From: Styela clava
Lineage: Eukaryota; Chordata; Ascidiacea; Stolidobranchia; Styelidae
DNA: 64,000 nt
Assembly (NCBI RefSeq): GCF_964204865.1
Contig: NC_135252.1
Location: 8,639,383-8,703,382, forward strand
Direction of reading: 5' to 3'
In this document: positions 1 through 64,000 of the stretch, piece after piece
Layout: each line of letters starts with the position of its first letter
Numbering within the stretch: the stretch's first letter is position 1
Notes under the pieces: generated by a model
Told to the model about the DNA's origin: nothing
Seen by the model: the letters and a program-made list of their open reading frames with translations, nothing else
Databases searched by the model: none
Translations under genes and position numbers: made by a program

Positions 1-2660
<2,660 letters not shown>

Positions 2661-3628
2661 CACATCATCTTGTAATTTTTCTTACGGTGCAATCATACTG
2701 TGTTGATCATCGACCATGGGTCTTGTAAAAGGGTTGACGACGACCACTGATGCACTAATAGCTATAATATTTTCCAGTTACTATCTATGTTGAATATCAA
2801 GTGAACCAAAATCCCATCTGTCAATTTTTTCCACTGTGTTGACATCAGTATTGATATATTTTTGTTATCAAATTTTTTTACAACATTGTTTAATTAATCT
2901 GTTGACCGGATGAAAATGTTGCTATATGCTCTAAACATCTTTATTTATACCATTTATACCTACATTCAGTAAAAAATAGTGTTTCAGTTTTGAAATTATT
3001 CCATTTTCTTCTACCCTGTTGATTGAACCATCAGAACTCTATATGTACCGGTAAATCAAGTATTGTGAATTAAATTGACTGAAGTTGACTCATCTTACAA
3101 GTCCATTTTTGTTGTGAGAAAAAGTTGTGCAATTTTGTCTCCTCACATCCATATGTTCCGGGGATTGTTCTTTTGGATAATTGCATTCCTGAACTGCTAA
3201 TCGAAATTTTCTATCAAATATACTGCTAACTTTATTCAAAAATTCAGTAATGTATACTTTGCAATGTTTGTTAAGACTGTTTTAGTTCTCAAAGTTTGCT
3301 TGTGTTGCTTTGGAGAGGGACTCTTTATTCTAGATTTTCGACTTGGGAGATTGTTGACATCATATTTGCACCTATGCTCAAAGCAGCTTCCGTTATTTCG
3401 GTTGCGAAATTGATATGTAGAAGTGGAAAATCTGTAGAGCTGGATTTTTAACACATTAAAGATCCCCACCCATTTTAAAAATCGAAATATTTTCCCATCA
3501 CCGGAAAGTTACTTGTTGATGTCGGAATGGAAATAGCAACATTACGTTGGTTAAAGGGTGCAAATATTGCTATATCAAGACTGCAATTGGAATTTTAGGC
3601 GCTCAACGGCTTTAAATAAAGTTGTGAG
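2661..3628. other. LIMK 3' UTR and intergenic DNA
   Basis: AT-rich and without a convincing reading frame. An AATAAA occurs near 3614, almost 1 kb after the LIMK stop, and could be a polyadenylation signal. I see no gene here. Confidence 0.4.
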
Positions 3629-6512
3629 TAGGGTTGAATTATCCGAATAACAGTTAACCTAGATGTATTTTGCTATCTGATATCCGGATGTTATTGCGAC
3701 GGTTAACAGGATAGTAAAGTAGCATAAATAATGCATATGCTCGGTAAGTGATTTTCATATTTTTTGTTAAGTGGCGTCATCCTCCGGAGCATATAACAAC
3801 AGCTTATATTCACACTTCCTTGCCTATATTTTGGCGGTTTTCGTGATGACTATTTTTGCTGTCGCTGTTTCATTGGGATTCAGGTATATTGTCGGGAGAA
3901 TGAGGCAAATGGAGGTGCGTTTTGCTTAGGCGCTGGACAAAACGCTGATATTGCACAGTCGACGCCACGTAGGCCATGTATCATCGGGCCTTGCCGGTGG
4001 TGGATGGCCTCCGTCTTATCCTGTATTTGGAATTTGTTTGTGGATTGGCGCGGCTGGATGGTACATTTTGATTCTGCTTCTTATCTTGTGCTTTCAGGGA
4101 CATACAACTTAAGGCCTACATCGTGAGGAGTGTGATACCGCTTTTGCTTTCAGTTGTTGCGGTGTATTGAAGGAACGCCTTTTATTATAGAACAACCCGG
4201 TTTGAATTTCGAGGACTTGTTTCACAATACGCAAATGTGAAAATATACTAAGCCTCGGATTACATATAATCTGTGTAACGTTCTGGATTTTTCGGTACAC
4301 GAAACAAACAAATTTGTTTGTAAAATGATCTATAATATTTCAGCAAAGTTTAATTTGACAGACTTTGTATCGTGTCATGTTTTTAATTTACTCATTTAGG
4401 GTGGTAAGTAAAGTTGTTTAAAAACTGGCGCAGCATTGTTTTGGCTCTGTTAATTTAGTTTAAAAGGTATTCGAAGGGAAATAGATTTTTAAAGTTGTGG
4501 CCTAATTAGTACAAACGTGAGAATATTTACAGTGACATGTTAAATAAGTGAAGTTTTCAAATTAGAAGAAATTCCTGACCACTTCAGTATTTTCAAAATC
4601 ATCAATTTGCTTTGTTATTAAAATTTTTGTTCAAATTACTTATATTTTCCTATACACTTCACGGAATTTGTCCCCCCTATATTCTATTTTTTTTTTGGAT
4701 ACTTCTCTCACCGAAATCAAGTGTTCGAAATGCACGACTTTTTTGTGTTCATGATTTCATTTATATGTATGCTCTTGTGGTATATATTAACAAAGTTTAT
4801 TTCGTCGTGCAAAAAATCACAAAATATTATAGAACACAAAATACTATACGTGCCAATAATAAATTTCATTGCAATTGATAGGAAGGTGCGGATGATCAGA
4901 AATGATTATTGCGAGTCTGCGACACTAAAATTTAGTACGAGTCAAAATTTAAAGTAAAGAGGCTCTTGACCAAGGCTGCCCAACACGCGACCCGCGGGCC
5001 ACATGCGGCCCGCCAGAATGTTTTTTGCGGCCCGCCTCATAGAGTTTGTAAGCAGACGTTTTGATTTTTTACTATGTTATCTATTAATTTATAGGCTTAT
5101 GTTTGTTTCGTGATTTCGATGTGATTATTCCTGCCATCTATCTACATTCAAATGTCGGTTCTTATATACGTATGCGTCAAGTCTTGCACCCTGGTGGACA
5201 TCGACGTCAGTTTTTTTTATTTCTCGCAAAACTGTGCGTTCTGTTCGACGAACTTGAAAGATATTGTGCGATCATTGGGGACGAACGCTGAGCGCAATTA
5301 TAAGAATGAATTTGAAGGCCTAAGTTTGCAAATTAATTTCATTCCGATAGCTTTCGTGTCGGCTTTGATCGTCTTTATCGCCAATGTAATGTAAAAAGTC
5401 AACAATATCTTTGCTACTGGTCCCGGGACTCGTCCTGTTATGTTTGTATTTTTGTTTATGTTATGTTTGCGTTAGATACGATTTCGGAAATGTCGTCACT
5501 GGGTATCCGTCAATGATTTTGATAAAATTGACTTAATGGCATTGCTACATATTAGTCACAAATTAGTATATATAGGCTATTTGTCCCGAAATTTTTGTAA
5601 TGTTACTTCATTAAATATATACTTGTATTGGTCTTTCAAATTTTACGAAACGGCCCACTTAAACTTGATATTCCCGCGACATTGGCGCACATTATGCTCA
5701 TTTAATCATTGAGGCAGTATCATAGCTACTGAAAGCGAATGAATGAAATTATAACGCAAATATAACACTCAATTTTGACGGGATGTATGTGGTCTCGTGT
5801 GGTCGTCAAAATACCGCAAGTTAATGATTGATTCAGCGGCCCGCCAGTGTATTCGACTTGGTATTCGAATAATTTGCCAGCTCTATCCAATAACCAGAAA
5901 GCAATTATTAACTTGATTGATTATATGTTAATTAACTTGCCTTTCATGTATTATGTATATTAAATACACCGAAATCAGAACCTAGCTTGTATTAATGTTT
6001 GGTACAAACCTTTGCGGCCCGCAACGAATTTCGTCACATCAAAGCGGCCCGCGAGACGATAAAGGTTGGGCAGGCCTGCTCTAGACAAAAAAGAAACTTT
6101 GAAAAAATTTAAAATTATGGTGGAAATGAAATAAATTTTTACATATTATTTGAATAGGAGAAAATAACTTAGCAGTCGGGGGAAAAACAATTACGACACA
6201 ATATTTTCAAAAAAATGTTTCATTTTATTATTCCGCTGTACATCGGTACGATTACAGAGCTTAAATTATTATTTATTGACACATGCAATATTAAAATGCA
6301 CAATCATTCTTATTCAAGAAAAATAATACATATGTGAGTATTTACAATAGAACTGTGTGGTGGTTTTTGGTCAATTCACCGCAAAAATCCTGCGACATCG
6401 GTTCTCTAAAATCAGCAGTAACTATCCGGTTAACCGGATATTCAAAATACCGAATACCCGGATATATCCGTTATCCGGATAGTAAAAATTATAGGTATCC
6501 GAACTAACCCTA
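3629..6512. mobile_element. Candidate 2.9-kb inverted-repeat element (TAGGGTT ends)
   Basis: The left end near 3629 reads TAGGGTTGAATTATCCG and the reverse complement of the right end reads TAGGGTTAGTTCGGATAC. Further in, both ends share ATCCGG blocks and a GGTTAAC(A/C)GGATAG motif, so the terminal repeats look about 85 bp long and degenerate. No transposase is visible. A hAT element (4971-6078) sits inside, so this one is older. No convincing target duplication was found, so the family is unassigned. Confidence 0.4.
4971..6078. mobile_element. Non-autonomous hAT element, family A copy 1
   Basis: A 1108-bp element with terminal inverted repeats CAAGGCTGCCCAAC and GTTGGGCAGGCCTG, and GCGGCCCGC blocks just inside both ends. 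It is flanked by an 8-bp target duplication with one mismatch, CTCTTGAC (4963-4970) and CTCTAGAC (6079-6086); CTCTAGAC matches the hAT target preference. Internal open frames are short and the transposase is not recognisable. A second copy lies at 43667-44821. Confidence 0.85.
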
Positions 6513-6600
6513 CTGCGAACCCACGCAAGGTAATCAGAGATGCGGTGGCAAGCGTACGGTATAACGCTCAGCACGATGCGCCATACCGCATAGTCGAGCC
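6513..6600 (-). repeat. tRNA-like SINE fragment
   Basis: The segment with CGAACCCACGCAAGG, ATCAGAG, GCGGTGGCAAGCGTA and TAACGCT closely resembles 63917-63980, which extends into a B-box-like GTTCGAATCCC on the minus strand. Only the internal part is present here, directly against the right end of the 3629-6512 element. It is probably a truncated SINE head. Confidence 0.4.
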
Positions 6601-8438
6601 CGCCTGTGCGCCACACCGTCGATGCTCGGGGAAACATCCATTTATATGCCATGCCAGCAACAAGTAGTCACTTTGGCCAACAAGTGGTCAAATGAAAAGA
6701 CACTACGTTTTGTGCTTTCCCAACAATTTTGCTTTGGCGCTTTCTGTATGTGTCTCACTATTGATCGATGGTCCTACTGTCTTACGGTACCGGTACCTGT
6801 ATCGGTTGTGTATATAAAAAGAGAACCGCTAACAGTACCGTATTACAGTAGTATCAAAAAGATATTTAGAACAGACAAAGTAGGTAGGCCTACCGGTACG
6901 ATCATATGACTATACTAACTGCCGTAACTGGTATACAGTTACCGTACCGGTACGCGGTACCGTACTATCTGCATTACTGCATATGCTTTAAAATCGTGAT
7001 TAAACTTCATTTAAGAGTTCATTACAGGAGGAAAATGTTTTATGATAGTATCCCACCTTCTGCTTAGAACAAACAGCTATGTCACTAAACGATCTTCGTT
7101 TCGATTTCAAAACTATATTGGTACAGTAAAATATTATTACTGTATTTTGCTTGTTACAGTGGTGTGTTACGCAGTTACGGTACCACCTTAACACAGTTAA
7201 GCACATGCAGATCTTTCTCGCGTTATCTCTTTTAAGCTAGTTGGCTCTGATAATGATGCCTAGATAGTCTGGATCGTTTATTTCAAAAACTCCATAACAA
7301 ACAAATTGAAAATGGAGAATTCTGGAGGGCAAGCAAAACCTATAAATAAGTTTAATACATGAGAAGTATCTCATGTGCCTGCCCACCAGCACGCACACAA
7401 AAACACAAGCCCAATTAAATGAAGCTTGGGCCAAACTTGACAAACAAAATAATGCAGACCTTTCTCGCGTTATCTCTTTTAGGCTAGTTAGGATACCGGT
7501 AGGATATCATTTACATATTTATCCCGGGGGGGAGGAAAGTAGTTGGCTCTGATAATGATGATAGTATTAAACTTTCGGGCTGTTGTACTTTCAACAATTA
7601 CGTTGATAATGAACAATACCTACAATCTCATGCAAAGATAATGTGGGGAGTGGAATGTAATAAATTTGCGACGATAGTCATACTCATGAAGCCATGAAAG
7701 CTTTAAGAAAAACCAAGTCATTCATCATCATCATTCATGCTAATTGACAAGCGATGGCACAAAGTTCAGAATTGAATGATACTGTATACAATATTATTTA
7801 TTGTAACAAATTCGAAAGAATGTGAATATATCACAGAATAATAATTATTTTTTTACTGACAAAATGGACAATAATCGACTTTGACACTGCCACTGGAAAG
7901 CGGTTGTGTACTGATCTTCTTATATGCATATGTACAGAGTTTTCAAAGTCACGACACAATAAGCTCGTTGACACAAATCACGAGTCATGCCGCATGTAAA
8001 TGTCTTATTGAATGACAATAAAAAAATTAATTTAAATTACATCGAGTATTTACATTTCATAGATATTTAATCGAGGCAGTGATATGTCATATGAATCTTA
8101 TCGACTTTCCTCTGCCTGCGATAAATATGATAACTTTATCCAAGCTTCAATCAGACATGAACAAAATCCTAAATTAATTTTCAGACCAATTGACAATTTA
8201 TAGTAACTAACAGCCACCGACATGTACTGTATTTAATTTTATCATTCATATTTTAATTTAGTACTTTTAAGCCTAACTCCAGCATCAATGATGAAAATTC
8301 GTAAAACATGTAAAATGTCATAATTTTATTTTTATAGAATTAAAAATAAAGTATCTACATTCGATAGTTGTCATACTTCAAATCTGATCCTTTATACTAT
8401 AGAACAGTACACTGGTACACCTAACTTATAAATGCTAA
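6601..8438. other. Intergenic, upstream of PAIP1
   Basis: No gene seen. It contains ACCGGTACC/TACCGG-rich stretches (6784-6800, 6890-6965), one followed by TATATAAAA, and the duplicated block at 7208-7562. The last 700 bp before the PAIP1 start is plain AT-rich sequence and presumably includes its promoter and 5' UTR. Confidence 0.4.
7208..7562 (+). repeat. Interrupted direct repeat
   Basis: The block CAGATCTTTCTCGCGTTATC..., ending GGCTCTGATAATGATG, spans about 7208-7259. It recurs as 7454-7492 plus 7541-7560, with about 50 bp containing a GATACCGGTAGGATATC segment inserted between the halves. Either a duplication followed by an insertion or an excision from one copy would explain it. Confidence 0.7.
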
Positions 8439-10436
8439 ATGGCTGACAGAGGTACTTCCAATGGACAAAATTGGCAAGAAAGGGGTTCACCATACTGGAA
8501 TGCGCGATCGGAACCTGAAATCGATGTTTGGGATCCCACCTCTGTGTCTTCCAATAATTACGCTAGTTCAACAGCACCAAATCAGGTTTCTTCTCAACAG
8601 TCTCAGCCAAGCAATGTTCCTGCTTCTCAACCTAGCCCAAATGTAAATAATTATACACAAAATAATATGTCTGCCAATTGGGGAAGTGGTTCATCTCCAA
8701 CGCCACAGCAAGCTCCGTACAGACATCCAAACAGTGGCCATCAGCAGTCTATGCCTGGAAGCAATGCTGCAAGTTATGATGCCCAACCCCCAATCTTGAA
8801 TTCCCAATATTATGATCAATATTCTTCCAATAGCGCGACGGCTCCTACGCCTCAAAATGCTTACAGCTCTCAAACAGATTATTCTCCACAGCAATATCAA
8901 AATAACTCTCGTTATCAATATCCACCAGCACCAGAATGGCCTGCAGGATCTTGGCGCTCACAATCAAATGTGAATTCTTATAGAAGTTCTGATTTTAGTG
9001 AACCTTACAATGATACACCCACAGCAAAAAAGTTTTCAAATCCCTTAATGAACTCAAATGAAAGTGCTGCTGATTCTGCAGCAGATCTTGTAAAGCAGTT
9101 ACATATCCAGGGCCAAAACGACCAAAGAAATATAGATAAAGCTCCTAGAAATCCTGCTGTGATTTCAAATGCAGCTTTAGCCATGTTAAAAAGTGACTTG
9201 CGGAAAGCAGCTGTTGCTTTTGAATCTGCTGAAAACTTGGAACTTGCTCGTAACATTCATCTAGGGCTTGTTGATGTTACGACAAACCTAGGGCAAAATG
9301 TTGTAGTAAGCAATTTGTCTGCTGAGGCTGCTGATTTTGTTCCAAGGGCGACACCAGCGGCTCAAGTTAAACATGTTCCTGAACAAGCACCTCAGGACCA
9401 GGAGGATGCTTTGATTGGAAATTTGAAATTTTTCATTGAAAATATTTTGACACAACCAGGAAATTTTGATGACCTTGTTTCACATTTTATTGAGCAAGTT
9501 AAATATTATATTTATTCTGATGAAGTTGTTGAAGAAATGGTAAATATTATATTCACTAAGGCAATAGATGAAGATAATTTCAAGTACCTAGGTGCCAGAT
9601 TGTGTGATTATCTTACTAAGCCAGGTGTACTTTCTAATTTTCGATCAATTTTTCTTAATCATTTTCAAACTGAATTTAAAAATATTCGAGATTTGATAGA
9701 TGGACAAAAAGAGGAAGATGTCAATAAAATTCACGGATTTTTGATGTTCATGGCAGAAATATTTATTCATATAAAAATCAATGGGACCCCTGTGATAGCT
9801 TTAGGAAGATCTCTGAGTAAAACACTGGAAAATTTACTTCTAAATCCTACAATAAAGAATGTGACTTTCGTTTGCAAGGTTTTGAAACTTGCTGGTGGAA
9901 AGCTTATAGATGCCTTTCATCGTGATGAAGAAGACATGAAAAACTATCAGAAGAATTTTGCTACTTTAAATAAGTTTTCTGATGATCATAAGGATAAGTC
10001 TAGTGGAGAAAGTAAGACTATTGTCTTGTTAATTTCATCTGTATCTCGGTTAAAAGATAGTAACTGGGGAAGAACGAAGTCCAATACGCGTCCCAAGTCT
10101 TCTATTGGAGACGCGGAAGAGTATGGTGATGCCCTATCCGAAGTGGATCAAAATTATTACATGAATGAACCTGTATTTTTCACACCTGAGGGAGTACAGT
10201 ATACAGCTGCGGAGGCTCAGATTCCAGAATTCTATCAACAACATCTTGCTAGACATGGACTTTCCCATTTTCCTTTATCGGAGGATGGCGAAAGTTTGCC
10301 TTGGAGTCAAGGCGTTGATGCTTTTGATGACTTTATTCCTTCTGATGACGAAGTTGAATTTTATAGACAAGATTCACAAGAATCTGACTATACAAAAGAA
10401 TATGAAAAATTCTTGCGAGACTCTAGTCAACTGTAA
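8439..10436 (+). CDS. PAIP1: Polyadenylate-binding protein-interacting protein 1 (PAIP1)
   Basis: A single uninterrupted 665-residue frame. PAIP1 bridges poly(A)-binding protein and eIF4A/eIF3 to stimulate cap-dependent translation in the cytoplasm. Residues 1-200 are low-complexity Ser/Gln/Asn/Tyr/Pro. Residues about 290-302 (SNLSAEAADFVP) form a PAM2 motif that binds the MLLE domain of PABP. Residues about 320-540 are a MIF4G-type helical repeat (YLGARLCDYL, FMAEIF). The C-terminal region keeps PAIP1 blocks such as DSNWGR and YYMNEPVFFTPEGVQYTAA, then an acidic tail ending EYEKFLRDSS. Human PAIP1 is 479 residues, so the N-terminus here is longer. The start ATG follows AT-rich untranslated DNA. 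The lack of introns is notable next to multi-exon neighbours and could mean retroposition, but the frame is intact. Confidence 0.95.
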   Translation: MADRGTSNGQNWQERGSPYWNARSEPEIDVWDPTSVSSNNYASSTAPNQVSSQQSQPSNVPASQPSPNVNNYTQNNMSANWGSGSSPTPQQAPYRHPNSGHQQSMPGSNAASYDAQPPILNSQYYDQYSSNSATAPTPQNAYSSQTDYSPQQYQNNSRYQYPPAPEWPAGSWRSQSNVNSYRSSDFSEPYNDTPTAKKFSNPLMNSNESAADSAADLVKQLHIQGQNDQRNIDKAPRNPAVISNAALAMLKSDLRKAAVAFESAENLELARNIHLGLVDVTTNLGQNVVVSNLSAEAADFVPRATPAAQVKHVPEQAPQDQEDALIGNLKFFIENILTQPGNFDDLVSHFIEQVKYYIYSDEVVEEMVNIIFTKAIDEDNFKYLGARLCDYLTKPGVLSNFRSIFLNHFQTEFKNIRDLIDGQKEEDVNKIHGFLMFMAEIFIHIKINGTPVIALGRSLSKTLENLLLNPTIKNVTFVCKVLKLAGGKLIDAFHRDEEDMKNYQKNFATLNKFSDDHKDKSSGESKTIVLLISSVSRLKDSNWGRTKSNTRPKSSIGDAEEYGDALSEVDQNYYMNEPVFFTPEGVQYTAAEAQIPEFYQQHLARHGLSHFPLSEDGESLPWSQGVDAFDDFIPSDDEVEFYRQDSQESDYTKEYEKFLRDSSQL

Positions 10437-12038
10437 TCAGGAATATATTCTTGTACTTAAAGAGATTTAAATTATCTGGAAGCGTTATTTTTCCAACTAG
10501 ACTGAATTATGTATAATTTGAGCAGTTGGAAAAAATGCATTTGTATAGCAACAAGAGAGAGAGAGAAGAAGAAGACTTGGCAAGAGAAGATCTTTTTCTC
10601 TCACTCAAGACTGTATTAACCATTATAAAAACTCATCTTTACGAATATTAGAGTGTTTGAATATTTCTTTTTTACATGTTGCACTATATATAAGGAGTAC
10701 TGGTAGTTGTTTTGAAATAAGTATTGATGTATTGTGAGACATGCACAGTTTCATTGCCAAAATAGGAGCATTGTGGATTACTATAATCACTGCCATGAGA
10801 TGTTTAATTACCATAATGCTTTTTTCTGTGTGTAAAGTATATTATAGGATATGGTATTTCTGTAGCAAAACTACTGCAATGCACATGCTTAATTGTACTA
10901 TATTTGACTTTCCTGTTCATAAGTTTCAATAAGGTAAAGAAAGTGAATTTCAAATTTGGCCAAATACATATTAAAATATACCTTACACAGGTGAAAACCC
11001 GCATCTGACACATATTCAACTTGGCACAATCTTTTAAGTTTACATATGCCATTAGTTTAGACTTCAATCACAAGACCTTGCACTTGCCAAGGAATCAAGT
11101 TTATTCGGCAGACATTAGCCTGCCACACAAATCATGAAATTTTTATTCCATTGCTATACTTATGGAGAACCCACACTTTGCATTATAAAATAAGATTTTG
11201 TCGGAGTGGAACCATTTCTCTGCCAATTGTTAGATTCATCATGTTTTTTTGCAATTTTTCCCTTCATCCTAGTTGTGGTTCATCTAAGCTAAATTATAAT
11301 AGTTAGCAAATGCTGTCGTTTTTATTGAGGAATATACTACTACTACTTGTTAAATCGTTTTTAGTCATTTTTATTTGTTAAAAATTTATAACTGGAGATA
11401 AAAATATTTTTACATGTCAAGAATAATGGAATAGCAAGCTCATACAATATTTCCTCTTATAGTTTGACAAATTAACAAATTAATCTCATGATCAATTTCA
11501 ATTTATTGTTTCAAGCGGAGTTGAGAATTTATTAAGAATGTGTTCCCAATAAATGTTTCTTAATTTAAATTACGGTATTGTGCAGTTTTTTTTTTTTTTC
11601 TGGAATGGCTTCTATTTTGTCTCCGAGTAATAACAATTAATTTTTTTGATGATATTTGTTTAAAAAGGAGCCATTCCTTTCTGCCCAATTCCATTGGATT
11701 CTTAGCATTTCAGTGACTTCCTCAAACTTCTCTAATTTTTCTGGGGTCCCATCCTTCTAATTGAGTGCTTTTGTGCTCAATAAGAATATTACGGTAAATG
11801 AAGTTAAAGGATAATACTTTTGTCTGAATGTGTTTTTTGTATTTTATTTTGCTGTCTTCAATCGTTTTTTCTTTAAAAACACAATATGATATTTGCAGCT
11901 GTAAAAAACTGCAGTATTCTAATGATTAAAAGTACAGTTTTTTCTCTGATTGCTTGTCTTATTTTACTATAAGGTATACGATTTCTATGTGCTTATTATA
12001 ATTTTTAAGGTTGAATTCTATGTAAAAAGCCACAAACA
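10437..12038. other. PAIP1 3' region and COMMD4 upstream region
   Basis: AT-rich and without a convincing gene. A GA-rich purine tract lies at 10551-10575. An AATAAA at 11548-11553 is a possible late PAIP1 polyadenylation signal. TTTTTAAG near 12004-12011 resembles a 3' splice site about 30 bp before the COMMD4 start codon. Confidence 0.4.
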
Positions 12039-15000
12039 ATGGTGAGTATAAACTGATTGATTTTATTGAATATTGACGTACATATCAAATGTATTATGCC
12101 TTGAAGTATGTCAAAGATTATCCTTGAATATGCCAATTCGATTTTAGTTTAAACAAATATGTGGAATCGAAGTAGGCTAGAAAAAAGGCCCTTAAAGAGT
12201 TCGAGTTGCACATTGATCTGCATCGACCTTCACTTCCTAAAAAGTACAGTATATAATAGTATTGAAACAAATAAAAAATTATACTCATTTGGACAATTCT
12301 AGAATAAAACTGTTCATAGATGACATCCTAACTACCCTGAAACAGAAATCTATCTGTACATGTTATGTAGTTCGACAGTAGCTACTACTTATTGTGCATC
12401 CTTGTGATATAACAACATAATGTTAATATCCTAGTATTTTCCCTTTTTCATCAACTCTTCTTCAGCTTTTATTTGTTAATTAACAAAATGGCTGTATTTT
12501 AATACGGTATGATAAGTTTTTCTTTCATTTAGAGATTCAGATTCTGTGGAGATCTGGATTGTCCAGATTGGGTATTGGCTGAAATAAACATTTTAGCGAG
12601 ATTGGTAGGTGTTTGATATATGATAAGCATAAAAATATGAGTTGTGTGGTGTACCTTGAATATTACGGTAATATATTGCAATGCATATATACGAACAAAG
12701 TCATATCATATCAGCCGAACTTTGTTTAATATTACATAGCCATCTTTAAACTATTCAAAGAGTACAGGTATTTCTCCCAACATACAATTTAATTAATTGA
12801 TGTCCATACTATGCAATTCAAAAGTCATACTGCACACTAACGCAAATGTATTTTTGTAACATTTCGTCTGACCAAAATCAGACTTCCCTTAGACAAGCAG
12901 TGACTTTGGTCAGACGAAACGTTACCAAAATACATTTGTGTTAGTGCGCAGCAGAAAGGACTCTTGAATTGCATGGTATAGTCATGCTTATTCCTGCTGC
13001 TGCATTCTACGCATAATAATCCGCTAGCATAATGGCATAACTGAAAGATAGACAACCCAACTCATAATTATATTGATGACCATGTCAATTTGTTAGATTT
13101 TCACAATTTATACCAAACTTATTTCTGTCAACTTGTTTCTGTTTAGACATCAGTAAAAATGAAGTTGCTTGTTATGCAAGTTATCAAAGCAATTCTTGGA
13201 GATGAGATTGATGTGAGTTACTTCAATAATAATTAATTTGGAGTATGTATAACAGGAGTCAAACATTTTTAAAACACTGAGACAACAAACATAAAAACTT
13301 GTCAAAATTAATCATTTGTTTGCAGTAATATCACTTAATAGCGGTTCGTTTAAATGAGCATTCCTGGCTAACTCGTGTAGGACGTATTTAGACCGTTTGT
13401 CTCAAGTATATCTAGTAAGACGATCCCATTATCAATTCAAACTCACAAATCATCACATTGTATAAACAGTAAACTTTTACAGGATGAAACAATTGTTCAA
13501 AAAAGTTTATGCTGTGCTTGTAAGGCATTGTTGAATATTGGAAAGCAATATTTTAAAACAGGAAGTGAAATTTAACGATTTTCACCTGAGTTATTTCATT
13601 GCTATCAGTTTTTTGTCTCCGCTATTATGTGACCAAAATATTTTATACATTTCTATCCAAAAACATTCAAAATTGTGTATTAGTGTAATGAATCATGCTT
13701 ACTGGACTACATTGTAAAATTTCGGAAAATTCAACTAAGTATATACCGGTACATTTTCACTTTAAAGTACAATAGGTTCATTAAAGGGCATTGCTAAGCG
13801 ACAAACATTGTATATTTGTTCCATTGCTCATAAATTGACCTATAGATAAACTAATTGAGATATTATCTTTTTTAGCTCAAAAAGGTTGAAAAAATTACAT
13901 CTGATGCTAAATATGGTAAGTATTTAAAAAATTATTCTCTTTAGGAGAATACAGGTCACAGAAAGTGGTATACTGTAGTTAATTATTGGTGTCGGCTAAC
14001 ATGTATTTGTACAACTTTAGTTCCGATTTCTTCTGACGATCCAATCCAAGTAAAGTGTTGAATGCTTCTGGCATATTGAGGGTATATCTTGCTTAATCAA
14101 ACATCTCATCATGTTTACTTAATGCTTTCCAGAGCCAGGTGATGTGAAAGCAAGCATAGCTGGAATTCGTTATATAATATCCAGTGCTGCAAAACATGAT
14201 GTTGATGAAGAAACTCTATCAAGTGAATTGCAACAACTTGGATTACCAAAAGGTAATTTCTATCTATTTTAATACATTTCATATAGCTGCTGTTGTAAGC
14301 CAATGTGGCATGAGCCAGAATTTTAATTTGAACTATATCACTGTTACACTGTTGATGAACACTTTGTGTTAGAAACCTCGATGAGCTATGGATTAATTTA
14401 AACCACTTATCGAAACGTTTCTTTTTGATGGATCAATTTTGAGTATTAACGGTAGTCCTAACATTTTTGAAAAATTGCATTGTGGAGGAGATTTTAGAAT
14501 TGAAATCTGCAATTAATGTTTAATTAGCTATTATACAATTTTAATTCTGGTCTCAAGTACTTGCAGGAATACCGAAAGCTTTCTCAGGGCCTCTGTATGT
14601 CTTTGTCTCTTTTTTTTCTACTACTTTGATTTGCGGTAGCATTAATAAGACAATTGTTACATTATCATCAGAACATACAGCTGCTCTTTGTAAAACATAT
14701 GATGGTAAATTGCCACAATTACAAGAGGAATTCAGAAAACAAAGCTTACGGCGATCTGGGCGATTGGAAAATGTAGCATGGAAAATAGAGGAAGTGAAAA
14801 ATGATAAATCTGGCGAAATTGAGAAGCATGCTGTGATTAATCTGCAAGTAAATAGAATTTATTAACCTTTGACAATATACATCACCATGGAATTTGCATA
14901 TCAGGCTATACCAGTATTACCAGTATCAATCTATCTTTTCTTTATGTATGTATTATAGAACACAGTGTTGCATAGCCACGAAAATTTATTCAATGTAAAT

Positions 15001-15637
15001 ATTTTTGTAGTGTGAGGTATTGCAAGTTGTAACTTGCGAGAAAGAGTTTCATTTCTAATACTACTTACTCTGTTAAGGGAGATCCACTATGGCAAACTAA
15101 CATGTTTCGATTAAGCATTACCATTTGACAACTCCACTCCTAATATTTTATAATACTGTTCGATCTTTTTAGTTGAAATCTTCTGATGCAGTACTGGAGA
15201 AGAAATCATTTCGAATTGGTGCTGATAAGTTGAGAATTTTTTTACATGGTAAGATTAGTCTGTGGTAATTGGTAGATACGAATTGTGATTGTTCCTTGTC
15301 TGTTAGTATATATCTATATTCCATAGATATAAAGACTTTAATATGAAAAAAATGATATCGCTACAGCGATATTCAACACCAATAATGATATGAAGATAGC
15401 GTCTTAGTAGCATTAACGCACAAAATATCAGATAAGATAGTATTTGTGAGAGGACTATCGACTCTTCGCCATTTATGATTTGGTTCCTCATCGTCATTGA
15501 TTAGCGATTCCCCTTAAATAAATGTCCCCGCATTCTTACGCTTTGCACGATATACATATACAGTCCTGGCTGTAGCTAGTTTTGTTCCTTTATCAGAACT
15601 GAAAACTGCTCAAGGTTTGATGAAAGAATTGAACTGA
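12039..15637 (+). CDS. COMMD4: COMM domain-containing protein 4 (COMMD4), eight coding exons
   Basis: Coding exons are 12039-12041 (only ATG), 12533-12604, 13147-13212, 13876-13915, 14133-14252, 14672-14847, 15173-15248 and 15597-15637. They sum to 594 nt, or 197 residues plus stop; human COMMD4 has 199. Every junction is GT..AG and every phase matches. The protein opens [19 protein letters not shown], nearly the vertebrate N-terminus. Later blocks [20 protein letters not shown] and GLPK-EHTAALC are also family hallmarks. The C-terminal COMM domain is encoded by exons 6-8 and includes [13 protein letters not shown] proteins assemble into the Commander/CCC complex that controls endosomal recycling and NF-kB/copper handling. 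The start codon is the last three bases of exon 1. Intron 2 carries a hairpin MITE. Confidence 0.95.
12806..12981. mobile_element. Hairpin MITE in COMMD4 intron 2
   Basis: A roughly 176-bp near-palindrome. The left arm runs from ATGCAATTCAAAAGTC through CACTAACGCAAATGTATTTT to TTTCGTCTGACC. The right arm is its reverse complement with scattered mismatches. The loop is short and holds CTTAGACAAGC. No coding capacity. The target duplication is not clear, so the superfamily is open. Confidence 0.75.
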
Positions 15638-15732
15638 AAGAAGAGTGTGAAGCATTGGATATCAAGTTATTACCAGTTTTTGATTGAACATATGTTGGTA
15701 TTTGTTTGTGCTTCTTTCAACATTATTTAACA

Positions 15733-15751
15733 AATAAACAAGTGCAATAAA
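15733..15751 (+). terminator. COMMD4 polyadenylation signals
   Basis: Two AATAAA hexamers (15733-15738 and 15746-15751) lie about 100 bp after the COMMD4 stop, followed by a T-rich stretch. This is the expected spacing for mRNA 3' end formation. Confidence 0.65.
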
Positions 15752-16374
15752 TTTTCATTTTCCTCTAGATTTTGATGTGTTGCTGTGAAAAGTTGTAACA
15801 GTTGAGTTAAGAATGGACTGGGAGGACATACATTGTGCTGTGCAGGTTTGCAGATACTTAGGAAGTGTTATTAACTTTCCAAGAGTTCAGAGTTCAGACC
15901 CTTATTTAAGGCAGCGATAAGTCTAGTTTCGATTGATATTGATATTTGATGTTCTTCTACAGGTCTGCAGATTAGTAGGGAGTAGTTAATTCAGACAGAC
16001 CCTTGATAATTTATCCACCTCACATGTATGTAGGAAGTGTGGCTCTTTACTTTCTTCGGGCTCAGCAGACAGGGCTTAATTAAGTTTTTTTTTGGTTTCA
16101 CTATTCTACAGTGCTTGGATTTTCAATAGCAGTGATAATGGAGATCTATTCCCCTCAAATCTAGTTCACCTGACATCTAAAACTACTCATACCAATCTCA
16201 ACAAGGCATTCAAAATAGATCAGCACCATTTAATTGTTTTTCAAAGTTTAGCATAAAAGAAATAAAAGACGCACATTCATGCAAAATGAGTGGCAGTAAA
16301 CCATCATGACATTTTTTGTCCATCTTGGATACACGTTCATATTTGATCAGTGTTTCTCCCTCATGCCATCACTG
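15752..16374. other. Short convergent intergenic region
   Basis: Separates COMMD4 (+) from the BED-BTB gene (-). On the minus strand an ATTAAA (plus-strand TTTAAT at 16229-16234) lies about 140 bp past the BED-BTB stop and may be its polyadenylation signal. Otherwise I see nothing. Confidence 0.4.
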
Positions 16375-18210
16375 TCATACCAATTGTGGCTTATCTGTAT
16401 CTCCATTATACTGTTGAATGTCATCCTCATTTCCTGGAAATTGGTCCCATGAACTAGCATGCAAAATTGCAGTATCGCCTTTAATTACAAATCTTGGTTC
16501 ACAATCATCTTGGTCCACAAATGTGTCATCTCTATATTCAGCAAATTTTAACTTGGTAAAATCTGACTTCTGTTCACATTGCGTCTCACCCCCCATGGCA
16601 TCTTGAATATAATTTTTCACTTCACATTCTTCAGAAGAATTGTTTTTATATCCGCATTCAGTTGAATTTTCAACCTCATGAGATTCTAACTCAGCTCTGT
16701 TGTCCTTTTTGTCAATTTTCATTGCACATTCTTCTGAAAAATTGTTGTTGTATCTGTTTTCAGTTGGATTTTTATCAGCCATTTTCCTAATTTTTCTTTT
16801 TCGAGGCTGTGTCTTCACCTTTAGTTTGAATTTTGGGGCAGGAGGAGGCCTTTTTCGTTTCTTTGAAGATTTTGTCTTAAGGAAGTTGGCACTTTTTGAT
16901 ACATTATCGTTGCCATTACAATAAGTAGAGATCTCAGATACCAACGTTGGTGGATCAACTGCTTCAGATTCATATTTTTTAATTACATTTATACATTCCC
17001 GCTCTAGATATTTCAAAACCAATCTAGAATCGAATGAATGAGCAATCGTATAGATATCCCAAATTTTTGATTCTTCCAAATGGAATAAATTCTTCAGTTT
17101 ACCCAAGTATGCAATTTCAATAAAGCTTAGCATTGCATCCGTTGTAACATCGTGCATCACAATTTGGTCAGATGAATCTAGAAGTGTTTTCACTTTATCA
17201 GAAGCAATAGAAAGAATACATGAATGCACCTTGAATTCATATCCCGCATTAGTTTCATAATATTTGACTGCATCATCGTCATTACGAATGGCAGTTCTTC
17301 TCTTGCGGCCACGTTTTTTTGGTTTCTCACTTTCTGGAATCAGGATAGTGCAATCGCAGCACAAGTCCATCTGTTGCTGCATATACAATGTATGCATCAT
17401 AACACCGCTGTGTACTAAATCTACTTCTCTGTTGGCGATAATTTTTTCTGGTGATACAGGTGTGGGAAGTGTTTTCGCAGACTTGCTTGTACTTGACTTG
17501 CTTTCAATATATGGTAATTTAGGATTTCTTTTAGGTGGCTCAAGACCATGTTGCACTCTCTTATGAAATATATGGTCTAAATGTTTTACCAATCTTGAAG
17601 TATTAATATCTTCATTAGGACTTTCAAGACGCATGACCATTCCACAAGTTCTGCATATGTATGAATTTTGCCTGATATTATATAAAAGAAATTCATCTCT
17701 AATATTGCAGTCTGTGTTTTCGGCCTCAATTTCAGGTATATCATTTGATATTAACTGGGAATCCTTCCATAGATCTGGGTGTTTCAGCTTGACGTGGTTC
17801 CACATAGAGGTTGTATTACGATCAGCTGATCTTGAAATATGAACTGAACACGTTTTACATTCTGCAATATTTTTATCATTTTTATTGAGCTCAAAAAATT
17901 CCCATATTTTTGAAGTAAATCCCTTGCCCGTTTGCTTTTGAAGGGAGTTTATGTTCAATTGGTTTAGTATGCTCTCCGCTAGAACATCATCTTGGCCTAT
18001 TTCGGATAGCATTGTGCTCACTTCTACATGACTTTGGTCGAGATGCTTCCAAAGTTTTTTCCCAAGAGTACTACTTTTTTTGTCTGCATTCATTATCTTA
18101 CTTCGATCGACAACAAACCCACAAATGTTACATACTGCTTTATCTTCATTGTCGCCTTTCAATGAGAATGACAACCAAACTTTTGAACGACGACGATGTG
18201 GACTGTTCAT
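16375..18210 (-). CDS. Triple BED zinc finger-BTB/POZ protein, paralogue A
   Basis: A single-exon 611-residue protein that I cannot match to a named gene. BED-type fingers: C27/C30/H56/H61, preceded by the VW..F signature; C118/C121/H139/H144, preceded by KIWEFF; and a more degenerate third at C186/C189/H210/H216 lacking the leading Trp. A BTB/POZ domain follows at about 262-405 (VDLVHSGVMMHTLYMQQQ, CCDCTIL, VHSCILSIASDKV, FIEIAYLGKL). Its internal loop carries a basic KKRGRKRR insert resembling an AT-hook or nuclear signal. Another basic block lies at 449-476 (KKRKRPPPAPK, RKRKIRK), and the tail is acidic. BED fingers bind DNA in transposases and chromatin proteins and BTB domains oligomerise, so a nuclear DNA-binding regulator is likely by inference. 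An in-frame TAG touches the ATG, within TTTTCCTAG|ATG, which also reads as a splice acceptor. A paralogue is at 28358-30199. Confidence 0.85.
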   Translation of the reverse strand: MNSPHRRRSKVWLSFSLKGDNEDKAVCNICGFVVDRSKIMNADKKSSTLGKKLWKHLDQSHVEVSTMLSEIGQDDVLAESILNQLNINSLQKQTGKGFTSKIWEFFELNKNDKNIAECKTCSVHISRSADRNTTSMWNHVKLKHPDLWKDSQLISNDIPEIEAENTDCNIRDEFLLYNIRQNSYICRTCGMVMRLESPNEDINTSRLVKHLDHIFHKRVQHGLEPPKRNPKLPYIESKSSTSKSAKTLPTPVSPEKIIANREVDLVHSGVMMHTLYMQQQMDLCCDCTILIPESEKPKKRGRKRRTAIRNDDDAVKYYETNAGYEFKVHSCILSIASDKVKTLLDSSDQIVMHDVTTDAMLSFIEIAYLGKLKNLFHLEESKIWDIYTIAHSFDSRLVLKYLERECINVIKKYESEAVDPPTLVSEISTYCNGNDNVSKSANFLKTKSSKKRKRPPPAPKFKLKVKTQPRKRKIRKMADKNPTENRYNNNFSEECAMKIDKKDNRAELESHEVENSTECGYKNNSSEECEVKNYIQDAMGGETQCEQKSDFTKLKFAEYRDDTFVDQDDCEPRFVIKGDTAILHASSWDQFPGNEDDIQQYNGDTDKPQLV

Positions 18211-21200
18211 CTAGGAAAATTGTCATATTTAGGAAACTTCTAGTTATTATGCACAATTTGAACATAGCCTACATTGCCTTTATCTATATTGGCGTTTTTC
18301 CCAATCTGCCAATTGTTATGGCAAACTGTAAAGAGATCCTTACATATCAGTGACTGATTGTACGTAGCCTTGTTTAGAGTGAAGGTGTGAAAATATTGAA
18401 TAATAAAATATACCTAAGCAATACTAATAACTGACTTGATATATACGTTGAAATTCATGTTAATTTATTCAGTATAATTATAGTTTTCCATCCTTAAAAT
18501 TTTGAACTTTATTTATATCCCACAATCTGTAATATTCAGATTTTTCATTCACTATTCATTTCTGATTTCTAAGCTAAGCATCTTACAGTCTCAGGAATTA
18601 GTTGTGCAAAATCTAAAAATGTATTAGTGATATTTCTGTATTTGATTTTTGAAAGACGGTGTTTTTTCATCAATGCTAGACCCTACCAGTATTCATTCGT
18701 GAAAACTAAACGCCCATTGTTGCTGCCATAATTATCGACAGCTTTTTGCTAATGCTGCCAAATCAAAAAAATTTTTATCACTTTATCGACATCACAGAAA
18801 AGGTGTAAATATTTATCGACTTATAACTATAAATATCGACACATACCTTATGATTTCTTCAAGATTTCCTTTATCACAACTTTGGTTCTAAAACTAGATT
18901 AGCCCAAACTATTGGTCACAATTTACGTGTTGTACCACGCGACTGTTTGATATCTCGGTAGAAAAACATGACTAAAAGAGAGAAAAGTACCATACTGCGG
19001 CGACACGGCACTTCGTGACGTCACAAGTTGGATTTATTGGTAATCATCGAAGCACATAACTTACGCTTGAGTGCAACGACACTGAAGCGTTGACGGGCTC
19101 TGCAAACTGTATTGTGTGTTCTTCGCACAAAATATACCCTTTATTACCTCAAAATATGATTCAAAATAGGCTTAAAACTAAACTAATAAATCTACCAGTC
19201 TAACTAGATACAATGGTGTATGGGTAATCTACTTGTTATATAACTAACTATGTATGATATGTTATCTATCAAATACAATCGAATTAAATATTTTTTTTCT
19301 GAATCCCACAGGTCATAATGCTTCACCTAAAATATGACTGTTTTATTTGTTCTTTCACGCTTAACCGCCCACGTCACGCATGTCCGCCGTTTTTCAGCAA
19401 AGGAATTGAGGATTTACTGGTACATGTCCGTCAGGCTCATTTGTTTAAGTTTGGGAAATACGAATATGGAATCGAAGAGACTGGAACAAGCTAGCAATTC
19501 CGGCTGGTATTGTCGGCAAACCGAATAGCCCCTTATTTTCCCTAGCATGATGAAAATTTCCAAGTCATTATTCCCTGACTGAAATGCGTCATATGTCACT
19601 TATCTCAAAAAGTACTCTGTATAAGTACCAAATATCTCATTGGGTAAACTTGGGAACGCATGGACCATATAAATATCTCATTGCAGTACGGTACAGTTTG
19701 CGATTTCAATATTGTCCCTGATATTAATATATTTGTAACAAATATTCCATTCGCCTCTGAAACTAGACGTATTTCGAACGCTCGATGAATCGGATTTTTT
19801 TTTTAATAAATCCAATCGTGACGTTTTAAGTATGATTTTTCTCAAATCCAATTTAAATATATACATACAAATATCATTGTAATTGTTCTAAGGTATGTGA
19901 GACTGATTAGACGGCAATTTCAGACAAATGATATACATAAATGTTTTATTATCGTTAAAATAGTACAATGACATTAAACAACATGATGCGCAACTCCGGC
20001 ATTTTTGTCCGAAGATCGTATTCGATAGCACGCTCCAATGCACATACTTGACGAGACGAAAACGAGCGGATGTGTGCTGCTTTCAAGGCGTAGCACGAAT
20101 GGTGTTCGTGCCTGCTTTGACAGTTGTTGTCGATTTTAATGATATTTTTGAAAGTTGGGGTAAAAAGAAATCGGTAAAAGGTAAGGTGAATACTATTGTT
20201 GTATATCACACCCGGGCATCGCACTGTTAAGTACATGTGGGAAAGCCAGCCTTTGTCAAATACTACGAAGTTATTAATTCAGTACGGTACGGAGTTGCCC
20301 ATTTGCCGAAATTACATCTTTACTTACCCCTTATGGTTTCAAATAGTTCATGCACCTCCAGTTAGATTTTTTTAATCAGTGAGGATATATACTCATTGTT
20401 GACTGCTGCTCATTGTAACATACTATTACGCATTCACTTTTATTTGCGTATTGAATCAAAGTGTTAATAAGTTCACCTAACATTTCACTCATACCGGTCT
20501 ATATTGTATAGTCTGATTTCTCAAGTATTTGGAGCCACGAATGCTTGTAATTTTCTGACTAAACCCTTTTATTAGTTGGTTTATATACCAAATTCAGTAA
20601 AATATTTTTTAAATAAAACATGAGATATTGGATTTATTAGCTTTTCCATTCTGAATCATATAGACTGCTTTATTTATTCTTAACGAAAATTAATAAATCT
20701 CCTCTCTTTCTTCAGATGTGAAAGTTGTGGACAAACCTGTCTAAGCATTGTGAGATTCTTGCAGCACAAGAGGCAATAGCAGAAATAGTAAGTATATCAA
20801 TCAAGAAATTAAGCCGACATAAAGCAAAACTTTCAACTATTCGTCTAATCTCAATTTCCTATTATTTATTCACAGGACAACTATAGCAGACGGGGAGATA
20901 TCAGAAGTCTGGCGACATATCAGTGACAGTGTGATTCCAAGAAATATAATGCAATTGAAAATAGAAAATTGCAATAGAAAAACAACCTATGGAGGCATGC
21001 AAAGACATTTGACCCTCCGGTAGAGTTGTGTATGGCCCCCACATCCTGCAGGGCTTGAGGAAAATAACCAAAAATTCCAAAGCGTAAGATTGCATAAGCG
21101 GTCTTATTTGTAAAAAGGCACAAAACACGCCAGACATACTTAAAACAGCTTTGGAAATGAGGATTACGGGTACCTCACTGCACCTGTGTTATATTTGGTT

Positions 21201-21302
21201 CATCAACTTTTGGTAGTACTATAGAAGAAATTCCGGAAGGGGTATAATCATCATTCATGGTAAAATACTATCATATATTTTTTGAACAACTTCAATCTAG
21301 AC
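18211..21302. other. Upstream region of BED-BTB A, no gene
   Basis: No convincing gene. A perfect CRE palindrome TGACGTCA is at 19016-19023, in a locally CpG-richer patch (18950-19110) about 800 bp upstream of BED-BTB A; it is a promoter candidate. A short zinc-finger-like string lies at 20716-20779 but is interrupted (see rejected items). Confidence 0.4.
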
Positions 21303-22489
21303 CAGGGATCTCAAACTCGCGGCCCCAGAGAACTTCCAGTGCGGCCCTCGAACGCTTAACAATGATTGTAATAGTATTTTTGAAATTTTTTTTTTTATCT
21401 AAATGTAATACATTTTTCAAACCTTCTAAAGTGAAATTGATTATTCACACAGAAAACAATTTACTGAAAGTAGTTTTGGAATATTAATTTTTTTGTCCAC
21501 ATTTTGACCCAATTAAGAATACACATCAAGCTAGCAAAAGAATACTTGAATAAAACACTTGAGTAATTAAATTAAACGCAAAGTACATGAAGAAGGTGGC
21601 ATTTTCGAAGAAAATGGGAGTTGTAACATTTCTGCTCTTCACAAAATTCTGAAGCACATTGTTTAATTTGTCATATTTCCGTCAATACAATCAAAAAACA
21701 CAATAAGCTCAGCAGTCAATATGACAAATTCGAAGACCAACTTCGAACAGAAAATTTCCATGTGTTTGTATATTAATATAATTATACAACGACTCAGTTA
21801 CTAAAAATCAATATCAATAATAATTCAAGCAATCCTATGCCACGCAATGTAGTGCGAAATGTCTTGTCGAAAAAATCTGTCATTTGTTTTTTTACTGATC
21901 TATACATGAAATGATAAAAGTAACTTTTTTGCATTACAGGAATTAATTAAACATTTGTAAAGATCCAGATAAACCCATGATCATGTGGCCTCGTTAGTTA
22001 GAGTTGGTACTATAAAATCATTTCAGACTGGCCTTAGTATGCTGGTGACACAAAAAAGATGCCAAACGCCAGGACAAATGTAATTATTAAAACATTGAGT
22101 TTATACTGTAGTATTTTTGTTAATTTTAGGTTCATATATTTAGATTAAGTTATTTTTAGTGTATGTATTATTCTTTCCTTATTCAAAGCTTGTTCAAAAA
22201 TGATTTTGATGGTTGTACATAGAATTTTACGATTTTTTATAATAAATACTGTAACTTGCAAATGTTGCAATAATAGTGGAATGCAAATATTAATATGTAA
22301 TTGCATTTGAAATTGAAGAAAATAATAAAACTTAATCCAACTGTTTAGTTGCATCACAATATATGTCACAAACTAAAACTATCTTAAAAATATCTTTTAG
22401 GTATACATTATCAAAAACTGTTTGCGGCTCTTTTTACAATTTTCAAAATGCAATGCGGCTCTCGAAAACCCATGAGTTTGACACCACTG
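21303..22489. mobile_element. Non-autonomous hAT element, family B full copy
   Basis: A 1187-bp element. The left end is CAGGGATCTCAAACTCGCGG and the reverse complement of the right end is CAGTGGTGTCAAACTCATGG. GCGGCCCTCG and GCGGCTCTCG blocks lie near the ends. Flanking 8-mers ATCTAGAC (21295-21302) and ATCTATTC (22490-22497) match at six of eight positions, as an old hAT duplication would. No transposase is visible. A truncated copy is at 45653-45865. Confidence 0.8.
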
Positions 22490-25400
22490 ATCTATTCTAG
22501 ACGATTCAAGCATTGCTTTGGGAAATTATATCACTTCAATTAAATTGAAATAATCTCGCTATATTAAATACAAAATCGTTGCTATCATAAAGGTAAACCA
22601 ATTCAGCCACTCGAAATATATTGGCCTTCACAAAGCAATGGAGGCAAAATTGAGAGTTCATGAGCTATGAACATTTGTTCTTTTCTTTGTCTTGAACTTT
22701 CCATACTCCACAGCCCCTATTAATTTTTTTTAATCTTAATTACCATGTGATGGTCATACATATCTTTAACTTGTATTTTCTGTCATGATGTATTATCTCA
22801 ATGTGCCAAACTATTAATTAGTGTGCATATTTTGCTTCCAGATGACATAAATGTATTGTCATGTTTATTACCTCAGCTTGGAGTATTGACAAGAAAAAGG
22901 TGCCAGTAAATTAGGTAAAAAAATTTTCAACTCATTGTTATGATCAGAATTCACAATCAATAGGAATTATAAACAGCCAACAATCAGTGAGAATTATATG
23001 CGAAATCCCTCAGAATAAATTTGTCTAAAATCGGAGGAAGGCAGAAAATATAGGTAGTTTCCATCCACACAAGCATTTCAAGAAGACTTGCTCGAGCCAA
23101 ACTAAATGAGCATCGTCAGGTGATCGGTAAGGCTGCAAGTTGAATTCAGCCCTGCAACCTCCTGCATAGAAGATAATATTAATTAGTGGGCTATGAGCTA
23201 AATTCCTAAATTTAAACAAACCTATCTACGATGCATTATGTACCAGCAATGTTACCTACGATTAACTGAATATGTAATATGTCTAATAAATTCACCTACA
23301 AAAGCAAGTTCGATAGGTGCAAACTTTGTGTTATGGAATTGTATCGCAGCACAGTTTTGTATGACACCCTCTTTAAATGAAATTTCAATGATTAAGCGCA
23401 AACATTAAAATGACTAACTTTGAACTTTGTCATTATCTGCAAAATGTTCCACACAAATCTTTCCGCTATCGCGTTTGTAATCTTCTCTGATAAAAAAAAA
23501 ACGTCTATGATGTCCAGAATTGCTCTTTACAGCTTGCCTGTTATTCCAGCTTTCCAAGTAAGCAAAACTTCTTAGATATAGAGATTATTTTGTTTCGTTA
23601 CAGGCGCAAAAAGGCAGGTACTACACGTAAAAAAGACGCCGAGTAGCAAAAGCGAGCGGAAAACGGACGCAAAAGGCGACGAGAAATATGTGCATTGGAG
23701 CGTATCATGAAATACAATGTTTTACCTGTAGTCTTATGGAGTGACGTCAGAGTTGCCTATCATGTTGTTTAATGTCATTGAATAGTATTAAAAACAAATA
23801 AACACCACATGCCGCTGTCTTTCGATATTAAATCTTTGTACAAAAAAACATCAAATTTTCAAACAACAAATGCGACCAGACACAGCATATTGCTTATTTG
23901 TTGTCAGTAGCCGTTGGCGTTCCACTTTCTAGCACGACTGATCCCAGTACTTCCCCGTTTTCTGGACCTACTACGTTGATCGAAATGGCCTGTTTTCCTG
24001 TAGATGGTGGCTCAGTTCCTGATCTGGAAAGAAAATATATTCGTAATTTGGTTCGGGACATCGGAAGTAAAATTTATCTAAACACATCAGACTCGCAACC
24101 ACCATAAGTAATCTATGCTTATTGATAGAATGAAATATAGATTTATGAGTTATATAGACTTGGATATATTATTGGACACGGTTGTGCACGCATGGATCGT
24201 TTTGCTCAACTATTGTTGTTTTTGTTTTTGAAAAAAATCCCTCTGTGTCGCAACTAACCAACAATTATTATAAAATTTTTATCATAAAGGTGGAAAAGTC
24301 GCTATAAGCTCATTACAAGTTTTTCAAGTTTTCTCTAACACCTTTGTGTCTCGATATTTTAGCCAAATTGTTGCTGTATCATTTTAATCAAAGAGAACAC
24401 TTTTTATTCTAAAAAGATTGACCACCTCTGCCACGCTTGTCTACTGCCTCCTTCAGCATACACAGTGTTTCCGAGGCCTCAGCGGTGCCCATGTGCGGTC
24501 TTCGTCTCCATATATTTGGGCAACACTCTCTTGTTGGAAGCGAAGTGTACATATGGGTCGTTTTGTTATCATTAATAATATTTTTGGACATGAAGTGTAC
24601 ATATAGGTCTTTTTGCTATTATGTTATTTTTGTTATGTTGATGTTCGTGTAAGTATTTTTTCTTATCGTTATGAAAAAGTCACTTTTCTCTTTTATTACA
24701 GAACTAATTGCTTTGAAATTTTCAGTGGATAAAGATTGTATTTTTTGCTATTACTTCTATTTATTTCCATGGGCTCTATGGGATTCGTTTTTTGTGTGCA
24801 ATGAGGTGACGAAAATTGCGCACCTTGTGGCAATTGCATACCCGTACTACTTCGTTTTGGCCGTTGTGTCCATACATTTGAGCACCGCTCTCTTGTTCCC
24901 AATATGCGACTATTTTGGATAAGAAAACTTTCTATAGTTTATTTGAACTAAGTTTGATGAGTTTTTCACTATGAAACCAGCAACAATAAGTTGTATTTCA
25001 TTTCATCCCAGCCTAAACTGACTAATTGATGAACAGAATTATGAATTTCGAGATATTCAGTCTACCTCAAGCATCTCAATACATAAAAAGTACATCATGT
25101 ACGAATTTCAACTGCATGAGGAAGACTTTTTTTTACATACACAAAACTTAATGTTGCTTTATCTTACTGCTTATCTGCTCTTACCTTTCCTTTTCGTCAC
25201 TATTTGCAATGTCACACTTTGGATTTTGAGAAAACGCTGCTAAGTCAGGAAGTCCGAAATTAAGCGATGATATACTCATAGTCACCAGTTCTGATGACTC
25301 TGTCGATATTGAAAAAGACAACAAATATTAATCAGGTACAATTGGTGCAAACCATAATCCGTGAACAAATTGATACTTATTAGTTTTATTCGGTATTTAT

Positions 25401-25795
25401 GGGACGCCGAACGCATATAAATTCAATATTACACTCGCTGAGCTCTTATGATTCAGCATCAACACAATGCATTTTTCATTATATATATCGTTTTTCATAA
25501 CGGTAAAACTTTCTTATAGCGATAAGTATTAGTAAACACTTTCCACATTTGCAGGCGTATTGAAAAAATTGTTCTAGAGAAAATGCTGATGCTATAAAGT
25601 CCTTTATGCGTAAAAAAAATTGTACTGATCAATCTATAAATGTCATTAGCTTCTATAGTAATATATATACATGTTATATTTTACTCATACTCAAAAGTAA
25701 AAAACAATTCTGCTGTTTTTGCCCAGTTTCCTCCTGTTGTAACATTTGGAGATGAAGTAATTTTAGGAATATAACTACTAACCAGCAGTGTTCCC
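22490..25795. other. Intergenic, no gene recognised
   Basis: AT-rich with only short random frames. Related blocks with GAAGTGTACATATGGGTC and GAAGTGTACATATAGGTC occur about 50 bp apart near 24541-24610. A second TGACGTCA lies at 23742-23749. The part nearest 25795 is the probable 3' UTR of the EF-hand gene on the minus strand. Confidence 0.4.
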
Positions 25796-26057
25796 TCTAA
25801 AGTGTGCGCGTGTGCGCGCGCACACAGCTTCCAGAGGCTGCGCACACGCATAGATTTACTGCGCACAGACGAATTTCGATGTAATGTAACAATATCCTCG
25901 GTTAGCAGGTTGAGTTTGTTGTTGCCCCACCCATTACCCGGTTAGAACGCCAAAATTTCTTCATTGGTTTTTGCACAAATATTAGTCATTTTCAAAAAAG
26001 TGCGCACACACCAAAATTTCTGCGCACACATACTACAAAAAATTAGAGGGAACATTG
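25796..26057. mobile_element. Short hAT MITE with perfect 8-bp duplication, family C copy 1
   Basis: A 262-bp element with ends CAGTGTTCCCTCTAA and TTAGAGGGAACATTG. It is flanked by a perfect target duplication CTAACCAG (25788-25795 and 26058-26065). The left part has an alternating purine-pyrimidine run GTGCGCGTGTGCGCGCGCAC, a sequence type prone to Z-DNA. The insertion lies immediately after the stop codon of the EF-hand gene, and that stop falls inside the duplicated 8 bp. Confidence 0.92.
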
Positions 26058-29000
26058 CTAACCAGTATTTCGATTAAACCCAGGCTGGGAACTGACGACA
26101 AATATCGAATGCCTGTTATTACCGTAATCTGTTGTCAAATCACCTGCGAGCGCTGCTATCGTTCCATCTGTATGACTCGACTTTGCTGTCTTGTAGCTGG
26201 ATGAATGTTCTTCGCTACCTTGTTTTGCCAAACTCATTTGACTATTTTGAAGGGAGTTCAGGGATGACGCTGCAGTCGAGTAGAAAGTTGTTGATCGTGA
26301 CATACTTTTACCTTCGAGAATGATTCTCATGAACTCTTCATAATCCAATTTACCGTCTCCGTTTTTGTCGACAAATCTGAACAAAAGATTCCGATAGAAG
26401 ACAAATGATGTGTCTGTTAAATTAACGATGGGCGATAAACACAACGGTCTGGGAAAAGATAGGACAAACCAGGCAAACTCCAGAGGCCACCCAACCATAC
26501 TGTACTCTGTACTGCGACGATTCCTGCCATACGACCAACATAACCGCCTAAGACCTTACGACAGGGGTCGGCAACATTTTGTCGCTCGCGGGCCAAAATT
26601 AAGGGTTGCAAGTCTAAGCGAGTCGCACATATTTTTAGAAAGTTGAAAACTGAACGGATGGCCGATGAATCACAATTTTTTCAAGCAGATCAGAAGTTTA
26701 AATTTTAGATTTTAAACAGCCCGCGAAAACTGCGACAATTCGAGAATTAAACTCAGTCGTCTTACTAAAAAATTTTTTACATATGACATTTAATGTGACA
26801 CCTGTTGTTGGCTTATTGCATCACGCTCGATAGCTTTTCGGCATCAGGCGGCACACTGGATGAAGCCAAGATTAGAACATTTTCTAAATGCGCACCACTA
26901 ATCCGAGTTCTCAGATTGCTCTCTGCTGTGATGTTCCTTTTCGAAAATAATTGTTCGCACGCATATGGACTTCCAAACATCGATGTGAATTTTATCGCAT
27001 GGTTTGTCAAATTTGGATAGAGATTTCCTTCAAGAATAAACTTTTTATAAAAATCAAGCAGTTATACATCTATCGAATAGAATATGGATTTTATTTCCTC
27101 ATTGTATTGCATCTCAAGAAGCTCTATTCGAATATTTTCTGCGTCATTGAACCCTCTGCACTCAACATCAACTTCTCTGCCTGTTGCCATTTGTTCAATT
27201 ATAATTAAATTGTTGGCTCGTTAAACGAGTAGCTTTTCACTGAATTATTAGGTTATAATATAATCTACATAAGCTCACAATAAATTCTGTTACGTAAAGA
27301 ATATAATCAACTCCTCGAGCGTGGATTATAAAATTAATTCGTGTAAACCGCCGTTTTGTCGCTACAATCCAGTGAAGCGTCGCGGGCCGGATCTGGCCCG
27401 CGGACCGTAGGTTGCCGACCCTTGCCTCACGGCATCGGGTGCGCGCCTTAAAGCTGAGTGAAACGAACACCAACACTAGAAAATCCGAATTTTGCCCAAC
27501 CCACGGTCAACATGGTTGCAGTTGCGTTACCACGGATGCGGGTGTGTGAATGAATTTTTTTTTTTTTTTAATTCGGTTTCTTTTAGGTTATTTCGGCAGC
27601 TTCTCGAATTACGATTTATTATGTTTTATGTAAGAGCTGTGAGTCATAGCGTTTCCCCAGTTTTTTTCTTTGCGTTCCGATGTGTATCTCCAATATGGTG
27701 ATGAAATAAAAAACTATTGATCTCGCGCCGCAAGTGTGTAATTTAAGCCCATAGTTTGTATACAACTTACTTTGTAAAAAAAATCGCGTCTCTAAAGCAT
27801 TGCAATAAAGTAATATCTGTATCATTCAGCAATATATAAAATTAAGCCATTGGACTTCTGCAGTTTTGGGAACTGAATGTAATTAAAAGAAAATGAACAA
27901 CAAATAAACAATATTTCGCAACGAAAGGCAGTGCGACAATACTAAAACACAAAATCATATTAAATGCAAAAATATTTGCCATTTTGAACAATTTCACAAG
28001 AAAAGTTAAAGAAATATCAAATCACCATTGCACTCTTTTGAAAGAAATTCTGATACATATATAGAAAATATAAAATGTTATACAAAATATTGCTTCCAGT
28101 AGCAAACTGATCATGAATAACACCTTTTTCTGGATATCTGTTTACAACGCTGAGAAATTCAGGAATTGAAAGTAAATACTTGACCACTGCTCGTCAACAA
28201 AGTGATGGCAAGTGTGCAGTTGATAACAATTTTAAACATGTCACATGTGAGTAAATTCTCCTGGTCAGCCTGCTGACACTCTTTCTTTCACTGTTGAAGA
28301 GAGGTATGTTTAGGTGTATATCTGGTGAATGCATCAAATGAAAAGTAATTGCGTTTTTCATGCCTTTACATCAGGTTCAATAAGTTCTGATTTAATCAAT
28401 GTGGAGAGAAACCTCTGTGCTGAAGCTATCGACATATCCTCCATGTCTTTCTCTTCATAAGAAGGTGAAGATGGTACACATGTATTACCTGCTGTTTGAA
28501 CACTATTTTGACCTATTTTATGATCTTTATTCTTTTTGTTGAAGACTGATGATATCTTGAGGCTTCCATTTTGATCTTTGTTAATAACAGATAACAAAGA
28601 GCTTTTATCTTCATAGAGTTTATGTCTTTTTCGGCTGTTTTCATTTGGCACTGGCAAATAATTTTTCCTTTTATTTACCTTTGGTGTACGCGACAGCAGA
28701 CGAGAAGAATCTATATTGCTTTGGTTGTCAGATTTTATATTTTCATAAGCTTCACTCTTTTCAGAATTTGAACTATCATTAACAAGAACAGATAAGCTGG
28801 AATCAATTGTGGAGCTAGCAGATAGACCTGGATAACAACGGTTCAAATACTGTAACACGGTGGGTGTTAATAATATTTCAGCAACTTTACTAACGTCTTG
28901 CAGCTGAAATCTCTTTGAATCATTAATGTTACTCAATTTACCAGTGTAAACAATTTCAATAAACGCGGTCATGACATCTTTATCAACTCCTGTTATAGTG

Positions 29001-32000
29001 AGACTGTCGGATCCCGATTCTATTGCTGTTCGCAGTTTGTCTGATACAGTCCCAATTACACATTTATGCAATTTGAACTCTGTTGTAGATTGTGCGGAAT
29101 TACCACTTTGTGTGCTGCCTATGTTTAGATTTTTTCTTGTGGTTGAAGAGTTTCTTACAAAGATAGAGAAGTCACAGCAAATTTCCAGCTGTTGTTGCTG
29201 ATATAAAGCATTCATAAGAAGAGCAGTATGGACCATATCAACTTGTCGATTCGTCATCATGTCACCTATATCACCCATTGCTGGAAAATTGCCATGGTTT
29301 GAAGAATTTGTACTATTTCCATTCATGTCATCATCTGATGATTCTGTAACCATAGAATCATTTACCTGATAACCTTCGACTTCAAGATCAGTACATTTAG
29401 ACAATGTCGCTTCATTCAGTTCTTGCTGTACATCACTTGATGATAGATTATAATTCGACTCATGTTCATCATCTTCTGAATAAGGTGAGTATTTCTGAGC
29501 TAATCCTTTGGAATGCAGTGCATTTATGTGATGATTTCCTTTCAAATGCCTTCTCATGTTAGTTGTGTTCAACTTCTCTTTGGCTGTGCCACGAGACACT
29601 ATAGTATCACAAGTATCACAAATGACTTTGCAGGAATCAAGTGGATGTTGAGTGAATTCATTCCATACGGTTGATCTCCTGCCTTTTGAACTTAACACCA
29701 CATTTTCCATTGCTTCATTTACATATTTGGCATACATGGTTGGATGATACGCCATCATGTGATACCAAAGAGTATCTTTTCCATTTTCATCATCTATTGT
29801 AATTTCTGTATTACATTCCGTGCACTTTACTGCTGTGCTGTCTTCATTATTAACAATGAAAAGTTCCCATATTTTAGAACTATTAGAAACCTTAATTTCT
29901 TTCGCTAGCGTGATTGATGATCGTTTACTTTCCTGGTTACGATTCATGTCTTCCTTAAATTTCTTAATTTCATTGAATATATTGGGGTGCTTGTTTTTGA
30001 CATGATTCCATAGATTAGTTGTGCATTGTGACCGAGCAGTCCCGCCTCCCCTTGAAACAATTGTTTGACATTCTTTGCAAACTGCTTTACATTGGTCATG
30101 CTCTGCCACTGAGAAAATCTCCCAAATTCTTGATCTCTTTGGTACTTTTCCACGAGGTTTTTTCATTAAATCGGGGCTACTAATTATATCAGCATTCATA
30201 ATACTTAATTAACTGTATATCTGGTATATTGCTTGTATTCTGTATGAAGCACAGTTGTAATCAATTTCAAGTAAAAATTCCAATTGATATGCACACAATA
30301 GGAATCCCAATATGTTTTTATATGCAGAGCTGACACATAACACATCCCACCTTGCTTAACATGCTCATAAACCTTATATTCCAGCAGAAAAAACTACCCT
30401 ACAATTACATATCCTAAAAAATTGAGGATTTTATAAATTCCACTAGTTATTGCCTCCAGCAGATCTCAAATTGTTGCTACAATGTTTTGGTTGTTGACGA
30501 CACCGTGCGGCCACAAATTGGTATAGCTGGCATTTACTTCCTGTTAAAAACCATCCGCTTTTGGTTTCGTAATCAACTTGCGCGATTTCCAAGGCTCATG
30601 AAACGACAAGTGTTTAATATTTGCTATTTCGTTGTATTGCCTAAGCCAAATTTCTCGATAGCACTATTCGAAAAGAACTTAATTCATCTTGCAATTTGGA
30701 AAATTACGGTCTATGATGAGCGCGAAAAATTGAGTTTTCAATGGCTGCCTAAGGGTATTTATATCATACCAGTACACATACGCTGTCTATTTTGTACATA
30801 CTGTAAACCGATTAACGATCGCAAAACAAAATGTGAACAACCGGTTGTAGCTATCATAATGCGTATATAACAAAAGTCGCGCCTGTCTGCGCACTGTTTG
30901 CAACTAACTGTGTGTCTGTAATCGGCTAGCCCGGTGTGATCGATCCACACACACTGCTTCCTGTCTGATGGCGGATCGAAAATCAATCGTATCGTTTTAC
31001 GCGCTTCGCTCTCTCGATCACGATCTTTTTTCTTCGCGGCCAATACGTCACAGCGCCGTGATCGAAACAAAGACCCGATCGAAAAGACGGCTATAAACGC
31101 GGTTAAAAGGCTTACGCGACATGAAATTATTCGATCGAGCAAGTTGAGAGCCTACATATCGAGGATATTTTCGGCCATATGGAAAACGGTTCGATAAAAT
31201 CGCTTATCGGGTCACGGATAAGTAGGTTTTGCTAATTTGTACATCGACACTGTAGCGCGCTGAGCTAGATATCGTTCTAAAAATACGCGTACACACCTGG
31301 TTTGAATAATTACGATGCCAATATTTTCAACTTATATCCACTGCCGGTATAATCTTTACTCGAGCTAGGGCAGATGATTTCAAATACCAAAGATCAAAAA
31401 TTCGCTTTGATAAAATTTCACTTTCAAGATAGCATTTGTATTGTTTTGTGTATGTGGATGGAAGATTCGCCGTGTAAAAAGTCCCAAACGCATGATAATA
31501 TAATTTGATGGCAAATTGAAAATCAAATAGGTTGCCAGTGAATAAAAATTACTAAAACAGACAAAAAAATTAAATGGTATTGCATTGTAACACAGTACAT
31601 TATATTATCCCATAATATACGACAGACCGGAAAGTCAATTGTATATTTTTATATTCATAAGATGGTATTGGCGAGATTAAGACTCCAATATTTATAAACG
31701 TAGACAGTAGAAAATACGTTTCAACACAATGCATGACTGCCTTTGTTGAATATAACCATATGACGTGAAGAGCTTGTTATCTCGCGATAATTTGTTTTTT
31801 AATAATTCAAAAGCAAAATTTGTATTGTCAAAAACTCATACGAGTAAGCCATTAATTTTTCATTCGGTCTTAGAAACCTGGACATAAATAGATAGGATAA
31901 TCTTCTAGATAAAAGATGTCTGTCAAATACTAAAATTTCGCTCAGTTCATTGGGAAGGAGATGCTATTTTAATATTATTGCTTTGTAAACACATAATACT

Positions 32001-35000
32001 TCCAAAAAATTACCCAGCCTCGACTTTTGTATTGAACGATCGTTATTACCGCACTTTATTATAGTTCGACGCGACTTGTGAATTAAAAGATGTGGTATCG
32101 GACATATATGGTTCAATAACGTAGTGTCGTATTTGTTCACCACGGCACACATGCATTCTGCAAACAACAAGTCTAACTGATGTGACTTATTAATGTTTAT
32201 TACACAATCGTAAATTCAAACCGATACTGAAGTTCGTTCTCGAACTGATTGATATTCGGGCTGTGTCAGGCCAAACATTTTTTAATAGACGCACGTCGTT
32301 AGGAACATTTATCAAACGTTCAATCATATCCGTTTCGACAAAAACTGGCAATATGCATTTATGCAGCATTATGTATTTATAGGACACTGTAATTATTTAT
32401 GGCAAACTTCAACATGAATGGAAATAAATTAATTTTAACAGCAGTTAACGCTGTACGTGGAAGCCGTTCCCATCTTTTACAGTTCAGTCAAATGGTCATT
32501 TGCGAACTTTGTTTGCAATTTACAAGGAGGTGGGATACTAATCCTTCGCCTATATACACAAGTTTACAATTAAATAAATTACACGGATATGCTATAAGTT
32601 TTATCCGGTATCCGTTTTGAGTAAGAACCTTTACAGGCAGCAGTTCTAAAACATAAAAGTTTGCACAAACTGCCATTTCTACCCGCGCATGTCGCGTTGC
32701 ATGGTAATGATCCGAAGGAAACTAAACAGCTGCGCAATCAATCACCCGTTTTCTTATCACATATTTGCGAAAGCCACCTCTCCCACCATGACATAAGTAA
32801 TTTTAGTTTAAATGAATGTTTCAACATTAAAACAAGTATGAAGACTTAATTAGGTCGTATGATCAATTCGACGTACGTATGTTTCGCACAGAGAAGTCTT
32901 CCCTTTGACAGTCTGTATTCCAACTCATGCATGGGTTGACAGTGTTAAAAAAAGTTTCCTTATTGATTATTGTTACTGCACCCTATTTGTATGTTTATTT
33001 ATTTGTTTGTTATATATCTACGCGTATATGGATACGATATATTCGCCTGATAGTCAAATGTGCGACATCCACCCATTGGGATAAAATCTCGTGTTTTTCT
33101 CAGCATATCAGGTTGATCGATCACAGCATAACTTGGACCTAACACAAGTTTATCGTTTCTGTCATAATCTCTTGCAGTGAGAAAAACTAAAGTATATTTA
33201 TTACCTTATCAATTCCGAAGCTTCTTTGAGTGACATTGTGTTCCCTTGTGTCATTAATAAATCTAGAAGTTCTTCCGCTGTGACGTAACCGCATCCATTT
33301 GTGTCAATGCTTCGAAAAGCGTCTCTAAAAATGTCTTCATTGTCTTATTGATTTTAATTTGTATGAAGCACCTTCCCCGACAATAATTTTTTTTTAACGT
33401 TCAGCTAATGACAGACGAATCACTATGATGCATATTGTCGGGAACTGCGATCTTCGGATAAAGGTTTGGTCTCGTGGTATCTGATTAAATGTTGAGCATC
33501 CTGATTCTTTCAGGATTCAACAACTTAATTAGGTGATTGGGCCCGCTAAAAGTTTATAGCAGTCTAAAAAAGTACATCGTATTCCGTGTAGTCTCAGTAG
33601 ATCTTGGCAATTTAGTGGTCGTTCGTAGGGCTGGGCGTTATGATTTCAGAATCGAATCGAGTATTTTTTTTAATCGAATCGAATCTCAAATATTTGGGAG
33701 ATATATAATTGTATGCGAGTTTTTTATTGTAATTGGTCCTGTCGACAAATGAATTACTGGAAACATAGAATCACTCAGACAGATTGCCGAGCGTTCACAC
33801 ATAATATGAAACACGTTTTATTAATGACCTACTGAAAATAGTCATGTCTGAATTGCGTTGAAAAAATATGGCTTCAATAAAAAAAAATTGAGGAATTCAC
33901 CTCGACCATTGGCGGAAAGGAAAAAAATAAATTTTCAAAAAAGAAAAAATACGTGATGAATGAATTATCTATCACATACTTGGATACCCAATCGACTAAA
34001 CGCTTTTTCATATAAATTTGCTAATACAGCAACGATCTCGTGTGTCTATGTACAAAGCGTTTTACCTCAGTTCTTCTTCCATCCCCTTTTCCTCTCTCAT
34101 GTATTCAACAATCATGCAAAATTCACTGAAATCCATGGACATATCGCCGTCAACATCCATAAGAGAAGCGAGATCGTGAACATCTTTTTCACTAGCGTTG
34201 TATCCAAGTGCCCGTAAAGCCATATTCAGTTCGCTGAAATGAATGCATTATAGTTATGTTAAATTTTATAAAAAAAACAATCATATATTTTGTTTCCTTG
34301 TTGTGTGAAATAAAATCGTGATAACGTTTACATCAATTTAATTAGCGCTAGAGAATAAGACAGCATCGTTACAATAAGGATTCTACTTGAATAGAAACAG
34401 AGACGCGGGGCAAGCTTTTAGGTAATTGATATATATATATATATGTTTTATGTATTGTAATGCATAAATATGTGTGTACAGTAGATGGGGTGGCCACCTC
34501 GGTTATTTGAACACCTCGCAAGAATGGATGCTTTTTTCTCGCATGCTTCCATTTTGTTTTTGATTCACGCGACGAACGATATGATATGTTAGCTATCTCA
34601 TATCGTAATATTATTTTTTCGCATAGTCCAATATTGGCGCAGACTTGTAGCAGTTCAATCTAATTCCGACAGAAAGATAAGCAGCCAGGAACGCTATTCA
34701 AAAAACAGATTTTTCTTTTAAAGTAAAAACTTCAGAATAATAATTCTCATAATGTGATTTCGGAATATATAGATCATTCGATTAAAACGTTTCGAATGCA
34801 AATGAGTATTGTTTTGTATAGTCTGTAAAATATAAGCAAATTGAAGCCACTTGTGCTGAGAAAATGATTTCATAGGTATGTATGAATGCAATCTCGGGCC
34901 AACCGTATTTGTTACTCGCCCAACAAATGTAGCAAAATACTCCAAGCGAGAATCAGTGTTTTCTTTTTCAAATATAGAGTTCGAGTGTCATTGTTATTTT

Positions 35001-38000
35001 GAAATACCTCAAGTCCATTGTCTTGCTGTTGTCTATGTCATAAAACTCGAAGATTTGACGAAGCTCGTCAAGTTCTTCCGTCGTGAAGTTACATTCCCCT
35101 TTCATCCCATAAGCTCGTTCCAATCTTTTCCGTGCATGGCTCAAGGCGGTCTTACGAGTGCCATAATTGTCATTAAACGGTTTCTTGTGTCCACGCGGCA
35201 TCTCTTTGTGACTAAAATATATAAATTAAATGTCAAAATTTTAGTATATAATAGACTACTGAGTATTGTTGATGATGAGAAAACATTTTTGGGAAATCTC
35301 CCCGAAGATATTTCAGAATTGATCCTGATAGATAAACGAATCTTATTCTTGGATTTTAGATTCTACCTTTTATCTCTATATCAATTATCTTTGACAAAAC
35401 CAGTTCGTTTAAAATGAGTAGTTCAAGCGCCATAGGTTAAACGGAATTTCTTAGTTTAAATTTGCCTCCCTCATTTGCTTCAGTAATTTATTTTTTCATA
35501 CAAATGCACATTCTAAATCTCATTATTTTGAAATATAAAACATATTCAACGGTTCTAATATCTCTTTCCATCTAAAATGTGGTATATCCGACACTGCATT
35601 CATATGTATTTTTTGTTGTTGCCTGACATAACTAGCCCTGAACTAGATTCGTCAAAACTTCTGATTTTTTTTTACGTTCTACATTGAAAATTGTCCTAAC
35701 CTGGTCTTCACCAGTGAAAATGACGCGTTTAAAATATAAATTCAGTAAAATAATATTAAATATCTCCCTAACATTGTGAAATAAATCTTTTTTATTTGCC
35801 ACTGCCCGAAGCTGTATTACAAGAATAGAATGGGAAATATTGATGTTGCTTCAACTAGTAACAAGCCTTCAATAGCGATCGTAAAATTCAAAATACTATT
35901 GATACCCAGAAGTAAGACTATCCTCCTTGAAAGCGTTGTTATTTCTGGAAGCGCTTTAGAATTAAAATACAAAATTACACATTACAGAACATAACGCCAT
36001 TATAAACATAGAATTACGCTCAACGGACATGCCAATTTGCTATAACATTCAATTGTAAATTATATTACAAAAATAACACTTATGTATCATGTTTAATCGC
36101 AGATATACATAGAGGGCAATAATTTCTAGTCAGGTAGACTACAATTAATTCGACAATTACGCTGGACGTAATTAACGACAAATCTCATCTATTTAATCGT
36201 TTTTACATGTCAACGACTGAATCACTGTTGTTATCCTTATCTGTATTGGTCATTTTTCGACCAATGCTCACAGTATTAAAAAGCCTATTCAATGGAAGCT
36301 TCAACTGTAACCTGAATTCCCAAACTAATTTTCGTTGTCGTCCATGGTTTCGCTCAACTATTATATAAATCTGGTTTAGAATTTTTGCAAGGTGTATCTC
36401 CCTTAGGATAAGTAAGTAAGTTGAAGGTTCTAAAATTAATTACCACCGCATCGCACACTAATTGCTTCCCCCGAGTCATAAACAAAGACTTTGCATTGTA
36501 GTAAAGATATGGATAGCAGAAGGACTGCAGGAAGAAATTGACTCCAGATATTGTTTGTAGAAATTGATTAAAGTTTGCAAAGAAAATGAGACAATAACAT
36601 TTTTATTCCAAAGAAGTAAAAATATTAACGTAGTTAAGGGCGGAGTAGTCAGAGGTATAGGCATGTAGTCTTACCTCTTGTCACGTTTTTACTATTGTTT
36701 GTAATTGATAGGGCGTTCCAGAAGTATGTGTACCAATATGGAGGTAACTAATTTTGTTCGCCTGCTTTACATCAAGTTGTGTAAAGGGACTGAAGCCTTT
36801 GGGTAGGGGGTATATTCACTTGACTAACACAGACAGTCCATGAACTCATAATAGAACTAAAATAAGGAAAATTGGAATAAAATTATGGCCTAACCTGGTA
36901 CACATACTACAGGAGTACCATTGATAGTAATGAAAGTAAACCCAAATAACATAACAAACACCTACTTAGGTTGATATCCTTCGCCGTTCAGCTACCTCAT
37001 GGCCTCAAGCTACAAATTCAGCAATTTTTAACTCAAAATTCAGCACAAGAAAAAATAAAAACATGTTTCCATAATCTGGAGAAAACTAGTAACACACAAT
37101 ATAGCCGACATATCGTATACACGAATCGTCTGTGTTTAAAGATATAATCCATAATGCATAAGGTACGTATCTTGGTGAAATTGGTTTCCCATGCCACCAG
37201 ATGAAGTTCATGGCTTTCATTGTATATAATGGGGTCGGTTGCCGGCCGAAACACTTAAATTACAGTCAAATTAATGCTTATAGACTCATTCGGTCCGATG
37301 GGTGTTCATGACTTTTTCGCATTTTTTTTACTGTTGCTTGGGAACGTGGATCACAAACGTTTTCTGATAAATCATTGGCTGATTGATTTCCATGCCTTAG
37401 ATGTCTGATTACAGTGTTTGAAATCAATAGACAATATGGAACGAGAATTTCCTTTCTCAATTACATTTGTCACTCGACGTTTTGATTTTGCGGAAACTAG
37501 CGTCAAGTTAATGTGCAGTAGTGGGTACCAAACCTCGCGCATTTTATCGATTCTTGCTAGATTTGTTTGAAAAATATTTATGGATTTCTTGATATATTTT
37601 AGTCATTCGCTGTATACAGAAATTGAAATAGCGTAGGAATATATATATAAATTAGCGCATTTGGTTTGTTATGTCCCATCGGTCGCTAATTGTATAAACA
37701 AGTTTTCAAAGCCTGATAAACCTAGCATGGTGATGATCTTACGTGCTTCTTTATGTTAGTCAGTGAGCGCAACAACTGTGGCTCTTTACTACGTAGAATT
37801 CGAATACAATACATTATTAAAAATACATTATTTGGTTTAACAGAAAGTAACATATCAAAAAATCTCGAAAGAGCAAAATAATTTATATATATCTATTTTC
37901 TTTATTATTTATTCAGTGAAAAAGTGCAATGTACCCTTTTGATGGGAAGTTGGACAATCATAGCCTATAATTAATTGCAACAGCAAATGATACAGATATT

Positions 38001-38183
38001 AGTACAAACACAATCTTTTGTTAAAGCTTATGCGATGTAACGTGATGGATTATGTGACTACACACACATGCAGTGATTGCAACACAACATTGATCACGTA
38101 GTACTTTATACATGTCATTTAACAATGTTCACTTACGTGAAACCTCCAAACAAGTCAAAATCCAGAAGCTGTATGTTGTCCAT
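26058..38183 (-). CDS. Four-EF-hand calcium-binding protein, centrin/calmodulin-like
   Basis: Coding exons on the minus strand are 38137-38183, 35008-35211, 34066-34233, 33205-33324 and 26058-26376. They total 858 nt (285 residues plus stop), with consistent GT..AG sites and phase 2 at every junction. EF loops are at about 74-85 (DIDNSKTMDLSE), 110-121 (DVDGDMSMDFSE), 147-158 (DTNGCGYVTAEE) and 183-194 (DKNGDGKLDYEE). All four look able to bind calcium, the last canonically. Residues 17-55 are basic and the last 90 are Ser-rich without a recognised domain. Spacing resembles centrins and calmodulins but I do not recognise an orthologue. The ATG at 38183 has an in-frame TAA upstream. Intron 1 holds a MITE, and the 6.8-kb intron 4 holds a hAT element and the BED-BTB B gene. 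Confidence 0.8.
26562..27424. mobile_element. Non-autonomous hAT element, family D, in EF-hand gene intron
   Basis: An 863-bp element with ends CAGGGGTCGGCAAC and GTTGCCGACCCTTG. GCGGGCC-rich blocks lie inside both ends. Flanks CCTTACGA (26554-26561) and CCTCACGG (27425-27432) match at six of eight positions. No transposase frame is recognised. It lies in intron 4 of the EF-hand gene. Confidence 0.85.
28358..30199 (-). CDS. Triple BED zinc finger-BTB/POZ protein, paralogue B (nested)
   Basis: A single-exon 613-residue protein with the same architecture as the gene at 16375-18210. Three BED fingers: C41/C44/H66/H71 after RIWEIF; C126/C129/H147/H152 after KIWELF; C194/C197/H218/H223 after TVWNEF. 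Unlike paralogue A, all three keep the leading Trp. An acidic Ser/Asn-rich linker (240-310) precedes a BTB/POZ domain at about 317-457 (NRQVDMVHTALLMNALYQQQ, CCDFSIF, LHKCVIGTVSDKL, FIEIVYTGKL). The BTB loop carries a Ser/Thr/Asn-rich insert where A has a basic one. The C-terminus has a basic NSRKRHKL segment and no further domain. In-frame TAA lies upstream of the ATG. The gene lies on the same strand inside EF-hand intron 4. DNA binding and dimerisation are inferred from the domains. Confidence 0.87.
   Translation of the reverse strand: MNADIISSPDLMKKPRGKVPKRSRIWEIFSVAEHDQCKAVCKECQTIVSRGGGTARSQCTTNLWNHVKNKHPNIFNEIKKFKEDMNRNQESKRSSITLAKEIKVSNSSKIWELFIVNNEDSTAVKCTECNTEITIDDENGKDTLWYHMMAYHPTMYAKYVNEAMENVVLSSKGRRSTVWNEFTQHPLDSCKVICDTCDTIVSRGTAKEKLNTTNMRRHLKGNHHINALHSKGLAQKYSPYSEDDEHESNYNLSSSDVQQELNEATLSKCTDLEVEGYQVNDSMVTESSDDDMNGNSTNSSNHGNFPAMGDIGDMMTNRQVDMVHTALLMNALYQQQQLEICCDFSIFVRNSSTTRKNLNIGSTQSGNSAQSTTEFKLHKCVIGTVSDKLRTAIESGSDSLTITGVDKDVMTAFIEIVYTGKLSNINDSKRFQLQDVSKVAEILLTPTVLQYLNRCYPGLSASSTIDSSLSVLVNDSSNSEKSEAYENIKSDNQSNIDSSRLLSRTPKVNKRKNYLPVPNENSRKRHKLYEDKSSLLSVINKDQNGSLKISSVFNKKNKDHKIGQNSVQTAGNTCVPSSPSYEEKDMEDMSIASAQRFLSTLIKSELIEPDVKA
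30480..31260. promoter_or_regulatory. CpG-rich block upstream of BED-BTB B
   Basis: This roughly 780-bp block is much richer in CpG and GC than its surroundings, with repeated CGATCG, GCGC and ATCGATC motifs. It starts about 280 bp upstream of the BED-BTB B start codon. No RNA gene or protein is recognised. The simplest reading is an unmethylated promoter region of BED-BTB B, or an internal promoter within the EF-hand gene. Confidence 0.35.
31261..33204. other. Intron 4 of EF-hand gene, no feature
   Basis: Plain AT-rich intronic sequence between the CpG-rich block and EF-hand coding exon 4. I see no gene or repeat I can name. Confidence 0.45.
34428..34444. repeat. (AT)n microsatellite
   Basis: A short perfect AT dinucleotide run within intron 2 of the EF-hand gene. 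Confidence 0.8.
36712..36919. mobile_element. MITE family M copy 1 with perfect 8-bp duplication
   Basis: A 208-bp element starting GGCGTTCCAGAAGTATGTG. The reverse complement of its right end is GGTACTCCTGTAGTATGTG. It is flanked by the perfect duplication ATTGATAG (36704-36711 and 36920-36927). It lies in intron 1 of the EF-hand gene. Related copies are at 45505-45652, 58292-58402 and 58727-58790. The 8-bp duplication suggests hAT mobilisation, but the termini are not those of the other hAT families here. Confidence 0.85.
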
Positions 38184-41100
38184 GTCTCTGGTTTTAGTTT
38201 AAGAAATCACTTCCACCAAACGTCAAAATCAAAAGACAAATACTTTCATCAAACGACAAAATTAAAAAGCAAAATCATATAATCCTATAGGTATTATATG
38301 CAAATAAAATTACGATAAGTAAAAATTAATTATTTTTGGTGTGAATTTCTACCAGTGTATAAACGCCAACTCTCAACCATGTTTTCATTGATGATTCCCA
38401 ACAATGCAGATTTTAATATATACGGTAAATGTGTTTCGCTTAGTATTGGAATAAGATTGATTTTTACTCCTCATATTGGTATGAATTTTTGGATTAATAT
38501 GCTCGCATGTTTTCTTTTCTGTCACGCCTTGCCTTGATTAATGATAACCCCTAAATTAAATCAAAATTTCCTTTCTTGCATTGCGACTATTCCCCTTTTC
38601 TTTCCTGTGTTACCGCGGTACTCTGTCTCTATTTCTTACATTGATAAAGGCTATAACTTCTGACGTTTTTTGTATAATTATGCATCCAACAGTTTCAAGT
38701 TTATACCGCAAGATATCAACAAGTATTATCATTAAACTATTTATATTTCCTTACCCTGTTTTCGTTATCAAATCCATAAATGAAGACGAAACCTTTTTTA
38801 CGTATAATACTGCAGGTTAAATACTGGTGAACCCCTCTGCCTATAAACGCGACCTCCATGCAAGTATTGAAGGTGCGAGACATGTTAATCGATGCAAATG
38901 TCATCTTCAATTGTAATTGAATTCAGTGATTAAAAGTTCGTGACAATCAATAATGCGATAAAGAAATCTAATCAAGGGAAACCAATACATTTCAAAATTT
39001 ACTGATTTTCGCACCAATTCTAATCAAGTATTTAGATCAAATCATCGTTTTTTCGTAGAAGTTCCAGCATAAAGATTTTTTTTCGTTCATATTTTTCATT
39101 CATTTTTTTTTTTATAACAATCGCTATTCGGGTACCGATGAGTGACACTTTCTACACTCATTATATATTGACGAACTTATTAAAATATACTTGCATTTAA
39201 AATTTTGTCGCAGGTGCTAACACACTGAAATTGACCCATGACCCATGATATCTTAAATATATACATTATTAAGTTAGTAGCAATTTCACTTCTCTCGCAA
39301 AGATTAAAGTTTTTCATCAAGTATGTACTTGCGACTGTTCGTTATCTTTCTTTTGCAACGTTTATGGTACATCCCCATGCGTTGCCCTCTTGGGTAAGGT
39401 AGACCAGCTGAGCTTGACGGAGTTGACACTGAAGCAATATAGTATCTATTTCTACACAATCTACTGTTCCAAGAAAACTAATCTCTCACTCGGGATTTCT
39501 TTCCTATATAATGCTCTATCGTTTTGCGCACTATATTGTTGCATTATATTACAATTAAAAATTTCTTTCAGTTTTCCATAAGCGGATATCAAAATTGGAA
39601 TATATATACCACTCAAAGCACAATAATTTATAACTTTTGTTTAGTTCCTGCAAACGACTAATTAACTAAAGGTAATACACTCATCCAATTCATCTGTAGA
39701 CTGAGTTTGTAGGTGAACAATAAAATATATACATTTTTATGTGATCTCTATTGTTTTTTCATAGCTTCAATATTTAGAACGTACGAGAAGAAATGAAAGT
39801 AATTATGAAACTGGCCATCTGTAAAATAGGCGAGGGCGTGGTATATATACAGTGTATTTTCATCACGGAACGTATTACTCAAATATATATTATTGAAGCT
39901 GAATATTTTATGAGGTTTTTGACGTTTTAATTAAAGTTTATTGGCAATAGGACACAATAAAATAAGTTGCATAGTTTATCATATATATATACGAGTATAT
40001 ATGTTGTCGATATATAAACAATTAATTATCTGAGAAGCTGCCACAGTTTGAATAAACTCTGATGCTAGATTGGCTAGACGATTTTGTCATATTGCAAATT
40101 GTTGAATTACGTTTTCGGTGGTTTCGATCAAAGTCACAAATGCCCAAAAATCTCTAATTTTCATTTCGGTGAGTTTGATTCTTGATCGACATACTCATAT
40201 ACACTATACCTGGGATGATAAATGAGTCAAAAATTATATTTTCACTGCGGAAAATAAGACTGTAGGTCATACATGTTATTCAACTCTAGTTTGCATCAAT
40301 AACAACTTTTTGTTCCATATTTTCCGCAAGTTTTATAATCCTTGGTTGGTGCAATGAAGTTTTACTTATTAAGCAGTTCTGGTATTCGACTTTATGAAAT
40401 TCATATGAAAAAAACATGGATTTGCATGCATACCAATAACCGAAAAACGTTTATAGTGATACGGCAAGCCTTTTCTTGGTTTCAAAAAGAGTCCAACAGA
40501 AATCCCATCTTAACGAATTATATTTTTCGATCGGCTTTCAACCACATTAAAGTCTATGTCATTGTTATTTCTGAAGCCGTCAATGGAATTTTGTTCTCGT
40601 AACGGCATTGTATGCGGGAAAAAATAATTCGCAAAGTAGCGTTGTAAACGTTGTAACAGCATTATTTCTAGTAGGGCCTATCTGCATACCGGTATAGTAT
40701 AGTAGTTTACATATCGTTGAATTGACTTGAAGGCGGTTTTATCATCAATACTTCTCGCTTAAACATTTGTTTTGTATGTTCATAGCTTGTCGGGTCACCG
40801 AAAAAAACATGGTGGCTCACACGGGTCAGTGGTTCGTCATCTTTGCTCTATACTACAGTATCTACAGCACTACGCTCATCTCGACGAAAACATTGACCCG
40901 AGTTTTAACTTTAGATTAAACGTAAAAATAAACTTGTTTATCGATTTCCTATTCAGGATATTATTGATGAAAAATCTTTATAGTCAGAGTATCTCCTCGA
41001 AAGTCCCTTCGAACGCAACTCATTCTTTCTGACATAATGTCAGTCTGATATATGGAGATAGCAATGCTATTTATTTTCCGTATAACGCTTATTTCGTTTA

Positions 41101-41392
41101 TAAGCGCCATTGATATATTCTATATTTTGTTGCGGAAGTTACTCTTGGATGCAAATTTCCCTTTAACGCCAAAACGGTTGTTCATTTTATATTGATAATG
41201 GCGCATGCTTTTTTATCTGCTCCAATTTTTTTAATGATTTTTCCAACCAATGTACTTGACTGATAGTGGCCTCATATACGTTCATTGCATAAAGTTTTAT
41301 TTCCCGAAGAAAATTTCGATGTTGGGATTTTGTGCTTCCTCCCCTCGACTGGACGGGATTCTCCAAAGACTAACATAATAAACCCCCTAGAG
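38184..41392. other. Between alternative first exons of EF-hand gene
   Basis: AT-rich with short AT-dinucleotide stretches (for example 39980-40015). No exon recognised. If the 42051-42100 exon is real this is intron; otherwise it is upstream DNA of the 38183 start. Confidence 0.4.
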
Positions 41393-41673
41393 CAGTGGTT
41401 CTCAAAATTTTTAAGCCGCGCCCCCTTTTCAGAAGTTGTCGAGTCTTGCGACCCCCCGTGGATAGTAAGACGAAAGTATATAATATGTTTTATTCAAAAA
41501 CACGTTGAAAATACGTGGGTAGAAGGTAAATAATGAAATAAATGGGAAGTTTTGAAAACAAGCAAATTTTGTTGTTATTTTTATTAGTACAGTTGTTTTT
41601 GGCTGACAAAATAGGAAATGTAAATATCCAAAATAAGGCGGGCAAGATCCACCCCACCGTTTGGGAACCAATG
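41393..41673. mobile_element. Short hAT MITE, family E
   Basis: A 281-bp element with ends CAGTGGTTCTCAAA and TTTGGGAACCAATG and C-rich CGCGCCCCC and CGACCCCCC blocks near the left end. Flanking 8-mers CCCTAGAG (41385-41392) and CCCTAACT (41674-41681) share their first five bases. The termini are typical of hAT elements that open CAGTGGTTCTCAA. Confidence 0.75.
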
Positions 41674-42050
41674 CCCTAACTAAAGTGTATAATGATAAAA
41701 AAAAACTAGGATCTACTTGTATTTAAAATAAAGATCAGATCCGCTACTTGTGTTACATTTGTATAAAGCAAACCGACGCCAGTAGTAAATAACATACTTC
41801 AATCACAAGTAGTCGTCTTAATTGATACTAACTCACAATAACAGTACGTGACTTTTTACTTCTGCTTTCTGTATTCTAATTGTTTTAAATCATTTGCGGT
41901 CTATTATCATTATTACGTAATAATTGTTTTTGTTATATTGAGTGGGCGCGTTTGATACATATGTATAGGCTATATTATAAACCGAAATCGTTTTAATCGA
42001 TTTCTCGTTGGATTCGCACAAATGCAATATAAAAAAAATATTTGACTCAC

Positions 42051-42100
42051 CCTCGCTTTTGCAAAATCTTTTTGTACAACTGACCTCGTCCGCTCATCAT
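42051..42100 (-). CDS. Candidate alternative first coding exon of the EF-hand gene
   Basis: On the minus strand, ATGATG opens a 16-codon frame reading MMSGRGQLYKKILQKR, followed by GG and a strong donor GTGAGT. It ends in phase 2, the phase required by the EF-hand acceptor at 35211, giving ...QKR-G-HKEMPRG. The exon at 38137-38183 ends in the same phase, so the two would be mutually exclusive first exons. I found no in-frame stop close upstream. It could still be chance. Confidence 0.4.
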
Positions 42101-43666
42101 ATTTCTATATTGGGTGTTAATCTTCTTGGGTAGAGATTTGAATTGCGTTTTCAGTCAGATTTACGGATTCAATCTGCATAAGCTTTATTATAATCCACCT
42201 TATTCCCGTATTTAGAGTAATTGCCAATCCAAGCAACAACGTGGTTTATACTAAATTTGACAAAAGTCTGAATTTAGCGAGGTTTCAACCGGCATCTAGT
42301 TAGTATTTAAAATAACTCGTTTTGGATGACATAATGAAAAAAACAATGCATAGTCAAACTTACTGTCTTATCCACCTATCATACTTGGCTTGAAGTTGTT
42401 TACCTCCGTTTTTAAAAAAAGAGACGTCACGTGACTTAAAATCGATTGTCGTATAATGCCATGTTTTTTTAAAAATTAAACTTAAGAATAGAATATTGAT
42501 TAAACTGGCATTCTGGGCAAAATTTTGATCTATGGTAAATAGACATATATGTTAACGTCAGATAAGTCTGAACATAGAACGTAACTATTATTCATACTCA
42601 GGAAGATTAATATTAACATTCATTGCATAAAAACTCTTTGCCACGCGTTTTTCATGCAGAGTCAGTTTTCAACCTAACGAAAAGAATCTAAAAATATTAC
42701 TTTCAAATTAGTTATTCAATTTAATATATATGATGGCGTTACTAAGATAATTCGGTAACAATTTAAATAAAAATATGCCAAGCTCGATATAGTTCCATTT
42801 TTTGCACTGGACAACAAAAGTTTGACTATGGTGTTGGTGGGGCATGTTGCTTGATGATTGCCATATTTAATATTTTGTTGGAAATGTCTTGTGTGGTCGT
42901 TTAAATGTGTTTCGATCACTGGCAAAAAAGTCAACGTCATCGATATAAGCCATGTATTTGTTCCTCTACTGTCAATTATTCCTATACTCTACCATCATGA
43001 ATGGTGGAATACGGTAGTAGGCTATAAGTTACTTTTATGCGGTATTTAACACCTCAGCTTGAAACTGCAAAATAATCCACTTTTTATTTATAATTTTTAT
43101 GCTCGGGAAGATTGTAATCGCATACCTTAGCCAATTTACCATTCCTGGAATAAAACCAATATCCCTAACCCTACCCAGAGAAAGATAGGCTATGCCATCG
43201 GACCCAAAACTGAAGAATACAAGTGGGACGTTCACTTGATGAACGTCCCATCGTTGGTTGTAATTATGAGCCAAGTTTGATATTAGATTTTTAAAATTTA
43301 AAAAAGTCTGGGAAACAGAGGAATGTTTGCTATGTGGGTCGAACATTCCGAAGTGCTTGAAAGGAAAGATATTTTTCTATCTCGGGCATTTCAAAAGCAG
43401 TTTGCTCCATATGCCAGGTCAACATCGCAGTTATTAAGGTATTTGATGTTAAACGTGCCATTGCAAAAAGAAATTCGACCCCGAGACTGTGCCACTGCTC
43501 ATCTGTGCGACAGTGTAAAACGTGAGGTATGCACGTTCGAAAGCACATATTGCTGTGAGCAGATCCATCTAAAAGGTATTACACTGAGATTAAATTCCGT
43601 ACCCACTTGTCAGATCGTCAATTGGACGACGTACAGCGAGACAACGAAGTTACCGCTTTGGCTAGA
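42101..43666. other. Intergenic, no gene recognised
   Basis: No gene seen. A 10-bp perfect inverted repeat GGGACGTTCA/TGAACGTCCC with a 5-bp loop lies at 43225-43249. Confidence 0.4.
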
Positions 43667-44821
43667 CAAGGCTGCCCAACACGCGGGCCGCATGCGGCCC
43701 GCCGGACTGTTTTTTCCGGCACGCTTTTTAAAGTTTGTAAGCAGACTTTTTAAATTTTTACTATGTTATATAGCAATATATATGCTTTAAGTATGTTTCG
43801 TGATTTTGGTGTGATTATTCCTGCCATCTATCTAGATTCAAGTGCCGGCTCTTATTATTACGTGTATATATGCGTCAAGTCTTGCACCTTGTTGGACATC
43901 GACGTCAGTTTTCTTTTTATTTCTCGCAAAACTGTGCGTTCTGTTCGATGAACTCGAAAGATATTGTGCGATCATTGGGGAAGAACGCTGATCGCAAATA
44001 TAGGAATGGATTTGAAGCCAAAGTTTGCAAATTAATTTCATTCTGATTGATTTCTTTCGTGTCGACTTTGATTGCCTGTATCGCCAACGGAAAAGGTAAT
44101 ATCTTTGCTACTAGTCCCGGGACTCGTCCTTTTATGTTTTCATTTTTGTTTATGTTATGTTTGCGGTAAATAATATTTCGGAAATGTCGTCACTGCGTAT
44201 CCGTTAATAATTCTGATAAAATTGACTTATGGCATTGCTACATATCAGTATATATGGGCTATTCGCGCAGATTCCTTTGTAATGTTACTTCATTAAATAC
44301 TTGTATTGGTATTTCAAATTTTACAAAACGGCCCACCAAAACTTGCTATTACCGCGACATTGGCGCACAGTATGCTCATTTTAATATTGAGGCTGTATCA
44401 TAGCTGTGAATGAATGAAAACACTATAACGCAAATATAACACTCAATTTTGACGTGATGTGTGTGTTCTCGTGTGGTCGTCAAAAAATCGCAAGTGTAAC
44501 TTGTAATAATTAATTATTTGATTCGACGGCCCGCCAGTGCCATGTCCACTCCCCGTGTTACCAGATATTCGAATAGTAAACTGCTATTCTAATATTCGAC
44601 TTGATACTCGAATAGTTTGCCAGCTCCACCCAGCAACCAGAAAGTAATTATTAACTTGATCGATTTTATGTTAATAAACTTGCCTTTTATGTATTATGTA
44701 AATTACCTACACCGAAATCAGGACCTAGCTGGTATTAATGTTCGGTTCAAACGTTTGCGGCCCGCAATAAATTTCGTCACATGAAAGTGACCCGCGAGAC
44801 GAAAAAGGTTGGGCAGGCCTG
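43667..44821. mobile_element. Non-autonomous hAT element, family A copy 2
   Basis: A roughly 1155-bp second copy of the element at 4971-6078, in the same orientation. It has the same ends (CAAGGCTGCCCAAC and GTTGGGCAGGCCTG) and collinear internal sequence with small indels and an extra ATATTCGAATAG-like segment near the right end. Flanks GGCTAGAC (43660-43667, overlapping the first base) and GGCTAGGA (44822-44829) match at six of eight. Confidence 0.85.
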
Positions 44822-44954
44822 GGCTAGGAGGACACAGAAACAACCTCATCCTTCACAATATGAAAAAGGCCTCATACACGCTTCATTGTTGCAGGCGTTT
44901 AACACAGCAATGAAAGATGCGAGTGCGCCTTAATTTGAAGTTAATGGGGCGACT

Positions 44955-45040
44955 GTTCATAGGCGGAAATTAATGCGGCCCACACGCTACCGCAAAAGTG
45001 AATATTTTACCCGCAAGTAGATAAAGTTTGCCGACCACTG
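44955..45040. mobile_element. Truncated hAT right end
   Basis: The sequence from a GCGGCCCACACG block to GTTTGCCGACCACTG at 45026-45040 looks like the right terminal part of a hAT element related to family D (whose right end is GTTGCCGACCCTTG). No matching left end was found nearby. Confidence 0.5.
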
Positions 45041-45092
45041 GGTTAGCGGTACGTGCTTGAGGGCTAATGACCTTGATGTACATTATATGTCA

Positions 45093-45131
45093 AACTTGAA
45101 CACATGTAGAACTTCTACATGTGTTCAAGTT
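45093..45131. repeat. Perfect 19-bp inverted repeat
   Basis: The arms AACTTGAACACATGTAGAA and TTCTACATGTGTTCAAGTT pair perfectly around one base (45112). It directly abuts the family C MITE starting at 45133, and the right flank of that MITE does not repeat its left flank. Confidence 0.9.
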
Positions 45132-45132
45132 G

Positions 45133-45408
45133 CAGTGTTCCCTCTAAGGTGTGCGCGTGTGCGCGCGCACACAGCTTTCAGAGGGTGCGCACACGCATAG
45201 ATTTACTGCGCACAGACGTATTTCGATGTAATGTAACAATGTGCTCCGTTGGCAGATTGAGAAAGTCTGTTGTTGGCCCATTTATTACCCGGTTAGAACG
45301 CCTAAATTTCTTCATTGGTTTTTGCACAAATATTAGTTATTTCCAAAAAAGTGCGCACATACCAAAATTTCTGCGCACACATACTACAAAAAATTAGAGG
45401 GAACATTG
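45133..45408. mobile_element. Short hAT MITE, family C copy 2
   Basis: A 276-bp element closely similar to 25796-26057, with ends CAGTGTTCCCTCTAA and TTAGAGGGAACATTG and the same alternating GTGCGC run. Flanks TCAAGTTG and TGTAGAAG do not form a clear duplication, so one flank seems rearranged. Confidence 0.88.
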
Positions 45409-45504
45409 TGTAGAAGGATATATGTATTGGGTGGCGCTTGGTATGAGTAACTGCGAAACGAAAAACCCTTACGTCCCGGACTCAACATTATCATGTAAAA
45501 AATG

Positions 45505-45652
45505 AGTACTCCCGTAGTATGTGTACCAGGTTAGGAGGGTTAGGCCAAAATTTTATTCCGATTTTCTCATTTTAGTTCTATTACGAGTTCGTGGACTTTC
45601 TGTATTAGCCAAGTGGAGAACCCGCTGCCCATAAGTTTCAGTACCTTTACAC
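45505..45652. mobile_element. MITE family M copy, truncated
   Basis: Matches the reverse complement of the right two thirds of 36712-36919 (TACTCC.GTAGTATGTGTACC, then AATTTTATTCC and TTTAGTTCTATTA). It stops exactly where a family B hAT end (CAGGGGTGTC) begins at 45653, so it was probably cut by that insertion or a linked deletion. Confidence 0.75.
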
Positions 45653-45865
45653 CAGGGGTGTCAATCGCGCGCATCGCATGCGGCCGCAGAGAACTTCCAA
45701 AGCGGCCCTCGAGCGCTTAACAATAATTGTAATATTTTGCAAGTTTTTTTTCTATCTAAATGTAATACTTTTTTTAAACTATTTACTGTGAAATTGATTA
45801 TTCACACAGAAAACGACAATTTACTGAAAATAGTTTAGGAAAATTAAATTTTTTCTCATTCTTTT
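45653..45865. mobile_element. hAT element, family B, left-end fragment
   Basis: Starts CAGGGGTGTCAATC and follows the left roughly 210 bp of 21303-22489 (AGAGAACTTCCA, GCGGCCCTCGA, GCTTAACAAT, AAATTGATTATTCACACAG). Similarity ends near 45865 with no right terminus. Confidence 0.75.
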
Positions 45866-47946
45866 TCGGACGGGATTAGAAGTTAGAACCTACGAAGTCG
45901 TGAGTGATAATCACCAACACCAGGCTAGTTCCGTCGACCGCCTCTTTACGTTAAAGCCGACCAAAATTTGAAGTTTTTCTTCTTAACTTATTTATGCTAT
46001 TTTTTTCTTCATATTAGTCAGTCGGAAAACAAGATATGGCCATATCTTTATTTATATATAGAGATTAACATGAAAATCCGGATCTTTACGATCAATGAAT
46101 GATGCGTATTATATTTATCTGGCAACCTTGAATTGTCATCGATGACCTTCCAAAACGAACGAAGCAGCGCATTCGAAGGCGTTTCGTAATCTATCTCGCT
46201 TCCTTACTGGCGCTGTATTGAGTCCTATTTCTTTCTGTCTTCGGGAAGCTCGCGAGCTGTTTATGCTCAACTGGATGGTTATAGGAACTGTGTGTTGCTT
46301 ACGGTAACTAAGTTGACATGAATCGGAAGGGATTGAGCCTTGAGAAGTGATCTACCATACGGTATCCAGATATCTTGCCTTACAGCCTTATATTGTTATA
46401 ATACTTTTCCTAACCCTACAACCAACGGTGGTTACCGTAGTGAAACAAAATTATTTCTGCCAGACTAAGGTTATTGATGGTTGCATAAATCAAACTAATA
46501 TCGCTTTATATAACATAAAATATCACATTTACTCAATTTTCTGATGACCTTTGTTAAGTTGGTTGAATTAAGGTCTGATTCATTTGTAATGTGTATTTTG
46601 GTTGAGCAGATTTAAGCACCTGAAAAGTGACCTGACTATTGTTACCAAACAAAATCAATTTTTAAGTCAATTAGTATAACATATATGTTACAATTTTACT
46701 TGATTTCAAAGTTCAGGAGTGTCTTAAGCTGAAAATTATTAACTTTTTTTGGCTCTGACTTATGACAAAGTAAATAATTCTTCTGACGTTCCGATTTCAA
46801 TATCTCGACATTTGATTCAATAAAACAAACACTGTTTTTGTCTCTGAAATGAGGGCGTCTGGCACGATGGCAAATGATTGTGTCATATCGCACCATGCTT
46901 GTTTTTATGATAATTCCAAACAATTGCGACATGCGTCGGTTGTCACATGACCAAAATTTCCAATTTTTGCTAAAAATTCTGGATGCTACCGTAGTTTTTT
47001 TATTCGGTATTCGGATTATTTTCTTGAGGAATCCAATGGTGATGTTTTTAGATTGTGTTTCCTTTTATTTTATTAGGCAGTGCCAGTTTGCTGATGGAGG
47101 CTCAGACTGTCTTGTCAACAAGGGGAAGGCACTCACTGTTATTATTGATGTATTTCAATGTGGGGGCTATTCTTGGGAGTCCGAGATGTGCCGTACTGAA
47201 TATGTAGTGAATATTTTAACCCAAGTAATATTTTGCCTAAGTTTTTATTGTTAAACCTGTGTCATTCTTATTTCTGGTCTATAACAGTATAATAAGTCCT
47301 ATTTTTTAGGACCTGACTGAGTTAACATTCACATGATCTCAATAATATCAAATTTCAGCCTGCCTGTCATATCCCTAATTTTAAATTGCACCATGTTTCC
47401 AAACTTTTTTACTCACCTGTTTTTACTTAACTAATAACAAGAAAGCCTTGATGACCTTCATCAGTTTTAGAGCCTAACACTCGCATAAAACAATATCATT
47501 TGAACTGTAGCTTTTATATTGATATTGTATGTAATTACCGTACTTGTTATTAGTGTTATTCTCAATTTGCGAAGTAAAATTTCTCTCTTAAAACAGTTAC
47601 TAATTTAAAACTGATTCAAAAAGCTAGAGTTTGTTGGAACAGCCCTGAGATTATCAGACGTAAAACTAACATATCATCTTTGAAAAGACTAGGTAGTCAA
47701 TCAAATTAATTACGTCCCGAGTCCTCCATTGGCTGGTAAGTTTTGAGAGTGGGATTTGACTTGCTAATTGTATATATGATGAGACTGTAAATTGATTCTT
47801 TTTCATATGGAATCTATCAGTCAAATAAAAATTTAATAGTGACTGAGGTTCAAATAATGGGGTCTGGTATCCTTCACCACAAATGGCTCAACAATTTTTG
47901 CATATGTCATTCCCAACCCCTATTTGACTACCATCCAAATATTACA
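45866..47946. other. Intergenic, no gene recognised
   Basis: Only short unconvincing frames in AT-rich DNA. I see no conserved exon or RNA gene. Confidence 0.4.
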
Positions 47947-48058
47947 TCACTACGAGCAAGCCACGTCGTATACAAAGGTATACTCACTCTTGTTTCCTCA
48001 CGTCACTACGAGCAAGCCACGTCGTATACAAAGTTATACTCACTCTCGTTTCCTCAGC
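47947..48058 (+). repeat. Two-copy 56-bp tandem repeat upstream of citrate synthase
   Basis: The unit TCACTACGAGCAAGCCACGT... ending TTTCCTCACG occurs twice in tandem with only a few mismatches (AAAGGTATAC against AAAGTTATAC; CTCTTG against CTCTCG). It lies about 350 bp before the citrate synthase start codon. Confidence 0.9.
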
Positions 48059-48409
48059 TTAACGATCCCAATATAAAATAGATCGCTAGTGTTAATGAGT
48101 TCGTTATCGACGGCGCAGATGCCTTTGCAGTCAATTGTAGATGTACTTTGGCAAGCTGTATGACATGATTTTGATGTTGCGGTGACATAATTCTTGGATG
48201 ACATAGTCTGATCAGGATTAGGAATAGCATATTCGAAAATGGTCATGTCATGCCCACGGACTCAAATAATGTGCCATCATTCCATATATCATGTGCACAA
48301 ATGTTATGCAAGAAGTATCTTTCATTTGCCCATTTCTATTTCATTTTTAATAAGACATAGGGTTTATAATTAGTTGTTTTAATTTGTTCGGGATTGTAAA
48401 TCACAAAAA

Positions 48410-50122
48410 ATGGTTTGGGAAAAAGTTGCTTCTCGTATCTTATCGACTGTAAAGATATCCAATCCAAGTGTTATCGCTCGAAGAGGTTATGCTGCGGCGT
48501 CCACAGATTTGAAAGAAGTATTAACCAATCTTATACCAGAGAAGCAAAAGGAAATTGTTGAATTTAGAAAAGAATTTGGAAATGCTAAAATAGGAGATGT
48601 CACTGTTGATATGGCATATGGAGGAATGCGTGGAATCAAAGGCATGGTATGGGAAACATCGGTTTTAGATCCAGAAGAAGGAATTCGATTCAGAGGATAC
48701 AGTATTCCCGAGTGTCAAAAGCTACTTCCTAAGGCTGAAGGAGGCAATGAACCCCTACCTGAATCACTTTTTTGGCTGTTGGTCACTGGTGAAATTCCTA
48801 CCAAAGAACAAGCAAATGCTTTGAGCAGGGAATGGGCCAAGCGAGCTGAACTTCCACAACATGTTGTTAATATGTTGGATCAACTACCCAGTAATGTACA
48901 TCCAATGTCTCAGCTTGGAGCCGCTATCACAGTTTTAAATACAGAATCACAGTTTGCCAAAGCGTATGCTGAAGGGGTCAACAAGCGTTTATATTGGGAA
49001 TTGGTTTACGAAGATACTATGAATCTTATTGCCAAACTTCCTCCAATTGCAGCAAAAATATATCGCAACTTATATAGAGATGGAAGTCCAATAGGAACCA
49101 TTGATGAAAATGCTGACTGGTCTCTCAACTTCTGCAGGATGCTTGGTTATGAAAATGCAAATTTTATTGAGCTAATGCGTCTTTACCTTGTAATTCATTC
49201 CGACCACGAAGGAGGAAATGTTAGTGCCCACACTTCTCATCTTGTTGGAAGTGCCCTGAGTGATCCATATCTGTCTGTTGCAGCAGCAATGAATGGACTT
49301 GCAGGACCTTTGCATGGACTTGCCAACCAGGAAGTTCTTGTCTGGCTCACAGGTAATTTCTCATCTTATTTACATATGCCACTTCACTCCTCAGTCCAAT
49401 ATTATTTAAAAACAGTTTACGCTTTATTCTAACTTAAAATTGCAATGCAACAAATCTAGCTTAAATATAAAAAAATTGGAGTAGATGTTTCTGGAATCTG
49501 TGGAACAATGGAGGTAGTAATCTTGCATGTTTTCTTGTTAGATTATTCTATATGTATTTGTTTTTTACGATTAGCATTTGATTAAAACAGTAACCTTGGG
49601 ACATATTTATTGACTGCACACAAGTAGTAATTAACTCAAATTTTGTATGTATATTCTTTATCTTTAGGCGTTGTGAAAGAGCTTGGAACCGCTGAAGTAT
49701 CTGATGATGAGTTGTACAAATATATCTGGAACACACTAAAAAGTGGCAGAGTCGTTCCAGGCTATGGTCATGCAGTATTGCGCAAGACAGATCCTCGCTA
49801 CACCTGTCAACAAGAATTTGCACTGAAACATCTTCCAGATGACAAAATGTTCAAATTGGTTGCTCAACTTTATAAAATTGTTCCTGGTATTTTACTCGAA
49901 CAAGGAAAAGCAAAGAACCCATGGCCAAATGTGGATGCACACAGTGGAGTTTTGCTTCAGCACTATGGAATGACAGAAATGTCATATTACACTGTGCTTT
50001 TTGGAGTTTCAAGAGCGCTTGGATGTCTGTCACAAATGATTTGGAGCAGGGCTCTTGGTCTCCCGCTTGAAAGACCAAAGTCAATGAGTACGGAAGGATT
50101 AATGAAATTAGTGAAGAAATGA
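48410..50122 (+). CDS. CS: Citrate synthase, mitochondrial
   Basis: Two coding exons, 48410-49352 and 49668-50122, joined in phase 1 (ACA G|GTAATT to TTTAG|GC). They encode 465 residues; human CS has 466. It condenses acetyl-CoA with oxaloacetate to citrate in the mitochondrial matrix, the first TCA cycle step. The N-terminus ([16 protein letters not shown], then ARRGYAA) looks like a cleaved transit peptide. The catalytic residues are present: His302 in [11 protein letters not shown], His349 in [15 protein letters not shown] and Asp404 in NVDAHSG. The [13 protein letters not shown] block is also intact. The ATG follows A-rich leader sequence, and ACATAG about 50 bp upstream resembles a 3' splice site. 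It is convergent with TPGS2. Confidence 0.98.
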
Positions 50123-50297
50123 AAAAAATTATTGCCCATTGCCTCAGGATATTTATGTTACAAGTTTTTGGTTGATTTTTCAGTTGCGAGTGTTCCAAGT
50201 TTTTCGTGTCTATTGTATTGTCTATGTATAGCCTACTCTTATAATCTGTGCATATATGGCCTGAAACTATAATTTAGCTCCTCTTTCCTGATGGTTC

Positions 50298-50303
50298 AAT
50301 AAA
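50298..50303 (+). terminator. Citrate synthase polyadenylation signal
   Basis: AATAAA about 175 bp after the stop codon, in TTCAATAAATTAG. Confidence 0.65.
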
Positions 50304-51594
50304 TTAGATGATTTACAATGAAATTTGAAGTGGAATATGTTTTACTTTAGTAGCTACAGGCCTGCTTCAATGCAATGGTTTGGTTTAGCTATTTAGACAT
50401 GTTGGTAAAAGTATGACAATGCTGATATAATTGCTTCCCTCGTCTAACCGAGATGGTTGGTGCATCTGACAACAGATGAGTGCGTATGTCAAAGGCCAGA
50501 CTTCTTCTTCTAGGTTGAACGCGCCATTCAGCTTTTAGTATGTATTCTCAAGCATCTTGACAGACTCCCAAGCTGATGAGCCGATTTACGTGATGAACCC
50601 CAGTCATGTCTGGTTACCAAATGATGCCATTTGTCAATGATGCTTGATAGGATGATATCAGCTTGGTAAAAGGTGTTTTTCAGCTTACCAGGTTGGATGC
50701 ACTGTTTAATAATGATGGTATGGATTTTCATACATCTCGGTCGTCCCTCGGGATGTTGCAGATATAACTCTTAACCCCAGGGGGAAGAACGCTGATAAGA
50801 CTGCTTGTTTGTGTGGTAAACCCCAGTACCGTTATCGTCAATGTTGCTTGATAGAACTGTACACGTTGAATATACGTGGTGCAACCAAATCAAACACTAT
50901 CTGCTCAAATATGTAAAAAGTGAATGTTAACACTACAGTGACAAACAAGTCTTGCGCAAGCGTAAGTAAGAACACTTCAGAGCTGTCTTCTGATAAAAAT
51001 TTGAAAAAATTCATAAAGTGACCGTACTAACAATAATTAATGTTAACAAATACATAACCAATTATTTGAGGTGATAAATTTTATTAAAAAAATGAACATT
51101 GCTATATAAGATTTAGAAAATCCCAAAAACACGAGTGTTATTGAGAGAAATGAATAGGATGGATCACCAGTGTTTCAATCTGCAGATTTTTTCCAGACAG
51201 TTATGTCCACGGCTTTGTTGATCTTCCAATTCTAGAGCTGACAGTTGACCTAAAATTCAAGCAGATTAGTTTCACTCATTCCTATGTCCCTTACAGCGCA
51301 GATTTCTTGGTGAGACCATCACAGATTCAAGGTCAAAGGTTTTTAATATAGAATAGTATGATGTATGCATTTTTTCTCTTCAGAACAAATTTCTATACCA
51401 ACGCTATAAGTACATTAAACATTCCAATTATAAAAGTAATACATCCAAATTATGAATGCATTGATTGCTTGGATGCTTACATTTATACATGATTATCATC
51501 ATGCTTGCTGTTCATACATAATGAATAGAAGTTTTAGGTGTGTAAGCATGATATGGCCAAAGCATAGTTGGTTGAAACAACATCAATTATAATT
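50304..51594. other. Convergent intergenic region between CS and TPGS2
   Basis: No gene seen. The stretch 50440-50880 is less AT-rich than its surroundings, and ACCCCAGT.. with TCAATG.TGCTTGATAG recurs at about 50596-50650 and 50820-50855. This suggests fragments of an interspersed repeat that I cannot name. Confidence 0.4.
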
Positions 51595-54511
51595 CTATGA
51601 TTCACAATTAAATGATTGAATAACCCACTTGGTTGATGTTGCTGATGAGAAAGATGGTTGACCCTTTTTCTTGGAAGGTGTTGGTGGTTGCAGTTGCTTA
51701 GGTTTTGGTTTCTCGGCTAATTTTCCTTTAAATAAACGAGCGAAGTCTATTTTACATGAAGGTGTATTTGTGAAATCTTTGTCATCTTGCTTAGTTTCTT
51801 CTAAATCTGTTCCCAACAAATACTGTTGATCTAATTTGAGTCGAACCGGAGCATACATGTTAAACCATTGCTGCAATAAAAGTAAAATGGAATTACCAGT
51901 AGTTTGAATATTGAGCTATTATCGAAAAAACTTTCAAGCTTCTTATAAATATAATATTAAACAAGTATTCAAAGATAGCAATGGCGCATGACCAGTCCAA
52001 AAATTTTGCCTAAGCCATTAAAGCACTTAATACACTACCAATTTTGATCAGCGTACAAGAATTTAAGTTTATTTACAAGATCGGTGAAAGCGTTATCGGA
52101 TGCCAGCAGACTTCCTAATCAATTCAAAGGTAGGCAACCACAGTTGAAAATAAATGACGAGTAACAATAACATTACAAAATAATTTCAACATGAATATAT
52201 TTAAAAGGTAGAAATAACAATGTTTTGAATTTCCTAGTGTAAAGCAGTAACTAGGAAGTAAGTATTAGACTGGAATTACATTGGTGTCAAGCATGCTGGG
52301 CAAGATCATTGTTCAGATTATTGCTACACTTGATCATCAGTAAAAATTCTGATCTATGGCATTGTATATATGAAATTATTTCAAACCTGTGCTTGTAAAC
52401 TGAGACCAATATCTGTCAAAGCAAAATGCCATTGTGGTAATCCAAGATGCATCAACATCAGTCTGTAATAGGATGTAAAATCCTTTGACAGGAAATGCCA
52501 CATAAGTGATCGATCAAGAAACCAGATTTCTGGTTTGTGTGCCGGTAGTCCTAAATAAGTTGTTTAACCATGAGTATGAGTAGGTAAGTATGAATGATTT
52601 AGTGTAAGCTGAGAGTTAAATTACCTGGACTTGTGTTGAGGTAAACAAGACAAACTTTTCCATGACCTTGGCAATTTTCAAGTTCAAATATTCTACTCCT
52701 TCCATCAAAATGAGGTTTGATGGTACGTTTCTTTGTGTGAGCTAGGCAAAAATCAATAAAATTTGAATAAATACCCAGGAAATTTGTTCATTTTTAGTGT
52801 TTACTTTCCTGACTTCCTTAATCATGCATGCAGGGGAGTAGCCAAAATATTTTCAAAGGTCAGTGGTTCTAAAATTTCTATTTGCCAAGTTAGATCCAAA
52901 TAGCTAGTAGTATGATACAGATAGATTTTACCGATAAATATGCGTAAACTTTATTTTTATCCATCAGGATTCATCTTGAAAAAAGTAATATTTGTCATTT
53001 TCACTAATATATTAAGTTTATATACCATGGAATGGACAACAATTTCAGACAAACCCAAACTTACTATTTTCATCATTATCACTCTCGCTGTCTTCTGAAT
53101 CATCTTCATCACTACTGCATGATTCAATATCAGCAAATGATGGAGTGTTTGTAATTGTAGCAGTTGATGCAGAAGAACTTATCTTCACAAGATTAGAAAA
53201 TGGATTTATTTCCATTCTTCCTACAGGAAACTTGTTATCTGAAACATAAGAAGCAGGTTGATTTTTTAGTAGCTGTACACGCAATTTTAATTAATTTTTT
53301 AGAGATTTTAGCTTATACGTAACTGACTCATGCAGGATGGTTGCTTTAATCTGTCACGAAATCAAACTGAGTACAATAAACTAAAAACTAAAAATATCTG
53401 TCTTTTCAAAATTACACTAGATATCCACATTGAAAGTAAGTTTTTGGCATCCTCTAAATGGATTATGGAAGGCCAGACACATAAATATGACATGAACAAC
53501 TTACAATACTTTGAAAATTTAATAAGTTTCTGCCAATCGGGCTATGAATAAATTGCAATAATGATATGATGTTTTAAAATTGATTTTTAGACATTCACAA
53601 ACTTTAAATTTGAAACATGGATTTCAATGCTGTTGTGAATATTGAATAATAATTTCGAAATTATAAAATCTTTTTTATCAGGATGGGTTTCTGCCAATCA
53701 GGCTATAAATAAATTGCAATAATTGTAAGATGTTTTAAAATTAATTCTGAGACATTCACAGACATTGAAACATGGACTTCAATGCTGTTATGAATATTAA
53801 ATAATGAATTCTGAAACTGATCACTAATATTTACACACTAATTTTTAGAATTATTAAATCATTTGTTCAGGATACCTTCCAGTAACACACTCCATGTTAG
53901 TAGTAAACCATCTGTTGTCAGATAAAAGTTTTTCAAGTCTTCTGGCAAAATGCATGCATTTCTTTGCTCCCAAGCTACTATTTGATGTCGTTCAGCAGGA
54001 TTCCCACCATTGAGTGAAACATCGCACACTCCCAATCTTTTCTCTACAAATAAGTATTACCAGATATTAAACTTGCACCATAGTCTAAAAATCCAATGGG
54101 GGTGAGGGGGAATTCCAATATTTTATAAATGAATATAAGCAAAAAAAATCCAAAGAAAAAGTAGATTTAATTTATGCAAAAATTGCCAAACTCTCTATAT
54201 ATCACATGTGAAGTATAAGTATGTAAGATATATAATAATAAATAATATTTAAAGTTCTTTTGCTTTTAAAAGAAGATATTTTTTTACTGAAATTATTCTA
54301 TTTTCTGACCAGCATTTATTACAGGGAAAATTGAATTATTAGCAAGAAAAATATTGCATATTTGGCAAGGTGTCACTATATATCAGCTGGAAATGATGAC
54401 ATGTACGAAGTTTATCAGAATATCCCAACCTAGAGATGTTGAAACTCCCAATGTTAGTCTTTCCAGCAAATCGCTAAGAGCAGGTTTTTGCACTTCCCCC
54501 ACTTCAACCAT
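51595..54511 (-). CDS. TPGS2: Tubulin polyglutamylase complex subunit 2 (TPGS2)
   Basis: Six coding exons on the minus strand: 54430-54511, 53876-54043, 53065-53238, 52625-52741, 52387-52550 and 51595-51870. They total 981 nt or 326 residues; human TPGS2 has about 300. Phases agree throughout. Family blocks in order: LERLTLGVSTSL, GNPAERHQIVAWEQRN, LPEDLKNFYLTTDG, LTWSV, an acidic Ser/Asp/Glu tract in exon 3, KPHFDGRSRIFELENC, GKVCLVY, EIWFLDRSLMWHFL, YYRLMLMHLGLPQW and QQWFNMYAPV. The C-terminus is Lys/Pro/Ser-rich. TPGS2 is a non-catalytic subunit of the TTLL1 polyglutamylase complex that modifies axonemal and neuronal tubulin. The exon 1 donor GTTGGG is weak, but the joined codon (G|AG, Glu) and the similarity support it. 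A TTGCAG acceptor about 40 bp before the ATG suggests a spliced leader or 5' UTR intron. Confidence 0.93.
53525..53873. repeat. Imperfect tandem duplication in TPGS2 intron 2
   Basis: A unit of about 160-185 bp starting GTTTCTGCCAATC(G/A)GGCTAT occurs at 53525-53686 and again at 53687-53873. The second copy ends AGGAT, three bases short of TPGS2 exon 2, so the duplicated unit includes the 5' splice site side of the intron. Confidence 0.75.
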
Positions 54512-55166
54512 ATTAGATTTCTTTCTTTGTTTGGTAAACGTATTATTTTTATAAACTGCAATATTAACAAATGAAAAATGTGAATATTAACTATTACATA
54601 TAGCTCCCTGCTTCCTCCTGAACCATACATAGTTGATACAGCATGATCATGAATAAATAGACAATAAACATAAAAATGTGTTGAAAGTTTATCGCTCAAA
54701 TAAAGAATGTATTCAGGTGTTCGATTCAAGTGTATTTCAATATTTTCAAACCAAGGCACGTGTGCTAACTGTCAAACATATAAAGAAAATAAGTTATCAC
54801 TGCGGCTCAAGACTTTTATTCAAATGAGACATCATTGCATGCACACAGTGTTTTGTTTTAAAAATAAATAAAGTTGATTAGACATGTCGTAAATTTTCAT
54901 CAAAATAATAATAGCAATTTGAAATATAAAACATAACTTCTTCACCAGTTTCATGTGCAATTTATACATTCAACATGTATTCCATTTGAATATTCAGTTC
55001 ATTGGTTGGCATTTCACATTCATAAGTAATTCAGTTTATTGTAATACCGGTATTACATTAATATCCCATGCTTTACAGCTTTAACCATTCATTTTAATCA
55101 ACTACATAAACCAAACCAATCTGAGGTTAATGATTATCACACAAGAGAACATTGCATCTCTAAAGA
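54512..55166. other. TPGS2 upstream region
   Basis: No second gene recognised. A long open frame on the minus strand reads through the acceptor-like TTGCAG and resembles no protein, so I treat it as chance. ACCGGTAT occurs near 55046. Confidence 0.4.
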
Positions 55167-55303
55167 TACAATTTATTTCCTAAACTTTACTTACTAACAA
55201 CAATTCAATAAAGAACATGGCTTGATTCTTTTCGATACAATTTATTTCCTGAACTTTACTTACTAACAACAATTCAATAAAGAACATGGCTTGATTCTTT
55301 TCG
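55167..55303 (+). repeat. Two-copy 69-bp tandem duplication
   Basis: The unit TACAATTTATTTCCT(A/G)AAC... to ...GATTCTTTTCG is repeated head to tail (55167-55235 and 55236-55303) with one evident mismatch, so it is recent. It lies between the divergent TPGS2 and QPRT genes. Confidence 0.95.
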
Positions 55304-55699
55304 GCCGGGTATTGAAGAGCTGTAAGTTGTTATTTGTAACCAATAGCTATCGTACCGTACGACCTTTCACCTCAGATTTTTTTCTTTTATATTCAGTATT
55401 TTATCATTTATTCATTTTCCAGACATTGAAACGTTCGTGTAAATATACCAAAATGAATCACACAGATTTCGGTCACATTTTTACAAGTAAATAATATCAA
55501 TCTCATGAATTTCAATTTTTTGTATATATCTCCCCCTGAACTCCTCCACCTTCCCCACTTTGGGCCGCTCCAGTCGTCACAATAACACGATTTGGGGAAA
55601 TTCCCGATGACAACAATTTTGGTAACAAAAGTACCTAATGTCCCCGTCGGAAAGTGTGCTTGATTAAATGTTTACAATAACGCCAGGCGAAATAACTTG

Positions 55700-55760
55700 A
55701 TTGCAGGCGTACCGGTACCGGTACCGTATTGGTTATGGCCGGTACCGGTATATAAATAAT
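55700..55760 (+). promoter_or_regulatory. GGTACC-rich stretch with TATA-like box upstream of QPRT
   Basis: GTACCGGTACCGGTACCG and GGCCGGTACCGGTA are followed directly by TATATAAATA near 55750, about 255 bp before the QPRT start codon. A similar ACCGGTACC-to-TATATAAAA arrangement occurs at 6784-6818. It may be a core promoter or a simple TACCGG repeat. Confidence 0.3.
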
Positions 55761-56010
55761 ACCTATGTATTATGTTCATCTCGTGTGCCAAATTATGGAC
55801 CTAGTTGTTGAAGGAAGCCATGAACATATAACAACATACCAGTAACGACCAGTTCATTTAACAATTCATTTAATGATTTAATTTTTCCCAATATACCTTT
55901 CTACTTTTGTCACCTGTCACCGATATACAACATTTAACCTATTTACAACATTTTCTCCTTAAAAAGGCATAGGAGTAGGTAAAGTTAGAAGGAAGGTGTC
56001 AATTTTCAAA

Positions 56011-58224
<2,214 letters not shown>

Positions 58225-58291
58225 TGATGTTTATTTTTGATACCTGATAATATTTTTAATTGATTAAGGGTATGTAAACTAAACCTTTAGC

Positions 58292-58402
58292 GGTGCTCCG
58301 AAGTATGTGCACTAAGATGACGCACAACCTGAACACACTATATGTACCAAGTTCGGGTTATCAGGTTGTGCGCCATATTGGTGGACATACTTTCGGAGCT
58401 CC
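58292..58402. mobile_element. MITE family M, short hairpin copy in QPRT 3' UTR
   Basis: A 111-bp element beginning GGTGCTCCGAAGTATGTG and ending CATACTTTCGGAGCTCC, with a second internal inverted pair (GCACAACCTGA and TCAGGTTGTGC). It is flanked by a perfect 8-bp duplication CCTTTAGC (58284-58291 and 58403-58410). It starts 67 bp after the QPRT stop and before its AATAAA signals, so it should be in the mRNA. Confidence 0.9.
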
Positions 58403-58514
58403 CCTTTAGCATAGCAGGTAATAGATGGAGTGGTTTGTGATGAAATCAAGGAGAAATGTGAACCACCATAACTAAACAATCATACCTGGCCTCAATATGC
58501 TCAAAATGTGACAA

Positions 58515-58653
58515 AATAAATTACAGATGAATTAGCAATAAATATCACTTTTATTTATCTTGTTTACAAACCTATTTGTTCTTCATTTGTGTAATACATC
58601 ATTGTTCTGGTGTAATATTATCATAATAACTTCAAATCAGATATGCCAATAAA
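58515..58653 (+). terminator. QPRT polyadenylation signals
   Basis: AATAAA hexamers occur at 58515-58520 and 58648-58653, with another near 58538. These are plausible 3' ends for QPRT mRNA. Confidence 0.5.
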
Positions 58654-58726
58654 ACAATAATTATTCGAATTAATTCGTTGGTGTTTGCATGGATTATGTT
58701 AATGAGGGACCGATTACAATCCGATG

Positions 58727-58790
58727 GGCGCTCCCGAAGTATTGGTGCACAACCTGAACACTAACCTGGTGCACATACTTCGGGAGCTCC
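58727..58790. mobile_element. MITE family M, minimal 64-bp hairpin
   Basis: GGCGCTCCCGAAGTATTGGTGC pairs with GCACATACTTCGGGAGCTCC around a short loop of AACCTGAACACTAACCTG. It is the shortest member of the family, essentially two terminal repeats. The target duplication is not clear (ATCCGATG and AATAAATG). Confidence 0.75.
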
Positions 58791-60403
58791 AATAAATGCG
58801 ATTGCGATACCGCAACGATGAAAGGGTGACAATAAAATGAAAATGCATCTTCTGATGTTTGTCAACAAAAAAAACATAATTTTAGCCTATTAAAAAGTGA
58901 AAAAGCAATCATATCAAAAACAATATATAACACAATATTTGAACGTCCCAGATGTTTCTGCACGTTATATTTGTGATATTCTCTTATCGTACGTATAACA
59001 ATCGAAGGATTGCACATAAAATATATATAAGATAATACAATTAGCCGTATGAAGGAATTATATAAAGCAAATAGCAGCTTCATTCAGCAAATGTGATAAT
59101 TTCTTCTTGAATAATGTTATGTTTATTTCGCTGTCCAAATGGTTTCACTACCGCATGGTCATATTTCTGAAAAATTGTCGCTATACCACTTCGTAACGAT
59201 GCTGGAATTTAATATTAGAGAAGATTCTCGAAAATGCATCGCAGATGGGAAAAAAACAGCAACTGACTGTTATTCTCCACAAGTTCATGCAACAATCAAC
59301 ATAGATTTCGTACATCTTGCAGCAAGGACGGACGCACCTTAATTATAGCAATATTTATTAGAAATTTATATATATATCTGAAAGGTCTCAAATTGTGCCT
59401 TTGTTATATCGCTATCGAGTAAGTATGGATTGTTTCTGGATTTGTAGCAAGAATTATGAGTTTTTACGCACAACCGATCTTGGATAGGCATTCAAAATTG
59501 TCAGTGGGCATATAACGCTTACTGTTAGCGTTGATATTGTACATTGCATTTTTTTGAACAAAATTTACTTGTAATAGGCCTTACCAAATGCTGTAGAAAC
59601 TCTGACAAGCAAACACTAGCCCCCATACACAAGCACACGGTCCTCCGCAAAGTACTGAGAGGAAAATATAGCAGCCGTTTTTTAAGCCCCAGAATGTACT
59701 GTTGCTGCACATCCACACTGCATCGATGCTATGACTACCCTCCGGCTCGGCAATGACATCCTCGAATAATACCTATAAGTAGAATAAGTGGTTAATATTG
59801 CTAAATCTTCATCCGATTAACTTTACAGTGAATAGTGCTTAAGCTACGCTTTCTGATAGTTGAAATGAAATTCATTCCCTTACCACCTAGTCCTAGTTAT
59901 TTGAATACCAAGTTATTTTGAAATGCCAACTAATACCTGATGTCGAATTAGATTTTTGAAATCAGGATAATATATTCTTATAATAGTAATAATCCAAGAG
60001 TTAATGTATAAAAAGCAAGAGCTAATTAAATAAGTTTGTATGAGTGCTTGTGCTTCAGAATATTTTTTTTCACGCGAGATCTCGCGTATGGTTGTCTCGG
60101 ATTTGAGTGGGCTCTTAATGTGATGCGAAATGTTCAGCCTGGACAGCTATCCAATCACGGAGGGTCGCGATAGCACAGTGTGCAGGTAAATCCCCCCTAA
60201 ATATATATATATATCTATATGACTTTTTATACAATTAATTGACAACTACGAGTTTTTGCAAAAGTTATACATTATGTAAGATGATTCCCAATAGGCTCGG
60301 CTCGTCACAATTGAACATGTTATTCATGCTTCGACTTTTTATCGCTTACGAAATTTTAGGTTCCAGCCGCTGAGGAATATATTGAAAAGAATACTTCAGG
60401 CGG
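58791..60403. other. Intergenic, no gene recognised
   Basis: AT-rich, with only short frames. No exon, RNA gene or transposon end that I can support. Confidence 0.4.
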
Positions 60404-60604
60404 GTGACCGTACATTTGAACCCATGTACATTTGAACCCATGCGTATATCCACGGGTTCAATCTATATGCGGGTGCTAAAACCCATGGGTTAGGGTTAGT
60501 ATGGGTTTAACTATCCGTGAAACAAAAAAAACTCCATAGGTGCAATAGCATACAGGGGCAATTGTCATGGGTTCAAATGTACGTGGGTTCAAATGTAATG
60601 GAAC
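60404..60604. mobile_element. MITE with perfect 10-bp target duplication
   Basis: A roughly 201-bp element. The left end reads GTGACCGTACATTTGAACCC and the reverse complement of the right end reads GTTCCATTACATTTGAACCC. The ACATTTGAACCCA unit occurs twice in each arm, and GGGTTAGGGTTAG is internal. It is flanked by CTTCAGGCGG at 60394-60403 and 60605-60614, a perfect 9-10 bp duplication. Confidence 0.85.
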
Positions 60605-61100
60605 CTTCAGGCGGTTCGCAATGAACAATATCGAGTTTAGCCGATTATTAGCAAAAAATATCTTTTGTACATATAAAATTATTTCAGTTATTCAAACCTT
60701 GATGCTTTCATTGATATTTTTAGGATCACGATTCACCATATCCAAATCGGCCCCGTTATCCTGCATTCTGGTCGTCTTACTTACCTGAATCAACTATACA
60801 GTAAAAGAAACAGTTTATTCTGAAGCCCTCATTTATAACAGCAAATTTGTCTTCGCTAGAATTTCCGTTCTGAAATTTCCAACGACATTTCTCTTATCTG
60901 GGTTTCTGTGGTCATCAAAAGCTGAATTCGCATAAAACTGCCCATTGTAAAAAACGTGCTCGGAATTTCCCAATGTTACAACGCGGCAAAATACAATTTA
61001 CCAATTTGTGGGAATTCCTGTTGCTCTTTTTGATATTGAAAAGACACAGTGAAAACATCTCATATATATGGATGATTGCGAACACTCACAAAATAGTATA

Positions 61101-62070
61101 CGAGGTGCGGCTAAAATGAAACGGGACTGATGTCACAGATTGCGCAACACGATTAACCATCGGTAATCAACGCTTTTGCAGTGTGGCGTAACATGTGTTC
61201 TTTGTTTAACGGCTGTTTTGACACAATATCGCAATTATTTTTGCTTTTCAGGATCCATAAGTGAATGTGATAAATTTCTTGTTGAAAAAAAATGCTGTGC
61301 GAGGTCTGATTGAGTTTTTTGGCGATAGGGGGTTCAATTGCAGAATGACGATTGAGCAAATAATTAACATTAAATTTTGTGTCAAACTTGAAAAAATGCA
61401 TGTCAACTCGCCATGCATTCAATCGTTGAGCTTTCTGCTCCTCAGTCAACTCAAGAGCCTTTGGCATCATTTTGGCACACACCTTTCGCACTCCCAAAGT
61501 GTCTACCGAAATGGTGCAGACCGTTTCTTTGTCCATCCCAACTTCTTTGGCAATGACGCGAGTTGTTAAGCGACGGTCACTGCGAACCAACTGCCGAACC
61601 TTTTTGATGTTTTGGTATCAGTTGTGGAAGTGCAGGGCCTTCCTGACTTTGGATCATTCTCAACATCTTCCCTGCCTGCCACAAATCGCTTGTGCCATTT
61701 AAAAACTCTTGTTCTGGACATGGAAAAATCTCCATAAACATCACGCAACATCTTCAAAGTCTCATTCGCCGTTTTTCCCGAGTTTGACACAAAATTTAAT
61801 GTTAATTCTTCGCTCAATCGTCATTCTGCAATTGAATCCCCTATCGCCAAAAAACTCAATCAGATCTCGCAAAGCAATTTTTTTTTCAACAAGCAATTAA
61901 TCACATTCACCTATGGCTCCTAAAAAGCAAAAATAATTGCGCTATTGTGTCAAAACAGCTGTTAAACAAAGAACACATATTACGCCACACTGTAAAAGTG
62001 CTGATTACCGGTGGTAAATCATGTTGCGCAATCTGTGACGACAATCCCGTTTCATTTTAGCCACACCTCG
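61101..62070. mobile_element. Fold-back mariner element with 290-bp inverted arms
   Basis: A 970-bp element flanked by TA on both sides (61099-61100, 62071-62072). Its ends are CGAGGTGCGGCTAAAATGAA and the complement of CGAGGTGTGGCTAAAATGAA. The similarity does not stop at a usual 30-bp terminal repeat: 61101-61390 is the reverse complement of 61781-62070 over the whole 290 bp, at roughly 90 percent by eye. Both arms are the start-proximal end of a mariner. The middle 390 bp contains the first part of a mariner transposase on the minus strand. The catalytic DDD region and true 3' end are gone. Confidence 0.9.
61391..61824 (-). pseudogene. Mariner transposase N-terminal remnant
   Basis: Minus-strand coding remnant starting at ATG 61824. 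The recognisable pieces are the two helix-turn-helix DNA-binding regions of mariner transposases: ETLKMLRDVYG, SRTRVFKWHKRF and GREDVENDPKSGRP, then SDRRLTTRVIAKEVG, RKVCAKMMPKAL and LTEEQKAQRL. The pieces lie in different frames, with at least two frameshifts (one at an A-run near 61776, another near 61590). Coding similarity stops at the left arm, before any catalytic Asp. It cannot encode an active enzyme. Confidence 0.88.
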
Positions 62071-62559
62071 TAGAAACAAATTTAATTCAAAGAGGCAGCC
62101 GATTCGTCTGATAAAAAATTTTACGAGCGGTGATCCTTGTTGGAATTAAGCAATAATTTTATATTTGTTCACGAGTGATATTTGACTCAACTTTGACATT
62201 ACCTCCTCCGATTTAAACAGTTTAAGAAATAAATTCCATAACATGAATTTATCTATAGTTTCGAAAATATATGATATTAGAGTTAGACGACAGCTCTAAA
62301 CAAATAGTTATGCCAAAACCGAGTCGGATATTACTGATGACACGCTGACACCAAAGTTATATTTAATGTTGCTCAATAGTTAACATTTTCCGTAAATACG
62401 AAGAACATGTAAATCAGGGACGAGGACGTAGAAAACAAATTTTCAAAGGGGGGTTCTCAAATTTTTAATTGCCAAATTACACCGTAACAGCTATCGGGTA
62501 CGGGCAGGGGCGCAGCCAGGATTTTCAAAAGGGGGATTTTAAAATCGGAATTGTGAATT

Positions 62560-63650
62560 TCCATGCAACGGCTTCTGAAATGGTCGCCGCGATTGCGCGA
62601 TCGTTAAAATAGTCATATAATATATAATGACTTTTTCTGTCGCGTAATATTCAATCCATGAAAACTACGAAAATTTAAAATGTTTTTCTATTTTAATTTT
62701 ATTGTGTTCAACCGTAAGTAACTAGCGGTTTAGACGACTTACGACAACATTACTAATCTAAAATCCCACTGCACACAATGATGTGAGGTCAACTTATAGC
62801 AACTACCCCCCCCCCCCCAAATGTACCCATTTCATGTTTAAATCATCAAAACAAAGTTAATTTTTCCCAAAATTCGAACAAAGACTTTCGTAGGAATCAA
62901 ATTACACCATTTTTAAGAACATAACATGTTCCACCCAGTCATTATCAAATTAAAATTTATATTCTCAAGACCTTTGGCACTGATTGAAATAATTATATCT
63001 AAGTTCCCATCCGTACGATGTACATATTTACTCTTATTGAGATAATAGGAGTTTCTGTTTATAACGTGAATCACGAGCTCACGTTTACAGCATTTAATTA
63101 GATTTATGATCGACGTATAAATACGACTCGATATCTTTCAATGAAAAGCTAGTGTGGATAAATGTTTTAAGATTTGTATTCTGTGTGTCGTGGAAATCTG
63201 AGAATAAAATCAAACAGAGTTTTCTAAAGTCTTCATTAACGTGGGCATTGAAGCTGAAGGGTGAACGGGCGATTGGCAGTTCTGAGACGGTCTACGATAT
63301 AGCAATATACGGTGACATCACATCCATTTACCAATTATTATAAATTATATATGTTATAAACTGACCGAATATGTTTAGTTTTGATATAGATTTTTGCGCT
63401 CTTGCGAATTCGTTATCGTCGTTAGAAAAATCCCAAGATCTGCTATAAAATCCCAGAAAGTAAAATTTAATCAGGAACAATAAAATACATATCGAGTATA
63501 TTTATCAAAAATACATCTTCTCCGCCTTGAAGTCCCCAAGAAACGGCTTCTGAACAGGTCGTCGCGATTACGCCACTCGTTAAAAGAGCCGGCTTTTTCA
63601 ACGAATATGTAAAGACTTTTCTGTTGCATAAAATATTCAATCCATGGCCG
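62560..63650. repeat. Two diverged copies of an interspersed repeat
   Basis: AACGGCTTCTGAAATGGTCG..., with GTTAAAA, GACTTTTTCTGT and ATATTCAATCCATG, at about 62566-62662 reappears at about 63542-63650 in the same order and orientation with many differences. The first copy follows CAGGGGCGCAGCCAGGATTTT (62506-62526), a terminus-like sequence related to GGGGAGTAGCCAAAATATTTT near 52833. A C13 run lies at 62806-62818. Confidence 0.55.
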
Positions 63651-63829
63651 ATATGGCCATATTTAAAATGGGCTGCTTCATTAATTGGGTCGTGATCAAT
63701 TTAATCTGCAATTTCGATAATATTAAATAAAGCATCACTAGAGATAGAAACTGCATCTAATCGAAGTTGTCGAGCCTTAACCTTTGTGTCGCAATGGACT
63801 TCATGATACGGGAAGCCGTAACCGACCAG

Positions 63830-64000
63830 CAGTTACGTGACCACCCTACGGCGGCGACGAGTCCAGTAAACCCTATCGCACATATTTATCTGCCACGGGA
63901 TTCGAACTTGCGAACCCACAAAGGGTACCCTGATCAGAGGAGCGGTGCCAAGCGTATTCCTAACGCTTTCAGGTCAGGTATGGGATTAGTTAGCCAGGTA
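63830..64000 (-). repeat. tRNA-derived SINE-like sequence, cut by window end
   Basis: On the minus strand a B-box-like GTTCGAATCCC (plus 63897-63907) follows a tRNA-like CCTCTGATCAGGG and ...TTGTGGGTTCGC. The T-stem is not properly paired, so it is not a functional tRNA. Downstream on the minus strand (below 63897) the sequence is unrelated to tRNA, as in a SINE body. The same head sequence recurs at 6513-6580. Confidence 0.45.

Follow-up and report, generated by a model that had tools for sequence, protein, structure and literature searches.

Three genes of one Styela clava genome encode proteins in which BED-type zinc fingers stand ahead of a BTB domain within a single chain. Two of them, genes A and B, lie in the window (the whole stretch of 64,000 nucleotides that was analysed) and the third is on contig C6 of the same genome. 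The order of BED before BTB, which the sequence-only reading had picked out in gene A, is real and recurs in all three; together the genes make up a small but real paralogous family. We consider it likely that their products are nuclear DNA-binding regulators, resembling the ZBTB factors in plan.

Gene A had been described as an intact frame of 611 residues. The frame is open throughout; the description lacked the strand, which is the minus strand, the plus-strand reading of the same interval (16375–18210) containing 38 stops. The frame far exceeds what chance would produce, as 100 first-order Markov shuffles of the window yielded no stop-to-stop frame above 192 amino acids. An HMM search, which had been suggested as a check on the domain calls, placed both families above their Pfam cut-offs (20.6 bits for zf-BED, 20.5 bits for BTB) when the whole protein was scanned against Pfam-A, with zf-BED at 47.1 bits (E 2.4e-12) in three stretches and BTB at 23.7 bits (E 5.9e-5). 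The claim of three BED fingers therefore stands for the whole protein and not for each finger by itself: two of the three pass only within the whole protein, because their piecewise scores of 18.2 and 12.3 bits fall below the cut-off. Finger 2 is certain alone, finger 1 is near the cut-off and finger 3 is degenerate. This last finger lacks the usual Trp, keeps the CxxC...H ligands and has its top pairwise score with the third BED finger of gene B; and a low-confidence model of protein A contains a helix–three strands–helix unit three times, including one at residues 170–220. The basic tail that had been noted was found at residues ~445–476 and is followed by an acidic-rich part. A pseudogene was ruled out for A by its open frame and by its colinearity with B. 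The features of both genes are collected in Table 1.

Table 1. Features of genes A and B, with positions in the window
Feature	Position	Strand	Basis or score
Gene A, BED-BED-BED-BTB, 611 aa	16375..18210	(-)	coding part is a single open frame
A, BED finger 1, residues 9-61	18028..18186	(-)	18.2 bits alone
A, BED finger 2, residues 100-145	17776..17913	(-)	38.0 bits
A, degenerate BED finger 3, residues ~170-220	17551..17703	(-)	12.3 bits alone
A, BTB domain, residues ~258-415	16966..17439	(-)	28.4 bits scanned alone
A, insert between BTB strands B1 and B2, residues 292-322	17245..17337	(-)	low-confidence loop in model
A, basic patch KPKKRGRKRR within BTB insert, residues 296-305	17296..17325	(-)	only a resemblance to an NLS or AT-hook
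A, basic tail segment, residues 445-476	16783..16878	(-)	sequence
Gene B, BED-BED-BED-BTB, 613 aa, paralog of A	28358..30199	(-)	Pfam and protein match
B, BED finger 1, residues 23-72	29984..30133	(-)	27.9 bits; top pairwise score with hAT BED
B, BED finger 2, residues 108-153	29741..29878	(-)	26.0 bits
B, BED finger 3, residues 176-223	29531..29674	(-)	38.0 bits
B, BTB domain with own insert, residues ~316-455	28835..29254	(-)	24.5 bits scanned alone
CpG-rich stretch upstream of B, candidate promoter or first exon (inferred)	30800..31200	(-)	CpG o/e 1.89

Gene B lies ~10 kb from A, with its 613-residue protein at 28361–30199 on the minus strand, and was absent from the sequence-only reading. 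As a whole protein it scored 70.1 bits for zf-BED, again in three stretches, and 21.2 bits for BTB (cut-off 20.5). Proteins A and B align over 452 columns with 23% identity (E 7.6e-39) and are colinear across the three fingers and the BTB domain, with the BTB domains being 34% identical. Scored pairwise from A, finger A1 is best with B1 and A3 with B3, and A2 scores higher with B1 than with B2; scored from B, the top partner of B2 is A2, that of B3 is B1 and that of B1 is the hAT finger (131 versus 121 with A2). A tree of 11 BED fingers groups A2 with B2 (support 85/87); its branches are long and none of its eight branches is fully supported. Most likely, A and B descend by an old local duplication from one ancestor with three BED fingers and a BTB domain; and comparison of the sequences indicates that the three-finger plan is most likely older than this duplication, a view that follows from the colinearity more than from the scores of single fingers. 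Nonsynonymous differences between A and B are fewer than synonymous ones in the BTB domain (pN 0.42, pS 0.71), in the BED fingers (pN 0.53, pS 0.75) and in the tail (pN 0.56, pS 0.71).

Inspection and a scan found an acceptor-like sequence, TTTTCCTAG, directly before the ATG of A; by eye, CATACAG occurs 40 bases before the ATG of B and TACAG 20 bases before that of the third gene. With such a sequence near each ATG, all three genes might have a 5' UTR exon joined by splicing. Their CpG observed/expected ratios are 0.61 (A), 0.52 (B) and 0.62 (third gene), and other genes nearby have 0.47–0.66, among them two citrate synthase exons (0.50 and 0.47) and a MIF4G gene (0.51). The mean over 213 other windows is 0.93, with 48 of the 213 at or below the value of A and 30 at or below that of B. 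This depletion fits genes expressed in the germline and proves nothing alone. Along the window, depleted gene-bearing stretches (~0.3–0.6) alternate with undepleted ones (~1.0–1.6), and such alternation accompanies gene-body methylation in some insects.

The third gene has an intact frame of 566 amino acids from its ATG with one BED finger ahead of the BTB domain, and its whole protein scored 33.9 bits for zf-BED and 23.8 bits for BTB. The genome that was searched comprises 377 Mb in 379 contigs. With A as the query, 14 rows were returned at E ≤ 1: one for A itself, three for B, one for the gene on C6 and nine for finger regions only; B returned 34 rows, namely one for B, two for A, two for the C6 gene and 29 for finger regions only. 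Genome-wide, no BTB domain matched A at E ≤ 1 beyond those of B and the third gene, and the three BTB domains are therefore mutual nearest kin in these searches. At least 448 BTB candidates were seen in the genome at first look, the best 150 of which were scored, and A, B and the third gene were too weak to fall among those 150; the genome may hold further one-finger members. An NCBIfam scan gave no family above cut-off. No relatives were confirmed in collections of viral and prokaryotic contigs, a null result that, given the nature of these collections, says nothing about animals.

In each of the three BTB domains ~25–31 residues are inserted between the first two strands. When this insert was removed the score rose from 28.4 to 39.5 bits in A and from 24.5 to 29.5 bits in B. 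A profile of the three domains had 23 matches in the PDB at E ≤ 0.01; 20 of these were ZBTB17/Miz-1 and its fusions (best 4e-8), ZBTB8A, myoneurin, ZBTB7A, Kaiso or BACH1, and the other three were KBTBD2. By this comparison the domains appear to resemble the BTB domains of Miz-1 and other ZBTB transcription factors. The model of the BTB domain of A runs helix, strand, strand, five helices, with a helix ahead of strand B1, an order that suits a BTB fold; its fold matches were weak and mixed, and with VIA-align 2 the BTB/SKP1 folds came no higher than unrelated rows. Cullin-3 binding is common for BTB domains, and those of KLHL, SPOP and KBTBD2 were among the weaker profile and fold matches, as they might be if the family consisted of adaptors in which a Cullin-3 type BTB domain is tethered by the BED fingers to chromatin or to a substrate, leading to degradation of chromatin-bound proteins. 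We think this unlikely, as the top profile matches were BTB domains of transcription factors and Pfam found neither a BACK nor a Kelch domain in any of the three proteins. Pfam likewise found no C2H2 family in the three, and separate scans of the A and B tails gave none either.

A loose pattern of CxxC, then H, then a second H or C, is present in all six fingers of A and B; the finger of the third gene reads HLKRC at this ligand pattern. The profile of the six fingers matched ZBED2 (3.4e-7) and ZBED1 (3e-5) in the PDB, the other five of the seven rows having E values of 0.31–0.92. Foldseek, run with the full model of A, gave nothing at E ≤ 0.001; its top two ranks were ZBED1 (E 0.05) and ZBED2 (E 0.09), with probability 1.00, and the third was a mouse egg cytoplasmic-lattice chain (probability 0.99). 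On contig C8 a frame of 669 amino acids, 666 from its ATG, is a hAT transposase by Pfam and served as a positive control (dimerisation domain 74.7 bits, BED 29.5 bits). Frames of 662 amino acids on C16 and C1 are 95.8–99.4% identical with it and with each other, all three being open throughout; the Pfam identification covers the C8 frame only. Given this near-identity of the copies, the element has probably been active recently.

Several fingers match the hAT frame on C16: B finger 1 with 40% identity over 78 amino acids (E 2.8e-14), B finger 3 with 44% over 50 (E 8.5e-9), A finger 2 with 32% over 60 (E 1.9e-5), A finger 1 with 35% over 46 (E 1.7e-4) and a stretch from A finger 3 with 33% over 63 (E 0.055). 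The finger of the third gene had no match to the hAT frame at E ≤ 0.1, and its best pairwise scores were with B3 (90) and then B1 (77). These similarities support kinship of the fingers of A and B with hAT fingers. The earlier proposal that the fingers derive from a transposon is thus plausible for A and B. We infer a hAT origin for the fingers of A and B, as well as a fusion that would have made the BED-BTB proteins.

Fingers taken from hAT might still bind the ends of resident hAT elements, in which case the BTB domain would recruit repressors that silence the element or compete with its transposase. The recent activity of the 662–669 amino acid frames and the likeness of B finger 1 to a resident hAT would suit such self-defence. 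An identity of 40%, however, is far from the same binding, the fingers of A are more distant, the third gene's finger had no hAT match at E ≤ 0.1, and host regulators with no part in transposon control can have BED fingers too; we regard the idea as improbable. The same low probability is given to a broader proposal, that these genes represent a new animal class in which a ZBTB-type BTB domain acquired N-terminal fingers captured from hAT, expanded from one BED to three, that still recognise the ends of the resident and recently active element and thereby couple the regulation of host genes to that of transposons. The degenerate third finger of A and the frequency of hAT-like finger matches in the genome would also be compatible with transposon-derived genes, or read-through frames between host gene and transposon, that have no function. 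That is very improbable in view of three long intact frames and of the domains of A and B remaining colinear at 23–34% identity; furthermore, Pfam detected no hAT catalytic or C-terminal dimerisation domain in A, B or the third protein.

The preferred reading is a family of regulators. In such proteins, one to three N-terminal BED fingers would contact DNA, and the ZBTB-type BTB domain would pair chains and recruit partners; basic stretches, as at residues 296–305 and 445–476 of A, may aid nuclear entry or DNA contact. By analogy, nuclear location, DNA binding, dimerisation and an effect on transcription, whether repression or activation, would be expected of them, and they would act like BTB-zinc-finger factors with a hAT-type BED before the BTB domain and not C2H2 fingers after it. 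The class would be a clear case of transposon-type fingers placed on a host pairing domain. As near-identical hAT copies with similar fingers exist in the same genome, whether the DNA target of the transposase has been kept can be asked directly.

Other features of the window and genome were also recorded. A MIF4G gene at 8439–10436, which we take to be PAIP1-like, neighbours the BED-BTB genes; the window also contains citrate synthase at 48383–50122 (the second exon by reading), quinolinate phosphoribosyltransferase at 55963–56520 and an EF-hand exon at 26058–26555. A MITE-like palindrome lies at 12800–12985 (arm pairs of 51 nt at 90% and 27 nt at 85%); it has no second copy within the window, and a link to the BED-BTB genes was ruled out on this ground. 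Inverted diverged copies at 19942–20049 and 23684–23804, ~3.7 kb apart and 78–79% identical, are perhaps another repeat element, and the frame at 19964–20230 nearly matches part of a 138-amino-acid frame near a hAT fragment. A broken frame at 61153–61617 is presumably a mariner-like transposase by resemblance; Pfam gave nothing above cut-off for it. Elsewhere in the genome, BTB frames form arrays on C5 (2.78–4.80 Mb), C6 (21.8–22.5 Mb), C17 (2.96–3.06 and 4.46–4.77 Mb) and C14 (3.84–3.95 Mb), with many in those on C5 and C6 being ~442–482 amino acids long. The BTB candidates of this genome, although frames and not genes, greatly outnumber the 44–56 BTB genes per insect given for five insects in the available part of PMC4033408.

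A literature search found no named BED-BTB family among the matches listed, as far as the texts were available, and exact phrases combining BED with BTB matched no paper. Uncharacterised database proteins may well have this order, and Drosophila CG15725 might be a relative; two papers name it, and the available text of one of them says nothing of its fingers. The order is not described in the accessible parts of PMC10027918, PMC4528696, PMC12492102, PMC12135582, PMC12386421, PMC8228293 or PMC3499355; what is available of PMC12386421 counts BTB (66 members) and zf-BED (8 members) as separate families. The available text of PMC4033408 lists no BED class among the BTB genes of silkworm, honey bee, flour beetle, monarch and fly; BED-BTB genes might be hidden in its 'Others' class, which holds one gene in honey bee, four in beetle and one in monarch. 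In the arthropod survey PMC11426971 the word BED is absent from the main text, and the DNA-binding parts of BTB proteins given in its accessible sections are C2H2, HTH and FLYWCH, groups to which a BED-BTB class would add.

Among known systems, the TTK-group BTB factors of arthropods are alike in being BTB regulators; they usually have one or two C2H2 fingers and an FxLRWN motif in an N-terminal extension (PMC11426971, in the part available), a motif that inspection by eye did not reveal in any of the three BED-BTB proteins. The fly insulator proteins BEAF-32 and CP190 act together, BEAF-32 binding DNA by its BED finger and interacting with CP190, which has a BTB domain (PMC8228293, available sections). 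A single BED-BTB chain might accordingly do the architectural job of that pair, a narrower form of the regulator reading; we find it improbable, since the parallel is one of domain type only and involves two proteins there and one chain here. ZBED1, ZBED2 and other hAT-derived BED proteins share the BED profile match, weakly by fold, and differ in that the BED-BTB proteins have a BTB domain and, by Pfam, none of the hAT catalytic or dimerisation domains. ZBTB11, as described in the available part of PMC12062965, has an integrase-like zinc finger, a BTB domain and then a C2H2 array, and its type occurs mainly in Chordata (808 of 828). It sets a precedent for a zinc domain of mobile-element type N-terminal of BTB, although its finger is of integrase type and a zinc-finger array follows the BTB domain. 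The closest parallel is with the ZBTB factors, Miz-1/ZBTB17 being the nearest, which have zinc fingers in the same chain and appear to share, by profile, a BTB domain of transcription-factor type and, in the model, a helix before strand B1. In these factors the fingers are C2H2 and come after the BTB domain, whereas A, B and the third gene have BED fingers ahead of it and an insert between strands B1 and B2.
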